A DNA stretch of 64,000 bases from the NCBI RefSeq assembly GCF_900114315.1, contig NZ_FOSQ01000011.1, positions 62,001 through 126,000 on the forward strand, given 5' to 3'. This document shows, piece by piece, positions 1 to 64,000 of the stretch. The notes beneath the pieces were generated by a model. The model did not search any database and had not been told where the DNA came from. It worked only from the letters and a program-made list of their open reading frames with translations. The translations under genes and the position numbers were made by a program. Every line of letters starts with the position of its first letter. Positions within the stretch are counted from its first letter, which is position 1. Source of the DNA: Falsiroseomonas stagni DSM 19981 (GTDB lineage: Bacteria; Pseudomonadota; Alphaproteobacteria; Acetobacterales; Acetobacteraceae).

Positions 1-931
1 CGCCTTCGCCGCCGCCGTCGATGTCGTGACCTTCGAATTCGAGAATGTCCCGGCCGCGACGCTCGACGCCCTGGCCCCCCTGGTTCCCTGCCGGCCCGGA
101 GTCGCCGCGCTGCGCATCGGCCAGGACCGGGTGGCGGAGAAGCGCTTTTTCGAGTCGGCCGGCATTCCGGTCGGCCCCTGGCGGGAAATCACCACGCGCG
201 AATCGCTGCATGCCGCGATCGCCGAACTCGGCCTGCCCGCCGTGCTGAAGACCACCCGGCTTGGCTATGATGGCCGCGGCCAGGCGGTGCTGCGGGCGCC
301 CGGGGATGCCGATGCGGCCTTCGACCGGCTGGCGCCGCATCCGCTGATCCTCGAAGCCTTCATCCCCTTCGCCAAGGAGGTCTCCGCCATCGCCGCGCGC
401 GGCGCGGATGGCCAGGTCGTGACCTTCGACGCGGTGGAGAACCGGCACGCCCACCACATCCTCGACCTCTCCTTCGCCCCGGCCCTGGTGCCGGCGGGAG
501 TCGCCGCGGCTGCCCGCGCCCATGTCGCGGCCGTCGCCACGGCGCTGGACCTGATCGGCATCCTGGCGCTGGAGCTGTTCCTGCAGGCCGACGGCACGTT
601 GTTGGCCAATGAGATGGCGCCCCGCCCCCACAATTCCGGCCACTGGACCATGGATGCCTGCGCCCATGGGCAGTTCGAGCTGCATATCCGCGCCGTGGCT
701 GGCCTGCCCCTGCCCGATCCCGGCCGGCACCACGATGCCGTGATGAAGAACCTGGTCGGCCCCGATTCCTTCGCCGCCTGGCCGGCCCTGGCCGCCATGC
801 CGGACGTGGCGCTGCACCTCTATGGCAAGGCGGAGGCCCGGCCGGGCCGCAAGCTCGGCCACGCCAACCGCCTGTTGCCGATCGGCAGCCTCGCCGAGGC
901 GCAGGATCCCGCCGATCTCTCGCCCCTGTGA
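1..931 (+). CDS. purK: 5-(carboxyamino)imidazole ribonucleotide synthase, 5' end cut by window edge
   Basis: ATP-grasp enzyme of purine synthesis that carboxylates aminoimidazole ribonucleotide with bicarbonate and ATP. The reading frame is open to the left edge (frame starts at base 2), and the conserved VVTFEFENVP segment is encoded right at the edge, so a GTG at 26 is internal and not the start. About 309 of the usual 350-380 residues are present. Recognisable family segments are KTTRLGYDGRG (ATP-grasp) and NEMAPRPHNSGHWT. purE normally lies just upstream and would be outside the window. The call is secure; only the N-terminus is missing. Confidence 0.95.
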   Translation, partial: AFAAAVDVVTFEFENVPAATLDALAPLVPCRPGVAALRIGQDRVAEKRFFESAGIPVGPWREITTRESLHAAIAELGLPAVLKTTRLGYDGRGQAVLRAPGDADAAFDRLAPHPLILEAFIPFAKEVSAIAARGADGQVVTFDAVENRHAHHILDLSFAPALVPAGVAAAARAHVAAVATALDLIGILALELFLQADGTLLANEMAPRPHNSGHWTMDACAHGQFELHIRAVAGLPLPDPGRHHDAVMKNLVGPDSFAAWPALAAMPDVALHLYGKAEARPGRKLGHANRLLPIGSLAEAQDPADLSPL

Positions 932-949
932 CCGTTTTGCCATAATGGC

Positions 950-969
950 GTGTGGCCGATCTGCCACAC
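950..969. terminator. hairpin after purK
   Basis: GTGTGGC and GCCACAC form a perfect 7-bp stem with a 6-nt loop, 19 bp after the purK stop. No U-tract follows, so it is a possible but weak terminator. Confidence 0.3.
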
Positions 970-1135
970 ACCCGCCCGGCACACCAAGGAATATGCTGCA
1001 TCCGCGCTGACATCGCCGATCAGGCAATGTTAGTCTGGTTCCCATGCAGCCGCCTTGGACGGGGGCATCGGCGGTCACACGTCGATGAGGTGGTCCGGTC
1101 GGGTGCGACGCACCTGTGATCAAGGAGTTGATCGA

Positions 1136-2221
1136 ATGACCTTCCGCAAGGCCCTGCTGGCCGCCACCATGCTGGCGCTGCCGCTCGCCGCCCAGGCGCA
1201 GCCTGTGACCGGCTTCTACATCGGTGCCGGCGCCGGCGTGAACCTGCTCCAGGAATCCGACGTCGCCATCAAGGGCCCGGCCGCAACCGGCCTGACCAGC
1301 CCGCAGCGCAGCGGCTCGGTCGAATTCAACTACGGCTATGTCGGCGTCCTGAGCCTCGGCTACGGCTACGGCAACGGCCTCCGCGCCGAACTCGAAGGCA
1401 GCTACCGCGAGAACGAGGTCGACGGCGCCAGCGGCTTCCGCGTGCTCGGCACGCCGCTCCGCAGCGACGGCAAGGCCCGCTCCTACGGCGTGATGGCCAA
1501 TGTCTTCTACGATTTCGACCTGGGCGCCGGTTCCTTCATCCAGCCCTATGTCGGCGCGGGCCTCGGCTTCCAGTGGCATGAGTATTCGGGCGTTCGCGCC
1601 CGCAACACCGCCGGCACCGGCTTCACCATCGATGGCGACCAGGGCCGCTTCGCCTACCAGGCGATCGTGGGCGCCGCCTTCCCGGTGAACGCGAATCTGT
1701 CCATCACGGCGGAATACCGCTTCATGGCCACGCAGCCCGCCGAGATCGACGTGCGCAGCAGCGCCGGCGCCCGCGGCACGGCCGATGTGGACAACATGAA
1801 CCACAGCCTGCTGATCGGCCTGCGCTACGCCTTCGGCGCCGCCCCGGCCCCGGCCCCTGTTGTCGCGCCGACCCCGGCCGCCGCCCCGGCCCCGGCCCGC
1901 ACCTTCCTGGTGTTCTTCGACTTCGACCGCGCCGACCTGACGGACCGCGCCCGCCAGATCATCGGTGAGGCCGCGACCAACAGCCGCACCGGCACGACGC
2001 GGATCGAGGTTTCCGGCCACGCCGACCGTTCCGGCACGCCGCAGTACAACCAGCGCCTGTCCGAGCGCCGCGCCGCCGCCGTGGCCGCGGAGCTGGAGCG
2101 CCGTGGCGTGGCGCGCTCCGCCATGACCATCCAGGCCTTCGGCGAGAGCCGCCCGCTGGTCCCGACGGCCGACGGTGTGCGCGAGCCGCAGAACCGCCGC
2201 GTCGAGATCGTCCTGCGCTGA
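1136..2221 (+). CDS. OmpA-family outer membrane beta-barrel protein
   Basis: Outer-membrane protein of 361 residues with the OmpA plan. It has a signal peptide (about 1-22, ending AAQAQ), an eight-strand-type barrel with alternating aromatic and glycine-rich strands (about 23-235), an Ala-Pro hinge (about 238-260) and a C-terminal OmpA peptidoglycan-binding domain (about 265-361). The last carries VSGHADRSGTPQYN and the LSERRAAAVAAELERRGV helix. The ATG at 1136 is chosen because AAGGAG lies 8 nt upstream and the signal peptide begins there; an in-frame upstream extension has no signal-like start. It probably links outer membrane and cell wall. A monocistronic unit with its own terminator. Confidence 0.93.
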   Translation: MTFRKALLAATMLALPLAAQAQPVTGFYIGAGAGVNLLQESDVAIKGPAATGLTSPQRSGSVEFNYGYVGVLSLGYGYGNGLRAELEGSYRENEVDGASGFRVLGTPLRSDGKARSYGVMANVFYDFDLGAGSFIQPYVGAGLGFQWHEYSGVRARNTAGTGFTIDGDQGRFAYQAIVGAAFPVNANLSITAEYRFMATQPAEIDVRSSAGARGTADVDNMNHSLLIGLRYAFGAAPAPAPVVAPTPAAAPAPARTFLVFFDFDRADLTDRARQIIGEAATNSRTGTTRIEVSGHADRSGTPQYNQRLSERRAAAVAAELERRGVARSAMTIQAFGESRPLVPTADGVREPQNRRVEIVLR

Positions 2222-2252
2222 TCCAGCGCCGGACCTTCACGGCCCGACACGG

Positions 2253-2282
2253 AAAGGGGGTGCCGCAGGGCGCCCCCTTTTT
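2253..2282 (+). terminator. intrinsic terminator of the OmpA-like gene
   Basis: AAAGGGGG(T)GCC pairs with GGC(G)CCCCCTTT around a short loop and is followed by a T run. This is a textbook GC stem with U-tract, 31 bp after the stop codon. Confidence 0.85.
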
Positions 2283-2325
2283 CGTTGCACCACACTACCA
2301 AGAAATCACCTGAGGAAACCGCCGC

Positions 2326-2937
2326 ATGATCCTGATCGGCCGCAATCTTTCCCCCTTCGTCCGCCGCGTCGGCGCCAGCCTGGCCGTCCTCGGCATCCCC
2401 TATGAGCAGCGCCACTACGGCACGGTGGACCAGCGGGCGGAGATCCTCTCCCTCAACCCGCTCGGCCGCGTGCCGGCCCTGGTGATGGATGACGGGGAGG
2501 TGCTGGTGGACAGCATCGCCATCCTGGACGCGATCGACGATCTGGTCGGGTCCGATCGCGCTTTGGTGCCCGCCACCGGCGCGCCCCGCCGCGCGGCCAT
2601 GCGGGCGCTGGCGCTGGCCGTCGGCGCGACGGAAAAGCTGGTCGCCGCTTACCAGGAGACGAAGCGCCGCCCGGCGGAGTTCGTCTGGGCGGATGCCGCG
2701 GCGAAGCTGCTGGATCAGGCGGCGGGTGGCTTCACCGCGCTCGACATGCTGGCGCAGGGCCAGCCATGGCTGTGCGGGGAAGCGATGACCCAGGCCGACA
2801 TCACCGTGACCGCCGCGCTGGATTTCGCGGATGCGGTGATGCCGGACTTCACCGCCGGCCGATTCCCCGCCCTCTCGGCGCTGCGGGATCGCGCCAATGC
2901 CGTCCCGGCCATCGGCGATACGCGCTGGAAAGGGTAA
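2326..2937 (+). CDS. glutathione S-transferase family protein
   Basis: A 203-residue cytosolic GST-fold protein. The N-terminal thioredoxin-like half has SPFVRRV at residues 9-15 (position of the catalytic Ser/Cys in bacterial GSTs), the cis-proline segment GRVPALV and the glutathione-contacting DSIAIL. The all-helical second half contains the conserved DITVTAALDFAD helix. Likely detoxification or conjugation, but the substrate cannot be read from sequence. It starts at an ATG 105 bp after the OmpA-like stop and after its terminator, so it is independently transcribed. Confidence 0.88.
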   Translation: MILIGRNLSPFVRRVGASLAVLGIPYEQRHYGTVDQRAEILSLNPLGRVPALVMDDGEVLVDSIAILDAIDDLVGSDRALVPATGAPRRAAMRALALAVGATEKLVAAYQETKRRPAEFVWADAAAKLLDQAAGGFTALDMLAQGQPWLCGEAMTQADITVTAALDFADAVMPDFTAGRFPALSALRDRANAVPAIGDTRWKG

Positions 2938-2948
2938 GGTTTTCTGCC

Positions 2949-3000
2949 ATTGCCCATGCGGTGTGCAGGCCCGTTCGCCATCGCGCCCCGCATGGGCAAT
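2949..3000. terminator. perfect 13-bp inverted repeat after the GST gene
   Basis: ATTGCCCATGCGG (2949-2961) and CCGCATGGGCAAT (2988-3000) are exact inverted copies separated by 26 nt, starting 11 bp after the GST stop. It could act as a transcript-end structure. There is no U-tract, so a protein-binding site is also possible. Confidence 0.45.
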
Positions 3001-3120
3001 ATCCCGGCATGTGATGAAAAACGCCGCAAATACGATGTTGCGGTGCAGCAAATTCGTCCCTAATTAACGGGCGGAGGGTACGTGCAAGACCGGCCACCAC
3101 GATGGTGAAGGAAACCGCAC

Positions 3121-3876
3121 GTGAGCACCTCCCCGCTCCTGAGCAGAAGACTTGTCCTGGGCAGCGCCCTGGCAGCCCCGCTCATCCTCCGCACCGGCGC
3201 CGCCCGCGCGCAGGAACCCGTCGATGTCGAACTGGTCCTCGCCGTCGATGTCAGCCGTTCGGTCGATGAGGTCGAACAGGAACTCCAGTTCAACGGCTAC
3301 GCCGCCGCCTTCCGCGACCCCAAGCTGCTGGAAGGCATCGCCGGCGGGCCCCTCGGCCAGATCGCGGTGACCATGTTCACCTGGTCCGACTGGCACATCC
3401 AGGAGATGATGGTCCCCTGGATGAAGATCGATGGCCCCGCCGCCGGCGAACGCTTCGCCGCCGCGGTGGACGCCGCCCCCCGCCGCACCTGGCTCTACAC
3501 CTCCATCTCCGGCGCCATGGACTACGCCGCCAACCTCTTCGGCCGCGGCTATGAAGGCACGCGCAAGGTCGTGGACATCTCCGGCGACGGCGTGAACAAT
3601 TCCGGCCGGCCAGTCGCCGATGCGCGCGCCGACGCGCTGGAGAAGGGCATCGTCCTGAACGGCCTGGCCGTGCTGGACCGCACCCCCACCCCCTGGGCCG
3701 CCGGCCTGCCCCCGCTCGATGACTACTACCGCACGGAAGTCATCGGGGGCCCTGGCGCCTTCCTGATGGTGGCGGAGGGCTTCGACGCCTTCGAGACGGC
3801 GGTGAAGCGCAAGATCATCCGGGAGATCGCCAGCGCACCGCCGCCAGGGCCGCTGGTGGAGCGCGCCTTCGCGTGA
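3121..3876 (+). CDS. exported DUF1194 (VWA-like) protein
   Basis: A 251-residue protein starting at GTG. The twin-arginine-like N-terminus (SRRLVLGSALAAPLIL, cleavage near AARAQ) predicts export. The mature part opens with LVLAVDVSRSVDEVEQELQ, a DxSxS metal-ion-adhesion-type motif as in von Willebrand A folds, followed by the KVVDISGDGVNNSG strand typical of DUF1194. The family has no assigned biochemical role; a periplasmic metal-dependent binding or scaffold function is inferred from the fold. It is a single gene, convergent with the PPOX-family gene. Confidence 0.85.
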   Translation: MSTSPLLSRRLVLGSALAAPLILRTGAARAQEPVDVELVLAVDVSRSVDEVEQELQFNGYAAAFRDPKLLEGIAGGPLGQIAVTMFTWSDWHIQEMMVPWMKIDGPAAGERFAAAVDAAPRRTWLYTSISGAMDYAANLFGRGYEGTRKVVDISGDGVNNSGRPVADARADALEKGIVLNGLAVLDRTPTPWAAGLPPLDDYYRTEVIGGPGAFLMVAEGFDAFETAVKRKIIREIASAPPPGPLVERAFA

Positions 3877-3911
3877 GGAACGCCGGCTATCCCATTGTTC
3901 GTACGGTAAAT

Positions 3912-3977
3912 CAGGGGGAGCGCTGCTCCCCCTGAAACCCCCTCGCCAGGGTCCAACGGGACCCTGGACCGCGAGGG
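3912..3977. terminator. tandem palindromes between convergent genes
   Basis: CAGGGGGAG/CTCCCCCTG (3912-3934) forms a near-continuous stem. Next, CCAGGGTCC/GGACCCTGG (3946-3967) is enclosed by CCCTCGC/GCGAGGG (3940-3977). They lie between a rightward and a leftward gene and probably terminate both. The style resembles the palindromes at 37161-37353. The rest of the 3877-4127 gap shows nothing recognisable. Confidence 0.5.
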
Positions 3978-4127
3978 TTAACGGCCACGGCCGGTCTTTT
4001 CCTGCAACGCATCGATGCGCCTGGAGGCATCAGCCTTGCTGAGGCCGGGGTCGGCTGCCGCGCCATGGGGTGGTCCTCCGTCCTGTGTTGCCAGAACCTT
4101 CACCCCACCAGCCGGTTCCCACCGCCC

Positions 4128-4769
4128 TCAGTACAGGCTGCCCGTCAGGCGCCCCGGCGCTTCCGCGTCATAGACCTTCCCATCCACCGCGCCTCCCGTC
4201 GCCGATTCCAGCAACTCACCCGCCGTCGGCAGGCTCGCCGGGCGCCTCGTCTCGCCCCAGAGCTTCGACCGCAGCAAGGCACGGGCGCACTGGAAGAACA
4301 CCTCCTCGACCATCACGCGCAGCACCGTCGCCGGCTCCTTCCCCTGATGCGCCAGGCGCGCCCGCAGCGCCGGGTCGGTGCTGATGACCGCCTTGCCACC
4401 GACGCGCAGCGTCTCCCCCGACCCCGGCACCAGGAACAGCAGCGCCACATTCGGGTCGCTGACGATGTCGCGCAGCGCGTCGAGGCGGTTGTTGCCGCGG
4501 CGATCGGGCAGGAGGAGTTCGGTCGGCGACGCCACCTGCACGAAGCCCGGCCCATCGCCCCGCGGCGTGCCATGCACCCGCCCATCGGCGTTGCGGGTGG
4601 AGAGGATGCAGAAGGGGCTGCCCGCGATGAAGGCGGCGCTCGGCGCATCCAGGTCGCGGCGCACCTTGATGACGGAGTTGTGGTTCGGCGGCCCGTAGAG
4701 CGCTTCCAGCGCCTCCAGGCTCGTCACGGCGTGCGGATCGGTCAGGGGCGCTTCGGGCATGGGCGCCAT
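4128..4769 (-). CDS. PPOX-class FMN-dependent flavoprotein (MSMEG_1061-like)
   Basis: A 213-residue protein of the pyridoxamine-5'-phosphate-oxidase-like split-barrel family. Typical segments are FCILSTRNADGRVHGTPRG and the FMN-side region LLLPDRRGNNRLDALRDI, then VALLFLVPGSGETLRVGGKA. Members bind FMN or F420 and reduce small molecules; the substrate is unknown. The start at 4769 follows a GGGGGCAGG stretch; an ATG at 4760 is an alternative. It lies 19 bp after the GntR-regulator gene in the same direction, so it is probably the third gene of the TPP-enzyme operon. Confidence 0.82.
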   Translation of the reverse strand: MAPMPEAPLTDPHAVTSLEALEALYGPPNHNSVIKVRRDLDAPSAAFIAGSPFCILSTRNADGRVHGTPRGDGPGFVQVASPTELLLPDRRGNNRLDALRDIVSDPNVALLFLVPGSGETLRVGGKAVISTDPALRARLAHQGKEPATVLRVMVEEVFFQCARALLRSKLWGETRRPASLPTAGELLESATGGAVDGKVYDAEAPGRLTGSLY

Positions 4770-4788
4770 CCTGCCCCCGCCCGGCGCC

Positions 4789-5517
4789 TCAGTCGAGATT
4801 GGCGATGTAGCGATGCGCCGCCGTGTCCAGCAGCGTGACGCGGCGCTCCACCGGGCGGTCCTGCAGGTCGAAGGCGATGCGGGCGATCTCCAGCAGGGGC
4901 GCGCCCTCCTCCAGCCCCAGCAGCCCGGCATCGTCCGGCGCGGCGGCGATGGCGGCCAGGCGTTCCTCCGCCCGCGCGATCGTCACGCCATGGTCGCGCT
5001 GGTACAGGACGTAGAGTTCATCCGTCATCTCCCGGCCCACCGGCAGGGCGAAGCCCGGGAAGCGCGCTTCGGGCAGCCAGATTCGTTCCAGGATGCAGGC
5101 GGCGCCGGCGATCAGCCGTGCGCGCTTCACGCGATGCAGGGCCGCGCCCGCCGCCAGGCCGAGTGGCTGGGCTTCCTCCGCGCTGGCCGCGACCGTCGCG
5201 CATTCCAGCACATGGCTGGTCGGCGCGCGGCGCTGCCCGTCCAGCGCGGTGATGCGGAAGAAATGGAACAGCGCGCGTTCGGAGGTATGGGCGGCGACGA
5301 AGGTGCCCCTGCCCTGCCGCCGCTCGATCAGCCGCCGCCGTTCCAGCCCCCCCAGCGCCTTCCGCACCGTGCCCGGGGAGACGCCGAGTTCCGCGGCCAG
5401 ATCGGGCTCCGGCGGGATCATGCTGCCCGGCGCCCAGAATCCCTCCGCGATCCGGCGCATCAGGATCGCTTCCGTCTGCGCGTAGAGGGGGCGGGAATCA
5501 GGGCGCAGCGCGTTCAT
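4789..5517 (-). CDS. GntR-family (HutC/UTRA) transcriptional regulator
   Basis: A 242-residue repressor-type protein. The N-terminal winged helix-turn-helix (about 10-75) contains ELGVSPGTVRKALGGLERRRLIERRQGRGTF, split by no gap, and a C-terminal UTRA effector domain follows (about 95-240). Its ATG overlaps the stop of the upstream TPP-enzyme gene (ATGA), so the two are translationally coupled. By position it most likely controls the divergent promoter region at 7107-7185, where a palindrome fits a GntR operator. The effector is presumably the substrate of the adjoining catabolic operon. Confidence 0.92.
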   Translation of the reverse strand: MNALRPDSRPLYAQTEAILMRRIAEGFWAPGSMIPPEPDLAAELGVSPGTVRKALGGLERRRLIERRQGRGTFVAAHTSERALFHFFRITALDGQRRAPTSHVLECATVAASAEEAQPLGLAAGAALHRVKRARLIAGAACILERIWLPEARFPGFALPVGREMTDELYVLYQRDHGVTIARAEERLAAIAAAPDDAGLLGLEEGAPLLEIARIAFDLQDRPVERRVTLLDTAAHRYIANLD

Positions 5518-7106
5518 CGCTTCAGCGTCGGCGCCGGCTGCCCGTCCAGCACCACATTCACCACGGCCGGCTTGCCGGAGGCGATGGCCCGGTCGATGGC
5601 CGGCCCGATCTCCGCCACTTCCGTCACCTGTTCCCCATGCCCGCCGAGGGCCACCGCCACCAGATCGTAGCGGGTGCCAGGGGCAAGTTCGCAGCCATGG
5701 GCGCGGTTGGCGCCATAGTCCCGGATCTGGATCTGGTGTTCGGCATTCCAGCGGCTGTCATTGCCGACCACGGCGACGAAGGGCAGGCCGTGGCGGGCGG
5801 CCGTGTCGATCTCCGCCATGTGGAAGCCGAAGGACCCATCGCCCATCAGCGCGATGACGGGTGCGGGGCGCGCGGCGCGGGCGCCAATCCCAAACGGAAT
5901 CCCGACGCCGATGGCGCCGGCCACGCCGTTCACGGCGCGGGTCGCGGCCTTCACCATCGCCATGCCCCACTGCCCGATCTCGCCCCCGTCGCAGATGAAG
6001 GTGGCGCCGTGGCGGGCGACCGCGTCGTTCACGGCGGCGCAGAGCGTCGCGGACCGGATCGGCCCAGCCGCCTGCGGCGTGGACCACTCGGCGGGCCGCC
6101 AGGTGATCGCTTCCCGCACCGTGGCCGCCCATTCCGCATGGCCGGGCTTCACGGCGGCCGTCAGCGCGGTGATGGCGCTGGTCGGGTCGGCGATGGCGGC
6201 CAGGACCAGCCTCTCCCCCAGCAGCGCCTGGGCGCGGCCGACCAGCGCGGCCTCCGGCTCCAGCAGGATGAAGCGGCAATCCGCCGGCATCGGCTTGCCG
6301 AAGCCCAGCGTGAAGTCGAGCGGCTTGCCGATCAGCACCACCAGATCCGCCTGGCCCAGAACCTCCCGCAGCAGGCCGAGCGTCGGGTCCGCCAGGCCGC
6401 GCGGCGATTGCATGGGCAGGACCGGCAGGCCGGATGCCGCCTCCAGCGCCCGCTGCAGCGCGAAGCCGGCGGGGGTGCAGAGGGCGGGCGGCGCCACCAG
6501 CACCGGCCTGGCCGCCCCCGCGATGGCCTGCGCGACCAGCCCCGCCGTGGTGGGCGACAGCTTCATCGGCGTGATGGCGGGGGTGGGCACGGGCGCATCC
6601 ACCGCCTCCGCCTCCAGCACATCGGTGGGCAGGGACAAATGCACGGGGCCGGGGCGCCCGGACATCGCGAGGGAGACGGCCTTGGCCACATCCGCCGCCA
6701 TGCCGGCGGCCGTCTGCGCCGCCCAGGCCGCCTTGGCCGCCGGCGCCGCCATCGCCACCTGGTCCAGTTCCTGGAAGGCGCCGAGGCCGATCTGGTTCAG
6801 CGGCGCATGGCCCGACAGCAGCAGAACCGGGACCTCCCCCTGCCAGGCGGTGCAGAGCGCGGCGGCGGCATTGGCATGGCCCTGCCCCCCCGTCACCAGC
6901 GCGACACCCACCTGCCCCGTCAGCCGCGCCCAAGCATCGGCCATGTGCACCGCGGCCGCTTCGTGGCGGGTGTGCACGATCTCGATCCCCGATCCCACCA
7001 GCGCGTCATAGACCGGCATGATGTGGTTGCCGGAGAGGGAGAAGATCCGCCCCACCCCCGCCGCCTGGAGGCCCTTCACCAGGATGTCGGCGCCGCGCAA
7101 TGTCAT
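5514..7106 (-). CDS. thiamine-pyrophosphate-dependent enzyme, acetolactate-synthase-like
   Basis: A 530-residue TPP enzyme with the three-domain acetohydroxyacid-synthase/decarboxylase architecture. The N-terminal Pyr domain carries the cofactor-activating Glu49 in HTRHEAAAVHMADAWAR. The central domain is PVLVAPPALC-like, and the C-terminal PP domain has the GDG(x)nN metal/TPP motif (GDGSFGFHMAEID...VVGND). It could decarboxylate a 2-oxo acid or act as a carboligase; sequence alone does not decide. The start at ATG 7106 is the first in-frame ATG downstream of the intergenic palindrome. It is first gene of the leftward operon and divergent from the SDH-like operon. Confidence 0.88.
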   Translation of the reverse strand: MTLRGADILVKGLQAAGVGRIFSLSGNHIMPVYDALVGSGIEIVHTRHEAAAVHMADAWARLTGQVGVALVTGGQGHANAAAALCTAWQGEVPVLLLSGHAPLNQIGLGAFQELDQVAMAAPAAKAAWAAQTAAGMAADVAKAVSLAMSGRPGPVHLSLPTDVLEAEAVDAPVPTPAITPMKLSPTTAGLVAQAIAGAARPVLVAPPALCTPAGFALQRALEAASGLPVLPMQSPRGLADPTLGLLREVLGQADLVVLIGKPLDFTLGFGKPMPADCRFILLEPEAALVGRAQALLGERLVLAAIADPTSAITALTAAVKPGHAEWAATVREAITWRPAEWSTPQAAGPIRSATLCAAVNDAVARHGATFICDGGEIGQWGMAMVKAATRAVNGVAGAIGVGIPFGIGARAARPAPVIALMGDGSFGFHMAEIDTAARHGLPFVAVVGNDSRWNAEHQIQIRDYGANRAHGCELAPGTRYDLVAVALGGHGEQVTEVAEIGPAIDRAIASGKPAVVNVVLDGQPAPTLKR

Positions 7107-7127
7107 GGATGATACGCTCCGGATCAG

Positions 7128-7150
7128 GGTCTTGTGTCTGATACAAGACC
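7128..7150. promoter_or_regulatory. palindromic operator candidate for the GntR regulator
   Basis: GGTCTTGT and ACAAGACC are exact 8-bp inverted arms separated by 7 nt. The site lies 21 bp before the TPP-enzyme start and 35 bp before the iron-sulfur subunit start. The inner CTTGT...ACAAG matches the GT...AC symmetry of GntR/HutC operators. A nearby direct repeat ATGCAAG (7151-7157 and 7168-7174) is also present. Placement between divergent units suggests joint control. Confidence 0.65.
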
Positions 7151-7185
7151 ATGCAAGCCTCTGATCATGCAAGGGGAGGACGGCG

Positions 7186-7944
7186 TTGAGCGAGGCATCG
7201 CCCAGACTTCGCGTCCGCGTCTGGCGCGGTAACGCCGAAGGCGGCGCGCTGGCGGAATACGCGGTGCCGGCGCGGGCCAACCAGACGGTGCTGGACGTCG
7301 TCACCCACATCCAGCGGGAGGTCGATCCCACCCTCGCCTATCGCTTCGCCTGCCGCGTCGGCATGTGCGGGTCCTGCGCCATGGTGGTGAATGGCCGCCC
7401 GCGCTGGACCTGCCGCACCCATGTCAGCCGTGTCGCGAAGGATGGCGCGCTGGAATTGCGGCCGCTGGCCAACCTGCCGGTGATCCGCGACCTGGCCACC
7501 GACATGGCCCCCTTCTTCGACAAATGGGCCAAGGCCCGCGGCAGCTTCCAGCCCAAGGACGCGCCCGATGGCGCGGTGCCGGAGGAATTCGCCCCGGGGG
7601 ATTTCGCCGTGGGGGATTTCGCCGTGGTCCCCCCGGCTTCGAAGCAGCGGGAGGCCGCGGATGCCGGGATCGAGTGCATCGGCTGCGGCGTCTGCTACGC
7701 CGGCTGCGACATCGTCGCCTGGAACCCGGACTACCTCGGCCCCGCCGCGCTGAACCGGGCCTGGACGCTGGTGAATGATGTGCGGGACGGCGGGAAGAAG
7801 GACCGGCTGGCGGCGGTGGCCGGCGATGCGGGCTGCCATGCCTGCCATTCCACCCAATCCTGCACCGCCCATTGCCCGAAGGGCATCGACCCTTCCGGCG
7901 CCATCGCCGGGCTCAAGCGGGGCATCTTCTGGGGCGTGCGATGA
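7186..7944 (+). CDS. succinate dehydrogenase/fumarate reductase-like iron-sulfur subunit
   Basis: A 252-residue electron-transfer subunit starting at TTG with AGGGGAGGA a few bases upstream. The N-terminal plant-type ferredoxin domain holds the [2Fe-2S] ligands Cys56, Cys61, Cys64 and Cys76. The C-terminal domain has Cys164/167/170/174 and Cys217/220/226/230, the pattern for the [4Fe-4S] and [3Fe-4S] centres. It passes electrons between the flavoprotein encoded at 11041 and the quinone at the membrane anchors. It is the first gene of an eight-gene operon in which the flavoprotein is unusually last. It is unlikely to be the housekeeping SdhB because of the operon company. Confidence 0.9.
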   Translation: MSEASPRLRVRVWRGNAEGGALAEYAVPARANQTVLDVVTHIQREVDPTLAYRFACRVGMCGSCAMVVNGRPRWTCRTHVSRVAKDGALELRPLANLPVIRDLATDMAPFFDKWAKARGSFQPKDAPDGAVPEEFAPGDFAVGDFAVVPPASKQREAADAGIECIGCGVCYAGCDIVAWNPDYLGPAALNRAWTLVNDVRDGGKKDRLAAVAGDAGCHACHSTQSCTAHCPKGIDPSGAIAGLKRGIFWGVR

Positions 7945-8273
7945 ACGGCGTGCAGCTCTGGGCCGTGCAGCGCGGCACGGCGATGATCCTGGCGGTGGCG
8001 GTGGTCGTGCACCTCGTCACCATCCTGGTCGCGGTGCGGGGCGGGCTTTCGGCGGCCGAGATCATCGGCCGCACGCAAGGCAGCTGGGCCTGGCTCGGCT
8101 TCTACAGCGTCTTCGCGCTGGCGGCGGGGCTGCATGGCGCGATCGGGCTGCGCGCCATCGCGGCGGAATGGGCGGGCTGGCGCGGGCGGGGCTTCGACCT
8201 GGCCTGGGTGGCGATCGGCCTGCTGACGGCGGCCTTCGGCATCCGCGCCGCCTTCGGGCTGTTTGGCGCATGA
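7941..8273 (+). CDS. SdhC-like membrane anchor subunit
   Basis: A 110-residue protein with three predicted membrane helices (about 15-33, 50-72 and 88-108). His24 in VVVHLVTIL and His65 in AGLHGAIGL are possible haem ligands. The ATG overlaps the iron-sulfur subunit stop (ATGA). Short hydrophobic anchors directly after an SdhB/FrdB gene identify it by context more than by sequence. It would hold the complex in the cytoplasmic membrane and help form the quinone site. Confidence 0.75.
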   Translation: MNGVQLWAVQRGTAMILAVAVVVHLVTILVAVRGGLSAAEIIGRTQGSWAWLGFYSVFALAAGLHGAIGLRAIAAEWAGWRGRGFDLAWVAIGLLTAAFGIRAAFGLFGA

Positions 8274-8617
8274 GTCGCTGGCGCGGCCGCGGCCACCCCG
8301 CCTGGATCGCCTTCCTGGTCCATCGCCTGTCCGGCCTGGCGCTGGCGCTGTTCCTGCCCCTGCATTTCTGGGCGCTGGGCCATGCCATCCGGGGGGAGGC
8401 CGCGCTGGACGGCTTTCTCCGATGGACCGACAACCCGGTGCTGAAGGCCGCCGAGACGGTCCTTGTGGTGCTGCTGGCCGCGCATCTCGCGGGCGGGCTC
8501 AGGGTGCTGGCGCTGGAATTCCTGGGCTGGCGGGCGCAGCAGAAGACGATGGTCGCGGCCTCCGCCGGCATCGCCTTCGCCACGGGGCTGCTGTTCCTGC
8601 TGAACCTCGGCGCATGA
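8270..8617 (+). CDS. SdhD-type cytochrome b membrane anchor subunit
   Basis: A 115-residue protein with three membrane helices. It carries the SDH cytochrome-b style motif FLVHRLSGLALALFLPLHFW (His18, His32, with His38 nearby) and His72 in AAHLAGG. The ATG overlaps the previous stop (ATGA). It is presumed to pair with the preceding subunit to bind haem b and quinone. Confidence 0.8.
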   Translation: MSRWRGRGHPAWIAFLVHRLSGLALALFLPLHFWALGHAIRGEAALDGFLRWTDNPVLKAAETVLVVLLAAHLAGGLRVLALEFLGWRAQQKTMVAASAGIAFATGLLFLLNLGA

Positions 8618-9345
8618 ACACGGCGATGCTGGTGATGGTGGGCGCCTGCTTCGTGGCGGCCTTCGCCTCCGGCATGGCCGGCTTCGCCTTCAACCTGATC
8701 GCCGCCGGTATCCTGTTCCACTGGCTGCCGCCGCAGGAGACGGCGCCGGTGCTGGTGGTGGGGTCCTTCCTGATCCAACTCGGCACCATCCGCGCCGTGC
8801 TGCCCGCCATGCGCTGGGCGGTGCTGCGGCCCTATGTCGTGGGCGGCGTGCTGGGCACGCCACTCGGCATCCTGGTGCTGAAGGTGACCAGCGCGCAGGC
8901 CATCACGGCGGGCGTCGGCGCGCTGCTGGTAGTCTATGCCGGCTACACCCTGGCCCGCATCGCCCTGAAGCGCGCGCCGCATGCCTTCACCACCGGCCCC
9001 CTGCCCGATGCCGGCATCGGCTTCGCCGGCGGCGTGCTGGGCGGCATCGGCGGCTTCTCCGGCGCGCTGCCGGCGATGTGGGGGGACCTCAAGGGGCTCC
9101 GGAAGGATGAGGCCCGCGCCATCTTCCAGCCCTTCATCATCGCCATGCAGGCGCTGGCCACGATCGGCCTTCTGGCCGGTGGCTTCTTCACCGCCGACAG
9201 CGCCATCATGCTGCTGGCCTGCCTGCCCGCGCTGGCCGCCGGCGCCTGGCTCGGCGTCCGTGCCTATGGCCTGATCCCGCCGGAGGGGTTTCGCCTGGTG
9301 TTGCTGGTGCTGCTGCTGCTCTCCGGCCTGTCGCTGGTGGTGTGA
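8614..9345 (+). CDS. TSUP-family (TauE/SafE-like) membrane transporter
   Basis: A 243-residue integral membrane protein with seven to eight helices and two internally related halves. The family hallmark glycine-rich stretches are ASGMAGFAFNLIAAG near the N-terminus and GFAGGVLGGIGGFSGALPAM after the midpoint. TSUP proteins move sulfite, sulfonates or other small organic anions, usually outward. The ATG overlaps the SdhD-like stop (ATGA), so it is made with the complex. Its presence inside an oxidoreductase/hydratase operon suggests that the pathway releases or takes up an anion such as sulfite, but no substrate can be assigned. Confidence 0.85.
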   Translation: MNTAMLVMVGACFVAAFASGMAGFAFNLIAAGILFHWLPPQETAPVLVVGSFLIQLGTIRAVLPAMRWAVLRPYVVGGVLGTPLGILVLKVTSAQAITAGVGALLVVYAGYTLARIALKRAPHAFTTGPLPDAGIGFAGGVLGGIGGFSGALPAMWGDLKGLRKDEARAIFQPFIIAMQALATIGLLAGGFFTADSAIMLLACLPALAAGAWLGVRAYGLIPPEGFRLVLLVLLLLSGLSLVV

Positions 9346-9358
9346 GGGAGGAAGAACG

Positions 9359-10267
9359 ATGACGCTGATGACGAGGCAGGGTGTGGAACCGCTCCGCATC
9401 GCGCCGGAGGCGATCGAGGAAGCGGCCAAGCTGCTCTACATCCGCGCGCTGAAGATCCTCCCCGACGACATCAAGGCGGGCTTCTCCACCCTGGTCGCGA
9501 CGGAGACGGACGGGACCGCGCAATCCATCCTGGCCACGATGGTCGAGAATATCGGCGTGGCGGAGCGGACGGAGAACCTGCTCTGCCAGGACACCGGCAT
9601 CCCCATCTTCAATGTCGAGATCGGCCGCAACGTCGAACTCGATGGCTGGGCGCTGAAGCAGGCGATCCGCCGCGGGACGGAACGCGCCACGCGCGAACAC
9701 CCGCTGCGCAGCTCCGTCGTCCACCCCATCACCCGCCAGAACGAGCATACGAGCTGCGGCACGCATGTTCCCGTGATCAACATCGACTTCGTGGAGGAGG
9801 AGCGCGTGCTGCGCCTGGCCATGATCCCGAAGGGATCGGGCAGCGAGAACGGCTCCTTCCTCCAGATGCTGATCCCGGCGGATGGGCTCGCCGGCGTGAA
9901 GCGCTTCGTCATCGATGCCGCGATGAAGGCCGGCGGCAAGGTCTGCCCGCCGACCATCATGGGCATCGGCATCGGCGGCACCAGCGATCTCTGCATGCAC
10001 CTGGCCAAGGTCGCCGCGACGCGGCCGCTCGGTTCGCGCTGCGCGGATGAGCAGGGCGCGGCGCTGGAGGTTTCGCTGGCCGATGCGGTGAACAGCCTCG
10101 GCATCGGCCCCCAGGGCCTGGGCGGCGACAGCACCGCCTTCGCCGTGCATGTGGAGGTCGCGGCGACCCACATCACGATGAACCCCGTCGCCGTCAACAT
10201 CCAGTGCCACAGCGCGCGCCGCGCCTCCGCCACCTTCACGCCGGATGGCGTGAGCATCGGGTTCTGA
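9359..10267 (+). CDS. class I fumarase/tartrate dehydratase-type hydratase, alpha subunit
   Basis: A 302-residue iron-sulfur hydratase subunit. Cys76 (LLCQDTG), Cys196 and Cys283 have spacings of 120 and 87, close to the three [4Fe-4S] ligands of class I fumarases. GIGIGGTSDLCMHLAK is the family's glycine-rich segment. With the next gene it forms the two-subunit type seen in TtdAB and split fumarases, which hydrate or dehydrate C4 dicarboxylates. Starts 13 bp after the TSUP stop with GGGAGGAAG as ribosome-binding site. Substrate could be fumarate, tartrate or a substituted analogue. Confidence 0.88.
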   Translation: MTLMTRQGVEPLRIAPEAIEEAAKLLYIRALKILPDDIKAGFSTLVATETDGTAQSILATMVENIGVAERTENLLCQDTGIPIFNVEIGRNVELDGWALKQAIRRGTERATREHPLRSSVVHPITRQNEHTSCGTHVPVINIDFVEEERVLRLAMIPKGSGSENGSFLQMLIPADGLAGVKRFVIDAAMKAGGKVCPPTIMGIGIGGTSDLCMHLAKVAATRPLGSRCADEQGAALEVSLADAVNSLGIGPQGLGGDSTAFAVHVEVAATHITMNPVAVNIQCHSARRASATFTPDGVSIGF

Positions 10268-10271
10268 CGCC

Positions 10272-10880
10272 ATGGCGCATCACACGCTGCACATGCCCTG
10301 CACCGAGGCCGATATCCGCAAGCTGCGGATCGGCGACCACGTCACGCTTCAGGACACGCTGTTCGGCATCCGCGACGCCACGCAGATCCACATGTTCGAC
10401 CATGGCCGCCGCACGCGCTTCGACCTGCGCGGCCATGCCGTGATCCACACGGCGCCCAATGTCCGCAAGGTGGACAAGCGCGCCACGAATGACAGCGGCT
10501 ATGAGGCCGTCTGCATCGGCACCACCACGTCGGACCGCATGGAACGCTTCACCCGCCCCCTGATGGAGCGCGAGGGCGTGCGCATCATCATCGGCAAGGG
10601 CGGCCTGCGTGAATCGTCACAACAGGCTTTCGCCGATCTCGGCGGCGTCTACCTCGCCATCATCGGCGGCACCGCGGCGCTGGAGACAACCTGGATCGAG
10701 GCGATCGAGGATGTTGACCTCGACGATCTGAACCCTGAAAGCCTCTGGCGCTTCCGAATCCGTGACTTCGGCCCCCTGCTGGTGGCCATGGACAGCCATG
10801 GCGGAAGCCTCTTCGCTGAGGTCCAGCAGAAGGTCCAGGACCGGCGCGCCGCCGCGCTGGCCCGATTGGGGGTTACATGA
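10272..10880 (+). CDS. class I fumarase/tartrate dehydratase-type hydratase, beta subunit
   Basis: A 202-residue C-terminal-type fumarase subunit that completes the active site of the alpha subunit encoded 4 bp upstream. It shows the swivelling-domain features IRKLRIGDHVTLQDTLFGIRDA, the conserved GKGG in IIIGKGGLRESS, and the segment FGPLLVAMDSHGGSLF. Length fits TtdB-like subunits. Its stop overlaps the start of a tiny membrane-peptide gene (ATGA). Confidence 0.88.
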   Translation: MAHHTLHMPCTEADIRKLRIGDHVTLQDTLFGIRDATQIHMFDHGRRTRFDLRGHAVIHTAPNVRKVDKRATNDSGYEAVCIGTTTSDRMERFTRPLMEREGVRIIIGKGGLRESSQQAFADLGGVYLAIIGGTAALETTWIEAIEDVDLDDLNPESLWRFRIRDFGPLLVAMDSHGGSLFAEVQQKVQDRRAAALARLGVT

Positions 10881-11044
10881 TCGCCATCGTCGTCGTTGCC
10901 GTGGGTGTCCTGATCGCCGTTCTCGTCGGCGCGTCCGACGGAAGTTCCCAGCCCCTGCCGCAGAACCCGCCCGTGACGCAGGAGGCCCCCGTTCAAACTG
11001 ATTGCGGCTGCGGCGTGCCGTCATCCCCGAGAGGGCCGCGATGA
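10877..11044 (+). CDS. 55-residue single-pass membrane peptide, coupled on both sides
   Basis: Unrecognised small protein. Residues 2-18 (IAIVVVAVGVLIAVLVG) form one membrane helix, followed by a Pro/Gln-rich tail with a CGCG motif at residues 43-46 and a basic end. Its ATG overlaps the hydratase beta stop and its TGA overlaps the ATG of the flavoprotein gene (ATGA on both sides). Translational coupling on both ends argues that it is really made. It may tether or mature the SDH-like complex; this is inference. A shorter lipoprotein reading is less likely because no lipobox is seen. Confidence 0.65.
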   Translation: MIAIVVVAVGVLIAVLVGASDGSSQPLPQNPPVTQEAPVQTDCGCGVPSSPRGPR

Positions 11045-12777
11045 CGCGCATCCGCCACCACACCACGGACATCCTCGTCCTCGGCTCCGGCGGCGCCGGC
11101 CTGCTGGGCGCGCTGCACGCCAAGGCGGGCGCGCCGGACCTCAAGGTGACGGTCGCGGTGAAGGGGCTTCTGGGAAAGTCCGGCTGCACCCGCATGGTCC
11201 AGGGTGGCTACAACGTCGCCCTCGCCGCGGCGGACTCGGCCGAGCGTCATTTCATGGACACGCTCGATGGCGGCAAATGGCTGAATGACCAGGACCTCGC
11301 CTGGACTCTGGTCACGGTCGCGCAACAGCGTATCCGCGAACTCGAAAACCGCTGGGGCTGCTTCTTCGATCGCAACGCGGACGGCACGATCCACCAGAAG
11401 GCCTTCGCCGGCCAGACCTTCGACCGCACCGTCCACAAGGGCGATTTGACCGGCATCGAGATCATCAACCGCCTGGCCGAACAGACCTGGGCGCGCGGGA
11501 TCGAGCGGCTGGAGGAACACCGCGCCCTCGCCCTGATCCCGTCCAAGGACGGCGCCCGTATCAGCGGCGTGCTGCTGCTGGATATCCGTTCCGGTGACTA
11601 TGTTTTCGCGAAGGCCAAGGCCGTGCTGCTCGGCACCGGCGGCGGCCCGACCATGTACACCTACCACACCCCCTCCGGCGACAAATCCTGCGACGGCATG
11701 GCGATGGCGCTGCGCGCCGGCCTCAGGCTGCGGGACATGGAGATGGTGCAGTTCCATCCGACCGGCGTCCTCGCCGGCCCCGGCACGCGCATGACCGGCA
11801 CGATCATCGAGGAAGGGCTGCGCGGCTCCGGCGGTTTTCTGCTCGGCGGTGACGGCAGCCGCTTCATGCACAAGTATGACCCGCGTGGCGAACGAGCCAC
11901 CCGCGACATCGTGAGCCGCGCGATGTACCGGGAGATGCTCTCGAAAAACACGAACGAGCATGGTGGCCTCTACATCGCCATGGCGCATCTCGGCCCCGAT
12001 CGCGTGCGGCGCGAATTCAAGGGCATGGTGGAACGCTGCGCCGATATGGGGTTCGACCTGGCCGGCGGGCAGGTGCCGGTGGTGCCGACCGCGCATTACA
12101 TGATGGGCGGCCTCATCTTCCGCCCCGATGGCAGCACGGATCTCCCGGGCCTCTTCGCGGCCGGGGAGGATACCGGCGGCGTCCACGGCGCGAACCGCCT
12201 GGGTGGCAATGGCGTCGCCAACTCCACCGTCTTCGGCGGCATCGCCGGCGACAGCATGGCGCGCTTTGTGCCCCGCCACGGCGCCTTCGAAGACCCCTGC
12301 CCCACCGCGCTCGATGCCGCCATCGCGCTCGCCGAAGCCCCCTTCGCCAGGCCCGCCCGCAGCCTCACGCCGCTGCGCGACGCGCTGCACAAGCTGATGT
12401 GGGACAAGGCCGGCATCCTCCGCGACGAAGCCGGGCTGAACGAAGCCGCCAGCGGCCTCGATGCGCTCGAAGCCGATCTCGACACGACCGGCATCGCCGA
12501 TGGCGCGCGGGGCTTCGACCTGGCCTGGCAGGAATGGCTCAACCTCCGCTCTCTGCTGCTGGTCAGCCGCGCCATCGTCACCGCGGCGCAGGCCCGCCGG
12601 GAAAGCCGCGGCGCCCATTTCCGGGAGGATTTCCCGCAGACCGACAGCGACAGCGCCGGCCTCAGCGCCACCATCACGACGCTGCGCGCGGATAACCGCA
12701 TCGCGCTGGACTGGCAGCCCGTCTCCTTCAGCCGCATCCGCCCCGGGGAGAGCCTGCTGCCCGCCGCCGCCGAATAG
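11041..12777 (+). CDS. SDH/fumarate-reductase-like flavoprotein subunit
   Basis: A 578-residue FAD protein. The dinucleotide-binding site is ILVLGSGGAGLLGALHA (about 11-27). The active-site signatures MVQFHPTGV, TGTIIEEGLRGSGG, TRDIVSRAM and GVHGANRLGGNGV match SdhA/FrdA/NadB. The stretch aligned with the SdhA covalent-FAD motif reads GKSGCTRMVQGG. Cys49 stands where SdhA has the flavin-linking His, so FAD is probably not bound through a His bond. The start at 11041 is set by the ATGA overlap with the small peptide gene. Last gene of the operon; presumed to oxidise or reduce a succinate-like dicarboxylate with the subunits encoded from 7186. Confidence 0.9.
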   Translation: MTRIRHHTTDILVLGSGGAGLLGALHAKAGAPDLKVTVAVKGLLGKSGCTRMVQGGYNVALAAADSAERHFMDTLDGGKWLNDQDLAWTLVTVAQQRIRELENRWGCFFDRNADGTIHQKAFAGQTFDRTVHKGDLTGIEIINRLAEQTWARGIERLEEHRALALIPSKDGARISGVLLLDIRSGDYVFAKAKAVLLGTGGGPTMYTYHTPSGDKSCDGMAMALRAGLRLRDMEMVQFHPTGVLAGPGTRMTGTIIEEGLRGSGGFLLGGDGSRFMHKYDPRGERATRDIVSRAMYREMLSKNTNEHGGLYIAMAHLGPDRVRREFKGMVERCADMGFDLAGGQVPVVPTAHYMMGGLIFRPDGSTDLPGLFAAGEDTGGVHGANRLGGNGVANSTVFGGIAGDSMARFVPRHGAFEDPCPTALDAAIALAEAPFARPARSLTPLRDALHKLMWDKAGILRDEAGLNEAASGLDALEADLDTTGIADGARGFDLAWQEWLNLRSLLLVSRAIVTAAQARRESRGAHFREDFPQTDSDSAGLSATITTLRADNRIALDWQPVSFSRIRPGESLLPAAAE

Positions 12778-12869
12778 TCACGCCCGTCACGGCAACCGGC
12801 GCGGACCCCGCCCCGTTCCTCTGCCACGGCCGCCAATTGGGCGGCGCGGGTGACGGAGGAATTCAAGCC

Positions 12870-13427
12870 ATGGACGACATTTCCAAGCTGATGATCGACC
12901 AGCTCAAGGACGCCTACAGCGCCGAACGTCAGGCGCTGCGGGCCATGCCGAAGATGCTGAAGAACGCGACGCACCCCGCACTCAAGCAGTGCATCCAGAT
13001 GCATATGGAACAGACCGAGGGCCAGGTGGAGCGCATCGAGCAGGCGCTCGAGATGATCGGCGGCAAGCCCGGCCGGAAGGTGTGCGAGGCGATGCGCGGC
13101 CTGGTCGAGGAAGCGACCCATGAGATGGAGGAGAATGACCGCGGGGAGATGATGGACGTCCTCATCATCGCCGCCGGCCAGCGGATCGAGCATTACGAGA
13201 TCGCGGCCTATGGGACGATGGTCTCCCTCGCCAAGGCCGCCGGGCAGCCGAAGCTGGCCGAGCTTCTCGCCCAGACCCTGGCGGAGGAGAAGGCGACCGA
13301 CGAGAAGCTGACGCAGGTCGCGGAAGCCGAGGTCAACCCCGCCTTCATCCAATCCGCCAAGGGCGAGCCGGCGGAGGACACGACCGCGAACGAGAACCGC
13401 CGCGGCGGCCGTCGCAAGGCGTCCTGA
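12870..13427 (+). CDS. YciF-like ferritin-fold protein (DUF892)
   Basis: A 185-residue four-helix ferritin-like protein. It starts KLMIDQLKDAYSAERQALRAMPKML and contains the Glu/His helix pairs typical of YciE/YciF proteins (QTEGQVERIEQALE, GQRIEHYEIAAYGTM, AEEKATDEKLTQVAE). The C-terminal tail is basic and disordered (GRRKAS end). The family is linked to stress responses and may bind a di-iron site. The ATG at 12870 has GGAGGA 9 nt upstream; an in-frame ATG at 12837 has no such site. Confidence 0.88.
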   Translation: MDDISKLMIDQLKDAYSAERQALRAMPKMLKNATHPALKQCIQMHMEQTEGQVERIEQALEMIGGKPGRKVCEAMRGLVEEATHEMEENDRGEMMDVLIIAAGQRIEHYEIAAYGTMVSLAKAAGQPKLAELLAQTLAEEKATDEKLTQVAEAEVNPAFIQSAKGEPAEDTTANENRRGGRRKAS

Positions 13428-13433
13428 TGAAAC

Positions 13434-13457
13434 CCCCGCCGGGTGCGCCCGGCGGGG
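13434..13457 (+). terminator. strong GC hairpin after the YciF-like gene
   Basis: CCCCGCCGGG and CCCGGCGGGG form a perfect 10-bp stem with a TGCG loop, 6 bp after the stop. It has only a weak T tail. Confidence 0.65.
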
Positions 13458-13576
13458 CCTTCCGCCGCTTGACAGGCTCGCCCCGCCGTCGCCAACAATG
13501 GCGCATGGGGGCCGTCGCGATCGCCTCGTGAGGCGCCAGCCCAAGCATCGCGTCCACTCACCCCGGATGGACGCCC

Positions 13577-14392
13577 ATGCCTTCCCACACTTCGATCACG
13601 GTGCAGCAACTCGCCCGGCAGGTCGGGCTGCCCGGCGCGCCGGTCATCCTCGATGTCCGGACGCCGGATGACGTGGCCGATGACCCGCGCCTGCTGCCCG
13701 CCAGCGACCGGCGATCCCATGCCGACGTCGCCAACTGGGCCGCGGCATTCGATGACCACGACGTGGTCGTGGTCTGCCAGCGCGGCCTTAAGCTCAGCGA
13801 GGGTGTCGCCGCCTGGCTGCGGCATGAGGGCGCGCGGGCGGAGGTGCTGGAAGGCGGCTTCGTCGCCTGGCGCGACGCCCGCATGCCCCTGGTGGAACCC
13901 GCCGCCATCCCGCCGCGGGATGCACAGGGCCGCACGGTCTGGGTGACGCGCGCGCGCCCCAAGGTGGACCGCATCGCCTGCCCCTGGCTGATCCGCCGCT
14001 TCGTCGATCCCTCCGCCGTCTTCCTCTTCGTCGCGGCATCGCAGGTGGAGGCGGTGGCGGAACGCTTCGGCGCCACCCCCTTCGACATCGAGGGCGTCTT
14101 CTGGACCCATCGCGGCGATGGCTGCACCTTCGACACGATGCTGGAGGAGTTCGGCCTGCGCACGCCCACGCTCGAACGGCTCGCGCTGCTGGTGCGCGGC
14201 GCCGATACGTCGCGCCCCGACCTCGCGCCCCAGGCGGCCGGGCTGCTCGCCGCCTCGCTCGGCCTGTCGCGCCTGCACCGGGACGATTTGGCGCAGCTGG
14301 ACGCCGGCATCGCGCTCTACGACGCCTTCCACCTCTGGTGCCGCGACGCGACGGAGGAGGTGCATGACTGGTCCGCACCGGGGCCCCGCTGA
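13577..14392 (+). CDS. chrB: rhodanese-ChrB fusion, chromate resistance regulator/sulfurtransferase
   Basis: A 271-residue fusion. Residues about 5-105 are a rhodanese domain with active-site Cys67 in VVVVCQRGLKLSEG. Residues about 118-265 are the ChrB C-terminal domain (VTRARPKVDRIACPWLIRRFVDPSAVFLFV and DIEGVFWTHRGDGCTFDTML, joined by variable sequence). ChrB-type proteins accompany the chromate pump and are reported as chromate-responsive regulators. The rhodanese part suggests a sulfur-transfer or arsenate/chromate-reductase-like side activity. Its stop overlaps the chrA start by one base (TGATG). Confidence 0.88.
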   Translation: MPSHTSITVQQLARQVGLPGAPVILDVRTPDDVADDPRLLPASDRRSHADVANWAAAFDDHDVVVVCQRGLKLSEGVAAWLRHEGARAEVLEGGFVAWRDARMPLVEPAAIPPRDAQGRTVWVTRARPKVDRIACPWLIRRFVDPSAVFLFVAASQVEAVAERFGATPFDIEGVFWTHRGDGCTFDTMLEEFGLRTPTLERLALLVRGADTSRPDLAPQAAGLLAASLGLSRLHRDDLAQLDAGIALYDAFHLWCRDATEEVHDWSAPGPR

Positions 14393-15723
14393 TGGACACG
14401 CAACAGAGCCCCGCCTTCCCCACGCTGAAGGAAGCCGCCCCCGTCTGGTGGCGCATCGGGCTGCTCAGCTTCGGCGGCCCCGCCGCGCAGATCGCGCTGA
14501 TGCACCGGGAGGTGGTGGAACAGCGCCACTGGATCTCCGATGCGCGGTTCCTGCACGCGCTGAATTTCTGCATGCTGCTGCCGGGGCCGGAGGCGCAGCA
14601 GCTTGCCACCTATCTCGGCTGGCTGATGCATGGCGTGAAGGGCGGGCTGCTGGCCGGCCTCGCCTTCATCCTGCCCGGTGTGGCGGTGATGCTGGCGCTG
14701 ACCATCCTCTACGCCACGCTGGGCGATGTGCCGCTCGTGGGCGCGCTGTTCTTCGGCCTGAAATGCGCCGTGCTGGTGCTGGTGGTGGAAGCCCTGATCC
14801 GCGTCGCGCGGCGCGCGCTGAAGGGGGGCATCGCCTGGGGCATGGCGCTGGCGGCCTTCGTCGCGTTGTTCGCCTTCGATGTCCCCTTCCCCGCGGTCGT
14901 GCTGGTGGCGGCCCTCGTCGGCTATGCGCTGCCGCAGGCTTTCGCCGGCGGTGGCCATGGCGCGGCCAAGGCGGGGCCGCCGGCGCTGCTGGATGCGCTG
15001 ATCGCGGCCGATCCCGGCCGCATCCCGGCCATGACGGCCGCCGCCCGCCGCGCCGGGCTGGTGGCGCTGGCGCTCTGGGTCTGGCCGGTGGCGATGCTGA
15101 TGGGCGCCGGCACCTTCGGCGACATCGCCTGGTTCTTCTCCAAGATGGCGGTGGTCACCTTCGGCGGCGCCTATGCCGTGCTGGCCTATGTCGCGCAGGA
15201 AGCGGTGGAGTTCCATGGCTGGCTGTCCGCCGCCGACATGCTGGCCGGCCTCGGCCTGGCGGAGACGACGCCCGGGCCGCTGATCCTGGTCCTGCAATTC
15301 GTGGGCTTCCTGGCGGCCTTCCGGGATGGCGGCATCCTGGGCGGCACGCTGGGCGCCCTTCTCACGGTCTGGGTCACCTTCACCCCCTGCTTCGCCTTCA
15401 TCTTCCTCGGCGCCCCCTTCGTGGAGACGCTGCACGCCAATCCACGCCTCAAGGGCGCGCTGGCGGGGGTGACGGCGGCGGTGGTGGGCGTGATCGCCAA
15501 CCTGGCGCTCTGGTTCTCGCTGCGCGTCATCTTCGCGCAGGTGGAGAAGCTGGCGATCGGCCCGATGGTGCTGGACGTGCCGGACCCGCTGTCGCTGGTG
15601 CCCGATGCGGCGGCGCTGAGCGCGCTGGCGGCGGTGTGCCTGTTCGTCCTGAAGCTCGGCGTGGTGCGGACGCTGGCGGTGACCGCCGCGGCGGGCTTCG
15701 CGGCCCGCACGCTACTGGGCTGA
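14392..15723 (+). CDS. chrA: chromate transporter
   Basis: A 443-residue long-chain CHR-family transporter with two homologous membrane halves. The first half has the signature LLSFGGPAAQIALMHREVV and NFCMLLPGPEAQQLATYLGW. The second repeats it as VVTFGGAYAVLAYVAQEAV and GLGLAETTPGPLILVLQFVG. It exports chromate (or sulfate) across the inner membrane by proton coupling. It is joined to chrB by a TGATG overlap, forming a two-gene resistance operon. Confidence 0.95.
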   Translation: MDTQQSPAFPTLKEAAPVWWRIGLLSFGGPAAQIALMHREVVEQRHWISDARFLHALNFCMLLPGPEAQQLATYLGWLMHGVKGGLLAGLAFILPGVAVMLALTILYATLGDVPLVGALFFGLKCAVLVLVVEALIRVARRALKGGIAWGMALAAFVALFAFDVPFPAVVLVAALVGYALPQAFAGGGHGAAKAGPPALLDALIAADPGRIPAMTAAARRAGLVALALWVWPVAMLMGAGTFGDIAWFFSKMAVVTFGGAYAVLAYVAQEAVEFHGWLSAADMLAGLGLAETTPGPLILVLQFVGFLAAFRDGGILGGTLGALLTVWVTFTPCFAFIFLGAPFVETLHANPRLKGALAGVTAAVVGVIANLALWFSLRVIFAQVEKLAIGPMVLDVPDPLSLVPDAAALSALAAVCLFVLKLGVVRTLAVTAAAGFAARTLLG

Positions 15724-15729
15724 ACGCCG

Positions 15730-16341
15730 TCAGGCGGCGGGAAGGCTTTCCGCCGCCAGGATGCCCATCAGCCGCCCGGCATCCTGGCCCGGCGCGAAGA
15801 CCGCCAGGCTGCCCTCGGGATACTCGGCCTGCGCCAGCCCGCGGCCGAGCACCATGCCGAGCGGCACGATATGCCCCACCAGGATGTCCGTGGCACCAGC
15901 GGCGGAGGGCCTGCCCGTCCGCGCCCTGAGCCAGGCGATCTGGCGGGCGAGTTGCGCGGCATCGGGCGTGTAGTCATCCGCGGTCAGCAGCGGCTCCACC
16001 ACCGCGGCCGCACCGAAGGCGAGTTCCGCCGTATCCCGCGCCCGGAAGACCGGGCTCGTCAGCACCTGCCCCAGCGGCACGCCGAGGGCGGCCAGCGCGC
16101 GCCCGGTGCGGCGCGACTGTTCCCGCCCCGCCTCGTTGAGGTTCCGCTGCCCGGCGCGGTTGGAGAGGTCCCCCGTGTCCACCTGGCTGCGATCCGTGAT
16201 GCCGTGCCGCATGACGACAACGACACCCCCGGCGCGCAGCGCCGCGATCAGCGCGCGCGCGGCCTCCCCCTGCGCGGTGGCGGCGAAGCCGGGCCGCGCC
16301 AGCAGGAGGGCGGGCGCGGCGAGGAGGAAACGGCGGCGCAT
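15730..16341 (-). CDS. exported histidine phosphatase-family protein
   Basis: A 203-residue branch-2-like phosphoglycerate-mutase-fold protein. The signal peptide is about 1-21 (RRRFLLAAPALLLARPGFA). The catalytic RHG is at residues 45-47 (VVVMRHGITD), followed by NEAGREQSRRTGRALAALG, LTSPVFRARDTAE and the second histidine in DILVGHIVPLG. Probably a periplasmic phosphatase of unknown substrate. Its ATG overlaps the Kelch gene stop by one base (TGATG), so the pair is co-translated. Confidence 0.87.
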   Translation of the reverse strand: MRRRFLLAAPALLLARPGFAATAQGEAARALIAALRAGGVVVVMRHGITDRSQVDTGDLSNRAGQRNLNEAGREQSRRTGRALAALGVPLGQVLTSPVFRARDTAELAFGAAAVVEPLLTADDYTPDAAQLARQIAWLRARTGRPSAAGATDILVGHIVPLGMVLGRGLAQAEYPEGSLAVFAPGQDAGRLMGILAAESLPAA

Positions 16342-17453
16342 CAGCCCAGCGTGAAGGCTTCGTGCACCGCCGTCTTGATGCCGCCGCCGACGATCGGGCC
16401 GCCGCCGGCGACGTAGATGAAGTCCCCGATCGTCACCGCGCCCATGCCGTGGCGGGGCGTCGGCATCGGGGCGTGGTGCTGCCAGGTGTCGGAGGCCGGG
16501 TCGTAGCTTTCCATCTGGCCATGCACCTGGCCGGTCAGCTCCCGGTTCACGAAGACGCCGCTTTCGCCGCCCATGGCGAAGAAGCGGCCGCGATAGACCA
16601 CCAGGCCATGGCCGGAACGCGGCGTCGGCAGGGGTGACCGCGTGGTCCACTGGTCCGCCGCCGGGTCGTACACATGGTGCAGGCCGGTATTGTATTCGAA
16701 GGTGTTGAAGCGGCCGCCGACGATGTGGATCAGGCCGTTATGGACGACGACGCCCGCATGGTCCCGCGCGCCGGGCAGGGCCTTGCGGCGCTCCCAGCGA
16801 TCCGCCTGCGGGTCATAGACCTCATGCCAGCCGACCGAGGCGCGTTCCGTGTCGGGGTTCGACGCGCCACCGATGTGGTGGATCTTCCCCCCCACCGCCG
16901 CCAGCGCGCCGGCGCCGCGCGGGCGCGGCATGTCCGCGATGCGGTCCCAGCGATCGGCGGCCACGTCATAGGCGAAGGCCAGCACATCCGCCTGGCGGTT
17001 CTGCGCGGTGAAGCCGCCGAAGGCGTAGATCTTCCCCGCGCTGGCGACGACGCCGACATGGTTGGCGCCGCGCGGCAGGCGGGCCTTCTCCACCCAGCTG
17101 TTCGCCGCCGGGTCGAAGACGTGGTGGTAGCTGTTGTCCACCCGCTGCTCGGCATAGCCGCCGATGACATGCAGCTTGTTGTCCCATTCCGCGGCCCAGG
17201 CCATTTCCGTGCGCGGCAGCGGCAGCGTCGCGCGCTCCACCCAGCGGCCGGGGGGGCCGACGGGGGCGGGGCTGTCCACGAAGCGCTGCGCATATTGCGC
17301 GGGGGTCAGCGTGACGGGGCCGGCGCCCCGCAGCGGCGCCATCCGGTCCGACGGGATGGGCAGGCCGTGATGCGGCGCCGCCTGCTGCGCCCGCGCGGCC
17401 CCCGCACCCCCCAGAAGCGCCGCCGCGCCGCCCAGAATCGTCCTGCGGTTCAT
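16341..17453 (-). CDS. exported Kelch-repeat beta-propeller protein
   Basis: A 370-residue protein with a signal peptide (about 1-22, ending AARAQ). Six Kelch units can be seen, with the recurring pattern of a GG doublet, then a Tyr/Phe-Asp-Pro-Ala and Trp (VIGGY...VFDPAANSW, FGGF..., IGGAS..., VGGR...VYDPAADQW, MGGES...SYDPASDTW, VAGGG). Such propellers bind sugars or proteins; some act as mutarotases or oxidases, but no catalytic residues stand out here. It is operon partner of the downstream phosphatase. Confidence 0.87.
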   Translation of the reverse strand: MNRRTILGGAAALLGGAGAARAQQAAPHHGLPIPSDRMAPLRGAGPVTLTPAQYAQRFVDSPAPVGPPGRWVERATLPLPRTEMAWAAEWDNKLHVIGGYAEQRVDNSYHHVFDPAANSWVEKARLPRGANHVGVVASAGKIYAFGGFTAQNRQADVLAFAYDVAADRWDRIADMPRPRGAGALAAVGGKIHHIGGASNPDTERASVGWHEVYDPQADRWERRKALPGARDHAGVVVHNGLIHIVGGRFNTFEYNTGLHHVYDPAADQWTTRSPLPTPRSGHGLVVYRGRFFAMGGESGVFVNRELTGQVHGQMESYDPASDTWQHHAPMPTPRHGMGAVTIGDFIYVAGGGPIVGGGIKTAVHEAFTLG

Positions 17454-17662
17454 GTCCCGATCCCCCTGATAATGAATCCCAGATAGCGAAAGGGTGACAT
17501 CCCTGAAAGGGGGAAATCCGGCCTGCCGGCGCGAGTCCTGGTGGCGCCCGCCGGGGCGAACAGCCGGGCATGGAACCATCGCCCGCGGCGAACGATAGGT
17601 CCCGTTGGATGGCCCGGCCCCGGCGACCGGGCGGCGGGCCGCCCCGTACCAGGAGCCGATGA

Positions 17663-18001
17663 ATGCCTCGCCTTGCCCTGATCCTCGCGCCGCTGTTGGC
17701 GCTGGCCGCCTGTTCCGATCCCGATGACCGCGACCAGCGGGCGCTGGCGGGTGCCGCCATCGGCACCGGCGCCGGTGCGCTGATCGGCTCCGTCACCGGC
17801 AGCGCCGGGCGCGGCGCGCTGATCGGCGGCGCCCTCGGCACCCTGGCCGGGGCGCTCACCCCGCCGCCGCAGCCCGAGGCCATCCCCGGGGAGCCGCGCC
17901 TCGCCCAGCCCTACGATCCTCGCCATGGCGGCTGGCATGACCAATACGGCCAATGGCACTATGGACAGCCGCCGCAGGGCTACCAGCCGAACTACAAGTA
18001 G
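17663..18001 (+). CDS. glycine-zipper lipoprotein
   Basis: A 112-residue protein with a lipoprotein signal (LLALAAC, lipidated Cys17) and a Gly/Ala-rich zipper (GAAIGTGAGALIGSVTG and GALIGGALGTLAGAL). It ends in a Tyr/Gln/His-rich tail (WHDQYGQWHYGQ). Resembles OmpA-like glycine-zipper or YMGG-type envelope proteins. Function unknown; expected in the outer membrane or periplasm. Divergent from the Kelch gene across a 209-bp gap with no further recognised feature. Confidence 0.75.
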   Translation: MPRLALILAPLLALAACSDPDDRDQRALAGAAIGTGAGALIGSVTGSAGRGALIGGALGTLAGALTPPPQPEAIPGEPRLAQPYDPRHGGWHDQYGQWHYGQPPQGYQPNYK

Positions 18002-18100
18002 CGTCCCGGCCAGCAGCCACATCACCGATCCTTTCACCGCCGTGCTAACTGGGCGGCTACCGTTGCGCGCTCTATTGTGTGGCGGAGGATCCCGGTTCCC

Positions 18101-18928
18101 ATGCGCCTGCCTCGTCGTGCCGTGCCGGGCCTGGTGGCCAGCGCCCTGGCCACGCCCATCCTTGCCCCGCGGGCGGAGGAAGCGGTCCTGCGCGCGGGCG
18201 GCACCGGCATGGTGCTCGCCGCCATGCGCCGCCTCGGCGCGCTCTACGCGGCGCTGCATCCCGGGCGCGGGTTGGACCTCCTGCCCAGCCTCGGCACCGG
18301 CGGCGGCATCCGCGCCCTGCTGGCCCGCGCCATCGACCTCGGCCTTCTCGCCCGCCCCCTGCTGCCGGAGGAAGCGGCCCGTGGCCTGCGCGCGCGCGCC
18401 TTTGCCCGGACCGCGATCGCCATCGTCACCGGCGGCGGCACGGCCAGCGCGACCATCACCCAGGACCAGTTCGCCGCCATCCTGCGCGGGGAGGTGACGA
18501 ACTGGCCGGAGGGCAACCGCCTCCGCCTGGTGCGGCGGGAGGCGTCGGACGCGGACTGGCAGTTGCTGACGGCCCTGTCGCCGGAGATGGCGCGCAGTGT
18601 CGCCATCGCGCATCGGCGCCCCGGCCTCGTCACCGTCGGCACGGACCAGGAGAATGCGGAAGCGCTGCAGGCCATGGCCGGCTCGATCGGTATGATGTCC
18701 ATCGGCCAGCTGCGGGCGGAGGCGCTGCGCCTGCGCCCCCTGGCGCTGGATGGCGTGGTGCCCGACCTGGCGGCGGTGGAAGCGGGGCGCTACCCGCTCT
18801 CCCGCACATTGCACATCGCCTGGGCCGCGGACGCAGCCCCGGGCGTGGCCCCCTTTCTCGATTTCCTCGCCGGGGATGATGCGCGCACGACGCTGATGAA
18901 CCTCGGCTACGGTCCGCCGCCGCCGTGA
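18101..18928 (+). CDS. periplasmic phosphate-binding-like protein coupled to a histidine kinase
   Basis: A 275-residue PBP-II-like protein related to the PstS fold. It opens VLRAGGTGMVLAAMRRLG and has LPSLGTGGGIRALLARAIDLGLLARPL, ITQDQFAAILRGEVTNWPEG and GSIGMMSIGQL, all familiar from phosphate/tungstate-type binding proteins. N-terminal residues 1-32 look like an export signal. No ABC permease genes are nearby. Instead its stop overlaps the GTG of a sensor kinase (GTGA). It probably serves as the ligand-binding partner of that kinase. The ligand is unknown. Confidence 0.78.
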   Translation: MRLPRRAVPGLVASALATPILAPRAEEAVLRAGGTGMVLAAMRRLGALYAALHPGRGLDLLPSLGTGGGIRALLARAIDLGLLARPLLPEEAARGLRARAFARTAIAIVTGGGTASATITQDQFAAILRGEVTNWPEGNRLRLVRREASDADWQLLTALSPEMARSVAIAHRRPGLVTVGTDQENAEALQAMAGSIGMMSIGQLRAEALRLRPLALDGVVPDLAAVEAGRYPLSRTLHIAWAADAAPGVAPFLDFLAGDDARTTLMNLGYGPPPP

Positions 18929-20268
18929 CCGGCCTGGATACCGGGCGGATCGACCCGCGCATCGTGCGGGTCATCACGGCGCTCGCCCTCACCGTCTCCA
19001 TCCTCATCATGGTGGCGCTGCCGGCGGCCTATTTCATCGCCGCGCGCGTCTCCATCACCGCCACCCTCCAGGCACGCGCCGGGTCGGCGGCGAATGTCAT
19101 GACCGAATTCGTCACCCGCAATCCGGACCACTGGGTCTATGAGAATGCGCGGATCACCGGACGCCTGGTCCCCTTCACCGAGGCCGTCGCCCCGAAGCAC
19201 TGGCGCATCCTGGACCGGACGGGCGCGCAGGTCGCCACCCTCGGGACGCCCGCCACGAAGCCGGCCATCACGGTCAGCCAGCCCATCTACGATTCCGGCG
19301 TGGTCGCCGGGGCGGTGGAGGTCTCCCGTTCCATCAGCGATGTCCTGGCCTGGACCGTCTTCCTGGCCGTGATCGGCACCGCCCTGGCCGGCGGCTCCTT
19401 CCTGCTGCTGCGGACGCTGCCCCTGCGGCTGCTGGCGGAATCGATGGAGCGCCTGGAACGGCTGCAGGCGCTGGAACGGGAACGGGTGGCGCAGCTGGCC
19501 CAGGCCTCCAAGCTCGCCCAGCTCGGCGAACTGGCAACCGGCATGGCGCATGAGCTGAACCAGCCGCTGACCGCCATCACCCTGGCCGCCCAGAACGCCA
19601 TGAAGCAGCTGGAACGCGGGGCGCTGGACGCGCCCAGCCTGGCCGCCCGGCTGGACCGCATCCTGCAGATGGCGCGGCGCGCCTCCACCGTCATCGACCA
19701 CATGCGCATCTTCGGCCGCATGGATGGCGAGGCGAGCGCCCCCATCACCCTGGCCGCGGCGGTGCGGGGCGCGCGGGACCTGCTGGCCTTCAAGCTGGAA
19801 CGCCACCGCGTGCGGGTGGTGGACACCCTGCCGCCGGACCTGCCGCCGGTGGTCGGCCAGGCGGTACCGCTGGAACAGGTGCTGGTGAACCTCATCGCCA
19901 ATGCCTGCGACGCCTATGGGGAGCCTCCGGCGGATGCCGATGCGCCGCCCCGCCTCATCGCCATCGCCGCCGCCGCCACCGAGGGATGGGTCTGCCTGAC
20001 GGTGCGCGACGAAGCCGGCGGCATCCCGCCCGACATCCTGCCGCGCATCTTCGCGCCCTTCTTCACCACCAAGCCGGTGGGACAGGGCACGGGGCTCGGC
20101 CTGTCGATCAGCTACGGCATCATCAACGACATGGGCGGCACGCTGGCGGCCGAGTCCGCCAACGGCAGCACCACCTTTGTCATCACCCTGCCGGCTGGGC
20201 CGCGGGACAACCGGCCGGCGGGGCCGGTGAGTGACTTGCCGGCTCCGCCGGCGGGGCCGGCGGGCTGA
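18925..20268 (+). CDS. membrane sensor histidine kinase
   Basis: A 447-residue kinase. TM1 is about 16-40, a periplasmic loop of about 100 residues follows, TM2 is about 140-163, then a short coiled linker (MERLERLQALERERVAQL). The HisKA domain has phospho-acceptor His209 in GELATGMAHELNQPL. The HATPase domain has NLIANACDAY (N box), VRDEAGGIPPDI (G1), FAPFFTTKPVGQGTGLGLS (F/G2). The GTG start is coupled to the binding-protein gene. No response regulator is adjacent, so its partner lies elsewhere. Confidence 0.92.
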   Translation: MTGLDTGRIDPRIVRVITALALTVSILIMVALPAAYFIAARVSITATLQARAGSAANVMTEFVTRNPDHWVYENARITGRLVPFTEAVAPKHWRILDRTGAQVATLGTPATKPAITVSQPIYDSGVVAGAVEVSRSISDVLAWTVFLAVIGTALAGGSFLLLRTLPLRLLAESMERLERLQALERERVAQLAQASKLAQLGELATGMAHELNQPLTAITLAAQNAMKQLERGALDAPSLAARLDRILQMARRASTVIDHMRIFGRMDGEASAPITLAAAVRGARDLLAFKLERHRVRVVDTLPPDLPPVVGQAVPLEQVLVNLIANACDAYGEPPADADAPPRLIAIAAAATEGWVCLTVRDEAGGIPPDILPRIFAPFFTTKPVGQGTGLGLSISYGIINDMGGTLAAESANGSTTFVITLPAGPRDNRPAGPVSDLPAPPAGPAG

Positions 20269-20274
20269 CCCGCC

Positions 20275-21225
20275 TCAGGCGTCCCGCCCCCGCAGCGCGC
20301 GCAGCAGGCGCTTCGTCCCGTCCACCTGCTGCCGCAGCCAGCCGCCGGAGGCCAGGCTTTCGGGCGCCGTCGGATCGCCCGTGCTCGGATAGCGCCCACG
20401 GTCGAAATCCGCCGTCCCGAAGATCCAGTCCCAGACGGGCAGCAACACCGCGTAGTTCTTCCCCGTCGCGCCGGCGGACAGCAGCCCGTGATGCAGCCGG
20501 TGGAAGCGTGGCGAGACCAGCAGCCTTTCCCCCACCCGCCCGAAATCAAGCCGCACATTGGCGTGGGACAGGCTCTCCCCCAGCCGCAGCACCAGCAGGA
20601 TGATGGGGAACTGGCCCGGCGGCACGCCGATCGCCACCGCGATCACGCCGAACCAGGCGGCGGCGATGACATCGTCGATCACGTGGTTCCGGTCATCCGT
20701 CCAGAAGGTCATCTGCTTCTGCGCGTGGTGCACGGAATGCAGCGCCCACCACCAGCCGAAGGTATGCTGGAAGCGGTGGCGCCAGTATTCGCCGAAATCC
20801 AGGATGACGATGTAGATCAGCAGCGCCAGCAGCGGATATTCGCGCAGCGTCGGGAAGGTGCTTTCCAGCGTCGGCGGCACCCAGCCGCTATCAGCGATCA
20901 GGCCCTCGATCCGCACCTGCACGGCGGCGAACAGCACGAAGGCCAGCAGCGGCAGGATGCCGAGCCGCGCCAGCAGCGTGTAGACGACGTCGGTCCAGAC
21001 CGCGCTGCCATCCTCCCACCGCTCCACCGGCCGCCAGGCCTCCAGCGGCCGGCAGACCAGGTAGACCACGCCGATGCCGAGCAGCCCGAAGACGAAGAAA
21101 TCCAGCCAGTGGAAGGCTTCCTCCGCCCAGTCCATCAGGCCGAGCGCATACATCGCGGGCTGCACCGCTTCCTCGAACAGCCAGCCCGTGAACAGGCCGT
21201 AGGTATCGGCCATCCAGTCGAACAT
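20275..21225 (-). CDS. sterol desaturase/fatty acid hydroxylase-family membrane protein
   Basis: A 316-residue integral membrane protein. It carries the eight-histidine di-iron pattern: HRFQH (in DFGEYWRHRFQH), HSVHH (ALHSVHHAQ) and HRLHH (SPRFHRLHHGL). Four or more membrane helices surround these clusters. Family members hydroxylate or desaturate lipids such as hopanoids, carotenoids or fatty acids; the substrate here is unknown. The start is set by a TGATG overlap with the deacetylase gene. It is third gene of the propeller-deacetylase-desaturase operon. Confidence 0.9.
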   Translation of the reverse strand: MFDWMADTYGLFTGWLFEEAVQPAMYALGLMDWAEEAFHWLDFFVFGLLGIGVVYLVCRPLEAWRPVERWEDGSAVWTDVVYTLLARLGILPLLAFVLFAAVQVRIEGLIADSGWVPPTLESTFPTLREYPLLALLIYIVILDFGEYWRHRFQHTFGWWWALHSVHHAQKQMTFWTDDRNHVIDDVIAAAWFGVIAVAIGVPPGQFPIILLVLRLGESLSHANVRLDFGRVGERLLVSPRFHRLHHGLLSAGATGKNYAVLLPVWDWIFGTADFDRGRYPSTGDPTAPESLASGGWLRQQVDGTKRLLRALRGRDA

Positions 21226-22007
21226 CACGCTCTTCCCTCGGCCGGCAGCGCCTCGAAGCAGAGGCCGCGTGCCATCAGGCCGGTGATCAATTCTTCCAGG
21301 ATGCCGGCGAAGGGTTCCCGCCGGCTGCGCACGCCCCAATGCATCACCAGCACCTCCCCCGGCTGCACCGCGGCCAGGTTGCGGCGCAGCAGGGCGGCGT
21401 TGGGGTGGGCGGCGCTGTCCAACTCATCGCCGAGGAAGCCGTTCCGCGTCCAGCCCTGGTGGCGCAGCCCGCAGGCGGCGGCCATGCGCACCGCATTGGG
21501 CGTGGTGATGCCGCCCGGCGCGCGCCACAGCGGCAGCACGCGGGCTTCCGGCGCGAAGCGACGCAGCGCCTCGATCGGCCGGGCGAGTTCGGCGCAGAGA
21601 CCCTGCTGGTCCAGCACCTCCTGCCCCTCGTTCCGCCGGGACCGGAAGGTGGTGCGCCCCGGCCCGGGGTCGCCCGCGAAGTACCAGTGCCGCCAGGTAT
21701 GGCTGGCGAAGGCATGGCCTTCCGCGACGCGGGCCCGCCAGAAGGGCGCCCAGGCATCGGACAGCGTGGTGTCGCCGCGGAAGGTCGGTTCGTTGGCGAT
21801 GAACAGCGTGGTGGTCACGGCGTGGCGGCGGAGGATGGCGGCGATCGCCTCCGCCTCCCGGCTCCAGCCCGTATCGATGGTCAGGTAGACCGGCCCGCGG
21901 CAGCCCTGCGGCGCGCGCTGCGCCAGGGCCGGCGCGGCCAGCAGCAACCCGCCGCCCGCCAGGAATGCCCGTCGCGCGAAGGCGCGTTGCGACGCATCGG
22001 GCGTCAC
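21225..22007 (-). CDS. exported polysaccharide deacetylase-family protein
   Basis: A 260-residue NodB-fold protein starting at GTG. The N-terminus is Tat/Sec-like (FARRAFLAGGGLLLAAPALAQ). Motif 1 is VYLTIDTGWS (family TFDDG variant with one catalytic Asp kept), motif 2 is ASHTWRHW (metal His pair), and motif 3 LWRAPGGITTPNA contains the RxPxG-like stretch. VLVMHWG is near motif 5. The first motif deviates from the usual double Asp. GTGA overlap with the propeller gene upstream and TGATG with the desaturase gene downstream show tight coupling. Confidence 0.85.
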   Translation of the reverse strand: MTPDASQRAFARRAFLAGGGLLLAAPALAQRAPQGCRGPVYLTIDTGWSREAEAIAAILRRHAVTTTLFIANEPTFRGDTTLSDAWAPFWRARVAEGHAFASHTWRHWYFAGDPGPGRTTFRSRRNEGQEVLDQQGLCAELARPIEALRRFAPEARVLPLWRAPGGITTPNAVRMAAACGLRHQGWTRNGFLGDELDSAAHPNAALLRRNLAAVQPGEVLVMHWGVRSRREPFAGILEELITGLMARGLCFEALPAEGRA

Positions 22008-23149
22008 GGCGTGCGGCGCAGCGCCGCGGGGATGGCCGGCGCCGGCGGGATGCTGCCGGGCATGATGCCGGCGGGCGGCGGCGCCCCGGCATGGGGGCGG
22101 CGCGGCAGCGGCGCCGCCAGCGGACGGGTGCCGGAGGTCGCGCCCGCCATGCTCAGCGCGAAATCGCCGCCGATCCCGTCCCGCCGCGGCTTGAAGAAGA
22201 TGCCATGCGGGGACCGGCCGACGCGCACCGTCTCCCAGGTCTCGCCCCGCGGATCGAGCACGGCGACCCGGCCGATCCAGCGCAGCGTCATCCAGACCCG
22301 GCCCTCGGGATCGAAGGTCAGGCAGTCCGGCCCGCCGGGGATCGCCCAGGTCCGGCGCACCGCCAGCGTCTCGGGATCGATTTCCGCCAGGCGGCTGTCC
22401 ACGCGGCTGGTGGCGTAGAGGCTGCGGCCATCGGGCGAGGGGAAGATGGTGTGAGCGCCGCGGCCGAGCGTGAAGGCGTGCCGCACCTCCCGCGTCACCG
22501 GGTCGAGCGTCACGAAATGGTCGCTGCCCATGATGCCGATGATCAGCCTGCCGCGGTGCCAGATGATGCCCGCGGGCTCCGGCCCCACTTCCTGGGTCCA
22601 GAGATGGGTGCGCGTGCCCATGTCGAAGGCCGCGACCGCGCGGTCCCCCTGCATGGTCACGAAGACGGTGCGGCTGTCCGGGGTGAAGGCCACATGGCTC
22701 GGCTTGTCGCCCGGGCGGAAGCGATGGACCAGTTCGAGCGTCGCGGCGTCCAGGATATCCACCTGGTCACGCCGCAGGCTGGCGACCACCAGGTACTTCC
22801 CGTCCGGGCTGTATTCCAGGTGGTAGGGGTTGGAGATGCGGGCGCGGCGCAGGACCTCCCCCGTCTCCGGCTTCACGAAGAAGACCTCGTTCCCCCCGCT
22901 ATCCGCGATGACGAGTTCGGACCCGTCCGGCGTCAGCACCAGGTGGTGCGGTTCGCGCAGCACGGGAATCCGCCGCACTTCCTGCCGCGTCACGGCATCG
23001 AGCACGGTGATCGAGGCCTCCCCGGAATTGAGGACATAGACCAGGTCGGCCCGCGCCGCCGGCGCCAGGGCCAGCAGGATCGGCAGAACCAGGGAAGGAA
23101 GGCGCCAGCGCAATGGAAGGGACTTTCGGGTGGCCGTGTACGCCCCCAA
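22004..23149 (-). CDS. exported YVTN-family beta-propeller protein
   Basis: A seven-bladed-type propeller of up to 381 residues. After a signal sequence ending PAARA, repeats such as YVLNSGEASITVLDAVTRQ, LTPDGSELVIADSGG, YSPDGKYLVVASLR and FTPDSRTVFVTMQGD recur. The C-terminus is Pro/Ala-rich and disordered. Related proteins often accompany PQQ or c-type-cytochrome systems, but none is seen here. The start is uncertain: TTG at 23149 gives 381 residues but has no ribosome-binding site, while TTG at 23113 begins right at the signal peptide. First gene of the operon. Confidence 0.82.
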   Translation of the reverse strand: MGAYTATRKSLPLRWRLPSLVLPILLALAPAARADLVYVLNSGEASITVLDAVTRQEVRRIPVLREPHHLVLTPDGSELVIADSGGNEVFFVKPETGEVLRRARISNPYHLEYSPDGKYLVVASLRRDQVDILDAATLELVHRFRPGDKPSHVAFTPDSRTVFVTMQGDRAVAAFDMGTRTHLWTQEVGPEPAGIIWHRGRLIIGIMGSDHFVTLDPVTREVRHAFTLGRGAHTIFPSPDGRSLYATSRVDSRLAEIDPETLAVRRTWAIPGGPDCLTFDPEGRVWMTLRWIGRVAVLDPRGETWETVRVGRSPHGIFFKPRRDGIGGDFALSMAGATSGTRPLAAPLPRRPHAGAPPPAGIMPGSIPPAPAIPAALRRTP

Positions 23150-23199
23150 AATCGGGGCCGGCCACCCGAATGTCCAGCGGGCGTGAGGCTAAACTAAGG

Positions 23200-23640
23200 T
23201 CATTCCGCCGCGGGGTTTCCGGCCGGCACGAAGGCCAGGCTGACGCCGTTCATGCAGTAGCGTTCCCCGGTGGGCGGCGGCCCGTCCGGGAAGACATGGC
23301 CGAGATGCCCGCCGCAATTGGCGCAATGCACCTCCGTCCGCGTCATGAAAAAGCTGCGGTCGGTCGTGGTGGCGATGCCGCCGGGCAGTGGGCGGAAAAA
23401 GCTCGGCCAGCCCGTGCCCGATTCGAACTTGGTGCCGGCATCGAACAATTCATGCCCGCAGGCGGCGCAGGCGAAGATGCCGGGCCGCTTCTCCCCGTTC
23501 AGCGGGCTGGTGCCGGGCCGTTCCGTGCCATGGCCGCGCAGCACGCGGAACGCCTCCGGGGAGAGGATTTCCCGCCATTCGGCATCGGTCTTCTCCACCG
23601 GGAAGGACCCGGCCGGCTTGGTCTTGCCGAAGATGGACAT
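23200..23640 (-). CDS. msrB: peptide methionine-(R)-S-oxide reductase
   Basis: A 146-residue MsrB that repairs the R form of methionine sulfoxide. Zinc ligands are Cys58/Cys61 (CAAC) and Cys106/Cys109 (CANC). The catalytic Cys129 is in GERYCMNG. TGWPSF and the HLGHVF segment are family signatures. No signal peptide, so cytoplasmic. The sequence before its ATG (GGGAGAAGAAGC) is a good ribosome-binding site and abuts the 98-bp insertion that separates it from msrA. Confidence 0.95.
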   Translation of the reverse strand: MSIFGKTKPAGSFPVEKTDAEWREILSPEAFRVLRGHGTERPGTSPLNGEKRPGIFACAACGHELFDAGTKFESGTGWPSFFRPLPGGIATTTDRSFFMTRTEVHCANCGGHLGHVFPDGPPPTGERYCMNGVSLAFVPAGNPAAE

Positions 23641-23655
23641 GCTTCTTCTCCCTCA

Positions 23656-23753
23656 GAGCCTGTGAAAAAATCGAGCTTGAGCATTGATTCCCGTTGAAAT
23701 CATTGGGATTTTTCCTCGGATTCCGGCGCTTTCGGGCATTAATTCACAAGCTC
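23656..23753. mobile_element. 98-bp MITE-like element between msrA and msrB
   Basis: Non-coding, AT-richer element. Its ends are GAGCCTGTGAA (23656-23666) and TTCACAAGCTC (23743-23753), inverted copies with one mismatch in 11; homology extends to 13 of 16. It is flanked by the direct repeat TCA (23653-23655 and 23754-23756). A 3-bp TNA target and GAG-type ends are what IS5-family (IS1031-group) elements make. One TCA copy is the msrA stop codon read on the minus strand. Removing the element and one TCA would put the msrA stop 12 nt before the msrB ATG, with the msrB ribosome-binding site between. Confidence 0.7.
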
Positions 23754-24299
23754 TCAGGCGGCCGCGGATTTCAGGCGGTCGGCGAAGGTCTTGCGGAACT
23801 TCGCGACCTTCGGCGCCACCACCACCCGGCAATAGCCGGACCAGGGGTTGCGCGCGAAGTAGTCCTGGTGCTCGGCCTCGCCGGGCCAGTAGTGCTGGAA
23901 GGGCACCACCTCCGTCACCACCGGGCCGGGATAGAGCTTCGCGGCCTCGATCTCCGCGATCACCGTGCGCGCCGTCGCCTCCTGCTCGGGCGAATGGAAC
24001 AGGATGATGCTGCGGTATTGCGGGCCGACGTCGTTGCCCTGGCGGTCCTTGGTGGTGGGGTCGTGCAGGGTGAAGAACATCCGCAGCAGGTCGGCGTAGG
24101 AGATGACGGCCGGGTCGAAGACGACCTGCACCACCTCCGCATGGCCGGTCTTCTTGCCGCAGACTTCCTCGTATGTCGGGTTGGCGACATGGCCGCCCGA
24201 ATAGCCGGAATGGACGCTGGCGACGCCGGTGAGGTGCCGCAGCGCCCCCTCGATGCACCAGAAGCAGCCGCCACCGAGCGTCGCGGTTTCCGTGGGCAT
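23754..24299 (-). CDS. msrA: peptide methionine-(S)-S-oxide reductase
   Basis: A 181-residue MsrA. The catalytic motif GCFWC is at residues 11-15 with nucleophile Cys12. YSGGHVANPTYEEVCGKKTGHAEVV is the family's longest conserved block, here interrupted by no change, and QHYWPGEAEHQDYFARNP follows. It reduces the S form of methionine sulfoxide, complementing MsrB encoded downstream. The ATG at 24299 (MPTETATLGG) follows GGAGAGAG; an in-frame ATG 36 nt upstream is less likely. Originally operonic with msrB. Confidence 0.95.
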   Translation of the reverse strand: MPTETATLGGGCFWCIEGALRHLTGVASVHSGYSGGHVANPTYEEVCGKKTGHAEVVQVVFDPAVISYADLLRMFFTLHDPTTKDRQGNDVGPQYRSIILFHSPEQEATARTVIAEIEAAKLYPGPVVTEVVPFQHYWPGEAEHQDYFARNPWSGYCRVVVAPKVAKFRKTFADRLKSAAA

Positions 24300-24392
24300 G
24301 GTCTCTCTCCTCATGTTGCGGGCGGATGTGGGCACTTCGCCGCGCCATGTCAGGGGGTTCCGCTATGCGTCGCGCGGGGGCACCCTGCGCGG

Positions 24393-25433
24393 ATGACCGA
24401 ACCGTCCCTGTCCGATGCCGTCGCTTTCGCCGAGGCCCACGAATCCCCCTTTCCCCGCGATCTGCTCGCGCATCTGGAGGGCAGCCATTTCGACCCGCCG
24501 CCGCACAACGCCGTCATCGGCCCCGTCTTCCCCCGCGGCGCCCCCAACGGCCTGATCGAGCAGGGCGGCCGCCGCCTGGCCACCTGGGGCGATCCCCGCC
24601 AGGCGGACATGACCTTCAGCGTGGCGAAATCCTATCTCAGCCTGCTGGCCGGCATCGCCCATGGCGACGGCCTGCTGCCCGACCTGGATGAGCCGGTGCG
24701 CCGCCGCGTCCATGATGGCGGCTTCGAGAGCGACCAGAACGCGAACATCACCTGGCGGCATCTGCTGACCAATACCTCGGAATGGGAGGGCGAGCTGTTC
24801 GGCAAATCCGACCAGATCGACCGTGGCCGCGACCTGGCGCGGGAGGGTGCCGGGCCGAAGGGCATCGCGCGCCCCTTGCAGGCGCCGGGCAGCTACTGGG
24901 AATACAACGACGTCCGCGTGAACCGCCTGTCCCTGTGCCTGCTGCACCTGTTCCGCCGCCCACTCCCGGAGATTTTCGCGGAGCGCATCATGGACCCGAT
25001 CGGCGGCAGCCGGGACTGGGTGTGGTACCCCTATGACAATGCCTGGGTGGAGATCGATGGCCGCCGCCTCCCCTCCGTCCCCGGCGGCACGCATTGGGGC
25101 GGCGGCATGCGGATCGGCGCCGAGGACCAGGCCCTGGTCGGCCGCCTGGTGCTGAATGACGGGGTCTGGGGTGGGCGCCGCATCCTGCCGGAGGGCTGGG
25201 TGAAGCAGTCGCTCGCCCCCTGCCCCCTCAACCCCAGCTACGGCTTCCTCTGGTGGCTGAACGGCGCGGGGCGCTGGCCCGGCGCGCCGGCGGACAGCGT
25301 CTTCGCCATGGGTGCCGGCGGCAACGTCACCTGGATGTGGCCCGGCGCCGATGTGGTCGCCGTGCTGCGCTGGGTGAACCCGGAGAAGGTGGGCGCTTTC
25401 TGCGCGATGGTGGCGAGGGCCCTGGCCCGCTGA
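24393..25433 (+). CDS. serine hydrolase of the class C beta-lactamase family
   Basis: A 346-residue penicillin-binding-protein-like hydrolase. The SxxK motif is in MTFSVAKSYLSLL, the YxN-type motif is in SYWEYNDVRVN, and a glycine-rich GTHWGGGMRIG precedes the third region FAMGAGGN. No export signal is obvious at the chosen ATG, which suits cytoplasmic esterase-like members. Function (esterase, peptidase or amidase) is not resolved. Divergent from msrA. Confidence 0.83.
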   Translation: MTEPSLSDAVAFAEAHESPFPRDLLAHLEGSHFDPPPHNAVIGPVFPRGAPNGLIEQGGRRLATWGDPRQADMTFSVAKSYLSLLAGIAHGDGLLPDLDEPVRRRVHDGGFESDQNANITWRHLLTNTSEWEGELFGKSDQIDRGRDLAREGAGPKGIARPLQAPGSYWEYNDVRVNRLSLCLLHLFRRPLPEIFAERIMDPIGGSRDWVWYPYDNAWVEIDGRRLPSVPGGTHWGGGMRIGAEDQALVGRLVLNDGVWGGRRILPEGWVKQSLAPCPLNPSYGFLWWLNGAGRWPGAPADSVFAMGAGGNVTWMWPGADVVAVLRWVNPEKVGAFCAMVARALAR

Positions 25434-25444
25434 GCGAACTCCCT

Positions 25445-25481
25445 CCCCCGCGCTTGCGGGGGCTTGCGGCAATGCCGCAAG
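25445..25481. terminator. two adjacent perfect hairpins between convergent genes
   Basis: CCCCCGC/GCGGGGG (25445-25462, 4-nt loop) and CTTGCGG/CCGCAAG (25463-25481, 5-nt loop) follow one another without a gap. They lie between the serine hydrolase stop and the stop of the leftward SYLF gene. Probably a bidirectional transcript-end element or REP-like unit. Confidence 0.5.
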
Positions 25482-25536
25482 GCCGAAGGCTGGTAGGGGT
25501 GGGGGATTTCGCGCCGACAGCCGGTGCGAACCGCTC

Positions 25537-26208
25537 CTAATCAGGCCTGATGCGCGTGATCTTGGTCCCTTCCAGGCTCAGCGTCGCCATCAGCCCCTGC
25601 TGCCCGAAGGTCACGGAATAGACGGACTGGCTCATGGTGGAGGAGGTCAGGCTCCCCGCCATGCCGGCATCCAGCGCGACCACGGAGGGTCCGGTCCCGA
25701 TCTCCCACCCCTCCGTCCGGCGGAAGAAGCTGAAGGCGGCGTCCGTCATGAAGAACATCGCCAGCCCATAGGCCTGCGCGCCGATCTGCAGGCCGAAGCT
25801 GGCGCCCGCGAAATTGTAGTAGCCGAGATGGGACCAGGGCTCCGGCGCCGGAGTCTCCACCCGCGTCGGCGGCGGCACCGGCACGGGCGGCGCTAGTGGC
25901 GTGCCCGGCGGCTGCGGTCGCGGCAGCGGCGCGGGCACGCGTTCGACCCGCCCATGCGGCGTGCCGCCGGCATAGAGCACGCCATTGCCGTATTGCCCGC
26001 CGATCGCGAAGCCCGCCCGGATGATGCGCGGGAAGACCAGGATCGCCCGCGCATTCTCCGACAGCACCCGCGTCGCCTCCCCCTCCCGCATCCGCCGCAG
26101 CGCGGGGGCGGCCAGGTCATCGATCTCCCGCCGCGTCACCGCATGGGCAGGCAGCGGCGCGAAGGGCAGCGCGGCGAGGGGCAGGAGGTGACGGCGGCGG
26201 ATGGGCAC
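25537..26208 (-). CDS. SYLF (Ysc84)-domain lipid-binding protein, exported
   Basis: A 223-residue protein starting at GTG with a short signal peptide (PLAALPFAPLPAHA). The SYLF domain is recognised from ARAILVFPRIIRAGFAIGGQYGNGVL and from FAGASFGLQIGAQAYGLAMFFMT to SVVALDAGMAGS. Between the two halves lies a Pro-rich insert of about 40 residues (about 84-124) that most family members lack. SYLF proteins bind phosphoinositides or other lipids in eukaryotes; bacterial roles are unclear. Probably periplasmic. Confidence 0.83.
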   Translation of the reverse strand: MPIRRRHLLPLAALPFAPLPAHAVTRREIDDLAAPALRRMREGEATRVLSENARAILVFPRIIRAGFAIGGQYGNGVLYAGGTPHGRVERVPAPLPRPQPPGTPLAPPVPVPPPTRVETPAPEPWSHLGYYNFAGASFGLQIGAQAYGLAMFFMTDAAFSFFRRTEGWEIGTGPSVVALDAGMAGSLTSSTMSQSVYSVTFGQQGLMATLSLEGTKITRIRPD

Positions 26209-26282
26209 GGGCTGGTATCCTTGCGGCTGGCGTCCATTCTCGTGCCGAAGCTTGGCGGTGCCGTGGCGCGTTTCCTCACGAA

Positions 26283-27617
26283 TCAGAGATAGTGTGGGGG
26301 CACCAGCCCCTTCGCCCGCGCCTCCCGCGCCAGCCCCTCCCGGTAATCCGGATGCGCCAGGCCGATGATTGCCTTCGCCCGCTCCGCCACCGACCGCCCC
26401 TTGAGGTTCGCGATCCCGTATTCCGTCACGACATACATCATGTCCGACCGCGGCGTGGTGACGACGTTCCCCGCCGTCAGTTCCAGCACGATGCGGCTCC
26501 GCCGCTCGCCCCGCTTCTCATAGGTCGAGGCCAGGCAGATGAAGGACTTCCCGCCCTTCGAGGCATAGGCCCCGCGGACGAACTGCAACTGTCCGCCGGT
26601 GCCGCTGATGTGCCGGTGGCCATCGCTTTCGGAACTGGCCTGGCCCTGGAGGTCGATCTGCGTGGTGTTGTTGATGGCGATCGCCCGCGGGTTGCGCGCG
26701 ATCACATCCGGCATGTTGGTGAAGTCCACGGGATGGCAGATGAATTCAGCATTGTCCGTGATGGTGTCGTAGAGCTTCTTCGTCCCCAGCGCGAAGCTGT
26801 AGGCGATGCGGCCGGGGTCCGTGACCTTCCGCGCGCCTGTCACCAGCCCCGCGCGATACAGATCCACCAGGCCATCGTTCAGCATCTCGCTATGGATGCC
26901 GAGGTTGCGCACATTCGCTTCCAGCAGCAGCGAACACACGGCATTGGGCATGCCCCCGATGCCGATCTGGAGGCAGGCGCCATCCTCCACTTCCTGCGCG
27001 ATCAGCCGCGCCACGGCGCGGTCCACATCGGTGGGCGTCGTGCTCGGCAGTTCCGGCGTCGGCGTCGCATCGCCCTCGATCAGGTAGTCCACCTCCGTCG
27101 CATGCACCCGCACGTCGCTGCCATGCACGCGGGGCAGGCTCGGCGTGATCTCCAGCACGATGATCCTCGCGCGCTCCATCACCGCGCAATGCCACAGGCT
27201 GGTCGGGCCGAGGTTGTAGAACCCATCGGCATCCGGCGGCGTCGCCTTGATGACGGCGATGTCCACCCGGTCGATGAACCGCCGGTAGTAGTCCGGGATT
27301 TCCCCCAGATTGCAGGGGATGTAGTGCGTCCGCCCCGCATCATGCTGGCGGCGGTCATAGCCGGAGAAATGCCAGTTGAAGATGGTGAAGACCCGGCCCT
27401 CGGGATCGGCCTCCAGCACCGCGCGCGGGCGCATCGACAGGCAGTTGCGGATGGTGATGTCGCGGAGTTCGCCGACGCGCTGCGCCAGCGCCCGGTCGAA
27501 GGCATCGGGCTGGCTGAAGGTGATGCCGTAATCCAGCACGTCGCCGGGCTTCACCAGCAGGGCGGCATCCTCGGCGGTGATCATCCGGGCGCCGCCCGGG
27601 TTGCGCGATTGCGGCAT
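26283..27617 (-). CDS. acetyl-CoA hydrolase/transferase-family CoA-transferase
   Basis: A 444-residue class I CoA-transferase of the 4-hydroxybutyrate/butyrate:acetate CoA-transferase type. Typical elements are LQIGIGGMPNAV, the catalytic-Glu segment GIHSEMLNDGLVDLYRAG, and the C-terminal YVVTEYGIANLKGRSVAERA. It moves CoA between short acyl groups in the cytoplasm. The exact acids are not readable from sequence. The ATG at 27617 has AGGAGG six bases upstream. It stands alone, 83 bp from the end of rtcB region. Confidence 0.9.
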   Translation of the reverse strand: MPQSRNPGGARMITAEDAALLVKPGDVLDYGITFSQPDAFDRALAQRVGELRDITIRNCLSMRPRAVLEADPEGRVFTIFNWHFSGYDRRQHDAGRTHYIPCNLGEIPDYYRRFIDRVDIAVIKATPPDADGFYNLGPTSLWHCAVMERARIIVLEITPSLPRVHGSDVRVHATEVDYLIEGDATPTPELPSTTPTDVDRAVARLIAQEVEDGACLQIGIGGMPNAVCSLLLEANVRNLGIHSEMLNDGLVDLYRAGLVTGARKVTDPGRIAYSFALGTKKLYDTITDNAEFICHPVDFTNMPDVIARNPRAIAINNTTQIDLQGQASSESDGHRHISGTGGQLQFVRGAYASKGGKSFICLASTYEKRGERRSRIVLELTAGNVVTTPRSDMMYVVTEYGIANLKGRSVAERAKAIIGLAHPDYREGLAREARAKGLVPPHYL

Positions 27618-27666
27618 CGTGGTCCTCCTGATGCCGAAACTACGCCGTGCCTTCGCGTCACGCCAA

Positions 27667-27692
27667 GGGCGGCGGGGTCTCCCCCGCCGCCC
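27667..27692 (-). terminator. GC hairpin after rtcB
   Basis: GGGCGGCGGGG and CCCCGCCGCCC form an 11-bp perfect stem with a TCTC loop, 8 bp beyond the rtcB stop on the minus strand. U-tract is poor. Confidence 0.6.
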
Positions 27693-27700
27693 CGCGCGCC

Positions 27701-29056
27701 TCAGTCCTTGAAGGGGTCGAACTCCCCCTCCCCGGCCATGGCCACCGCGAAGGGCCGCAGGCGATGGCGCACCACCACCGTGCCCTCGTGATGCGCCAGC
27801 ACCTCGGGCAGGCGGCGATAGGCCATCGGGCTTTCGTCCAGCTCCCCGCCGGAGAGCAGCACGCCGCGATCCTTCAACCAGGTTTCCATCTGCGCCTGGG
27901 TGAAGCGCCGCTTCGCCTCCTTCCGGCCGAAAAGCCGCCCCGCGCCGTGGATGGTGGAATAGAGCGCGCGGCGCGATGCCTCGCTCTCCACCCCCTCCAC
28001 GATCACGGCGTCATCGCCCATGGACCCGCCGACGAAGCCCCGCTGGCCCGGGAAGGCCGGCGTCGCGCCCTTCCGCACCACCCAGAGCGACCGGCCGCCA
28101 TGCTCCTCCCGCCAGGCGTAGTTGTGGTGGTTGTGGACGCTGTCCGTGACCGCGCCGCCGATGATCCGGCGCACGCGTTCCACCACCCATTCCCGCCCGG
28201 CATAGGCATAGCGCCCGGCCAGCTCCATCGCGGCGAGGTAGCGGACGCCAAGCTCCCCATCCTCCGCCACCACGGTCGGCGGCACATGGATGCCATCCTT
28301 CCCGCCGGCGAGCTTGAGGTAATGCGTCGCGCTGGTATGGCCGAGGCCGCGGCTGCCGAAATGCACCCCGATCCAGACGAAGCCCTCCTCGTCCCGCATC
28401 AGGTCCACATAATGGTTGCCGCCGCCCACGGTGCCGAGCTGCGCGGCCGCCTTCTGGCGATAGTCGCGCATGCCCGATGCCTCCCACGCCGCGTCATCGT
28501 CCAGCAGGGCGTGCTCCACCCGCTCCCCATTCGCGCGGCCGACGCCGAAGCTGATGGCGCCGCGGATGTCGGACAGGATCTGCGGCACGCGCTGCTCGAT
28601 CGCCGCGAAGGGCGTGTCGAGCCGCACGGCCATGTTGCCGCAGCCGATGTCGAAGCCGACGCCGGAGATGCTGACCTGCCCTTCATAGGCGATCACGCCG
28701 CCCACGGGCTGCGCGTAGCCGAGATGCCCATCCGCGCAGAGCACGCCCGCCACCGCATGGCCAACACGCAGGCAGTTGCGCATCTGTCCGATGGTCGCCT
28801 CCTCATGATCCCCGAAGATCGACAGCGGAGAATCGCGGAAGCGCGCCGGCTGCTCGGCGATGTTCAGCGCGGCTTCGGCGATGCGCGCCTGGTTCAGGCG
28901 CGCGCGCGCGGCGTCGCGGAACAGCGTCCAGGCCGGCATGGTCTTGCCGGGCTTCAGCGGGTTCTCCACGCGGGCTTCGGGGTCCTGCCCGGCTTCGAGA
29001 GCCAGGGCGCGGGCGCGTTCCTCCAACGGATCGGGACGGCGGGTCACGTTACTCAT
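27701..29056 (-). CDS. rtcB: RtcB-family RNA ligase
   Basis: A 451-residue RtcB. Signatures are CADGHLGYAQPVGGV, GFDIGCGN (metal Cys139), LGTVGGGNHYVDL, GVHFGSRGLGH, DSVHNHHNYAWREE and the guanylate-accepting His in STIHGAGRLFG. The family joins 3'-phosphate or cyclic-phosphate ends to 5'-OH ends, in RNA repair or tRNA healing, using GTP and Mn. No RtcA or RtcR gene is adjacent. The ATG at 29056 is preceded closely by GAAGGA. Its upstream region contains two hairpins. Confidence 0.92.
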   Translation of the reverse strand: MSNVTRRPDPLEERARALALEAGQDPEARVENPLKPGKTMPAWTLFRDAARARLNQARIAEAALNIAEQPARFRDSPLSIFGDHEEATIGQMRNCLRVGHAVAGVLCADGHLGYAQPVGGVIAYEGQVSISGVGFDIGCGNMAVRLDTPFAAIEQRVPQILSDIRGAISFGVGRANGERVEHALLDDDAAWEASGMRDYRQKAAAQLGTVGGGNHYVDLMRDEEGFVWIGVHFGSRGLGHTSATHYLKLAGGKDGIHVPPTVVAEDGELGVRYLAAMELAGRYAYAGREWVVERVRRIIGGAVTDSVHNHHNYAWREEHGGRSLWVVRKGATPAFPGQRGFVGGSMGDDAVIVEGVESEASRRALYSTIHGAGRLFGRKEAKRRFTQAQMETWLKDRGVLLSGGELDESPMAYRRLPEVLAHHEGTVVVRHRLRPFAVAMAGEGEFDPFKD

Positions 29057-29071
29057 TCCTTCGAGGTGATC

Positions 29072-29117
29072 GCAGGCCAGACCGTTCCGGCCTGCTGCTG
29101 CCGCACCAGCGGTGCGG
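29072..29117. promoter_or_regulatory. two hairpins in the rtcB/dehydrogenase intergenic region
   Basis: GCAGGCC/GGCCTGC (29072-29095, loop 10) and CCGCACC/GGTGCGG (29101-29117, loop AGC) are perfect 7-bp stems 15-60 bp upstream of the rtcB ATG. They could fold in the rtcB leader RNA or mark binding sites. Function not known. Confidence 0.35.
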
Positions 29118-29227
29118 GGCGCGCGCTCTACACGCGATGCGTCGCCCGATGCAACGAAAATCCGCGCCTGCATTCACAGCGCCGCGGAACCGCCCTAGCC
29201 TTGTCGTAACCACCACAGGGAAACGCC

Positions 29228-30292
29228 ATGCCCCGCTTCATCGTGCTGCCCGGCGACGGCATCGGGCCGGAGATCACGGACGCCACCCTCCATGTGCTCC
29301 GCGCCGCCGATGCGCGCTTCGGCCTAGGCCTGACCTACGACTTCCACGAGATCGGCCTGAAGACGCTGGCGAGCCAGGGCACCACGCTGCCCGCTTCCGT
29401 CATGGAGGCCGCGAAGACCTGCGATGGCGTGATCCTCGGCCCCATCAGCCATCTCGACTACCCCACGAAGGACAAGGGTGGCGTCAACGTCTCCGCCGCC
29501 TTCCGTGTCGGCATGGACCTCTACGCCAATGTCCGCCCCGCGCGCACGCGCCCGGGCCTCGGCCGCGGCCACCAGCCGCTGGACCTCGTCATCATGCGGG
29601 AGGCGACGGAAGGCTTCTACCCCGACCGCAACATGTTCCAGGGCAGCGGCGAATTCATGCCGACGCCGGATGTCGCGATCTCCATGCGCAAGCTGACGCG
29701 CCACGCCTGCATCCGCATCGCGGAACGCGCCTTCGAACTGGCCCGCATCCGCCGCCGCAAGGTGACCGCGGTGCACAAGGCCAATACCTTCATCGTGACG
29801 GACGGCTTCTGGCTGCGCTGCGTGCGGGAGGTCGCGGCGCGCTTCCCTGATGTGGTGCTGGACGAGATCATCGTCGATGCCTGCGCCGCCATCCTGGTGC
29901 GCGACCCCCAGCGCTTCGACGTGCTGGTGGCCACCAACTTCCACGCCGACATCCTCTCCGACCTCGCCTCCGAATTGTCGGGGGGCCTCGGCCTCGCGGG
30001 TTCCACCAACGAGAATGAGGTCCTCTGTTGCGCCCAGGCCCAGCATGGCAGCGCGCCGGACATCGCCGGGCAGGACAAGGCCAACCCCGTCTCCCTGATC
30101 CTCTCCGCCGCGATGCTCCTCGAATGGCATGAGAAGCGGCGCGGCAACGCGGCCGCCGGCGCCGCCGCGCGCGCGATCAACGATGCGGTGGATGCGCTGC
30201 TGGCGGACCCCGCCACGCGCACGGTGGACCTCGGCGGCCCGATGGGCACGCGGGCCTTCGGCCAGGCGCTGGCCGCCAGGCTGGAGGGCTGA
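29228..30292 (+). CDS. isocitrate/isopropylmalate dehydrogenase-family enzyme
   Basis: A 354-residue NAD(P)-linked beta-hydroxy-acid oxidative decarboxylase. Signatures are LPGDGIGPEITDA, YANVRPARTRPG, EATEGFYPDRN, the catalytic Lys in KVTAVHKANTF, and the metal-binding Asp residues in ATNFHADILSDLASEL. The family includes LeuB, isocitrate, homoisocitrate and tartrate dehydrogenases. EATEGFY instead of the LeuB arginine pattern and the lack of leu neighbours argue against plain LeuB, so tartrate or another hydroxy-dicarboxylate is possible. Followed 1 bp later by a serine hydrolase gene. Confidence 0.85.
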   Translation: MPRFIVLPGDGIGPEITDATLHVLRAADARFGLGLTYDFHEIGLKTLASQGTTLPASVMEAAKTCDGVILGPISHLDYPTKDKGGVNVSAAFRVGMDLYANVRPARTRPGLGRGHQPLDLVIMREATEGFYPDRNMFQGSGEFMPTPDVAISMRKLTRHACIRIAERAFELARIRRRKVTAVHKANTFIVTDGFWLRCVREVAARFPDVVLDEIIVDACAAILVRDPQRFDVLVATNFHADILSDLASELSGGLGLAGSTNENEVLCCAQAQHGSAPDIAGQDKANPVSLILSAAMLLEWHEKRRGNAAAGAAARAINDAVDALLADPATRTVDLGGPMGTRAFGQALAARLEG

Positions 30293-30293
30293 G

Positions 30294-31550
30294 ATGCGGC
30301 GCCGCGCCCTCCTCGCTTTGCCCGCGCTGCTCCTCACGCGCTGCACCGGCGCGGCGAATGGCGGCACGCCCTTCACCTTCGCCAACGGCATCGGCACGCG
30401 CGCCGGCGGGCCGAACCTGGCCTTCTACGCCCAGGCCGATGGCGGCTTCACCCGCGCCACCGCCCGCAACTGGGTGCAGCCTGCGACCGTGGTGGATGGC
30501 CTGTCGCGCAACGACGACATCTTCCCCGCCACCCCGATCCCCGCCGGCACGCCCGCGCCCTGGCGCCGCGCCGCATCGGAGCCCGCCATCGGCTATGAAG
30601 GCGCCGCCGTGCTGGGCGGCGGGCGCTACGACATCGACGGCTACCTCGACCGCAATCCCGCCACCGGCCTGCTGATCGCGAAGGGCGACACGATCCTGGT
30701 GGAGCGCTACCAGTATGCCCGCACACCCTCGCATCGCTTCGCCAGCTTCTCCATGGCCAAGACGGTGACGGCGCTGCTGGTCGGCATCGCGCAGGCGGAA
30801 GGCGCGATCGGCAGCCTGGATGCGCCGGCCTCCGCCCATGTGCCGGGCCTGGCGGGCACCGAATACGGCGCGACGCCGCTCCGCCACCTGCTGACCATGT
30901 CGTCGGGCGTGCAGTTCCGGGAGGAGTATGACGGCAACGACGACAACGCGATCCTCGGCCGCAACACGCTGTTCCGCGCCAGCGCCGGCGGCCCCGCCGC
31001 GCTCGCCCCCTTCAACACCCGCATCGCCGCGCCCGGCGCGCGCTTCTACTACGCCTCCTCCGAGACCTATGTGCTGGCCCTCGTCCTCCGCGCCGCCCTC
31101 GGAAGGGCGCTATCCGCCGTGCTGGCGGAGCGCGTCTGGGCGCCGATGGGCGCGGAGGCGACTGCGAGCTGGCTGACCGACGCCGCCGGCACGGAGCTCG
31201 GCTACATGGGGGTGAATGCCGTGCTGCGGGACTATGCGCGGCTCGGCCTGCTGATGGCCCGCGGCGGCGCCACGCCATCCGGCCGCCAGGCGGTGCCGGA
31301 GGCCTGGGTCGCCGCCATGACCCGCGCCCATGTGGCGCAGGCCACGCGCTTCTACGGCTATGGCTACCAGACCTGGATCTTCCCGGACCGCGAGAGCTTC
31401 GCCCTCCAGGGCGTGCGCGGCCAAGTGATCTTCGTGCATCCCCGCAGCCAGTTGGTCATGGCGCATACCGCGGTGCGACCCTCATCGCGCGACCAGGGCG
31501 GCGCGGATGCGGTGGCGTTGTGGAACGGGGTGCGGCGGGCGGTGGGGTGA
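30294..31550 (+). CDS. exported serine hydrolase of the class C beta-lactamase family
   Basis: A 418-residue protein with a hydrophobic N-terminus (RRRALLALPALLLTRC; Cys may be lipidated but the lipobox is poor). The SxxK motif lies in FASFSMAKTVTALLVG. Y-x-S/N type residues follow in RFYYASSETYVLAL, and the third-motif region is toward VIFVHPRSQLVM. Likely a periplasmic esterase or D-Ala peptidase-like enzyme. One base separates it from the dehydrogenase gene, and it is followed after 7 bp by a VOC gene, so the three form an operon. Confidence 0.83.
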   Translation: MRRRALLALPALLLTRCTGAANGGTPFTFANGIGTRAGGPNLAFYAQADGGFTRATARNWVQPATVVDGLSRNDDIFPATPIPAGTPAPWRRAASEPAIGYEGAAVLGGGRYDIDGYLDRNPATGLLIAKGDTILVERYQYARTPSHRFASFSMAKTVTALLVGIAQAEGAIGSLDAPASAHVPGLAGTEYGATPLRHLLTMSSGVQFREEYDGNDDNAILGRNTLFRASAGGPAALAPFNTRIAAPGARFYYASSETYVLALVLRAALGRALSAVLAERVWAPMGAEATASWLTDAAGTELGYMGVNAVLRDYARLGLLMARGGATPSGRQAVPEAWVAAMTRAHVAQATRFYGYGYQTWIFPDRESFALQGVRGQVIFVHPRSQLVMAHTAVRPSSRDQGGADAVALWNGVRRAVG

Positions 31551-31557
31551 GAATGCG

Positions 31558-31950
31558 ATGAGTCCAGGCGGCATCGCCAAGCTGGACTACGCCGTCATCC
31601 CTTGCAGCCGCATGGAGCAGACGCGCGCCTTCTATACCGACATCATGGGTTTAGAGGTGGCGGAGGACCGGCAGGACTGGGTGAGCTTCCGCCTCGGCTC
31701 CACGCTGCTCACGCTGAGGCCGCGCGGCGCCTGGTCCGTCTGTGACGATGGCCCCCTGCCCCGCGGAACGGCGGCGGTGCAATTGGCCTTCCGCGTGCCG
31801 CTCGATGCCATCGACGCCTGGCACATGACGTTGGTCGAACGCGGCGTGCCGATCCTGCGTCCACCGACGGACCTGCCGCATTGGCGCCACCGCACGCTGT
31901 TCCTGCGCGATCCCGAGGACAACATCATCGAACTCTACGCGGAGTACTGA
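31558..31950 (+). CDS. VOC-family (glyoxalase/dioxygenase fold) protein
   Basis: A 130-residue protein with a single glyoxalase/bleomycin-resistance fold. It starts KLDYAVIPCSRMEQTRAFYTDIMGLEV and ends LFLRDPEDNIIELYAEY, the usual beta-alpha-beta start and metal-Glu end (Glu in NIIELY). Function is open (lyase, isomerase, dioxygenase or binding). Third gene of the operon beginning at 29228. Convergent with a GNAT gene 8 bp away. Confidence 0.82.
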   Translation: MSPGGIAKLDYAVIPCSRMEQTRAFYTDIMGLEVAEDRQDWVSFRLGSTLLTLRPRGAWSVCDDGPLPRGTAAVQLAFRVPLDAIDAWHMTLVERGVPILRPPTDLPHWRHRTLFLRDPEDNIIELYAEY

Positions 31951-31958
31951 GGCGCCGG

Positions 31959-32438
31959 TCATCGCCGCTTGCCCAGTGGACGGGTCAGCACCTGGCGACC
32001 ATCGCCAAGGAAGCCCTGCCGCGCATAGAAGGCGTGCAGCCCGTGCCGCGCTTCCCCGTCCCGCGTCACCACGACGGAGAGCGACGAACAGCCAAGCCCG
32101 GCACAGCGGCGCTCCGCGGCATCGAGGAGCGCCTGCGCGACGCCGCGCCGCCGGCTCTCCGGCGCGACATAGAGATCACCGATCTCGCCCAGCCGGCCCC
32201 ATTCGACATAGAGCGCGGTGGTGACGGTGACGACGCCAACGGGCGCCGCGTCGAGAGTCGCGAGACCGATCCAGTGATGCTGATCGGCGGCAATCAGCGC
32301 GGCATTCTGCCGCACCCGATCGGGCGGCGTGGCGAAGCCTTCTTCGCGGAAGAAGCGCACGAGCAAGGCCACCGCCGCGTCCAGCGTTGCCGGCGTCACA
32401 CTTGCGACGTGAAGGCCGGAATTGGCTTCCTCCCTCAC
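31959..32438 (-). CDS. GNAT-family N-acetyltransferase
   Basis: A 159-residue acetyltransferase. Motif A is seen as IGDLYVAPESRRRGVAQALLDAAERRC (acetyl-CoA loop RRRGVA), with the following LSVVVTRDGEARHGLHAFYARQGF. Residues before this form the N-terminal strand GVVTVTTALYVEWG. Substrate unknown. The GTG start at 32438 overlaps the stop of the upstream AraC-type gene (GTGA), so the regulator and enzyme are co-translated. Confidence 0.83.
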   Translation of the reverse strand: MREEANSGLHVASVTPATLDAAVALLVRFFREEGFATPPDRVRQNAALIAADQHHWIGLATLDAAPVGVVTVTTALYVEWGRLGEIGDLYVAPESRRRGVAQALLDAAERRCAGLGCSSLSVVVTRDGEARHGLHAFYARQGFLGDGRQVLTRPLGKRR

Positions 32439-33427
32439 GCGGCCCGCCTTCCAAACCGCCCCCGCCACGCCGTCGGGCTCGTTCCCGTCCTGGCCCGGAA
32501 ATGCAGCCGCAGCGTCGCCGCCGTGCCGAAGCCAGCCTGCATCGCCACATCCTCCATCGGCAGGTCGCTCGTCTCCAGCAATTCCTGCGCGCGCGCCACG
32601 CGTTCCGCCAGCAGCCAGGCGCCGGGCGCCATCCCCGTCGCCTCCACGAAGCGGCGATGCAGGCTGCGGAGGCTCAGCGCGCCTTCCGCCGCCATCCGCT
32701 CCAGCGGCCAGTCCTGCCCGATCGTCGCGCGCATCGCATCCAGCAGCGGCGCCAGCCTTGTGCCAGGGCGCGGCGGCACCGGGCGGGGGATGAACTGCGC
32801 CTGCCCGCCCTCCCGCTGCGGTGGCACCACAAGCCGCCGCGCCACGCTGTTCGCGGCCTCCGCGCCGAAATCGCGGCGCACGAGATGCAGGCACAGGTCG
32901 AGCCCCGCCGCGCTGCCCGCCGCCGTCAGCACCTGGCCGCCATCGACATAGAGCACCGCGGGATCGACGCGCAGCGCCGGAAACCGCGCCGCCAGCGCTT
33001 CCGCGTAGCGCCAATGGGTGGTGCAGCGCTGGCCATCCAGCAGCCCCGCCGCGGCCAGCACGACGATCCCCGAACACAGCGACATCACCCGCGCGCCGGC
33101 CGCATGCGCCCCGCGCAGCGCGTCGCAGACCGCGTCGGGCACCGGCGCCTCGATCCCCCGCCAGCCCGGCACCACCACGGTCCCCGCCTGCGCCAGCAGG
33201 TCGAGCCCCGCCTCCGCCGTCACGGTCACGCCGCCCGCCGCCCGCAGCGGCCCGGCGCGCTCCCCCGCCACGGTGAAGCGGTACCAGCCCGGCCCCATCT
33301 CCGGCCGGTCCAGGCCGAAGACCTCCACCGCCAGGCCGAATTCGAAGGTGCAGAGCCCGTCATAGGCCAGCGCGACGACGAGCCTGTTGTGCAGACCACT
33401 TGGCATGATCCTGACGATACATGGCAT
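32435..33427 (-). CDS. GlxA-family transcriptional regulator (DJ-1/PfpI plus AraC HTH)
   Basis: A 330-residue regulator. The N-terminal DJ-1/PfpI domain (about 12-180) includes YDGLCTFEFGLAVEVFGL and the nucleophile-elbow-like MSLCSGIVVLAAAGLL. The C-terminal AraC DNA-binding domain (about 225-325) has RMAAEGALSLRSLHRRF and EDVAMQAGFGTAATLRLHFRARTGTSPTAWR, split by a linker helix. FtrA-like proteins are activators of small catabolic genes. An ATG at 33406 is an alternative start. Divergent from a rhodanese gene. Confidence 0.9.
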   Translation of the reverse strand: MPCIVRIMPSGLHNRLVVALAYDGLCTFEFGLAVEVFGLDRPEMGPGWYRFTVAGERAGPLRAAGGVTVTAEAGLDLLAQAGTVVVPGWRGIEAPVPDAVCDALRGAHAAGARVMSLCSGIVVLAAAGLLDGQRCTTHWRYAEALAARFPALRVDPAVLYVDGGQVLTAAGSAAGLDLCLHLVRRDFGAEAANSVARRLVVPPQREGGQAQFIPRPVPPRPGTRLAPLLDAMRATIGQDWPLERMAAEGALSLRSLHRRFVEATGMAPGAWLLAERVARAQELLETSDLPMEDVAMQAGFGTAATLRLHFRARTGTSPTAWRGRFGRRAA

Positions 33428-33490
33428 CCAGGCCAGTCGTCACCCGGACCGTGCAGCGCCACCCTGCCGCCGCCAACCCCGGAGGCCCCG

Positions 33491-33883
33491 ATGCCCAACC
33501 CCGTCACCGAAACCCCCGCCGCCCCCAGCGCGGAGGCAGCCCGCCACTTCGCCGCCAAGCTGGGCTTCGAGACCGATTGCGACGATGTCCACACCGCGAT
33601 GAAGGCCGCCGATCCCGGCTTCGTCCTGCTCGATGTCCGCGGCCCCAACGCCTTCGCCCGCGGCCATGTTCCCGGCGCGCTGAACCTGCCGCGGCGGGAG
33701 ATGACGGCCGAACGGATGCAAGCCTGGCCCGCCGACACCCTCTTCGTCGTCTATTGCGCCGGCCCGCACTGCAACGGCGCGGACAAGGCGGCGGCGGCGC
33801 TGGCCGCGCTCGGCCGGCCGGTGAAGATGATGATCGGCGGCTGGACGGGCTGGCTGGATGAGGGGTTCGCGGCCGCGCGCTGA
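33491..33883 (+). CDS. rhodanese-like domain protein
   Basis: A 130-residue single-domain sulfurtransferase-like protein. It has VLLDVRGPNAFARGHVPGALNLP and the active-site loop VVYCAGPHCNGADKAA with Cys89. ends MMIGGWTGWLDEG. Cytoplasmic (no signal). Donor and acceptor of sulfur unknown. GGAGG precedes the ATG closely. Confidence 0.87.
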   Translation: MPNPVTETPAAPSAEAARHFAAKLGFETDCDDVHTAMKAADPGFVLLDVRGPNAFARGHVPGALNLPRREMTAERMQAWPADTLFVVYCAGPHCNGADKAAAALAALGRPVKMMIGGWTGWLDEGFAAAR

Positions 33884-33944
33884 CCGCTGGCGCGCGGCGT
33901 CCCGAAAGGTTATGCGCGGCCCCAACAACCCACGGAGGCCGTCC

Positions 33945-34907
33945 ATGCTGCGCCGCGCGCTGCTCGCCACCCCCCTGCTGCTGCCCGCCATCGCGCAGGC
34001 GCAGGACAATTGGCCGAACCGCCCCATCACCCTGGTCGTCCCCTGGGCGCCGGGCGGGTCCAACGACGTCACCGCGCGGCTCGTCGCGCCGATGCTGGCG
34101 GAACGGCTCGGCCAGTCCGTGGTGGTGGAAAACCGCGCCGGCGGCGGCGGCTCCATCGGCATGGGCCAGGTCGTGCGCGCGCGGCCGGATGGCTACACGC
34201 TGCTGATCTCCTCCGCCTCCAACCACGTCTTCCACCCCCTCGTCTCCCCGGACCTGGGCTATGATGTGCGGCAGGTGCTGACCGGCATCGCCATGATGGT
34301 GGATGTGCCGAACGTGCTGGCGGTGAACCCCGCCACCGGCATCACCACGGTCGCCGAACTGCTCGCGCGCATCCGTGCGACGCCCGGCGGCCTGTCCTTC
34401 GGCTCCTCCGGCACCGCCTCCTCCAACCACCTGGCGGGGGAGCTGTTCAGGATGCTCAACAACGTCGAGATGGTCCATGTGCCCTATCGCGGAGGCGGGC
34501 CCGTCGCGACCGACCTCATCGCCGGCACCATCCCCATGGCCTTCATGAATCTGCCGACCGTGATCGGCCCGGCGCAGTCCGGGCGCCTTCGCATCATCGG
34601 CGTCGGCACCAGCGAAAGGGTGCGCTTCCGCCCGGACATCCCGACCATCGCGGAACAGGGCGTGCCGGGCTATGCGGTGCGGAGCTGGACCGGCCTGTTC
34701 GGCCCGCGCGGCCTGCCGCGCCCCATCGTGGACCGCCTGGCGGAGGAGATGCGCCGCATCCTCGACGCCGATGCCATGAAGCAGCGCCTGGTGGATCTGG
34801 CCAGCGAGCCGATCTGGATGGATCCCGCCCGCACCGATGCCTTCGTGCGGGAGGAATTCGACCGCTGGGGCCCCGTCGTCCGCGCCGCCAAGGTGACGGC
34901 CGACTGA
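33945..34907 (+). CDS. Bug-family tripartite tricarboxylate transporter substrate-binding protein
   Basis: A 320-residue periplasmic binding protein with signal peptide ending AIAQAQ. Family features are WPNRPITLVVPWAPGGSNDVTARLV, VENRAGGGGSIG, PDGYTLL, HVPYRGGGPVATDLIAG and the late GLPRPIVDRLAEEM. Bug proteins capture small carboxylates or amides. No TctA/TctB membrane genes are adjacent. Its downstream neighbours (N-carbamoyl amino-acid hydrolase, asparaginase) hint at amide or amino-acid-like ligands; this is inference. Confidence 0.9.
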   Translation: MLRRALLATPLLLPAIAQAQDNWPNRPITLVVPWAPGGSNDVTARLVAPMLAERLGQSVVVENRAGGGGSIGMGQVVRARPDGYTLLISSASNHVFHPLVSPDLGYDVRQVLTGIAMMVDVPNVLAVNPATGITTVAELLARIRATPGGLSFGSSGTASSNHLAGELFRMLNNVEMVHVPYRGGGPVATDLIAGTIPMAFMNLPTVIGPAQSGRLRIIGVGTSERVRFRPDIPTIAEQGVPGYAVRSWTGLFGPRGLPRPIVDRLAEEMRRILDADAMKQRLVDLASEPIWMDPARTDAFVREEFDRWGPVVRAAKVTAD

Positions 34908-34949
34908 ACCCGGTGCAGGCTGGCGCATCCGCATCGGAGAGCGCCAGCC

Positions 34950-35885
34950 TTGCCCCGCATCGTGACCATGGCCGCCGCGCAGCTCGGCCCCATTCCCCGC
35001 AGCGAAACCCGCGCGCAGGTCGTCGAACGCCTGCTGGTGCTGATGCGCGACGCCGCCGCGCGCGGCGCCGACATCATCGTCTATCCCGAAGCCGCGCTGA
35101 CCGCCTTCTTCCCGCATTGGTGGATCGAGGATGAGGCGGAGCTCGATTCATGGTTCGAGACGGCGATGCCGTCCAACGAGACCGCGCCCCTCTTCGCCGA
35201 GGCGAAGCGCCTGAAGATCGGCTTCCACCTCGGCTACTGCGAACTCGCGCACGAACAGGGCCGCAAGCGCCGCTTCAACACGGCGATCCTGGTCGACAAA
35301 TCCGGCGCCATCATCGGCAAGTATCGAAAAATCCACCTGCCCGGGCATGCCGGGCACGAACCCTGGCGCCCCTTCCAGAACCTGGAGAAGCGCTATTTCG
35401 AGATCGGCGACCTCGGCTGGCGCGCCTGGCGCACCATGGGCGGCGTGATGGGCCTGATGATCTGCAACGACCGCCGCTGGCCCGAAGCCTGGCGCGTGCT
35501 CGGCCTGCAAGGGACGGAGATGGTGATGCTGGGCTACAACACGCCCCAGCACGACCCCGCCATGCCGCAGACGGACCCGCTGCAGGATTTCCACAACCAC
35601 CTCTCCATGCAGGCGGGCTGCTACGCCAACGGCACCTGGGCGGTCTGCGTGGCCAAGGCCGGCGTGGAGGAAGGCATCATGCAGATCGGCGGGTCCTGCA
35701 TCATCGCCCCCTCCGGCCAGATCGTCGCGCAGGCGCTGGGCCGGGGGGATGAGCTGGTGATGGCGGCCTGCGACCTCGATGCCTGCACGCCCTACAAGGA
35801 AACGATGTTCAACTTCGCCCGCCACCGGCGACCCGAACATTATGGGATGATCGTCGAAAGAACGGGTTCCTTGCCGCCAGACTGA
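34950..35885 (+). CDS. N-carbamoyl-D-amino-acid hydrolase-like nitrilase-family amidase
   Basis: A 311-residue nitrilase-superfamily enzyme starting at TTG with GGAGAG upstream. The catalytic triad is Glu47 (IVYPEAAL), Lys127 (KYRKIHLPG) and Cys172 (MICNDRRWPEA). These numbers and motifs fit N-carbamoyl-D-amino-acid amidohydrolases, which release CO2, ammonia and a D-amino acid. Other signs are the GHEPWRPFQNLEKRYFEIGD-type loop and NHLSMQAGCYANGTW. No hydantoinase gene is present in the window. Confidence 0.88.
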   Translation: MPRIVTMAAAQLGPIPRSETRAQVVERLLVLMRDAAARGADIIVYPEAALTAFFPHWWIEDEAELDSWFETAMPSNETAPLFAEAKRLKIGFHLGYCELAHEQGRKRRFNTAILVDKSGAIIGKYRKIHLPGHAGHEPWRPFQNLEKRYFEIGDLGWRAWRTMGGVMGLMICNDRRWPEAWRVLGLQGTEMVMLGYNTPQHDPAMPQTDPLQDFHNHLSMQAGCYANGTWAVCVAKAGVEEGIMQIGGSCIIAPSGQIVAQALGRGDELVMAACDLDACTPYKETMFNFARHRRPEHYGMIVERTGSLPPD

Positions 35886-35982
35886 AAATCATCCTGTTCG
35901 GCGTGCCCGGTTTTGTGGCACTCCTGCCGTCGCGGTGGACGTTCCGCCGCCGGTGCATGCCGACTCAAGGAAACCTCCCCCA

Positions 35983-37062
35983 ATGACAGATGCAACGGAC
36001 TTCGTTGAGCTTGCGCGGATATGGCGCGGGCCGGCGGTTGAAAGCGTGCACAGCGGCGCGGTTGTCGTCACCAACATCGACGGCCGCCTGGTCGGCTGCT
36101 GGGGCGATGCCGGGACCGTCACCTTCCCGCGCTCCTCGCTCAAGCCCTTCCAGGCCATCGGCCTGATCGAAAGCGGCGCGGCGGATGCGCTGGGTCTCAG
36201 CGACGAACACATCGCCATGGCCTGCGCCTCCCACGGCGCGGAACCCTTCCAGGTGGCGCTGGTCGAGGATTGGCTGGGCCGCCTCGGGCTGGATGAATCC
36301 GCCCTCGTCTGCGATCCGGCGCTGCCGCGCGCGCAGGGCGACATCGTCGCCGCCTGCCAGGCCGGCGGCCCCCGCCGCATCTTCCACAACTGCTCCGGCA
36401 AGCATTGCGGCTTCCTGTCGGTGGCCAGGCAGCTCGGCGCCGGGCTGGACTACGCCAACCCCGCCAACCCCGCGCAGCTTCTCTACATGGACGTGCTGAG
36501 CGAATATCTCGGCCGGGACGCCCGCAAGCTGCCGATGGGCTACGACCATTGCGGCCTGCCCGCCGCCGCCGTGCCGATGCGGGACATGGCGACCGCCATG
36601 GCGCGCCTGGCCGTCGGCTGGTCCGCCAACAGCGCCCGCCGCGCCGCCGCCAAGCGCGTGGTCCGCGCCATGACGAACCACCCCGACCACCTCTCCGGCA
36701 TGGATGCCGCCACCTCCCGCCTCGTCCGCGCCGCCAAGGGCAAGGTCGTGCTGAAGGGCGGGGCGGAGGGCTACCTGCTCGCCGCCGCGCCGGAACGCGG
36801 CCTCGGCTTCGCGATCAAGGTCGCGGACGGCGGCAGCCGCGTGAAGTGGGGCGTCCTGGCCCGCATGCTCGGCCATTTCGGCGTGATGCCGGAAGCGGAG
36901 GCCGAGGCGCTGATCCAGCTGGTGGAACCGCCGGTTCCCAACAGCAACGGCGCCGGCGGCAACCGCACGGAAATCGTTCTGGAAACCCCCGTGCCGACCA
37001 CCCCCACCGAAGCCAGCCTGGCCTTCTGGATGGGCGGCGTGAAGGAAGCGCTCTTCCCGTAA
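35983..37062 (+). CDS. L-asparaginase II family protein (AnsA type)
   Basis: A 359-residue protein of the thermolabile Rhizobium-type asparaginase family, unrelated to bacterial type I/II enzymes. Features are GDAGTVTFPRSSLKPFQAIG (the conserved SSLK with Ser/Lys), ACASHGAEPFQV, IFHNCSGKHCGFL and YDHCGLPAAAVPM. It deamidates asparagine in the cytoplasm. The ATG at 35983 has AAGGAA upstream. It is third in a row of rightward amide-related genes. Confidence 0.88.
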   Translation: MTDATDFVELARIWRGPAVESVHSGAVVVTNIDGRLVGCWGDAGTVTFPRSSLKPFQAIGLIESGAADALGLSDEHIAMACASHGAEPFQVALVEDWLGRLGLDESALVCDPALPRAQGDIVAACQAGGPRRIFHNCSGKHCGFLSVARQLGAGLDYANPANPAQLLYMDVLSEYLGRDARKLPMGYDHCGLPAAAVPMRDMATAMARLAVGWSANSARRAAAKRVVRAMTNHPDHLSGMDAATSRLVRAAKGKVVLKGGAEGYLLAAAPERGLGFAIKVADGGSRVKWGVLARMLGHFGVMPEAEAEALIQLVEPPVPNSNGAGGNRTEIVLETPVPTTPTEASLAFWMGGVKEALFP

Positions 37063-37160
37063 GGGACAGGGCGCGAGGCCCGCACCCCCCCGGCCGTCCC
37101 CGTTGGGGAGCGAGGGCCGGACGGCGGGGGCGCGGGCCGTGTCGCGCTGGTGGCTCGCCA

Positions 37161-37353
37161 GGGGGCGTTGCCCCCCGGCACCCCCCACCAGAGGCCAGCG
37201 GGCCTCTGGACTCCAAGTTGATGGGAATAGGGGAGAGGGGCTTGCGCCACCGCTGAACAGGCGGGCGTTCCGGCCCCTCTCCCCTATTCCCATGAAGGGG
37301 GTTCAAAGGGGCCGCTGCCCCTTTGCGGGGAGCGCGAGGGGCAGCGCCCCTCG
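37161..37353. repeat. array of perfect palindromes downstream of the asparaginase gene
   Basis: Five perfect hairpins stand in series. They are GGGGGC/GCCCCC (37161-37175), AGAGGCC/GGCCTCT (about 37190-37208), a 21-bp pair (37221-37241 with 37273-37293, arm beginning ATGGGAATAGGGG), AAAGGGG/CCCCTTT (37305-37324) and CGAGGGGC/GCCCCTCG (37335-37353). The array fills the 296-bp gap between convergent ansA-like and cydC genes. It likely ends both transcripts; the number and length exceed need. Confidence 0.6.
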
Positions 37354-37358
37354 CCGGG

Positions 37359-39014
37359 CTACCCCATCGCCGGCAGCGCACGCCCCGCCGCCAGCCTCAG
37401 AATCCGGTGCGGGCGTTCGACGCCGATCAGGCGGTGTACGATCAGGATCACGCTGCGGCCCTGGGTGGCTTCGCCCAGTGTTTCCAGGAAGGCGCGTTCG
37501 GTTTCCGCGTCGAGTCCCGCGGCCGGTTCGTCCAGGATCAGCACGGGCGCGTCGGTGAGCAACGCGCGGGCAAGCGCCAGGCGCCGCGCCTGCCCGCCGG
37601 AGAAGCGGGCACCAGCTTCCCCGCAGCGCGTGGCGAGTCCCTCGGGCAGGCCGCGCACCATCTCCCCGATCCCGGCGCGGTCCAGCGCCTGCCAGAGGTC
37701 CGCTTCCGGCGCGTCCGGGCGGGCGAGGCGGAGGTTGTCCTCGATGCTGTCGTCGAACAGCCGCGCATCCTGCGTCAGGCAGGCGATGCGGGACCGGACA
37801 CTGTCGGCGGATAGCGTCGCGATATCCACGCCCCCCAGCGTGATCCGCCCGCCCTGCGGCGCGGCGAGCTTCAGCAGGAGCGAGGTCAGGGTCGACTTGC
37901 CGATGCCGGAGGGCCCGAGCAGCGCCACCCGCGCGCCTTCCGGCACATCGAGGTCGAGGCCGTCGAAGACCGGCGGCCGGTCCGGCGCCCAGGCGAAGGA
38001 CAGGCCCTCCACCTTGATGGCATGGCCCTTGGGGAGGGCGGCGGGTGACGTGGGTTCGGCGACGGGCGCCGCCTGGTCCGCGGCCTCGAACAGCCGTCGC
38101 GCGCTGGCGCCGGCCGCGGCCAGGGCGGCGCCGGCGCGGGGCAGCAGGCCGAAGGCTTCCGCCGCGGCGGTGGCGAGGAACAGGCCCAGCACCGCCGCCG
38201 CCACGCCCGTATCCCCCGCCGCCAGGCCATAGGCCAGCGCGCCGAGCATCGCGGCCTGGGTCAGCAGCATCCCCGCAGCCCCGCCATAGGCCGCGCGGCG
38301 GGACAGGGCGCGCTGCGCCGCGGCCAGGGCCGTGCCTTCCTGGTGGGCGCGGGCCGCGGCGCGCCCTTCGGCGCCGGCGGCCAGCGTATCCTCGATGCCG
38401 GTCAGGGGATCGACCACGGCGGCGCGCAGCGATCCCTGCGCCACCGCCACCCGTTCCCCGGCCGCGGCCGCGCCGGGCGCCAGCAGCGGCGGCAGCAGCA
38501 AGGCGAGGGCGAGTGGCACGCAGACCAGCGCCGCCAGCGGCAGCGACACCGCCCCCAGCACCACGGTGATGGCCAGCACCGCCGCCAGCGCCGCCACGCC
38601 CGGCACGATGGCGCCGAGATAGACGCGGTCCAGCGCATCGATGTCGGAGACCAGCCGCCCCAGCAGATCCCCGGCCCGCCGGAAGCCGAGCCCCGCCGGC
38701 AGGCGTTCCGCCAGGCGCCGGAAGAACCACACCCGCGTATCCGCCAGCGCCCGGAAGGTCGCGGCATGGGTGACGAGGCGTTCGAGATAGCGGAACACCG
38801 GCCGCAGGATCACCACGGGCCGCAGCCAGAAGAAGGCCGCCGCGCTGCCGGCGAAGATCGCGGCGGGCGTCACGCCTTCCGCCACGCCGCGCCCCGCCAG
38901 CGCCAGCAGCGCCAGCCCCGCCAGCGACGCCGCGCAGGCCATGGACAGCCCAGCCACCAGCCACCAGCCGCGGCTGCGCCACAGCCCGAGCACCCGCAAC
39001 AGATCGGCGTTCAT
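37359..39014 (-). CDS. cydC: CydC subunit of the thiol-exporting ABC transporter
   Basis: A 551-residue half-transporter with six membrane helices (about 20-290) and an ABC domain (about 330-545). Nucleotide motifs are GPSGIGKST (Walker A), FSGGQARRLALARALL (signature), LILDEPAAGLDAE (Walker B) and IVHR (H loop). CydDC exports cysteine and glutathione to the periplasm and is needed for cytochrome bd assembly. The ATG overlaps the cydD stop (ATGA). No cydAB is seen. Confidence 0.9.
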   Translation of the reverse strand: MNADLLRVLGLWRSRGWWLVAGLSMACAASLAGLALLALAGRGVAEGVTPAAIFAGSAAAFFWLRPVVILRPVFRYLERLVTHAATFRALADTRVWFFRRLAERLPAGLGFRRAGDLLGRLVSDIDALDRVYLGAIVPGVAALAAVLAITVVLGAVSLPLAALVCVPLALALLLPPLLAPGAAAAGERVAVAQGSLRAAVVDPLTGIEDTLAAGAEGRAAARAHQEGTALAAAQRALSRRAAYGGAAGMLLTQAAMLGALAYGLAAGDTGVAAAVLGLFLATAAAEAFGLLPRAGAALAAAGASARRLFEAADQAAPVAEPTSPAALPKGHAIKVEGLSFAWAPDRPPVFDGLDLDVPEGARVALLGPSGIGKSTLTSLLLKLAAPQGGRITLGGVDIATLSADSVRSRIACLTQDARLFDDSIEDNLRLARPDAPEADLWQALDRAGIGEMVRGLPEGLATRCGEAGARFSGGQARRLALARALLTDAPVLILDEPAAGLDAETERAFLETLGEATQGRSVILIVHRLIGVERPHRILRLAAGRALPAMG

Positions 39015-40687
39015 TCGCCCGCCATCCTCGTGCCCACGGCGCGCCCGGCCTCGATCTCCAGCACCCGTCCCAGCGTGCGCTGCGCGACGCGGGAATGGGT
39101 GGCGATGATGGCGGTGCGCCCGGCACACAGGCGCCGGATGCTGTCCAGCACCTCGGCCTCCGTCCCCGGGTCCAGATGCGCCGTCGGTTCATCCAGCAGC
39201 ACCAGCGGCGTGTCGCGCAGGAAGGCGCGGGCGACGGCCACGCGCTGCGCCTGCCCGCCGGAGAGGCCGAAGCCGCCCTCCCCCACCATCGTATCCAGCC
39301 CCTGCGTCAGGCCGCGGGCGAAATCCATCACCCGCGCCGCCTCCGCCGCCGCCTCCACCTCCGCCGGCGTGGCATCGGGGCGGGCCAAGGCGATGTTCTC
39401 CCGCAGCGTGCCGCGGAACAGATGCGCGCGCTGGCCGACATAGGCGCAGAGCCGCCGCAATTCGGCGGGGGCGAGCAGCGTCGCATCCTGCCCGTTGAAG
39501 GCGATGCGCCCGGAATCCGGCCGCCGGAAGCCCATCAGCAGCCGCAGGACGGAGGATTTGCCCGCGCCCGACGGCCCGGCCAGCACCAGCGTCTCCCCGG
39601 GCATCACGCGGAAACTGAGCCCGTCCAGCGCCGGCGGGCGGGCGGGGTCGTAGGTCAGCTTCACATCCTGGAAGGTGACGACCAGCTTGTTCGGCACTTC
39701 CTCCAGCCGGTAGCCGGGCGACGCGCCATCGTCTTCCAGCAGCGGCGCCAGTTCGGCGGCGGCACCGCGCGCCGCCAGGCGTTCGTGATAGGCCTGGGAG
39801 AAGGCGCGCAAAGGCGCGAAGAAGGCCGGCACCAGCAGCAGGCAGAAGATCGCCCCGGCGGGGTCCGGATGCGTCAGGCCGAGCACCGCCCCGTGCCGGA
39901 TCGCCAGGCACGCGATCGCCGCCGCGGCCAGCGCCTCCAGCGACGCGGAGGACAGGAACGCCACCCGCAGCACCCGCATGGTCCGCCCGCGGAGTTCATC
40001 CGCTGCGACGCGCAGCGAAGTCGCCTCCGCCTCCTGCTGCCGGAACAGCACCAGCGTCGGCAGCCCGCGCATCCGGTCGAGGAAGCGGCCCGAAAGCCGG
40101 TCCAGCGCGGAGAACTGCTTCCGGCTGGCCTGCGCCGCGCCGATGCCCGTGACCGCCATCGCGACCGGCACCAGGAGCCCCGCCACCAGCAGGATCGCGC
40201 CCGATGTCGCATCGACGGAAAAGGCGGCGGCCGCCACCAGCGCCGGCCCCGCCATGGCGAGCATCGCCGCCGGCAGCCAGCGCGTGAGAAAACCTTCCAG
40301 CGCCTCGATCCGGTCCACCACCAGGGCGGCGCGTTCGCCGACCGGGCGCTGGTCCTCCGCCCCCGTCGCCAGCAGCCGCGCGAAGGCCTGGTTGCGCAGG
40401 CGGGTCTTGGCAGCTTCCCCCGCCGCGATCAGGGCGCGTTCCTGGGCGATGCCGATCGCGGCCGAGAGCAGCGCCAGCGCGCCGGCCGCCGCCAGTTCGG
40501 CCCAGCCCGCATCGCCGATTCCCAGTAGCCGCGCGATCAGCAGCGCGATCAGCCAGGCCTGGCCGATCCCCACCGCGACCTGGCCGATGCCCAGCACCAG
40601 CGGCACCGCGAGATGCGACCGCGCCGCGCGCGCTTCCCGCCGCAGCAGCGCCCCGGCCGCCCCCTCACCCTGTCTGACCCGTCCCAT
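39011..40687 (-). CDS. cydD: CydD subunit of the thiol-exporting ABC transporter
   Basis: A 558-residue partner of CydC. Membrane part about 25-310, ABC domain about 335-550 with GPSGAGKSS, LSGGQAQRVAVARAFL and LVLLDEPTAHLDP; the C-terminus has an H loop in IIATHSR. The N-terminal ALLRREARAARSHLAVPLVLG matches CydD. It is first of the two-gene operon. Export of thiols fits the redox theme of cydDC. Confidence 0.9.
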   Translation of the reverse strand: MGRVRQGEGAAGALLRREARAARSHLAVPLVLGIGQVAVGIGQAWLIALLIARLLGIGDAGWAELAAAGALALLSAAIGIAQERALIAAGEAAKTRLRNQAFARLLATGAEDQRPVGERAALVVDRIEALEGFLTRWLPAAMLAMAGPALVAAAAFSVDATSGAILLVAGLLVPVAMAVTGIGAAQASRKQFSALDRLSGRFLDRMRGLPTLVLFRQQEAEATSLRVAADELRGRTMRVLRVAFLSSASLEALAAAAIACLAIRHGAVLGLTHPDPAGAIFCLLLVPAFFAPLRAFSQAYHERLAARGAAAELAPLLEDDGASPGYRLEEVPNKLVVTFQDVKLTYDPARPPALDGLSFRVMPGETLVLAGPSGAGKSSVLRLLMGFRRPDSGRIAFNGQDATLLAPAELRRLCAYVGQRAHLFRGTLRENIALARPDATPAEVEAAAEAARVMDFARGLTQGLDTMVGEGGFGLSGGQAQRVAVARAFLRDTPLVLLDEPTAHLDPGTEAEVLDSIRRLCAGRTAIIATHSRVAQRTLGRVLEIEAGRAVGTRMAGE

Positions 40688-40807
40688 TGTCGCGGACCAT
40701 AGGCCAGTCGCGGGAAACGGTCATCCCACCCGCGCCCGCGTTTTCTCGGGGTTGCCGGTTCCGGCGAAATGACCCACCTCCGCGGCGACCGATCGCCGGA
40801 GTGCCCG

Positions 40808-41731
40808 ATGCTGCCCCCCCCGCCGCTGCCGACGCATGGACGCTACGACTATGCCGCCTGGCGCGGCCGCACCCCCTATGCCTGGCCGAATGGCGGGAAG
40901 CTGGCGGTCTATCTCGGCGTCAACCTGGAGCATTTCGCCTTCGGGGAGGGCCTGGGCGCCGAACTGGCCCCCGGCGGCCCGCAGCCGGACGTGCTCAACT
41001 TCGCCTGGCGGGACTACGGCAACCGCGTCGGCGCCTGGCGGCTGCTGGAAACGCTGGATGAACTGAACCTGCCCGCCACCCTGCTGCTGAACAGCGCGAT
41101 GTATGACTACGCGCCGGATCTGGTCGCCGCCCACCGCGCCCGGGGCGATGAGATGGCGGGCCATGGCCGCACCAATTCCGAACGCCAGTCGGTGCTGCCG
41201 GAAGCCGAGGAAGCGCGCCTCATCGCCGACTCGACAGCCGCCATCCTGGCCGCCGAGGGCACGGCCCCGCGCGGCTGGCTCAGCCCCTGGATCGCGGAGA
41301 GCCGCACGACGCCGGACCTGCTGGCCGAGGCCGGCTATCGCTACACCATGAACTGGTGCGCCGATGACGCGCCGGTCTGGATGCGGACGCGCGGCGCCCC
41401 CCTGCTGGCCATGCCCTACCCGCAGGAGGTGAACGACATCCCCGCCATCGTCGGCCGCAAGGATGGCGGCGACGCCTTCGCGGCCATGATCCTCGACGAC
41501 TTCCATGAGCGCCTGCGCCAGGTGCGGGACGGCCTCCCCCAGGTGATGGGCATCGCGCTGCACCCCTACATCATCGGCCAGCCCCACCGGATGCGGCACC
41601 TGCGGCGGGCCCTTTCCGAAATTGCGCAGCACCGCGACCAGGTCTGGATCACCACCGCCGGCGCCATTTTCGATCATGTGGCCAATCTGCCGCCCGGGAT
41701 CGTTCCCGGCGATCCGCGCGTTGAGGAATGA
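40808..41731 (+). CDS. polysaccharide deacetylase-family (PuuE/allantoinase-like) protein
   Basis: A 307-residue NodB-fold hydrolase without signal peptide. It begins YDYAAWRGRTPYAWPNGGKLAVYLGVNLEHFAFG, split across strands, then has NLPATLLLNSAMYDYAPDLV, GDEMAGHGRTNSERQ (motif 2 His) and GWLSPWIAESRTTPDLL. GIALHPYIIGQPHRM is near the end. This cytoplasmic subgroup acts on small amides or ureides as PuuE-type allantoinase does. Whether allantoin is the substrate is not shown by context. Start at ATG 40808; an ATG at 40769 is possible. Confidence 0.83.
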   Translation: MLPPPPLPTHGRYDYAAWRGRTPYAWPNGGKLAVYLGVNLEHFAFGEGLGAELAPGGPQPDVLNFAWRDYGNRVGAWRLLETLDELNLPATLLLNSAMYDYAPDLVAAHRARGDEMAGHGRTNSERQSVLPEAEEARLIADSTAAILAAEGTAPRGWLSPWIAESRTTPDLLAEAGYRYTMNWCADDAPVWMRTRGAPLLAMPYPQEVNDIPAIVGRKDGGDAFAAMILDDFHERLRQVRDGLPQVMGIALHPYIIGQPHRMRHLRRALSEIAQHRDQVWITTAGAIFDHVANLPPGIVPGDPRVEE

Positions 41732-41750
41732 AACCGTGGGAGTCCCGCCC

Positions 41751-42269
41751 GTGATCCGCCGCCTGCTGCTCGCCCTGCCCCTGCTGCTCGCCGCCTGCGC
41801 GACACCGCCGGCGGAGCCGCCCCCCGCGACGGTCGCGCAGGTGGACCTGGCCCGCTACGCCGGCACCTGGCACGAGATCGCCCGCTTCCCCAACCGCTTC
41901 CAGGATGGCGGCGGCCGCGCCTGCACCAACACCACCGCGACCTACACGGCGCGGCCGGACGGCACGATCGGCGTGGTCAATCGCTGCCGCGATGCGCGCG
42001 GCGAGGAAGTCGCCGCGACGGCCAGCGCCTATGCCGTGGACGCCAGCGGCAACGCGAAGCTGCGGGTGACCTTCTTCTGGCCCTTCTACGGCGACTACTG
42101 GGTGATCGGGCTGGACCCGGACTACCGCTGGGCCGTGGTGGGCGCGCCGGGGCGGAATTTCCTGTGGGTGCTGTCGCGGACGGCGGCGATGATCGAGGCG
42201 GATTACACGGCGGCGGTTGAGGTGGCGCGGGGACAGGGATTTGAGGTGGAGAGGTTGAGGCGCGAATAG
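41751..42269 (+). CDS. lipocalin-family lipoprotein (Blc-like)
   Basis: A 172-residue bacterial lipocalin. The lipoprotein signal ends LLLAACATP (lipidated Cys about 15). The lipocalin first motif is YAGTWHEIARFPNRFQ, a second is NTTATYTARPDGTIGVVNRC, and YWVIGLDPDYRWAVVGAP precedes the C-terminal helix. It likely binds lipids at the outer membrane. GTG at 41751 is used (GGGAG 8 nt upstream); GTG at 41736 with GAGGA is an equal alternative. Follows the deacetylase gene by about 20 bp. Confidence 0.87.
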   Translation: MIRRLLLALPLLLAACATPPAEPPPATVAQVDLARYAGTWHEIARFPNRFQDGGGRACTNTTATYTARPDGTIGVVNRCRDARGEEVAATASAYAVDASGNAKLRVTFFWPFYGDYWVIGLDPDYRWAVVGAPGRNFLWVLSRTAAMIEADYTAAVEVARGQGFEVERLRRE

Positions 42270-42279
42270 CGCCGCCCCC

Positions 42280-43296
42280 TCACCCCGCCACCCCGTCCCG
42301 CCCCCGCGGCGACGGCAGCGCGCCGTCCAGCAGCGCATCGGCCATGGCGCGCACGGAGTCATGCCGCCCGCAGACCAGGCGTTCCCCGATGTTCCGCCGC
42401 AGCCGGTCCACCCGCCGCCGGATCGGCGCGCCGGACAGCAGGTAGCGCAGCGGGCTGCCGGTGGTCGCGACCTGCACGGCCAGCCGTTCCGCCAGCGCGG
42501 CATCGGCGCCGAGCGGCGGCGAATCGTCCTCATGGCGGCGGCGCAGCACCATGGACGTGCCCTCCCGCTCCGCCGCCGTCAGCGTGGCGAAGCCCGCCTG
42601 CCAGGCGACCAGCGCCAGGGTCTGCGGCGTGAAGTTCCAGATATGCGCGCCGTGAAAGGTATTCGCCGCCTGCTTGCGCACGCCCAGCAGGTTCGGCACC
42701 TCGATGAACAGCAGCCCGCCCGGCGCCAGCCATCCCTCGATCCGCGCCAGCGCATCCCAGGGATCGGCCAGGTGTTCCAGCACATGGTTCAGCGTGACGA
42801 GGTCGAGGCTCCCGGGCGCGACCGCCGCCTCCTCCATCCCGCCGGTCTGCACCGCCACGCCATAGGTCCGGCGCGCGAAATCGCCATAGCCGAGATTGGG
42901 TTCGATCCCCCGCGCCTCGAAGCCCGCGCGCTCCATGACATAGGTGAACTCGCCGGAGGATGCGCCCACATCCAGCACCCGCGCCCCCGGCTTCAGCAGC
43001 GGCGCCAGCCGGCCCGCCCGCGCGATGGCGCCGCGCAGCGCCCGCAGCGCGTGCTTGCGCTTCGGCTCCCATCCCCCCTTGTAGGCGACGCGGTAGCGCG
43101 TGGCGTAGAAGGCGGCGACGGCGGCGGGATCGGGCAGCGGATGGTGGCTGACCAGGCCGCAGCCCCGGCAGACCACCGTGGTCAGGGGCTCCAGCCCCCG
43201 CCCGCGCGTCGCCAGCACCTGGCGTTCCGTGCCGCCGCACAGCCGGCAGGGGCTTGCCGGGATGCGCGCGCCGATCTTCATGGATGGGTAAGACAT
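42280..43296 (-). CDS. class I SAM-dependent methyltransferase with N-terminal zinc ribbon
   Basis: A 338-residue protein. Residues 17-45 form a zinc-ribbon-like CxxC pair (CRLCGG and CRGCGL). The SAM site is VLDVGASSGEFTYVMERAGFEARGIEPN, split by one helix, with VTLNHVLEHLADPWDALARI as motif III. The layout is that of methyltransferases acting on nucleotide-sugars or lipids in polysaccharide clusters. No such cluster is here, so the substrate is unknown. Divergent from the response-regulator gene. Confidence 0.85.
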   Translation of the reverse strand: MSYPSMKIGARIPASPCRLCGGTERQVLATRGRGLEPLTTVVCRGCGLVSHHPLPDPAAVAAFYATRYRVAYKGGWEPKRKHALRALRGAIARAGRLAPLLKPGARVLDVGASSGEFTYVMERAGFEARGIEPNLGYGDFARRTYGVAVQTGGMEEAAVAPGSLDLVTLNHVLEHLADPWDALARIEGWLAPGGLLFIEVPNLLGVRKQAANTFHGAHIWNFTPQTLALVAWQAGFATLTAAEREGTSMVLRRRHEDDSPPLGADAALAERLAVQVATTGSPLRYLLSGAPIRRRVDRLRRNIGERLVCGRHDSVRAMADALLDGALPSPRGRDGVAG

Positions 43297-43324
43297 GCGC
43301 GGCGGGGTAGCAGCGCGGCGCCCC

Positions 43325-43364
43325 GCGTCGCTGACGCGCCTTGTCAGCGTGGCGTCAGCGACGC
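43325..43364. promoter_or_regulatory. 13-bp inverted repeat and 11-bp-spaced direct repeat before the response-regulator gene
   Basis: GCGTCGCTGACGC (43325-43337) and GCGTCAGCGACGC (43352-43364) are exact inverted copies. Within them GTCAGCG occurs at 43343 and 43354, an 11-bp direct spacing as in PhoB/OmpR-family boxes. It is 100 bp before the regulator ATG and about 40 bp from the divergent methyltransferase start. A candidate autoregulatory site. Confidence 0.6.
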
Positions 43365-43463
43365 CCGGATACGAGGTGTCAGGAACGCTCGTCTACGGCA
43401 GGCGGGGCGTCGCCGTGCCACACAAGGCCCGGGCGCGAAGCAGGGGGAAGGCAAGGCGGCACG

Positions 43464-44126
43464 ATGCGGGTTCTGGTGGTGGAGGATGAGGCCGGCATCG
43501 CGCAGGACCTGCTGCGCGCCCTGGCGGCCGCCGGCTTCGCGGCGGAACACTCGGCGGATGGCGCGGCCGCCTGGCAGCGCGGCGGGGTGGAGCCCTTCGA
43601 CGCCGCCATCCTCGACCTCGGCCTGCCCGGCATGGACGGGCTTTCCCTGATCCGCCGCTGGCGGGCGGAAGGCGTCGCCTTTCCCATCCTGGTCCTGTCC
43701 GCCCGCGGCGCCTGGGCCACCCGGGTGGAGGCGATCGACGCGGGCGCCGACGACTACATCGTCAAGCCCTTCGCGATGGAGGAGCTGCTCGCCCGGCTGC
43801 GCGCGGTGCTGCGCCGCTCCGCCGGCCGCGCCACCAACACGCTGCGCGCCGGCGACCTGGTGCTGGACCTGCGGGCGCGGCGCCTGACAAGCGGCGGGGA
43901 ACAGGTGGAGTTGACGCCCCTCGAATTCCGGCTGCTCGCCTACCTCATGCACCACCCCGGCCGCGCCGTGCACCAGACGGAACTGACCGAGCATTTGTAT
44001 GCGGAGGAAGCGGAGCGTGGCGACAATGCGGTGGAGGCGCTGGTCGCCCGCCTGCGCCGGAAGGTCGGCACCACCGCCATCCGCACCCGGCGCGGCCATG
44101 GCTATGTGATCGGCGACGGGCCGTGA
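43464..44126 (+). CDS. OmpR/PhoP-family response regulator
   Basis: A 220-residue two-domain regulator. The receiver (1-115) has phosphorylatable Asp51 (AAILDLGLPGMDG), the acidic pair in VVEDEA and conserved Lys in DDYIVKPFAMEE. The winged-helix DNA-binding domain (about 125-218) has LTPLEFRLLAYLMHHPGRAV and ends IRTRRGHGYVIGDGP. Similar to PhoP/QseB/BasR types that sense metals or peptides. Its stop overlaps the kinase GTG (GTGA). Confidence 0.93.
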   Translation: MRVLVVEDEAGIAQDLLRALAAAGFAAEHSADGAAAWQRGGVEPFDAAILDLGLPGMDGLSLIRRWRAEGVAFPILVLSARGAWATRVEAIDAGADDYIVKPFAMEELLARLRAVLRRSAGRATNTLRAGDLVLDLRARRLTSGGEQVELTPLEFRLLAYLMHHPGRAVHQTELTEHLYAEEAERGDNAVEALVARLRRKVGTTAIRTRRGHGYVIGDGP

Positions 44127-45475
44127 CGCGATCGCTGCGCGCGCGCTTCGCCATCGTCGCGGTGGTGACGGCGCTGGCCGCCGCCGGCGCGGTCGGTGGT
44201 GCCGTGCAGGGCCTGTTCGAACGGCATGTGGAGCGGGAGATGCTGGCGGAGCTGGATGCGGATCTCCGCTTCCTCGTCCGCGTCCTGGCGGCGCAGGACG
44301 GCAGCGCGACGCTCACGGTGCAGCCGCTGCCCGATCCCCGCTTCCAGGAACCGCTGTCCGGCCTCTACTGGCAGGTCCGGCATGACGAGACCGGCACGGT
44401 GCTGCGATCCCCGTCCCTGGCGGGGTTCGAGATCCCGCTGCCCGCGGATTCGCTGCGCGCCGGCGACCGGCACCGCCACATCGTCATCGGGCCGGAGCGC
44501 GGCAAGATGATCGTGCTGGAACGGCGCGTGGCGAACGGCGCCGGCGCGCCGGCCGGCTACCGTGTCGCCGTGGCGATGGACCGCAAGGTGATGGAAGCCG
44601 CCAACCGGGCCTTCGTGATGGACCTGCTGCCGGTGCTGGCCAGCATCGGCGCCGGGCTGATGGCCGCCTTCGCCCTGCAGGGGGCCATCGCGCTCTGGCC
44701 CGTCCAGCGCGCCCGGCAGGCGCTGCGGGATCTGCGGGCCGGGCGGCGGGACCGGCTGGGCGGCGCCCTGCCGGCGGAGCTGGAGGGGCTGGCCGCCGAT
44801 TTCGACGGGATGCTGGATGCGCAGCGCCACAGCACCCGCCTGGCGCGCGAACGCGCGGCGGACCTGGCGCATGGGCTGCGCACGCCGCTCGCCCTGCTGG
44901 GCGCCCGGACGCGGGAGTTGCGCGAGCGGGGAGAGGCCGAGGCCGCCGCGGCGATCGAGGCGGTGACCGCGGGCATCGATGCGCGGATCACCCGCGAACT
45001 GGCCCGCGCCCATATCCGCGGCCCCGGCCCCCGCAGCGGCCCGACGCCGCTGGCCCCCGCCGTCGCGCGCATCGCCGGCGCGCTGGCCCGGATGCCGGCC
45101 GGCGGCGACCTGGCCTGGCGGCAGGCGATCCCGCCCGCCCTGCTGGCCCCGGTGGATGAGGGCGACCTGACGGAGCTGCTCGGCGCGCTGCTGGAGAATG
45201 CGGCGCATTGGGCGCGGAGCGAGGTGTGCATCACCGCCACGGCGGAGCCGGGCGCCGTGGTGCTGCTGATCGAGGATGACGGCCCCGGCATCCCCGCGCA
45301 GCACCGCGCCGCCGCGCTGGCACGGGGCGTCAGGCTCGACCCCGATCGCAGCGGCACGGGCCTCGGCCTGGCCATCGCCGATGACATCATCCGCGCCTAT
45401 GGCGGCGCATTGCGGCTGGAGGAAGCGGCGCAGGGAGGCTTGCGCGTGCGGATCTCCCTGCCTTCCCAGAACTAG
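44123..45475 (+). CDS. sensor histidine kinase, partner of the adjacent regulator
   Basis: A 450-residue membrane kinase: TM1 about 10-30, periplasmic domain of about 135 residues, TM2 about 168-190, short HAMP-like linker, HisKA with His250 in AADLAHGLRTPLALLGA and HATPase with LLENAAHWA, EDDGPGIPAQH and GTGLGLAIADDI. GTG start is coupled to the regulator. The PhoQ/QseC-like layout suggests sensing of envelope state or cations. Its TAG shares the CTAG of the convergent GNAT gene. Confidence 0.92.
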   Translation: MTRSLRARFAIVAVVTALAAAGAVGGAVQGLFERHVEREMLAELDADLRFLVRVLAAQDGSATLTVQPLPDPRFQEPLSGLYWQVRHDETGTVLRSPSLAGFEIPLPADSLRAGDRHRHIVIGPERGKMIVLERRVANGAGAPAGYRVAVAMDRKVMEAANRAFVMDLLPVLASIGAGLMAAFALQGAIALWPVQRARQALRDLRAGRRDRLGGALPAELEGLAADFDGMLDAQRHSTRLARERAADLAHGLRTPLALLGARTRELRERGEAEAAAAIEAVTAGIDARITRELARAHIRGPGPRSGPTPLAPAVARIAGALARMPAGGDLAWRQAIPPALLAPVDEGDLTELLGALLENAAHWARSEVCITATAEPGAVVLLIEDDGPGIPAQHRAAALARGVRLDPDRSGTGLGLAIADDIIRAYGGALRLEEAAQGGLRVRISLPSQN

Positions 45476-46311
45476 CCCAGTTCGAAGGTGGTCACCCCGA
45501 ACAGCCGGTCCATCCGCACCGCCGGCGCCGGGCCGGTGTACATGCGCGCCGTCTCGAAGACAGGCTTGAGGCCCAGCCCCTCCGCCAGCGCCACCGCGTC
45601 ACGCTGCGGCTCCGCCACGTCCAGGAACACCGCGTCACCCGCTGGCACGCGCGCGATCAGCGCCGCCAGCAGCCGTTCCGCGACGCCCCGATCCTCCGCG
45701 ACCAGGGGCCCGATCTTGTGCCCCTCCCGCGCCGGGCGGATCACCCCGAAGCCCGCCACAGCGCCACCCCGCAGCACCGCCAGCGCGACATGCCCCGGCG
45801 CCGTCAGCCAGGATCGGAGGAACGCCTCGCGCGTCGCCGGGAACACGGACCGGTCCAGCGCGGCCAGCGCCGCGAAGGGCACGGCGGCGGCCTCCACCAC
45901 ATCCGGCGCGGAGGCCGTGACGCCGACGGGCACGCCGCCGAACCGGATGTTGTTCCAGGCCAGGGAAAAGCCGGATTTCCGGTAATTCGCCTGCTGCGCC
46001 ACCACGCCATCCAGCCCGACCAGGCGGCCCGAAAGCCGGTCCATCGCCGCCTGCCACACATGGATGCCGAGGCCCTGGCCCCGCACTTCCGGCCGCGCGA
46101 TGTAGAAGCCGATGAAGCCGAAATCCGCGCCATACCGCGTGGCGGCGATGACGGAAGCGAGCCGCCCCCCCTCCTCCACCGCCAGGAACAACCCGGGATC
46201 CTGCGCCAGGAAGCAGGCCAGGTCCGACAGCCCCGGATTCCACCCCTCCGCCGCCGCCCATTCGACGGCGGTCGCGGCTTCCGCCGGCGTCAGCGTGCGG
46301 ACCGTGCTCAA
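45472..46311 (-). CDS. GNAT-family N-acetyltransferase, two-domain
   Basis: A 279-residue protein starting at TTG, coupled to the SDR gene by a TTGA overlap. The N-terminal GNAT domain has FIGFYIARPEVRGQGLGIHVWQ (acetyl-CoA loop RGQGLG). The C-terminal half is a second, degenerate GNAT-like fold (GHKIGPLVAEDRGVAERLLAALIARV). Its location as last gene of the hutC-hutF-SDR row suggests acetylation linked to histidine breakdown, but the substrate is unknown. Convergent with the kinase gene. Confidence 0.83.
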   Translation of the reverse strand: MSTVRTLTPAEAATAVEWAAAEGWNPGLSDLACFLAQDPGLFLAVEEGGRLASVIAATRYGADFGFIGFYIARPEVRGQGLGIHVWQAAMDRLSGRLVGLDGVVAQQANYRKSGFSLAWNNIRFGGVPVGVTASAPDVVEAAAVPFAALAALDRSVFPATREAFLRSWLTAPGHVALAVLRGGAVAGFGVIRPAREGHKIGPLVAEDRGVAERLLAALIARVPAGDAVFLDVAEPQRDAVALAEGLGLKPVFETARMYTGPAPAVRMDRLFGVTTFELG

Positions 46312-47063
46312 TGCATGACATCCCCGCCATTGGGGGAAATCGTCGCGCCGACGAAGAAATCCCCACCGGGCGAGGAGGCCAGCAGCAGCGCCGCCGCCGC
46401 GATCTCCGCCGGCTTGCCGACGCGCCCGATCGGCAGCCCCGCGCCGGTGCGTTCCGCCCAGCCCTCGCCGAGTTGCGCCGTAAGGTCAGTCGTCACCGGC
46501 CCCGGCGCGATGGCATTGACGAGAATCCCCTTCGGCGCGCCCTCCCGCGACAGGGCGCGGACGAAGCCGACCAGCGCGGCCTTGGCGGTGACATAGGGCA
46601 CGATCCCGATGCCGCCCTTGAAGGCCAGCTGCGACGCCGTGACGATGATCCGCCCGCGCCCGCGCGCCGCCATCCCGTCCCACACCGCCTTGGCGCTGAC
46701 CCAGGCCGCCTTCACATGCACGGCGATGACGCGGTCGAAATGCTCGTCGGGCAGCGTCTCGAACGGCCCGCGGAGGTTCATCCCCGCATTGCTGCACAGC
46801 ACGTCGCAGGGCCCGAGCGCCGCTTCCGCATCGCGGATGAAGCCACGCAGCCCGTCACTGTCCGCGACGTCGACCGATCGATGAAAGGCCCGCCGCCCGA
46901 GCGCCGCGATCCCGCCCGCGACCTCCGCCGCGCCGGCTTCGTCATCGAGGTGGCAGAAGGCGATATCCGCGCCTTCGCGCGCGAAGAGCAGCGCCATCTC
47001 CCGCCCGATGCCCCTGCTGCCGCCGGTGATGATCGCGACCTGCCCCGCCAGTTGACCACTCAT
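46308..47063 (-). CDS. short-chain dehydrogenase/reductase
   Basis: A 251-residue classical SDR. NAD(P)-binding GGSRGIGREMALLFA, the structural CSNAG, catalytic Ser in IIVTASQLAF and the YVTAK Tyr/Lys pair are present; PGPVTTD follows. It would reduce or oxidise a carbonyl/alcohol in the cytoplasm. The ATG overlaps the hutF stop (ATGA), so it is made with the histidine pathway. No SDR is needed in the known Hut route, so its role is open. Confidence 0.9.
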   Translation of the reverse strand: MSGQLAGQVAIITGGSRGIGREMALLFAREGADIAFCHLDDEAGAAEVAGGIAALGRRAFHRSVDVADSDGLRGFIRDAEAALGPCDVLCSNAGMNLRGPFETLPDEHFDRVIAVHVKAAWVSAKAVWDGMAARGRGRIIVTASQLAFKGGIGIVPYVTAKAALVGFVRALSREGAPKGILVNAIAPGPVTTDLTAQLGEGWAERTGAGLPIGRVGKPAEIAAAALLLASSPGGDFFVGATISPNGGDVMH

Positions 47064-48430
47064 GCCAGCAATCTCCGCATTGTCCGCGCAAACTGCTCCC
47101 CGATCGGCATGGCGTCCACATGCCGCCCGGCTTCCACCACCACGCGCCCGCCGCAGACCACCGTCCGCACCGGGTTGCCCTGCCCGCTGAACACCCAGGC
47201 ATCCAGCAGCCCATCGCCCTGGCGCCCCACCAGCGTCGGATGCGCCGTGTCGAGTTCCACCAGGTCAGCCCGCATCCCCGGCGCGATGGCGCCGATCTTC
47301 CGCCCGCTCGCCTGCGCGCCGCCGGCCAGCGCGCCCTCCAGCAGCGTCCGCCCGGGATGCGGGTTGGCCGCGCCCGTCGCCACCGCCCGCGCATGGTCGC
47401 GCAGCCGCTGGCTCGTCTCCAGCTGGCGGAGTTCGTCGCGCGGCGCCGTCCCCACATGGCTGTCCGTCCCGATCCCGAACCGCCCGCCCGCCGCGAGGAA
47501 CTTCGTCAGCGCAAACGTTCCATCCCCCAGCGACGCCTCGGTCGAGGGACAAAGCCCCGCCACCGCCCCCGTCTTCGCCAGTTCTTCCACTTCCCCGTCA
47601 TCCATGTGCGTCGCATGGATCAGCACCCAGCGTTCATCCACCGGCAGGCTGTCGAGGATCCAGCGCACCGGCCGCTTGCCCGTGACGGCGATGCATTCCT
47701 CCACCTCCTTCGGCTGTTCGGCCGCATGGATGTGGATGGGCCCGTCATAGCCCGCGATCTTGCGGATCATCGCCGGCGTGCAGGCGCGCAGGCTGTGCGG
47801 CGCCAGCCCGACCGTCATCTGCGGATCATCGCCCGCTTCCTCCCGCGCCCCCTCCACGATCCGCGCGAAACCGTCGAGGTCATTGAGGAAGCGCCGCTGC
47901 CCCGCATGGGGCTCCAGCCCGAAGATGCCGCCATGGCGGTACAGGGAAGGCAGCATCGTCATGCCGATCCCCGTGCGCCGAGCCGCCGCGACATGCCGCT
48001 TCGCCATCTCGGCGGGGTCGTCATAGGGCGTGCCATCGGGCTGGTGGTGCAGATAGTGGAATTCGCAGATTCCCGTGAATCCGTGCTCCAGCAATTCCGC
48101 GTAGAGCTGCGCGGCGACGGCTTCCGCATCCTCCGGCGTGAACAGCCCGACGAAGCGGTACATCGTCTCCCGCCAGGTCCAGAAACTGTCGCGCCCCTCC
48201 GGGCTGCGCCGTTCCGCGCCGCCGGCCATGGCGCGCTGGAAGGCGTGGGAATGCAGGTTCGGCACCCCCGGCACGACATGGCCGTGCAGCCGCCGCGCCG
48301 TGCCCTGCGGCCCCGCGAAGCCTGGCGTCACGGCGGTGATCCAGCCCGCGCCATCGACCTCGACCATCACATCCCGCGCCCAGCCACCCGGCAGCAGCGC
48401 GTCGGTCGCGATGAAGCGCCGCGTCATCAT
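47060..48430 (-). CDS. hutF: formimidoylglutamate deiminase
   Basis: A 456-residue amidohydrolase. Metal site NLHSHAFQRAMAGG, then HIHAAEQPKEVEEC, LIHATHMDD, GLCPSTEASLGDG and GIGTDSHVGTAPRDELRQLE, all typical of HutF. It turns N-formimidoyl-glutamate into N-formylglutamate and ammonia, the first step of the five-step Hut route. That route needs HutG deformylase, which is not in the window. The ATG at 48430 has an AGGGGGG site; an ATG 3 nt later is equal. Gene follows hutC by 42 bp. Confidence 0.93.
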   Translation of the reverse strand: MMTRRFIATDALLPGGWARDVMVEVDGAGWITAVTPGFAGPQGTARRLHGHVVPGVPNLHSHAFQRAMAGGAERRSPEGRDSFWTWRETMYRFVGLFTPEDAEAVAAQLYAELLEHGFTGICEFHYLHHQPDGTPYDDPAEMAKRHVAAARRTGIGMTMLPSLYRHGGIFGLEPHAGQRRFLNDLDGFARIVEGAREEAGDDPQMTVGLAPHSLRACTPAMIRKIAGYDGPIHIHAAEQPKEVEECIAVTGKRPVRWILDSLPVDERWVLIHATHMDDGEVEELAKTGAVAGLCPSTEASLGDGTFALTKFLAAGGRFGIGTDSHVGTAPRDELRQLETSQRLRDHARAVATGAANPHPGRTLLEGALAGGAQASGRKIGAIAPGMRADLVELDTAHPTLVGRQGDGLLDAWVFSGQGNPVRTVVCGGRVVVEAGRHVDAMPIGEQFARTMRRLLA

Positions 48431-48472
48431 GGAAGCATCCCCCCTGAACCCATCCCGCATGGCCGATTCACG

Positions 48473-49180
48473 TCAACCGCGCAACGGGCCGCGCGAGGAC
48501 CGCACCGTCACCTCATGCCGGTCCCCCGGCCAGGTGATGCGCGCCGCCGTCACCGGCTGGTCGCCCCGCCAGGTCCGGCGTTCCATCACCAGGCAGGGCG
48601 CGCCCGCCGCCATCCCCAGCATGGCCGCCATCCCGGTATCGGCGGCCGCCGCGCGGATGCGATGCTCGGCTTCCGTCCAGGGCACGCGTTCCAGCAGCCA
48701 GGTGCCGGGCGGCGCCTCGACAAAACTCTCCCCCGCCGCTTCCGGCACGGCATCCAGGCTGACCAGCCTGTCCTCCATCGCCGCCGGCACGCCTTGGCTG
48801 TCATGCCGCACCAGCAGCGCCAGCACCCGCGCCCCCTTCGGCAGAGCCCCCAGCCGCGCGCGATCCGCCCCGCTCGCCACCCGCACCGCCCGCTTCAGCA
48901 CCGCATGGGCGTGGCCCGGCAGCGTCTCCCGCATGTCGGGCACGCCCAGCAGTTTTTCCTCGGATGGCGGCGCCGCCACGAAGCTGCCCGCCTTCCGCCG
49001 CCGCACCACCAGCCCCGCCGCCACCAGGTCGGACAGGGCGCGGCTGACGGTCATCCGCGCCACGCCATGCTCCGCCACCAGCTCCTGCTCCGACGGCACC
49101 CGATCCCCGGGCTTCAGCACGCCCGAGAGGATCAGCCCCTCGATCTGCTCACGGATGGCGGTATGGCGGGGTCTGGGCAT
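48473..49180 (-). CDS. hutC: histidine-utilisation repressor
   Basis: A 235-residue GntR/UTRA repressor. The HTH has EHGVARMTVSRALSDLVAAGLVVRRRKAGSF in two helices and the UTRA domain starts about residue 85, ending PGDRHEVTVRSS. HutC normally binds urocanate and leaves its operator. The divergent palindrome at 49186-49203 lies directly before its ATG. First of the leftward hutC-hutF-SDR-GNAT row. Confidence 0.93.
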   Translation of the reverse strand: MPRPRHTAIREQIEGLILSGVLKPGDRVPSEQELVAEHGVARMTVSRALSDLVAAGLVVRRRKAGSFVAAPPSEEKLLGVPDMRETLPGHAHAVLKRAVRVASGADRARLGALPKGARVLALLVRHDSQGVPAAMEDRLVSLDAVPEAAGESFVEAPPGTWLLERVPWTEAEHRIRAAAADTGMAAMLGMAAGAPCLVMERRTWRGDQPVTAARITWPGDRHEVTVRSSRGPLRG

Positions 49181-49185
49181 GGCGC

Positions 49186-49203
49186 ATTATGTCTAGACAT
49201 AAT
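49186..49203. promoter_or_regulatory. HutC operator, 18-bp perfect palindrome
   Basis: ATTATGTCTAGACATAAT is an exact palindrome in an AT-rich patch between hutC and hutU, 5 bp before the hutC ATG and 44 bp before the hutU ATG. Position and symmetry fit the site of the HutC repressor controlling both directions. Confidence 0.8.
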
Positions 49204-49247
49204 CCGAGGCATCGGCAATGCTGTTCCCACGATCACGGAGCCCCGCC

Positions 49248-50918
49248 ATGGCCGACCCGCGCCGCCGCAACGCCCCCGCCATCCGCGCCCCGCGCGGCCT
49301 CGACCTCTCCTGCCGTCACTGGACGACGGAGGCGGCGATGCGGATGCTGATGAACAACCTCGACGATGAGGTGGCGGAGAAGCCGGGCGATTTGGTCGTC
49401 TATGGCGGCATCGGCCGCGCCGCCCGCGACTGGGACAGCTATGAGCGCATCATCCACACGCTGAAGCGTCTCAACGACGACGAAACCCTGCTGGTGCAAT
49501 CGGGAAAACCCGTCGGCGTCTTCCGTACCCATAGCGACGCGCCCCGCGTGCTGATCGCCAATTCCAACCTGGTCCCCCGCTGGGCCAGCTGGGAACATTT
49601 CAACGAACTCGATCGCAAGGGCCTGATGATGTACGGCCAGATGACGGCCGGTTCCTGGATCTACATCGGCAGCCAGGGCATCGTTCAGGGCACCTATGAG
49701 ACCTTCGTCGAGGCCGGCCGCCAGCATTTCGGCGGCAGCCTCAGGGGCAAATGGATCCTGACGGCCGGCCTCGGCGGCATGGGCGGCGCGCAGCCGCTGG
49801 CCGGCGTCTTCGCCGGAGCCTCGGTCCTCGCCGTCGAATGCCAGCCGTCACGCATCGAGAAGCGCCTGGAAACCCGCTACCTCGACCACCGCGCGGAAAG
49901 CCTGGACGAAGCGCTGGCGATGATCCGCACGGCCTGCGCGGAGGGCCGCGCGATCAGCGTCGGCCTGCTCGGCAACGCCGCCGCCATCTTTCCCGAACTC
50001 GTCGCCCGCGGCGTGGTGCCGGATATCGTGACTGACCAGACCAGCGCGCACGACCCCGCCAATGGCTACCTCCCCGCCGGCTGGACGCTGGAGAAATGGG
50101 AGGCGATGCGGGAGAGCGATCCCACCGCCGTCGCCGCGGCGGCGAAGAAGTCGATGGTCGGCCATGTCCAGGCCATGCTGGACTTCAAGCGGATGGGCTC
50201 CGTCGTCATGGATTACGGCAACAACATCCGCCAGATGGCGAAGGAGGAAGGCCTCGCCAACGCCTTCGATTTTCCTGGTTTCGTCCCCGCCTATATCCGG
50301 CCCCTGTTCTGCCGCGGCGTCGGCCCCTTCCGCTGGGCCGCGCTGTCCGGCGACCCGGAGGATATCCGCCGGACGGATGCCAAGGTGAAGGAACTGATCC
50401 CCGACGACCAGCACCTCCACAACTGGCTCGACATGGCGCAGAAGCGCATCGCCTTCCAGGGGCTGCCCGCCCGCATCTGCTGGGTCGGCCTCGGCCAGCG
50501 GGACCGCCTCGGCCTCGCCTTCAACGAGATGGTCGCGAAGGGGGAAATCGGCCCCATCGTCATCGGCCGCGACCACCTCGATTCCGGCAGCGTGGCCTCC
50601 CCGAACCGGGAGACGGAGGCGATGCGCGACGGATCGGATGCCGTCAGCGACTGGCCCTTGCTCAACGCGCTGCTGAACACGGCGTCCGGCGCCACCTGGG
50701 TGTCATTGCATCACGGCGGCGGCGTCGGCATGGGATTCTCGCAACATGCCGGCATGGTCATCGTCGCCGATGGTACCGAAGCCGCCGCCCGCCGCCTCGC
50801 CCGCGTGCTGTGGAACGACCCCGCCACGGGCGTGATGCGCCACGCCGATGCGGGCTACGACATCGCGATCGACTGCGCGCGCGAACAGGGGCTCGATCTG
50901 CCGATGGTGACGCGATGA
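49248..50918 (+). CDS. hutU: urocanate hydratase
   Basis: A 556-residue cytoplasmic urocanase that converts urocanate to imidazolonepropionate with tightly bound NAD. Markers are [77 protein letters not shown] and [17 protein letters not shown]. The ATG at 49248 follows GGAG by 9 nt. Its stop overlaps the hutH start (ATGA). Confidence 0.97.
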
Positions 50919-52405
50919 CGACCCAACTCGCCACGCTGCGCGCCATCGCCGGCGGCGCGCAGCCTGAACTCCCCCAGGATTGGCGCATCGTCACGCAAGC
51001 CTCCGCCGATGCGCTGGCGCGGCGGCTGCAGACCGGGGAGGCGCTGTACGGCGTCAACACCGGCTTCGGGAAGCTCGCCTCCACCCGCATCGCGCCGGAC
51101 CGGCTGCGGCAATTGCAGTTGAACCTGCTGCGCAGCCACGCCGCCGGCACCGGCGCCTTCCTGCCCGCCCCCATCGTCCGCCTGGTGCTGGCGCTGAAGG
51201 CCATGTCGCTGTCGCGCGGCGCCTCCGGCGTGCGCCCCGTGGTGGTGGACAGCCTGCTGGCGCTGCTCTGCCACGATGTCCTGCCCGCCATCCCCGCCAA
51301 GGGCTCCGTCGGCGCCTCCGGGGACCTCGCGCCACTGGCCCACATGTCGCTCGTTCTGATCGGCGAAGGCGAGGCGTTCCAGGGCGACCAGGTGCTGGAC
51401 GGCACCCAGGCGCTGGCCATGGCCAATATCGCGCCGCTGGAACTCGGCCCGAAGGAAGGGCTCGCGCTGCTGAACGGCACGCAGGTCTCGACCGCCATCG
51501 CGCTGGCCGGCCTGTTTGCCGCGCAGGACCTGCTGCGCACCGCGCTGATGGCGGGTGCCATGTCGGTGGATGCCGCGCGCGGTTCCGACACGCCCTTCGA
51601 TGCCCGCATCCATGCGCTCCGCAACCAGCCCGGCCAGATCCGCTGCGCCGCCACGCTGCGCGCCCTGATGGCGGGCAGCGCCATCCGCGACAGCCACCGC
51701 GAAGGCGACAGCCGAGTGCAGGACCCCTATTGCCTGCGCTGCCAGCCCCAGGTCGCCGGCGCCTGCCTCGACCTGCTGGACAACGCCGCCGCCGTCCTCG
51801 TCCGCGAGGCCAACGCCGTCACCGACAACCCGCTGGTGACCGCGGAGGGCGATGTGCTGTCGGGTGGCAATTTCCATGCGGAGCCTGTGGCCTTCGCCGC
51901 CGACACCATCGCCCTCGCCATCGCGGAGATCGGCGCCATCAGCGAACGCCGCATCGCACTCCTGGTGGACCCCGTCCTGTCCGGCCTGCCCGCTTTCCTG
52001 GTGGCGGAGGGCGGCATCAATTCCGGCTTCATGATCGCCCAGGTCACGGCCGCCGCGATGGTGGCGGAAAACCGCGCGCTGGCCACGCCCCGCAGCGTGG
52101 ACAGCCTGCCCACCAGCGCCAACCAGGAAGACCATGTCAGCATGGCGACCAACGCCGCGCTGCGCCTGGCGGAGATGGCCGACAACCTCGCCACCATCCT
52201 CTCCATCGAGTTGCTCTGCGCGGCGCAGGGCCTCGATTTCCACGCGCCCTTGCGCTCCTCCGCCGCCATCGAGCAGGCGAAGGGATTGGTGCGCGGCGTG
52301 GCGGCGCCCTGGGATGCCGATCGCTTCATGGCGCCCGACATGGCGGCGGTGAAGCGCCTGGTGCAGCATGGCGCCTTCGCGTCGCTGGTGGACCTTCCCG
52401 CATGA
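50915..52405 (+). CDS. hutH: histidine ammonia-lyase
   Basis: A 496-residue lyase that removes ammonia from histidine to give urocanate. The MIO prosthetic group forms from Ala134-Ser135-Gly136 in [24 protein letters not shown] holds the active-site Tyr, and [12 protein letters not shown]-like, DNPLV and [12 protein letters not shown] motifs follow. ATGA overlaps on both sides join it to hutU and hutI. Confidence 0.97.
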
Positions 52406-53607
52406 GCTTCGACCGCGTCTGGACCGATGCGCATGTCGCCACGATGGTTGCCAGGGATGGCGATCCGCTCGGCATCATCGAGGATGGCGCCATCGCCGCG
52501 AAGGATGGCCGCATCGCCTGGGTCGGCCGCCGCCGCGACCTGCCCGATGGTGCCGCCATCACGACCCGCTGCGACGGCGCCTGGATCCTGCCCGGCCTGA
52601 TCGACTGCCACACCCATCTGGTCTTCGCCGGCGACCGCGCCCGCGAATTCGAACTCCGCCTTGAAGGCGCCAGCTACGAAGCCATCGCCAAGGCCGGCGG
52701 CGGCATCCTCTCCACCGTCAGGGCGACGCGCGCGGCGACGGAGGAGGAACTGGTCGCCTCCGCCCTCCCCCGCCTCGACGAATTGCTGGCGCAGGGAGTC
52801 ACGACGGTCGAGATCAAGTCGGGCTACGGCCTCGACCTGGGGACGGAGGCCCAGATGCTTCGCGCCGCGCGACGCATGGCCGCGCAGCGGCCCGTCTCGG
52901 TGCTGACGAGCCTGCTGGCCGCCCATGCCGTGCCCCCGGAATACCCGGGCCGCCGCGCCGATTTCGCCCGCCATGTCGCGAAGGACATCCTCCCCGCCAT
53001 CGCGGCGGAGGGGCTGGCCGACGCGGTGGACGCCTTCACCGACAGCGTCATCGGCTTCGACGCCGAGGAAACATCCTGGGTCTTCGACGCCGCGAAGGCC
53101 GCCGGCCTACCCGTGAAGCTCCACGCCGACCAGTTGCGGGATGATGGCGGCGCGGCGCTTTCCGCCCGCTACGGCGCGCTCTCCGCCGACCACATCGAAT
53201 ATGCGAATGCCGAGGGCATCGCCGCCATGGCGAAGGCCGGCACCGTCGGCGTGCTGCTGCCCGGCGCCTACTATTTCATTCGTGAAACCCACCCGCCGGA
53301 CATCGCCGCGATGCGCGCCGCGGGGCTGCGCATGGCGCTGGCGACCGATTGCAACCCGGGCTCCTGCCCCTCCCCCAACCTCCTGCTGATGCTCAACCTC
53401 GGCTGCACCCTGTTCCGGCTGACGGTGGCGGAGGCGCTGGCGGGCGTCACCACCCATGCCGCCGCCGCGCTCGGCCTCTCCGATCGCGGCGCGCTGGCGC
53501 CGGGGCTGCGCTGCGACCTGGCGCTCTTCGCCATCAGCCGGCCGGCGGAGCTCTGCTACTGGCTGGGTCGGAATCCCTGTATCGGCCGCGTTGTGGTGGG
53601 CCAGTGA
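52402..53607 (+). CDS. hutI: imidazolonepropionase
   Basis: A 401-residue amidohydrolase that opens imidazolonepropionate to formimidoylglutamate. Metal residues are in [15 protein letters not shown] and in KLHADQL, and [25 protein letters not shown] and [13 protein letters not shown] complete the family pattern. ATG overlaps the hutH stop; its own stop overlaps the GTG of a thioesterase-like gene. Confidence 0.97.
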
Positions 53608-54026
53608 GTCCCGCCGAACTGACGGAGCGCGTCCGTACCGGCGTGCCGCTGGCCGGCGCCTGGGGGGTGGAGGTGCTGGAAGCCGCGGAGGGGCGCGCCT
53701 TGCTCCGCCTGCCGCAGCGCGACGATCTGCTGCGCCCCGGCGGCACCGTCTCCGGCCCCGCCTTGATGGGGCTGGCGGATGTCGCGATGTGGGCCGCGCT
53801 GCTGACCCTGACGGAGGGGCGGGATGAGAGCCTGACCGCCAGCCTCTCCATCACCTTCCTCCGCGCGCCACCCCCCGGCGCGGTGCTGGCGGAGGCGCGC
53901 GTGATCAAGAAGGGGCGGACGCTGTCCTACGGGGAAGTCACCCTGCGGGCGGAGGGTTCGGCCGATCCCTGCGCCCATGTGACGACAAGCTGGGCGGCGG
54001 TTCCCCGGCTTTCGGGACGCGGATGA
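53604..54026 (+). CDS. PaaI-family hotdog thioesterase
   Basis: A 140-residue hotdog-fold protein starting at GTG (GTGA overlap with hutI). [33 protein letters not shown] covers the catalytic Asp/helix region in two pieces, and [33 protein letters not shown] the following strands. PaaI-like enzymes hydrolyse acyl-CoA. It is co-translated with hut genes but no CoA ester is known in the Hut route, so its place may be secondary or only transcriptional. Confidence 0.85.
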
Positions 54027-54244
54027 ATCCCTGGTCAACGCGCTGCGGTGCGGTAGCCAACCCGTTGCGATAAAACACCAAGCCGTGTCGCATTACAGGC
54101 TTGAAATCGTCACAAGCCGGGTCCAGCCTTTGATGTGAGGCCCGGGCCCCTCTGGCGGTCTGCCCCCCCGGCACCCGCGATGTCGGGCCTCCCACTGAGC
54201 CGCCGCGCCCCCGCGCAGCGACGGAACAAGGAGGTCTGGGGATT

Positions 54245-54493
54245 ATGGACGGGAGCTTACCGCCCGGCGGCCTGTTGCCAGGAGGCACCCTGCAAGGGGG
54301 AAGCCTGATGGCTCGCTTGGTGGATCGCCTGGCGGACCTGGAACGGCGTATCGCGGCGGAACGGTCCCGCGGCGTCCCGGACGAGGCCGCGATCCGCCGC
54401 CTGAGCCGCGAAAAGCTGCTGGCACGGGACCGGATGGCCGCGCTGATGGGCTGCGCCATGCCCCGCTGGGCGCGGCAGGACCCGGAGCCCTAG
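54245..54493 (+). CDS. small hypothetical protein, YdcH-like helical hairpin
   Basis: An 82-residue protein with a Gly/Pro-rich start (PPGGLLPGGTLQGG) and a charged helical part (LVDRLADLERRIAAERSRG, then AIRRLSREKLLARDRMAALM) resembling DUF465/YdcH small proteins. AAGGAGG lies 10 nt before the ATG at 54245. An internal ATG at 54308 also has AAGGGGGAA. The 218-bp gap before it shows no feature beyond a GGCCCGGGCC palindrome near 54143. Confidence 0.6.
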   Translation: MDGSLPPGGLLPGGTLQGGSLMARLVDRLADLERRIAAERSRGVPDEAAIRRLSREKLLARDRMAALMGCAMPRWARQDPEP

Positions 54494-54502
54494 CCCCAGT
54501 CG

Positions 54503-54649
54503 ATGAACCGTCGGGATTGGCTGGTGGTCGGCGGGCTCTTCGCCGCCGCCACCGTCGCGGGCTGGCCGCAGATCCGGGATTGGCCCGTCATGCGCTACCT
54601 CCGCGGGGAATGCGCATGGCGCCGCGGCTGCGGCGCACCGCGGAATTAG
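54503..54649 (+). CDS. 48-residue hypothetical membrane peptide
   Basis: Begins MNRRDWLVVGGLFAAATVAGW: a basic N-terminus then one short hydrophobic segment, followed by a tail with two cysteines (GECAWRRGCGAPRN). Could be a small exported or membrane peptide. It lies 9 bp after the previous small gene in the same direction, with no clear ribosome-binding site. Weak call. Confidence 0.4.
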   Translation: MNRRDWLVVGGLFAAATVAGWPQIRDWPVMRYLRGECAWRRGCGAPRN

Positions 54650-54786
54650 CTCGCCAGGCGATCATGTTCTGGTTATGTTTCCGACACCATTACCCCCGAC
54701 CATCGCCGGCGGCTCCCGCGAAAACGGTGCTAAACCCGCATAAACGGCATAATCGGCTTAAACGGGTTAGCGACTAAAAAGCCACA

Positions 54787-55689
54787 TTACCGCCCGACGC
54801 TGCGGCGCCCCGTGAACAGCACCGCGGCCAGCATCGCCGCGACCGCCAGCGCCACCCCGGCCAGCTTCAGCAGCCCCAGGCTCTCCCCCAGCAGGGTGAC
54901 ACTGAGGATGATGGCCGCCACCGGCATCATGGTGGAGACGCAGGCCGCGCGCGTCGCGCCCAGGTATTCCGTGGCCTTGGCATAGAGGCTGATGGCGATG
55001 ACGGAGGACATGATCCCCTGCCCGCCCATCTGCAGCGCCGCATCCTGCCAGCGCAGGTCGGGCACCGCGCCGAAGCCCAGCAGCACCCAGGGGGGAATGA
55101 CCACCAGGGCGGAAATCCCGCAGATCGCCGCCGTCGCCGGCAGCGCGGGAATGGACCAGCGGCGCAGCAGCACGGTGAAGCCGCCCCAGATCGCGCCCGC
55201 GAAGAACAACAGGATATCGCCCCGCCAGGCCCCGGGATGGTCCCCCTGCAACCCGTCCCACCCCAGCAGGACCAGGCCCAGCGCCAGCGCCACCAGCGCC
55301 GCCACCCGCCCCGGCGTCGGCACCTCCTTCAGCGCCGGAATCGCCAGCAAAGCCCCGGAAACGGCCGCGGTGATGGGGGCGATGGTGCCGCCATGGGTGG
55401 CCGGCGCGAAGACCACGCCGCCGCCGAACAGCAGGGAATTGCCGAAGCCCCCGCAGCACGCCAGCACCAGCAGCCGCCAGGGTCCCAGCTTCGCCAGCAC
55501 ATGCCGCCCGCGCCACGCGAAGGGCGCCAGGATCAGCGCCGCCGTGGAGAAACGAAGGACCGACAGATCGAGCGGCGAGAACCCCGCCAGCGTCCCCGCC
55601 CGCGCCACCACCGCCTGGCTGCCCCAGGTGATGGCGGCGGTGAGGCCGAAGAAAAGCCCGAGGGCAAGGTGGCGTCGGGCTGCTGTCAC
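54787..55689 (-). CDS. EamA/DMT-family transporter
   Basis: A 300-residue protein with ten predicted helices in two EamA repeats (first from LGLFFGLTAAITWGSQAVV, second from LLFFAGAIWGGFTVLLRRW). GTG start at 55689. Members export amino acids, nucleosides or other metabolites; substrate unknown. The preceding gap (54650-54786) holds a lower-GC stretch with the repeated word TAAACGG, possibly a transcript end. Confidence 0.87.
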   Translation of the reverse strand: MTAARRHLALGLFFGLTAAITWGSQAVVARAGTLAGFSPLDLSVLRFSTAALILAPFAWRGRHVLAKLGPWRLLVLACCGGFGNSLLFGGGVVFAPATHGGTIAPITAAVSGALLAIPALKEVPTPGRVAALVALALGLVLLGWDGLQGDHPGAWRGDILLFFAGAIWGGFTVLLRRWSIPALPATAAICGISALVVIPPWVLLGFGAVPDLRWQDAALQMGGQGIMSSVIAISLYAKATEYLGATRAACVSTMMPVAAIILSVTLLGESLGLLKLAGVALAVAAMLAAVLFTGRRSVGR

Positions 55690-55729
55690 GCCCCGAGGCT
55701 ACCCCGTGGCGCCCGGTCTTCCCAGGGGC

Positions 55730-56437
55730 TCAGTCCAGCAGCGTCACCGCATCACCCATGCGGATGGCGCCGCAGGCGGCCGTGGCCGCGTAGAGGCCAA
55801 CGCAATTGTCGAAATGGTGGATCACGGTCTTCTGGACGGAGGGATCGCGCGCCGCCGTGTCCGGATCGACCTGCACCATGGCGCAGCGGGGAATGCCCTC
55901 ATTCACCAGCAGCGCCGCGCCGCCGCCGAAGGCCAGCCGCCGACCCTTCAGCGCTTCCTCCAGCTCGCTCGTCTCGATCAGGATGTTCAGCCGGAAGCGC
56001 CGCGGATCGAGCCTCGATCCATGCATCGCATCCACCAGGCCGAGGCCCCCCGTGGTGCCGATGGAGACGGGCATGGTGTCGAACACGCCGCGCCCCACCT
56101 GCATCAGCCCGATGGGCTGGCCGGCGGCCTCCGCCAGCCGCGCCAGCAGCGCGGGGTCGTGCAGGTCCATCTCCGCGCCCTCCGGAATCCGCACCGTCAC
56201 GGCGCTGGTCCGGGGGTCGTCGGGGTCCGCGTAGCGGGGCTGGTGCAGCACCATGGCCGCCAGGTTCCGCGCCGTCAGCCAGGGCAAGCGGCCGCGCTCC
56301 TCCAGCCGGTGGAAGGCGTATTGCCGGTCGCCCAGGATGCCGGGCCAGCGCAGCTCCAGCGCGTCCCGCGCCTCGCCGCCCATCGACTTGACGGGAAAGC
56401 GGCGGAGGTCGCGGACATGGCCGATGAGGCGGCTCAT
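55730..56437 (-). CDS. MOSC-domain protein
   Basis: A 235-residue protein with the MOSC N-terminal beta-barrel (RRFPVKSMGGEARDALELRWPGILGDRQYAF) and the MOSC core, where the conserved sulfur-carrying Cys is in NEGIPRCAMVQVDPDT. Related proteins handle molybdenum-cofactor sulfur, as in YcbX/mARC. Its ATG overlaps the Bug-protein stop (ATGA). Confidence 0.87.
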   Translation of the reverse strand: MSRLIGHVRDLRRFPVKSMGGEARDALELRWPGILGDRQYAFHRLEERGRLPWLTARNLAAMVLHQPRYADPDDPRTSAVTVRIPEGAEMDLHDPALLARLAEAAGQPIGLMQVGRGVFDTMPVSIGTTGGLGLVDAMHGSRLDPRRFRLNILIETSELEEALKGRRLAFGGGAALLVNEGIPRCAMVQVDPDTAARDPSVQKTVIHHFDNCVGLYAATAACGAIRMGDAVTLLD

Positions 56438-57408
56438 TCCGGCGTGATCCCGGCGCGGCGGATCACGGGTTCCCAGCGCGCCCGTTCCTCCTGCGTCGCG
56501 CTCGCGGTGGCGGCGGCACCGAGGAAATCGGGCTCGAACCCCCGGTCGCGCAGGCGTTGCGCGAAGGCCGGGTCGGCGACGCTGTCCCGCACCGCGCCCT
56601 CCAGCGCCGCGACCACCGCCGGCGGCGTCGCGGCGGGGGCGTAGAGGCCGTACCAGAGTTCGGCGATGAAGCCCGGCAGCGCCTCCCCGACCGTCGGCAC
56701 CTCCGGCCAGCCCGGCAGGCGGGCGCGGGTGGTGACGGCCAGCGCGCGCATCCGTCCGTCCCGGACCAGCGCCTCCACCGACCCGGCGGAGGTGAAGAGC
56801 ATCTGCACCTCGCCGCTCACCACCGCGGCGATGGCGGGGCCGCCGCCGCGATAGGGCACGCCGGTGATGCGCGTGCCTGCCATCTCGTTGAACAGTTCGA
56901 AGGCCAGATGCTGGCTGGTGCCGGCGCCGGGCACCGCGCAGTTCAGCGCGCCGGGCCTGGCCTTGGCGTCGGCGATCAGGCCGGCGACGTCGCGGGCCGG
57001 AAGATCCTTGTGCACCACCAGCATCATGGGCGTGGAGGCCGGGCGCGCCACCGCGGCAAAATCGCGCCGGCTGTCATAGCCGGGGCTGCGGAACAGCACC
57101 TCGTTCACCGCCAGGCTGCTGCCGGTGAAGAGCACCGCATAGCCATCGGGGGCCGATTGCGCGATGGCGACAGCGGCGATGTTGCCGCCGGCGCCGCCCC
57201 GGTTCTCCACCACCACCGGCTGGCCCAGCGCCTCCTGCATCCGCTGCGCCAGCAGCCGGCCCAGGATGTCCGTGCCGCCCCCCGGCGGGAAGGCGACGAC
57301 CAGGCGCACGGGGCGCGTCGGGAACCTCTCCTGCGCCGAGGCCGGCGCCACGGCCACAGCGAGGCCCGCCGCCAGGGCGCCTCGGCGCGTGATCCAGGTC
57401 TCGGACAT
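56434..57408 (-). CDS. Bug-family tripartite tricarboxylate transporter substrate-binding protein
   Basis: A 324-residue periplasmic binding protein. Signal region TRRGALAAGLAVAVAPASAQ. Family motifs RPVRLVVAFPPGGGTDILGRLLA, VENRGGAGGNIA, PDGYAVLF, GVPYRGGGPAIAAVVSGEVQM and LAVTTRARLPGWPEVPTVGE. GGAGGAAG lies before the ATG. Ligand unknown; no TctAB nearby. Operonic with the MOSC gene and divergent from the Rrf2 gene. Confidence 0.9.
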   Translation of the reverse strand: MSETWITRRGALAAGLAVAVAPASAQERFPTRPVRLVVAFPPGGGTDILGRLLAQRMQEALGQPVVVENRGGAGGNIAAVAIAQSAPDGYAVLFTGSSLAVNEVLFRSPGYDSRRDFAAVARPASTPMMLVVHKDLPARDVAGLIADAKARPGALNCAVPGAGTSQHLAFELFNEMAGTRITGVPYRGGGPAIAAVVSGEVQMLFTSAGSVEALVRDGRMRALAVTTRARLPGWPEVPTVGEALPGFIAELWYGLYAPAATPPAVVAALEGAVRDSVADPAFAQRLRDRGFEPDFLGAAATASATQEERARWEPVIRRAGITPE

Positions 57409-57492
57409 GATTCTTCCTCCCCATGGCCGATTTCGGAGCATGAACCCGCCCTTGGGCTTGGCCGCGCCCGGGGTGGCATCGTATGAGAAGAC

Positions 57493-58008
57493 ATGCTGAC
57501 GCAGAAGGCCAAGTACGGTCTGAAGGCGCTGTCCGTGCTGGCGGAAGCCGGCGCGGCCGCCCCGTCCCGCCGCGCCACCATGCCCATCCATGAAATCGCG
57601 GAGCGTGCCCGCGCGCCGCGGAAATTCCTGGAGGCCATCCTGCTCGACCTGCGGCGGCACGGCTTCGTGGACAGCCTGCGCGGCAAGTCCGGCGGCTATG
57701 CGCTGGCGCGCCCCGCCACGCAGATCGCGCTGTCCGACCTGATCCGCGCCATCGACGGGCCGCTCGCCCCCATCCCCTGCGCCAGCCTGACGGCCTACCG
57801 CCCCTGCATCGATTGCGTGGAACCCGCGGATTGCGCCATCCGCCGCGTGATGCGCCAGGTCCGCGACGCGACGGCGGAGATCCTGGACGGCACCATGCTG
57901 GCCGACATCGCCGCGCCTGCCCCGCGCCCGGCCATCACCGCCCTGCTGGACGTGGTCGCCGAAAGGGCATGCCAAAAGGACTTGATAGAATTCCCATCAT
58001 CCCGATAG
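57493..58008 (+). CDS. Rrf2-family transcriptional regulator with cysteine cluster
   Basis: A 171-residue winged-helix regulator. The HTH covers TQKAKYGLKALSVLAE through IHEIAERARAPRKFLEAILLDLRRHGFV, then SLRGKSGGYALARP. Cysteines 96, 105, 108 and 114 (CASLTAYRPCIDCVEPADC) form a cluster that could hold an Fe-S centre or sense thiols, as in IscR and CymR relatives. It lies directly before the sulfate-uptake operon and probably controls it. Confidence 0.9.
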   Translation: MLTQKAKYGLKALSVLAEAGAAAPSRRATMPIHEIAERARAPRKFLEAILLDLRRHGFVDSLRGKSGGYALARPATQIALSDLIRAIDGPLAPIPCASLTAYRPCIDCVEPADCAIRRVMRQVRDATAEILDGTMLADIAAPAPRPAITALLDVVAERACQKDLIEFPSSR

Positions 58009-58015
58009 GATTTCG
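57978..58015 (+). promoter_or_regulatory. possible promoter/Rrf2 site before the sulfate operon
   Basis: An AT-richer patch overlapping the end of the Rrf2 gene. TTGATA at about 57981 and GATAGG at about 58003 are spaced as a -35/-10 pair could be. The word GATAG occurs twice (GATAGAATT and GATAGGATTT), offering a regulator site. Only pattern-level support. Confidence 0.3.
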
Positions 58016-58059
58016 GCGACCCCGGTGATCCCGGGCCACCGACCCTGACGGAGGATGCC

Positions 58060-58131
58060 GTGCCCCTGCTGCCCGCACCCCCCTGTCGGCCTTGTTGTCG
58101 CCGCGCCGAGCCCCTGGCCCGCGTGCCCTGA
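58060..58131 (+). CDS. 23-codon cysteine-rich leader peptide (attenuator candidate)
   Basis: A short ORF with a GTG start and GGAGG five bases upstream, encoding MPLLPAPPCRPCCRRAEPLA then RVP and stop. Cys9, Cys12 and Cys13 are all TGT codons. The neighbouring genes use TGC almost always (12 of 12 in the iron-sulfur subunit, 5 of 5 in the Rrf2 gene). It sits 49 bp before the sulfate-binding-protein ATG. A ribosome slowed at these codons when Cys-tRNA is low could open the operon. The downstream sequence contains GC-rich inverted words (TCGGC/GCCGA, CCGCGCGG). A nearer ATG at 58055 has no room for its ribosome-binding site. Confidence 0.6.
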   Translation: MPLLPAPPCRPCCRRAEPLARVP

Positions 58132-58179
58132 ACCCGCGCCCCGCGCGGATCGACGACATCTCTGACGGAGTGACCCCCG

Positions 58180-59199
58180 ATGCCAAGGAATGGCCTCGCG
58201 CTGCCTCGCCGCGCCCTGCTGGCGGCTGCGCCCTTCATTGCGACCGGCGCCCAGGCGCAGGCGCCCCTCACGCTGCTCAACGTCTCCTACGACCCGACGC
58301 GGGAGCTGTACCGCGACTACAACGCGGTCTTCGCCCGCAACTGGCAGGCCCAGTCGGGCCAGGCGGTGCGCATCAACACCTCCCATGGCGGGTCGGGGCG
58401 GCAGGCGCGCTCCGTCATCGATGGGCTGGCGGCGGATGTGGTGACGCTGGCGCTGGCCTATGATGTGGACGCGATCGCGGAGCGTGGCCTGCTGGCGCGC
58501 GACTGGATCGGCCGCCTGCCGAACAACAGCGCGCCCTACACCAGCACCATCGTCTTCCTGACCCGCAAGGGGAACCCGAAGAACATCCGGGACTGGGGGG
58601 ATCTGCTGAAGCCCGGCGTGTCCATCATCACGCCCAATCCCAAGACCTCCGGCGGCGCGCGCTGGAACTACCTGGCGTTCTGGGCCTGGGCGCTGCGCCA
58701 GCCCGGCGGCAGCGCCGCGACGGCGGAAGAAGCGACGGCGCGGCTGTTCCGCCAGGTGCCGGTGCTGGATACCGGCGCGCGCGGGTCGCTGACCACCTTC
58801 GCACAGCGCGCCCAGGGCGATGTCTTCCTGTCCTGGGAGAACGAGGCCCATCTGGCGCTGGCGGAATTCGGCGCCGACAAATTCGACATCGTCTATCCCC
58901 CCTTCTCCATCCTGGCGGAGCCGAACGTCGCCGTGGTGGACCAGGTGGTGGACCGCCGCGGCACCCGCGCGGTGGCGGAGGCCTATCTGCGCGGCCTCTA
59001 CACCGATGAAGGCCAGGCCATCGCCGCGCGCCACTACTACCGCCCGCGCAACCCGGCCGTGCTGGCCGCGAACGCATCCCGCTTCCCGGCGATCGACCTC
59101 GTCACCATCGACGACGTCTTCGGCGGATGGACGGCGGCGCAGCGCACCCATTTCAACGATGGCGGCGTCTTCGACCGGATCTACCGGCCGGGACGATGA
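58180..59199 (+). CDS. sbp: sulfate ABC transporter substrate-binding protein
   Basis: A 339-residue periplasmic sulfate/thiosulfate-binding protein. Signal ends ATGAQAQ. Sulfate-contact segments are [59 protein letters not shown] and [19 protein letters not shown] precedes the ATG, and the same nonamer stands before the leader ORF. First structural gene of sbp-cysT-cysW-cysA. Confidence 0.95.
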
Positions 59200-60014
59200 G
59201 GGTCAGGGCCATCCCGGGCTTCGGCCTCTCCATCGGCGTCGCGCTGACCTGGGTCTCCCTGATCGTGCTGGTGCCGCTGCTGGCGCTGGCGGTGAAGCCT
59301 TGGGAGTTGGGCGTGGCCGGCGTGATCCGGTCCCTGTCGGAGGATCGGGTCCTGGCCTCGCTCGCGCTCAGCTTCGGCACGGCGGCGCTGGCGGGGCTGG
59401 CCAGCCTGCCGATCGGGCTGCTGCTGGCCTATGCCATCGTGCGGCTGCGCTTTCTGGGGCGGCGCATCCTGGATGGCATGGTGGACCTGCCCTTCGCGCT
59501 GCCGACGGCGGTGGCGGGCATCGCGCTGACGGCGCTCTTCGCCCCGAATGGCTGGCTCGGCGCGCCACTCCAGGCCTGGTTCGGCTGGAAGGTGGCCTTC
59601 ACGCCGGCGGGCATCGTCGTGGCCCTGGTCTTCGTGGCCCTGCCCTTCATCGTGCGAACGGTGGAGCCGGTGCTGCGGGACCTCGGCCGGGATGCGGAGG
59701 AAGCGGCGGCGACGCTCGGCGCCACGCGGCCGCAGGCGCTGGCGCGGGTGGTGCTGCCGGCGCTGGCGCCCGCGCTGGTCTCGGGCTTCGGCCTCGGCTT
59801 CGCGCGCGCGGTCGGGGAATATGGCAGCGTGATCTTCATCGCCGGCAACATGCCGATGGTCAGCGAGATCGCGCCGCTGCTCATCGTCATCCGCCTTGAA
59901 CAATTCGACTATGCCGGCGCCGCGGCGGTGGGCCTCGCCATGCTGCTGCTGGCCTTCGCCGTGCTGCTGGGCCTGTCGCTGGTGCAGCGCGGGCTGCGGC
60001 GGGGCCGGGCATGA
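59196..60014 (+). CDS. cysT: sulfate ABC transporter permease
   Basis: A 272-residue permease with six helices and the EAA loop [23 protein letters not shown] facing the ATPase. [18 protein letters not shown] and [16 protein letters not shown] are CysT/CysU hallmarks. ATGA overlap with sbp. Confidence 0.94.
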
Positions 60015-60841
60015 GCGCGCGTTTCCGCAGCGCGGCGGAGGATGCGCCCTGGGCGCGGGCGCTGCTCGCGCTGGCCGCCGTCACCATCGGCATCCTCATC
60101 CTCGCCCTGCCGCTCGCCGCCGTGTTCACCGAGGCGCTGCGCCGCGGCTGGGGCGTGCTCCGGGCGGCGCTGGCGGAGGAGGACACGATGGCCGCCATCC
60201 GGCTGACGCTGGTGGTCGCCGCCATCGCCGTGCCCATCAACACCATCGGCGGCCTGGCGGCCTGCTGGGCCATCGCGAAGCACGACTTTCCCGGCAGGCG
60301 CCTGCTGGTGGTGCTGGTGGAGCTGCCCTTCAGCGTCTCCCCGGTCATCTCCGGGCTGGTCTTCGTGCTGATCTTCGGCGCGCAGGGATGGCTCGGCCCC
60401 TGGCTGCAGGCGCGGGACGTGCAGATCATCTTCGCCCTGCCGGGCCTGGTGCTGGCGACCATCTTCGTCACCTTCCCCTTCGTCGCCCGCACCGTGCTGC
60501 CGTTGATGCAGGAACAGGGGCGGGAGGAGGAGGAGGCCGCGGCGACGCTCGGCGCTTCCGGCTGGCAGATCTTCCGCCGCGTGACGCTGCCCAACATCCG
60601 CTGGGCGCTGCTGTCCGGCGTGCTTCTCTGCAACGCGCGCGCCATGGGGGAATTCGGCGCGGTCTCCGTCGTTTCAGGCCATGTCAGGGGAATGACCAAC
60701 ACGATGCCGCTGCATGTCGAGATCCTCTACAACGAATACCAGTTCGCCGGCGCCTTCGCGGTGGCGGCCCTGCTGGCGCTGCTGGGCCTGGTGACGCTGG
60801 CCGCCAAGACGGTGCTGGAACGACGGGGCCGCCGCGCGTGA
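60011..60841 (+). CDS. cysW: sulfate ABC transporter permease
   Basis: A 276-residue second permease. EAA loop [44 protein letters not shown] and ARAMGEFGAVSVVSGHVRGMTNTMP, split over a turn, are CysW hallmarks. ATGA overlap with cysT and GTGA with cysA. Confidence 0.94.
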   Translation: MSARFRSAAEDAPWARALLALAAVTIGILILALPLAAVFTEALRRGWGVLRAALAEEDTMAAIRLTLVVAAIAVPINTIGGLAACWAIAKHDFPGRRLLVVLVELPFSVSPVISGLVFVLIFGAQGWLGPWLQARDVQIIFALPGLVLATIFVTFPFVARTVLPLMQEQGREEEEAAATLGASGWQIFRRVTLPNIRWALLSGVLLCNARAMGEFGAVSVVSGHVRGMTNTMPLHVEILYNEYQFAGAFAVAALLALLGLVTLAAKTVLERRGRRA

Positions 60842-61866
60842 CGGTGGAGGCCGAGCGAATCACCCGCCGCTTCGGCGATGCCGCGGCGCTGGATGGCGTG
60901 GACCTGGCGGTGCGGGAGGGGGAGCTGGTGGCGCTCCTCGGCCCCTCCGGTTCCGGCAAGACCACGCTGCTGCGCGTCATCGCGGGGCTGGAGGGCACGG
61001 ATGCCGGCCGGCTTCGCATCGCGGGCCAGGACATGGCGGGCGTCCCGGCGCGGGAGCGCGGCATCGGCGTGGTCTTCCAGCACTACGCCCTGTTCCGCCA
61101 CATGAAGGTCGCGGACAACATCGCCTTCGGGCTCGATGTCCGCCCCCGCGCCACGCGCCCCGATCGCGCCGCCATCGCCGATCGCGTCGCCGCGCTGCTC
61201 GACCTGGTGCAGATCCCCGAACTCGCGCAGCGCTACCCCGACCAGCTCTCCGGCGGCCAGCGGCAGCGCGTGGCGCTGGCCCGCGCGCTGGCGATCGAGC
61301 CGCGACTGCTGCTGCTGGACGAACCCTTCGGCGCGCTGGATGCGCTGGTGCGGCGCGACGTGCGGCGCTGGGTGCGGGGCCTGCAGGAACGGCTCGGCAT
61401 CACGACCATCCTGGTGACGCATGACCAGGAGGAAGCGATGGAGATGGCGGACCGCGTGGCGGTGATGGAACGCGGCCGCATCGTGCAGTTCGATGCGCCG
61501 GCCGCCCTGCTGGAACACCCTGCCACGCCCTTCGTCGCCGGCTTCATCGGCGATGCCGCGCAGCTGCCCTGCCGGATCGCCGGCGGGGTCGCGCATTTCG
61601 ACCCGCTGCCCATTGCCCCCCTGCCGGTATCCCTGGCCGACGGCCCCGGCACCGCCTTCCTGCGCCCCGCGGAACTGCTGGCGGAACCCGGCGGCAGCGC
61701 CGTGGTGCGCCTGCTGCGGCCGCAGGGCGGAGGCGAGCTTCACCTGGTGGTGGAGGCCGCCGGGCAGGTGCTGGATGCCCGCGCCGCGCCGGGCACGCGC
61801 CTGGCGCGAGGGGACGCCTGCCATCTGGTGCCGCGCGGCGGGCGGGTGTTCCCGGGCGCCACCTGA
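60838..61866 (+). CDS. cysA: sulfate ABC transporter ATP-binding protein
   Basis: A 342-residue ATPase. GPSGSGKTT (Walker A, about 38-46), FQHYALFRHM (Q loop), QLSGGQRQRVALARAL (signature), LLLDEPFGALD (Walker B) and VTHDQEEAMEMAD (H loop). A C-terminal TOBE-like part starts about 240 (PLPVSLADGPGTAFLRPAELL). GTG start set by GTGA overlap with cysW. It powers sulfate uptake. Confidence 0.95.
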   Translation: MTVEAERITRRFGDAAALDGVDLAVREGELVALLGPSGSGKTTLLRVIAGLEGTDAGRLRIAGQDMAGVPARERGIGVVFQHYALFRHMKVADNIAFGLDVRPRATRPDRAAIADRVAALLDLVQIPELAQRYPDQLSGGQRQRVALARALAIEPRLLLLDEPFGALDALVRRDVRRWVRGLQERLGITTILVTHDQEEAMEMADRVAVMERGRIVQFDAPAALLEHPATPFVAGFIGDAAQLPCRIAGGVAHFDPLPIAPLPVSLADGPGTAFLRPAELLAEPGGSAVVRLLRPQGGGELHLVVEAAGQVLDARAAPGTRLARGDACHLVPRGGRVFPGAT

Positions 61867-61870
61867 CGGG

Positions 61871-62200
61871 TCAGGAAACCGGCGGCCCGCAGCGGCGCCA
61901 CACCGGCTCGATCGGGCCATTCGCCGCCTGCACGCGGACGGCATTGTCACCCATCAGGCGCAGATCGACCCGGCCGCCGGCGCCGGGCTCCCCGGCCGGG
62001 GCGGTGTAGCTGAAGCCGTGGCGGTCATAGTCCCCCGACATCCGCGCGCCGCCGGGGGAGAGCAGGTTCGGCCCCTGGATGGTCAGGCGCAGCCCGCCAT
62101 CGCTGCACCAATGCCCATCGATGGCATCGGCCCGCGCCACACCGGGCGCCACCGCCACGCCGCCGAGCAGCGCGAGAAGGGGAAGGGTGATTCGGGCCAT
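61871..62200 (-). CDS. exported hypothetical protein with two cysteines
   Basis: A 109-residue protein with a clear signal peptide (ITLPLLALLGGVAVAPGVARA). The mature part starts DAIDGHWCSDGGLRLTIQGP and ends VWRRCGPPVS; Cys32 and the C-terminal Cys may form a disulfide. No family recognised. It resembles small periplasmic proteins with an eight-strand lipocalin-like pattern (GHW start), which is only a guess. Convergent with cysA, 4 bp apart. Confidence 0.65.
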   Translation of the reverse strand: MARITLPLLALLGGVAVAPGVARADAIDGHWCSDGGLRLTIQGPNLLSPGGARMSGDYDRHGFSYTAPAGEPGAGGRVDLRLMGDNAVRVQAANGPIEPVWRRCGPPVS

Positions 62201-62399
62201 CGCCGTGCCTCCTGGATCGCGGGGAGGCTAGCGCGGCTTCGCGGCGCGATGCCAGCGCGGCAATGCATGCAATGCGCCCCCATTGCCCAGATCTTAGGCA
62301 CATACTAGGCGCGCCGGCGGGATGCGCCCGCGGAAAGCCGCCAGGGCCGCGCGCGGCATGACGGTTGCAACCGGCGGTGCAACCCAGGGAGCCTCCACC

Positions 62400-63755
62400 A
62401 TGCGCCGACTGACCGCCAATCCGCTCGACCCGAAGACGCGCCTGAACCGCTGCGGCTGCGGCCAGCATGGCAGCGCGATGGAGTGTGCGGGCGCCGCACC
62501 CTCCACCGAGCAGGCGATGGCGGAGGTCGCGGAGAATACGGTGCTGCGCGCAACCTTCCGCCACGGCCCGACGCGGCGCGCGCTGGTGGAACGCTTCGGC
62601 GCAGCGACGGTGCTGGCGGCGCTGGCTTCCGTCTTCCCGCTGGATGCGGCGAAGGAGGCGATGGCACAGCCCGCCGGGCCGCCGGAGAAGCGGGACCTCA
62701 AGGTCGGCTTCATCCCCATCACCTGCGCGACGCCCATCATCATGGCGCATCCCATGGGCTTCTATCAGCGCCACGGGCTGAACGTGGAAGTCATCCGCGC
62801 CGCCGGCTGGGCCGTGATCCGCGACCGCGCCATCGCGCGGGAATTCGACGCCGCCCACATGCTGAGCCCGATGCCGCTGGCGATGTCACTCGGCGTCGGC
62901 GTGGCGCAGCCCATTCCCTTCGCCGTCGCGGCGATCGAGAACGTCAACGGCCAGGCCATCACGCTGGCGACGAAGCACCGGGAGAAGCGGAACCCCCGCG
63001 ACTGGAAGGGATTCCGGTTCGGCGTGCCCTTCGACTTCTCGATGCACAACTACCTGCTGCGCCACTACCTCGCGGAGAACGGCATCGACCCTGATCGCGA
63101 TGTGCAGATCCGCGCGGTGCCGCCGCCGGAGATGGTCGCCAACCTCCGCGCCGACAACATCGATGGGTTCCTGGGCCCGGATCCCTTCAACCAGCGCGCG
63201 GTCTTCGACGGCGTGGGCTTCATCCACCTGCTGACGAAGGAGCTGTGGGACGGCCACCCCTGCTGCGCCTTCGCCGTGCCGCGCGCCATGATCACGGAAA
63301 CGCCCAACACCTTCGCCGCCCTGATGCGCGCGATCGTGGAAGCCACCGCCTATTCCGCGAAGACGGAAAACCGGCGGGAGGTCGCGACCGCGATCAGCGG
63401 TGCCAACTACCTGAATCAGCCGGAGACGGTGGTGAACCAGGTGCTGACCGGCACCTATGCCGACGGCCTCGGCCAGGTGCGCCGCGTGCCGGACCGCATC
63501 GGCTTCGATCCCTTCCCCTGGCATTCCATGGCGATCTGGATGCTGACGCAGATGCGCCGCTGGGGGCAGCTGCGGCAGGATGTGGACTACGCGCAGGTGG
63601 CGAACCAGGTGTTCCTGGCGCTCGATGCCGGCCGCGCGATGCGCGAACTCGGCCTGCCGGTCCCCGCCAGCCCCATGCGGACGGAAACCATCATGGGCCG
63701 CAGCTTCGACCCCGCCAGCCCCGCCGCCTGGACCGAGCGCGCGATCCGCGCCTGA
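62400..63755 (+). CDS. CmpA/NrtA-family ABC transporter substrate-binding protein
   Basis: A 451-residue binding protein for nitrate, nitrite, bicarbonate, cyanate or sulfonates. The mature fold starts KRDLKVGFIPITCATPIIMAHPMGFYQRHGL and contains LSPMPLAMSLGVG, GFRFGVPFDFSMHNYLLR, LRADNIDGFLGPDPFNQRAV and DPFPWHSMAIWMLTQMRRW. Before the Tat-like TRRALVERFG segment is a long N-terminus with CGCGQHGSAMEC (Cys18, Cys20, His23, Cys29), a possible metal site. The ATG at 62400 has GGGAG upstream. Followed by a permease gene. Confidence 0.88.
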   Translation: MRRLTANPLDPKTRLNRCGCGQHGSAMECAGAAPSTEQAMAEVAENTVLRATFRHGPTRRALVERFGAATVLAALASVFPLDAAKEAMAQPAGPPEKRDLKVGFIPITCATPIIMAHPMGFYQRHGLNVEVIRAAGWAVIRDRAIAREFDAAHMLSPMPLAMSLGVGVAQPIPFAVAAIENVNGQAITLATKHREKRNPRDWKGFRFGVPFDFSMHNYLLRHYLAENGIDPDRDVQIRAVPPPEMVANLRADNIDGFLGPDPFNQRAVFDGVGFIHLLTKELWDGHPCCAFAVPRAMITETPNTFAALMRAIVEATAYSAKTENRREVATAISGANYLNQPETVVNQVLTGTYADGLGQVRRVPDRIGFDPFPWHSMAIWMLTQMRRWGQLRQDVDYAQVANQVFLALDAGRAMRELGLPVPASPMRTETIMGRSFDPASPAAWTERAIRA

Positions 63756-63759
63756 TCCC

Positions 63760-64000
63760 ATGCAGCAACAGGTCCCGTTCTGGCGTGCGGCAGCGCTGTC
63801 GCTGCTGATCCTCGCCGTCTTCCTGGGGGGGTGGGAGGCGGCGATCCGCGCCGCCACCACGGCATCCGGCCCGCCGGTGGACCCCGAATACGCGGCGCTG
63901 ATGGGCCAGGCCGCGGCGCAGGGCGGCCAGACCGCCATGCCGGCGCCAAGCGACATCGCGAAGCGGCTGTTCGAGCTGCTGCGCGACCCCTTCTATGTCC
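63760..64000 (+). CDS. ABC transporter permease, NrtB-type, 3' end beyond window
   Basis: The first 80 residues are visible. One membrane helix (FWRAAALSLLILAVFLGGWEAAI) is followed by a periplasmic-loop-like segment and APSDIAKRLFELLRDPF, as in permeases of nitrate/taurine-type ABC systems. The ATG lies 4 bp after the binding-protein stop, so they share an operon. Cut by the right edge. Confidence 0.8.
   Translation, partial: MQQQVPFWRAAALSLLILAVFLGGWEAAIRAATTASGPPVDPEYAALMGQAAAQGGQTAMPAPSDIAKRLFELLRDPFYV

Follow-up and report, generated by a model that had tools for sequence, protein, structure and literature searches.

A 23-codon reading frame ahead of the sulfate-uptake operon of Falsiroseomonas stagni DSM 19981 probably acts as a cysteine-responsive translational attenuator of that operon, one that is most likely restricted to part of Falsiroseomonas and layered on probable promoter control by an adjacent Rrf2 regulator. 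In the mechanism that we propose, the transcript would begin about 40 bases ahead of this short translated frame. With ample Cys-tRNA, the ribosome would pass through and leave, and the vacated stretch of TGT codons would pair with CGACGACA..CTGACGG, so that the Shine-Dalgarno sequence of sbp is covered. When Cys-tRNA is scarce, the ribosome would wait at TGT codons 12 and 13 and mask this stretch, leaving sbp translatable. Reduced translation of sbp may additionally expose the operon RNA to Rho.

The leader frame and its genomic setting

The frame lies on the forward strand at positions 58060-58131 of the window, meaning the whole stretch of 64,000 nucleotides that was analyzed. It starts with GTG, translates to VPLLPAPPCRPCCRRAEPLARVP followed by a stop, and has Cys codons at positions 9, 12, and 13 of its 23, all of them TGT. 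Its Shine-Dalgarno GGAGG (58050-58054) is located five bases ahead of the GTG, with GGAGGatgccGTG identical across the four genomes that carry the leader. The initial annotation had described the same frame, ribosome-binding site, and codons, but placed the frame 49 bp from sbp; the sbp ATG is at 58180, and we counted 48 bases between it and the leader stop. An alternative ATG start at 58055 (MPCPCCPHPP...) has no spacing to the Shine-Dalgarno and is not conserved, and was rejected. The sequence CTGACGGAG followed by GATGCC is present twice, at the leader start (58045-58059) and at the sbp start (58162-58185), so the leader start may derive from a copied sbp start region.

The genes that follow, all on the forward strand, are sbp, encoding a sulfate-binding protein (58180-59199; NCBIfam NF008022, E 1e-143), cysT and cysW, encoding sulfate permeases (59196-60014; TIGR02139, E 2.7e-99, and 60011-60841; TIGR02140, E 1.1e-114), and cysA, encoding the sulfate ABC ATPase (60838-61866; TIGR00968). 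The first three matches are above their cut-offs and that of cysA scores 343.7 bits against a cut-off of 342.75, so the claimed sulfate-uptake operon is borne out by NCBIfam as sbp-cysT-cysW-cysA. A short distance downstream, an NMT1-like substrate-binding protein (62322-63755; PF13379) likely belongs to another ABC importer.

Directly upstream of the leader is a gene for an Rrf2-family regulator (57493-58008, forward strand; Pfam PF02082, E 2.4e-32), whose best NCBIfam equivalog-type matches, CymR and IscR, are both below cut-off. Four Cys residues are present in the protein (CASLTAYRPCIDCVEPADC), which possibly binds a metal cluster. A putative sigma-70-like promoter, TTGATA-18-TAGGAT (57982-58011, forward strand), overlaps the end of this gene and is kept in three relatives, with 1 match against a mean of 0.0 in shuffled sequences; transcription is predicted to start near 58017-58019, about 40 bases ahead of the leader frame. 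Within the promoter lies TCCCATCATCCCGATAGG (57992-58009, forward strand), a candidate operator of the Rrf2 regulator, which has a single exact copy in the genome; the orthologous sites of G005, G012, and G013 each differ from it by one mismatch. An Rfam search of 57400-59000 returned two matches, both far under gathering scores, and thus no known RNA family.

The frame has the features generally expected of cysteine-responsive uORF attenuators: it is short, its Cys codons are clustered, it has its own ribosome-binding site, and sulfur genes lie downstream. Its codon choice is unusual for this organism. Across 916 predicted genes, of which 49 are in the window and 867 come from 1.2 Mb of contig C22, Cys is encoded by TGC 2717 times and by TGT 208 times out of 2925, or 7.1% TGT, in agreement with the near-exclusive use of TGC noted earlier, and three TGT codons out of three have a probability of about 0.0004 under this bias. 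Retention of these three T's across genomes is by itself unremarkable and not significant, because 15 of 26 comparable T's, those of T-ending two-fold codons in rrf2, sbp, and cysT, are also kept in all four genomes. Upstream of 914 genes from the same sequence we found 102 uORFs led by a Shine-Dalgarno, 3 of which, this leader included, combine three or more Cys with a CC. A Cys-rich frame alone is therefore uncommon, yet too common to prove function.

Conservation within and beyond the genus

Among 15 Falsiroseomonas genomes, eight carry sbp, and the leader is present in four of these (G000, G005, G012, and G013, representing three haplotypes), namely those with sbp identity of at least 94%; the frame is absent from the remaining four. 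The start, the distance to Cys9, and the three TGT codons are common to all four leaders, while the other codons and the stop differ, with the G013 frame ending after 16 codons. In codons 10-11, 3 of 6 bases differ between G000 and G013. All 9 bases of the Cys codons are invariant compared with 19 of 36 other leader positions (Fisher p 0.008, from a test that counts bases as independent, which they are not, and from four genomes with only three haplotypes). This alignment suggests that the Cys codons are conserved beyond background in the four leaders.

Could the frame be a chance passenger in four close relatives, with cysteine acting at the promoter through the Rrf2 regulator? We consider this quite unlikely, but parts of the locus are compatible with it. 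The Rrf2 gene is adjacent, its candidate operator is conserved, and similar sequence, as well as a CGATAGG-like promoter element, is seen ahead of sbp in loci L011 and L208, both of which are without a leader; the 3 qualifying uORFs among 102 also demonstrate that chance frames do arise. Against it, the Cys codons of G000 and G005 are fixed beside codons 2-8, in which 11 of 21 bases have changed, and a switch calibrated against controls is predicted in all four leaders, as described below.

No leader core was found outside these four genomes, either in 188 distinct sbp upstream regions pooled or in 20 more. The component scans covered 31 loci of 30 genomes, 80 loci from named genomes (the top 80 among 570 relatives), and 22 family loci; the regions included all but 8 of 63 family places (G191, G235, G281, G312, G341, G363, G383, and G394 being the exceptions) and, in one of the scans, all but two second copies. 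The check suggested for the leader, a CRPCC core shared by related Acetobacteraceae, fails outside the four Falsiroseomonas genomes. Within the 15 genus genomes scanned, the exact core occurs once each in G000, G005, and G012. Matches with one mismatch occur in 15 of 15, at numbers near those of a reversed-pattern control in many genomes and above it in some, and no second copy was found beyond such near matches at chance-like numbers. Upstream regions of cysD and cysK in the genus (42 loci, 1500 bases each) gave five matches to a loose Cys criterion, none of them leader-like: four are on the opposite strand and include an identical pair, and the fifth sits at the edge of L391, a long way upstream. 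At this edge of the cysK locus, a Shine-Dalgarno-led frame at 73-126, MPCSAWRTCCPSRCCRR, lies about 1.4 kb upstream of cysK and is probably within another gene.

Pairing with the sbp ribosome-binding site and a predicted switch

In the minimum-energy fold, a 5' arm that holds the three Cys codons (58083-58100, forward strand), made up of CTGTCGG (58083-58089) and TGTTGTCG (58093-58100), is predicted to pair with a 3' arm (58151-58168, forward strand) composed of CGACGACA (58151-58158) and CTGACGG (58162-58168). The 3' arm extends into GGAG (58167-58170), the sbp Shine-Dalgarno, which is covered. Between the arms and after the leader stop is a small G+C hairpin, CCGCGC-CCC-GCGCGG (58134-58148, forward strand), and L005, the G013 locus, is predicted to form a hairpin of different sequence in this position. 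The upstream copy of CTGACGGAG, at the leader start (58045-58059), is another possible partner of the Cys arm. With the pairing register fixed, the four genomes retain 62 of 64 pair cells, versus 25-61% for slid versions. In G013 the outer helix shifts to UCCGUC/GACGGA, with the sbp Shine-Dalgarno still covered. In all four genomes, each wobble U of the three TGT codons is predicted to pair with an A in the sbp leader, with probabilities of 0.97-1.0 in G000, G005, and G012 and 0.98 for codons 12 and 13 of G013; at codon 9 of G013 the wobble U is split between two A's, 0.77 for a different A and 0.18. As modeled, part of the uORF pairs with the Shine-Dalgarno of the main gene, the arrangement characteristic of erm-type attenuators.

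Several measures of this structure are ordinary. Compensatory changes were found at 0 of 16 pairs in the four genomes, and the whole-leader fold energy is no better than that of shuffled sequences (z -0.39). The arm duplexes of the four leaders are equaled in strength by 225, 40, 55, and 268 of 452 genes, a comparison that rests on ranks since the mean and standard deviation are meaningless owing to one gene's sentinel value. The sbp Shine-Dalgarno is about as closed as expected for a G+C-rich genome, with 55, 51, 135, and 68 of 300 genes as closed. Swapping arms gave no sign of co-adaptation, because native pairs are not the best in all swaps: the own arm of L005 scores -19.6 versus -22.4 with the L003 arm, and that of L002 -21.4 versus -23.5 with the L003 arm.

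The predicted response of the structure to ribosome position depends on the folding model. We computed the cost of opening the sbp Shine-Dalgarno by ribosome position in a model that lets RNA fold only on the downstream side of the ribosome. With the ribosome moved from codon 1 to Cys12/13, the cost falls from 8.3 to 3.8, 9.5 to 2.8, 8.2 to 2.7, and 8.0 to 4.6 kcal/mol in G000, G005, G012, and G013, so that a stall at Cys12/13 rather than at the start codon would free the site by 3.4-6.7 kcal/mol. The native difference was reached by 1, 0, 0, and 7 of 350 control genes from contig C22 at the same offset and by 2, 1, 0, and 1 of 200 leader shuffles, with the stall codons and folding model having been picked after the fold was seen. 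The drop is robust to footprint edges of 10-17 bases and to 3' ends from +5 to +45. An empty leader has an opening cost of 6.0, 6.2, 5.5, and 6.5 kcal/mol in the downstream-only model, so that the gain of a Cys12/13 stall over the empty leader is 1.9-3.6. In the same model the site is open too with a ribosome at the stop codon in L003 (1.9) and L004 (1.8). When folding is permitted on both sides of the ribosome, the effect is weak: the cost goes from 5.1 to 4.1-4.4 in L002, from 8.4 to 7.2 in L003, and from 5.7 to 5.3 in L004, and the direction is reversed in L005, from 4.6 to 6.2.

The closed state is predicted to depend on the TGT codons. In silico replacement of TGT by TGC reduces the opening cost from 8.3 to 4.3, from 9.5 to 3.7, from 8.3 to 3.8, and from 8.0 to 5.4 kcal/mol in G000, G005, G012, and G013, a loss of 4.1, 5.8, 4.4, and 2.6 kcal/mol, which three random other wobble changes equaled in 0, 0, 0, and 2 of 150 trials. 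Since TGC in place of TGT would remove much of the closed state, pairing within the RNA accounts for the TGT codons better than slow decoding does. TGT and TGC are read by one shared tRNA, which also counts against special stalling at TGT. The initial annotation had inferred that stalling at TGT codons under cysteine scarcity would raise sulfate uptake; pairing with the sbp ribosome-binding site is the better explanation of the choice of TGT.

This dependence raises the question of whether the Cys codons arise simply from the pairing sequence, with the hairpin hiding the sbp ribosome-binding site without any reading of cysteine and serving instead to sense temperature or a protein or to set a basal level. 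The conserved bases of the frame are indeed the pairing arm as well, and a TGTTGTCG arm facing CGACGACA yields Cys-Cys in the leader frame anyway. A hairpin of this sort would not account for the strong Shine-Dalgarno and start, which are conserved outside the arm, nor for G013, where the register of the outer helix moved but Cys9 stayed. We regard it as unlikely. The cysteine attenuator that was proposed initially gains indirect support insofar as the Cys codons are conserved in the genus and the predicted sbp switch exceeds its controls, but not as a feature of wider distribution, given that the core is absent outside the four genomes.

Relation to known leaders and to other Cys-rich frames

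Polycysteine uORF attenuators have been demonstrated in mycobacteria, where they are leaderless according to the title of the report (Canestrari et al. 2020, Mol Microbiol; via PMC13236596 and PMC9094748), and translation attenuation for cysteine genes is mentioned in PMC13236596. The Falsiroseomonas leader resembles these in being a short Cys-rich frame ahead of sulfur-metabolism genes. The mycobacterial uORFs, however, belong to another phylum and contain a long Cys run, while the leader described here has three spaced Cys codons. Its start also does not look leaderless, given GGAGG five bases before the GTG, a putative promoter some 50 bases ahead, and a 5' end that is predicted to lie about 40 bases ahead. 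Candidate leaders with Cys codons before cys operons have been predicted in Mycobacterium, Propionibacterium, and Bifidobacterium, lack an intrinsic terminator, and have led to the suggestion of Rho (PMC1262725). Our leader shares with these a short frame with Cys codons ahead of cys genes, but the actinobacterial Cys runs are near the stop, whereas here Cys is at 9, 12, and 13 of 23 codons (of 16 in G013), and the sequestering pairing that is part of our prediction does not appear in the covered text of that paper.

Closer in taxonomy is the uORFC-8-2 motif found before cysS in Rhodobacterales, a Cys-codon uORF with an intrinsic terminator for which ribosome stalling has been proposed (PMC8632094). 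Both are from Alphaproteobacteria and have tandem Cys codons in a short frame. The motif differs in its downstream gene, in having tandem Cys at 14-15 with UGC dominant, and in acting by transcription attenuation through an intrinsic terminator; the Falsiroseomonas leader precedes sbp, uses TGT, and has no terminator-like site in 57900-58300. The proposed mechanism resembles that of erm-type translational attenuators, in which a ribosome stalled on the leader frame frees the Shine-Dalgarno of the main gene (PMC8274638 and PMC13236596), except that the signal would be missing Cys-tRNA and not a drug. The initial annotation knew of no such leader in this lineage. We found none in the literature before sbp or in Acetobacteraceae, in a search whose coverage mostly excluded subscription papers, but at the level of the class the claim must be narrowed in light of the leader before cysS.

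Another Cys-rich frame is present between an Rrf2 gene and sbp in G127, a genome from another family of the same class, whose Rrf2 is 51% identical to that of the window. The frame, MTDRFRLFCPPRTVTAACIAPCGTCRCC (L054 2090-2176, on G127:C1), follows GAGGAGG and has directly 3' of it a strong 13-pair G+C hairpin with a CCCCTTTT tail, on which the terminator scanner made no call because it requires five T's. Frame and hairpin together (L054 2090-2240) look like a transcription attenuator for cysteine and, coming from a single genome of that family, offer a lead. In L333 (G675:C3 near 34561), the frame MTQSPARNLLRSLCRRDICCRFF is located ahead of a small gene, itself upstream of sbp, and is followed by CCGGCC-CTCTC-GGCCGG, which immediately adjoins an AGGAG site, making it a possible further Cys leader. 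Its RDICCR core was found in 2 of 76 genomes in the order of G675, with the second match (L365) within a coding-like stretch beside transporter sequence.

The G127 hairpin is a point in favor of a Falsiroseomonas leader that likewise acts on transcription, through Rho or otherwise, with stalling at Cys codons deciding whether RNA polymerase goes on, as was first proposed for mycobacterial cys leaders. The lack of an intrinsic terminator in 57900-58300 would match the actinobacterial leaders for which Rho was suggested. Yet the pairing extends to the sbp Shine-Dalgarno, where the predicted switch acts, and just 48 bases separate the leader stop from the sbp start, and we therefore think it very unlikely that the primary decision is made by RNA polymerase. 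Combining these loci with the translational attenuator that we favor leads to a broader proposal, which we put forward tentatively and as a whole. In it, the TGT codons would be doubly used, sensing Cys-tRNA while their wobble U's form an anti-Shine-Dalgarno that silences sbp, such that the synonymous choice is itself the switch. Cys-codon leaders would in addition have arisen more than once at the Rrf2-sbp junction in Alphaproteobacteria, as translational devices in Falsiroseomonas and with transcription termination in the G127 lineage.

If the attenuator reading is correct, sulfate import in Acetobacteraceae would be subject to a cysteine-sensing leader stacked on a likely Rrf2 repressor. 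It would also provide a clean case in which a synonymous codon choice, TGT versus TGC, is explained by an anti-Shine-Dalgarno role, with the prediction that TGC versions of the leader would be constitutively open. These observations suggest that leader peptides ahead of sulfur genes are under-annotated in Alphaproteobacteria.
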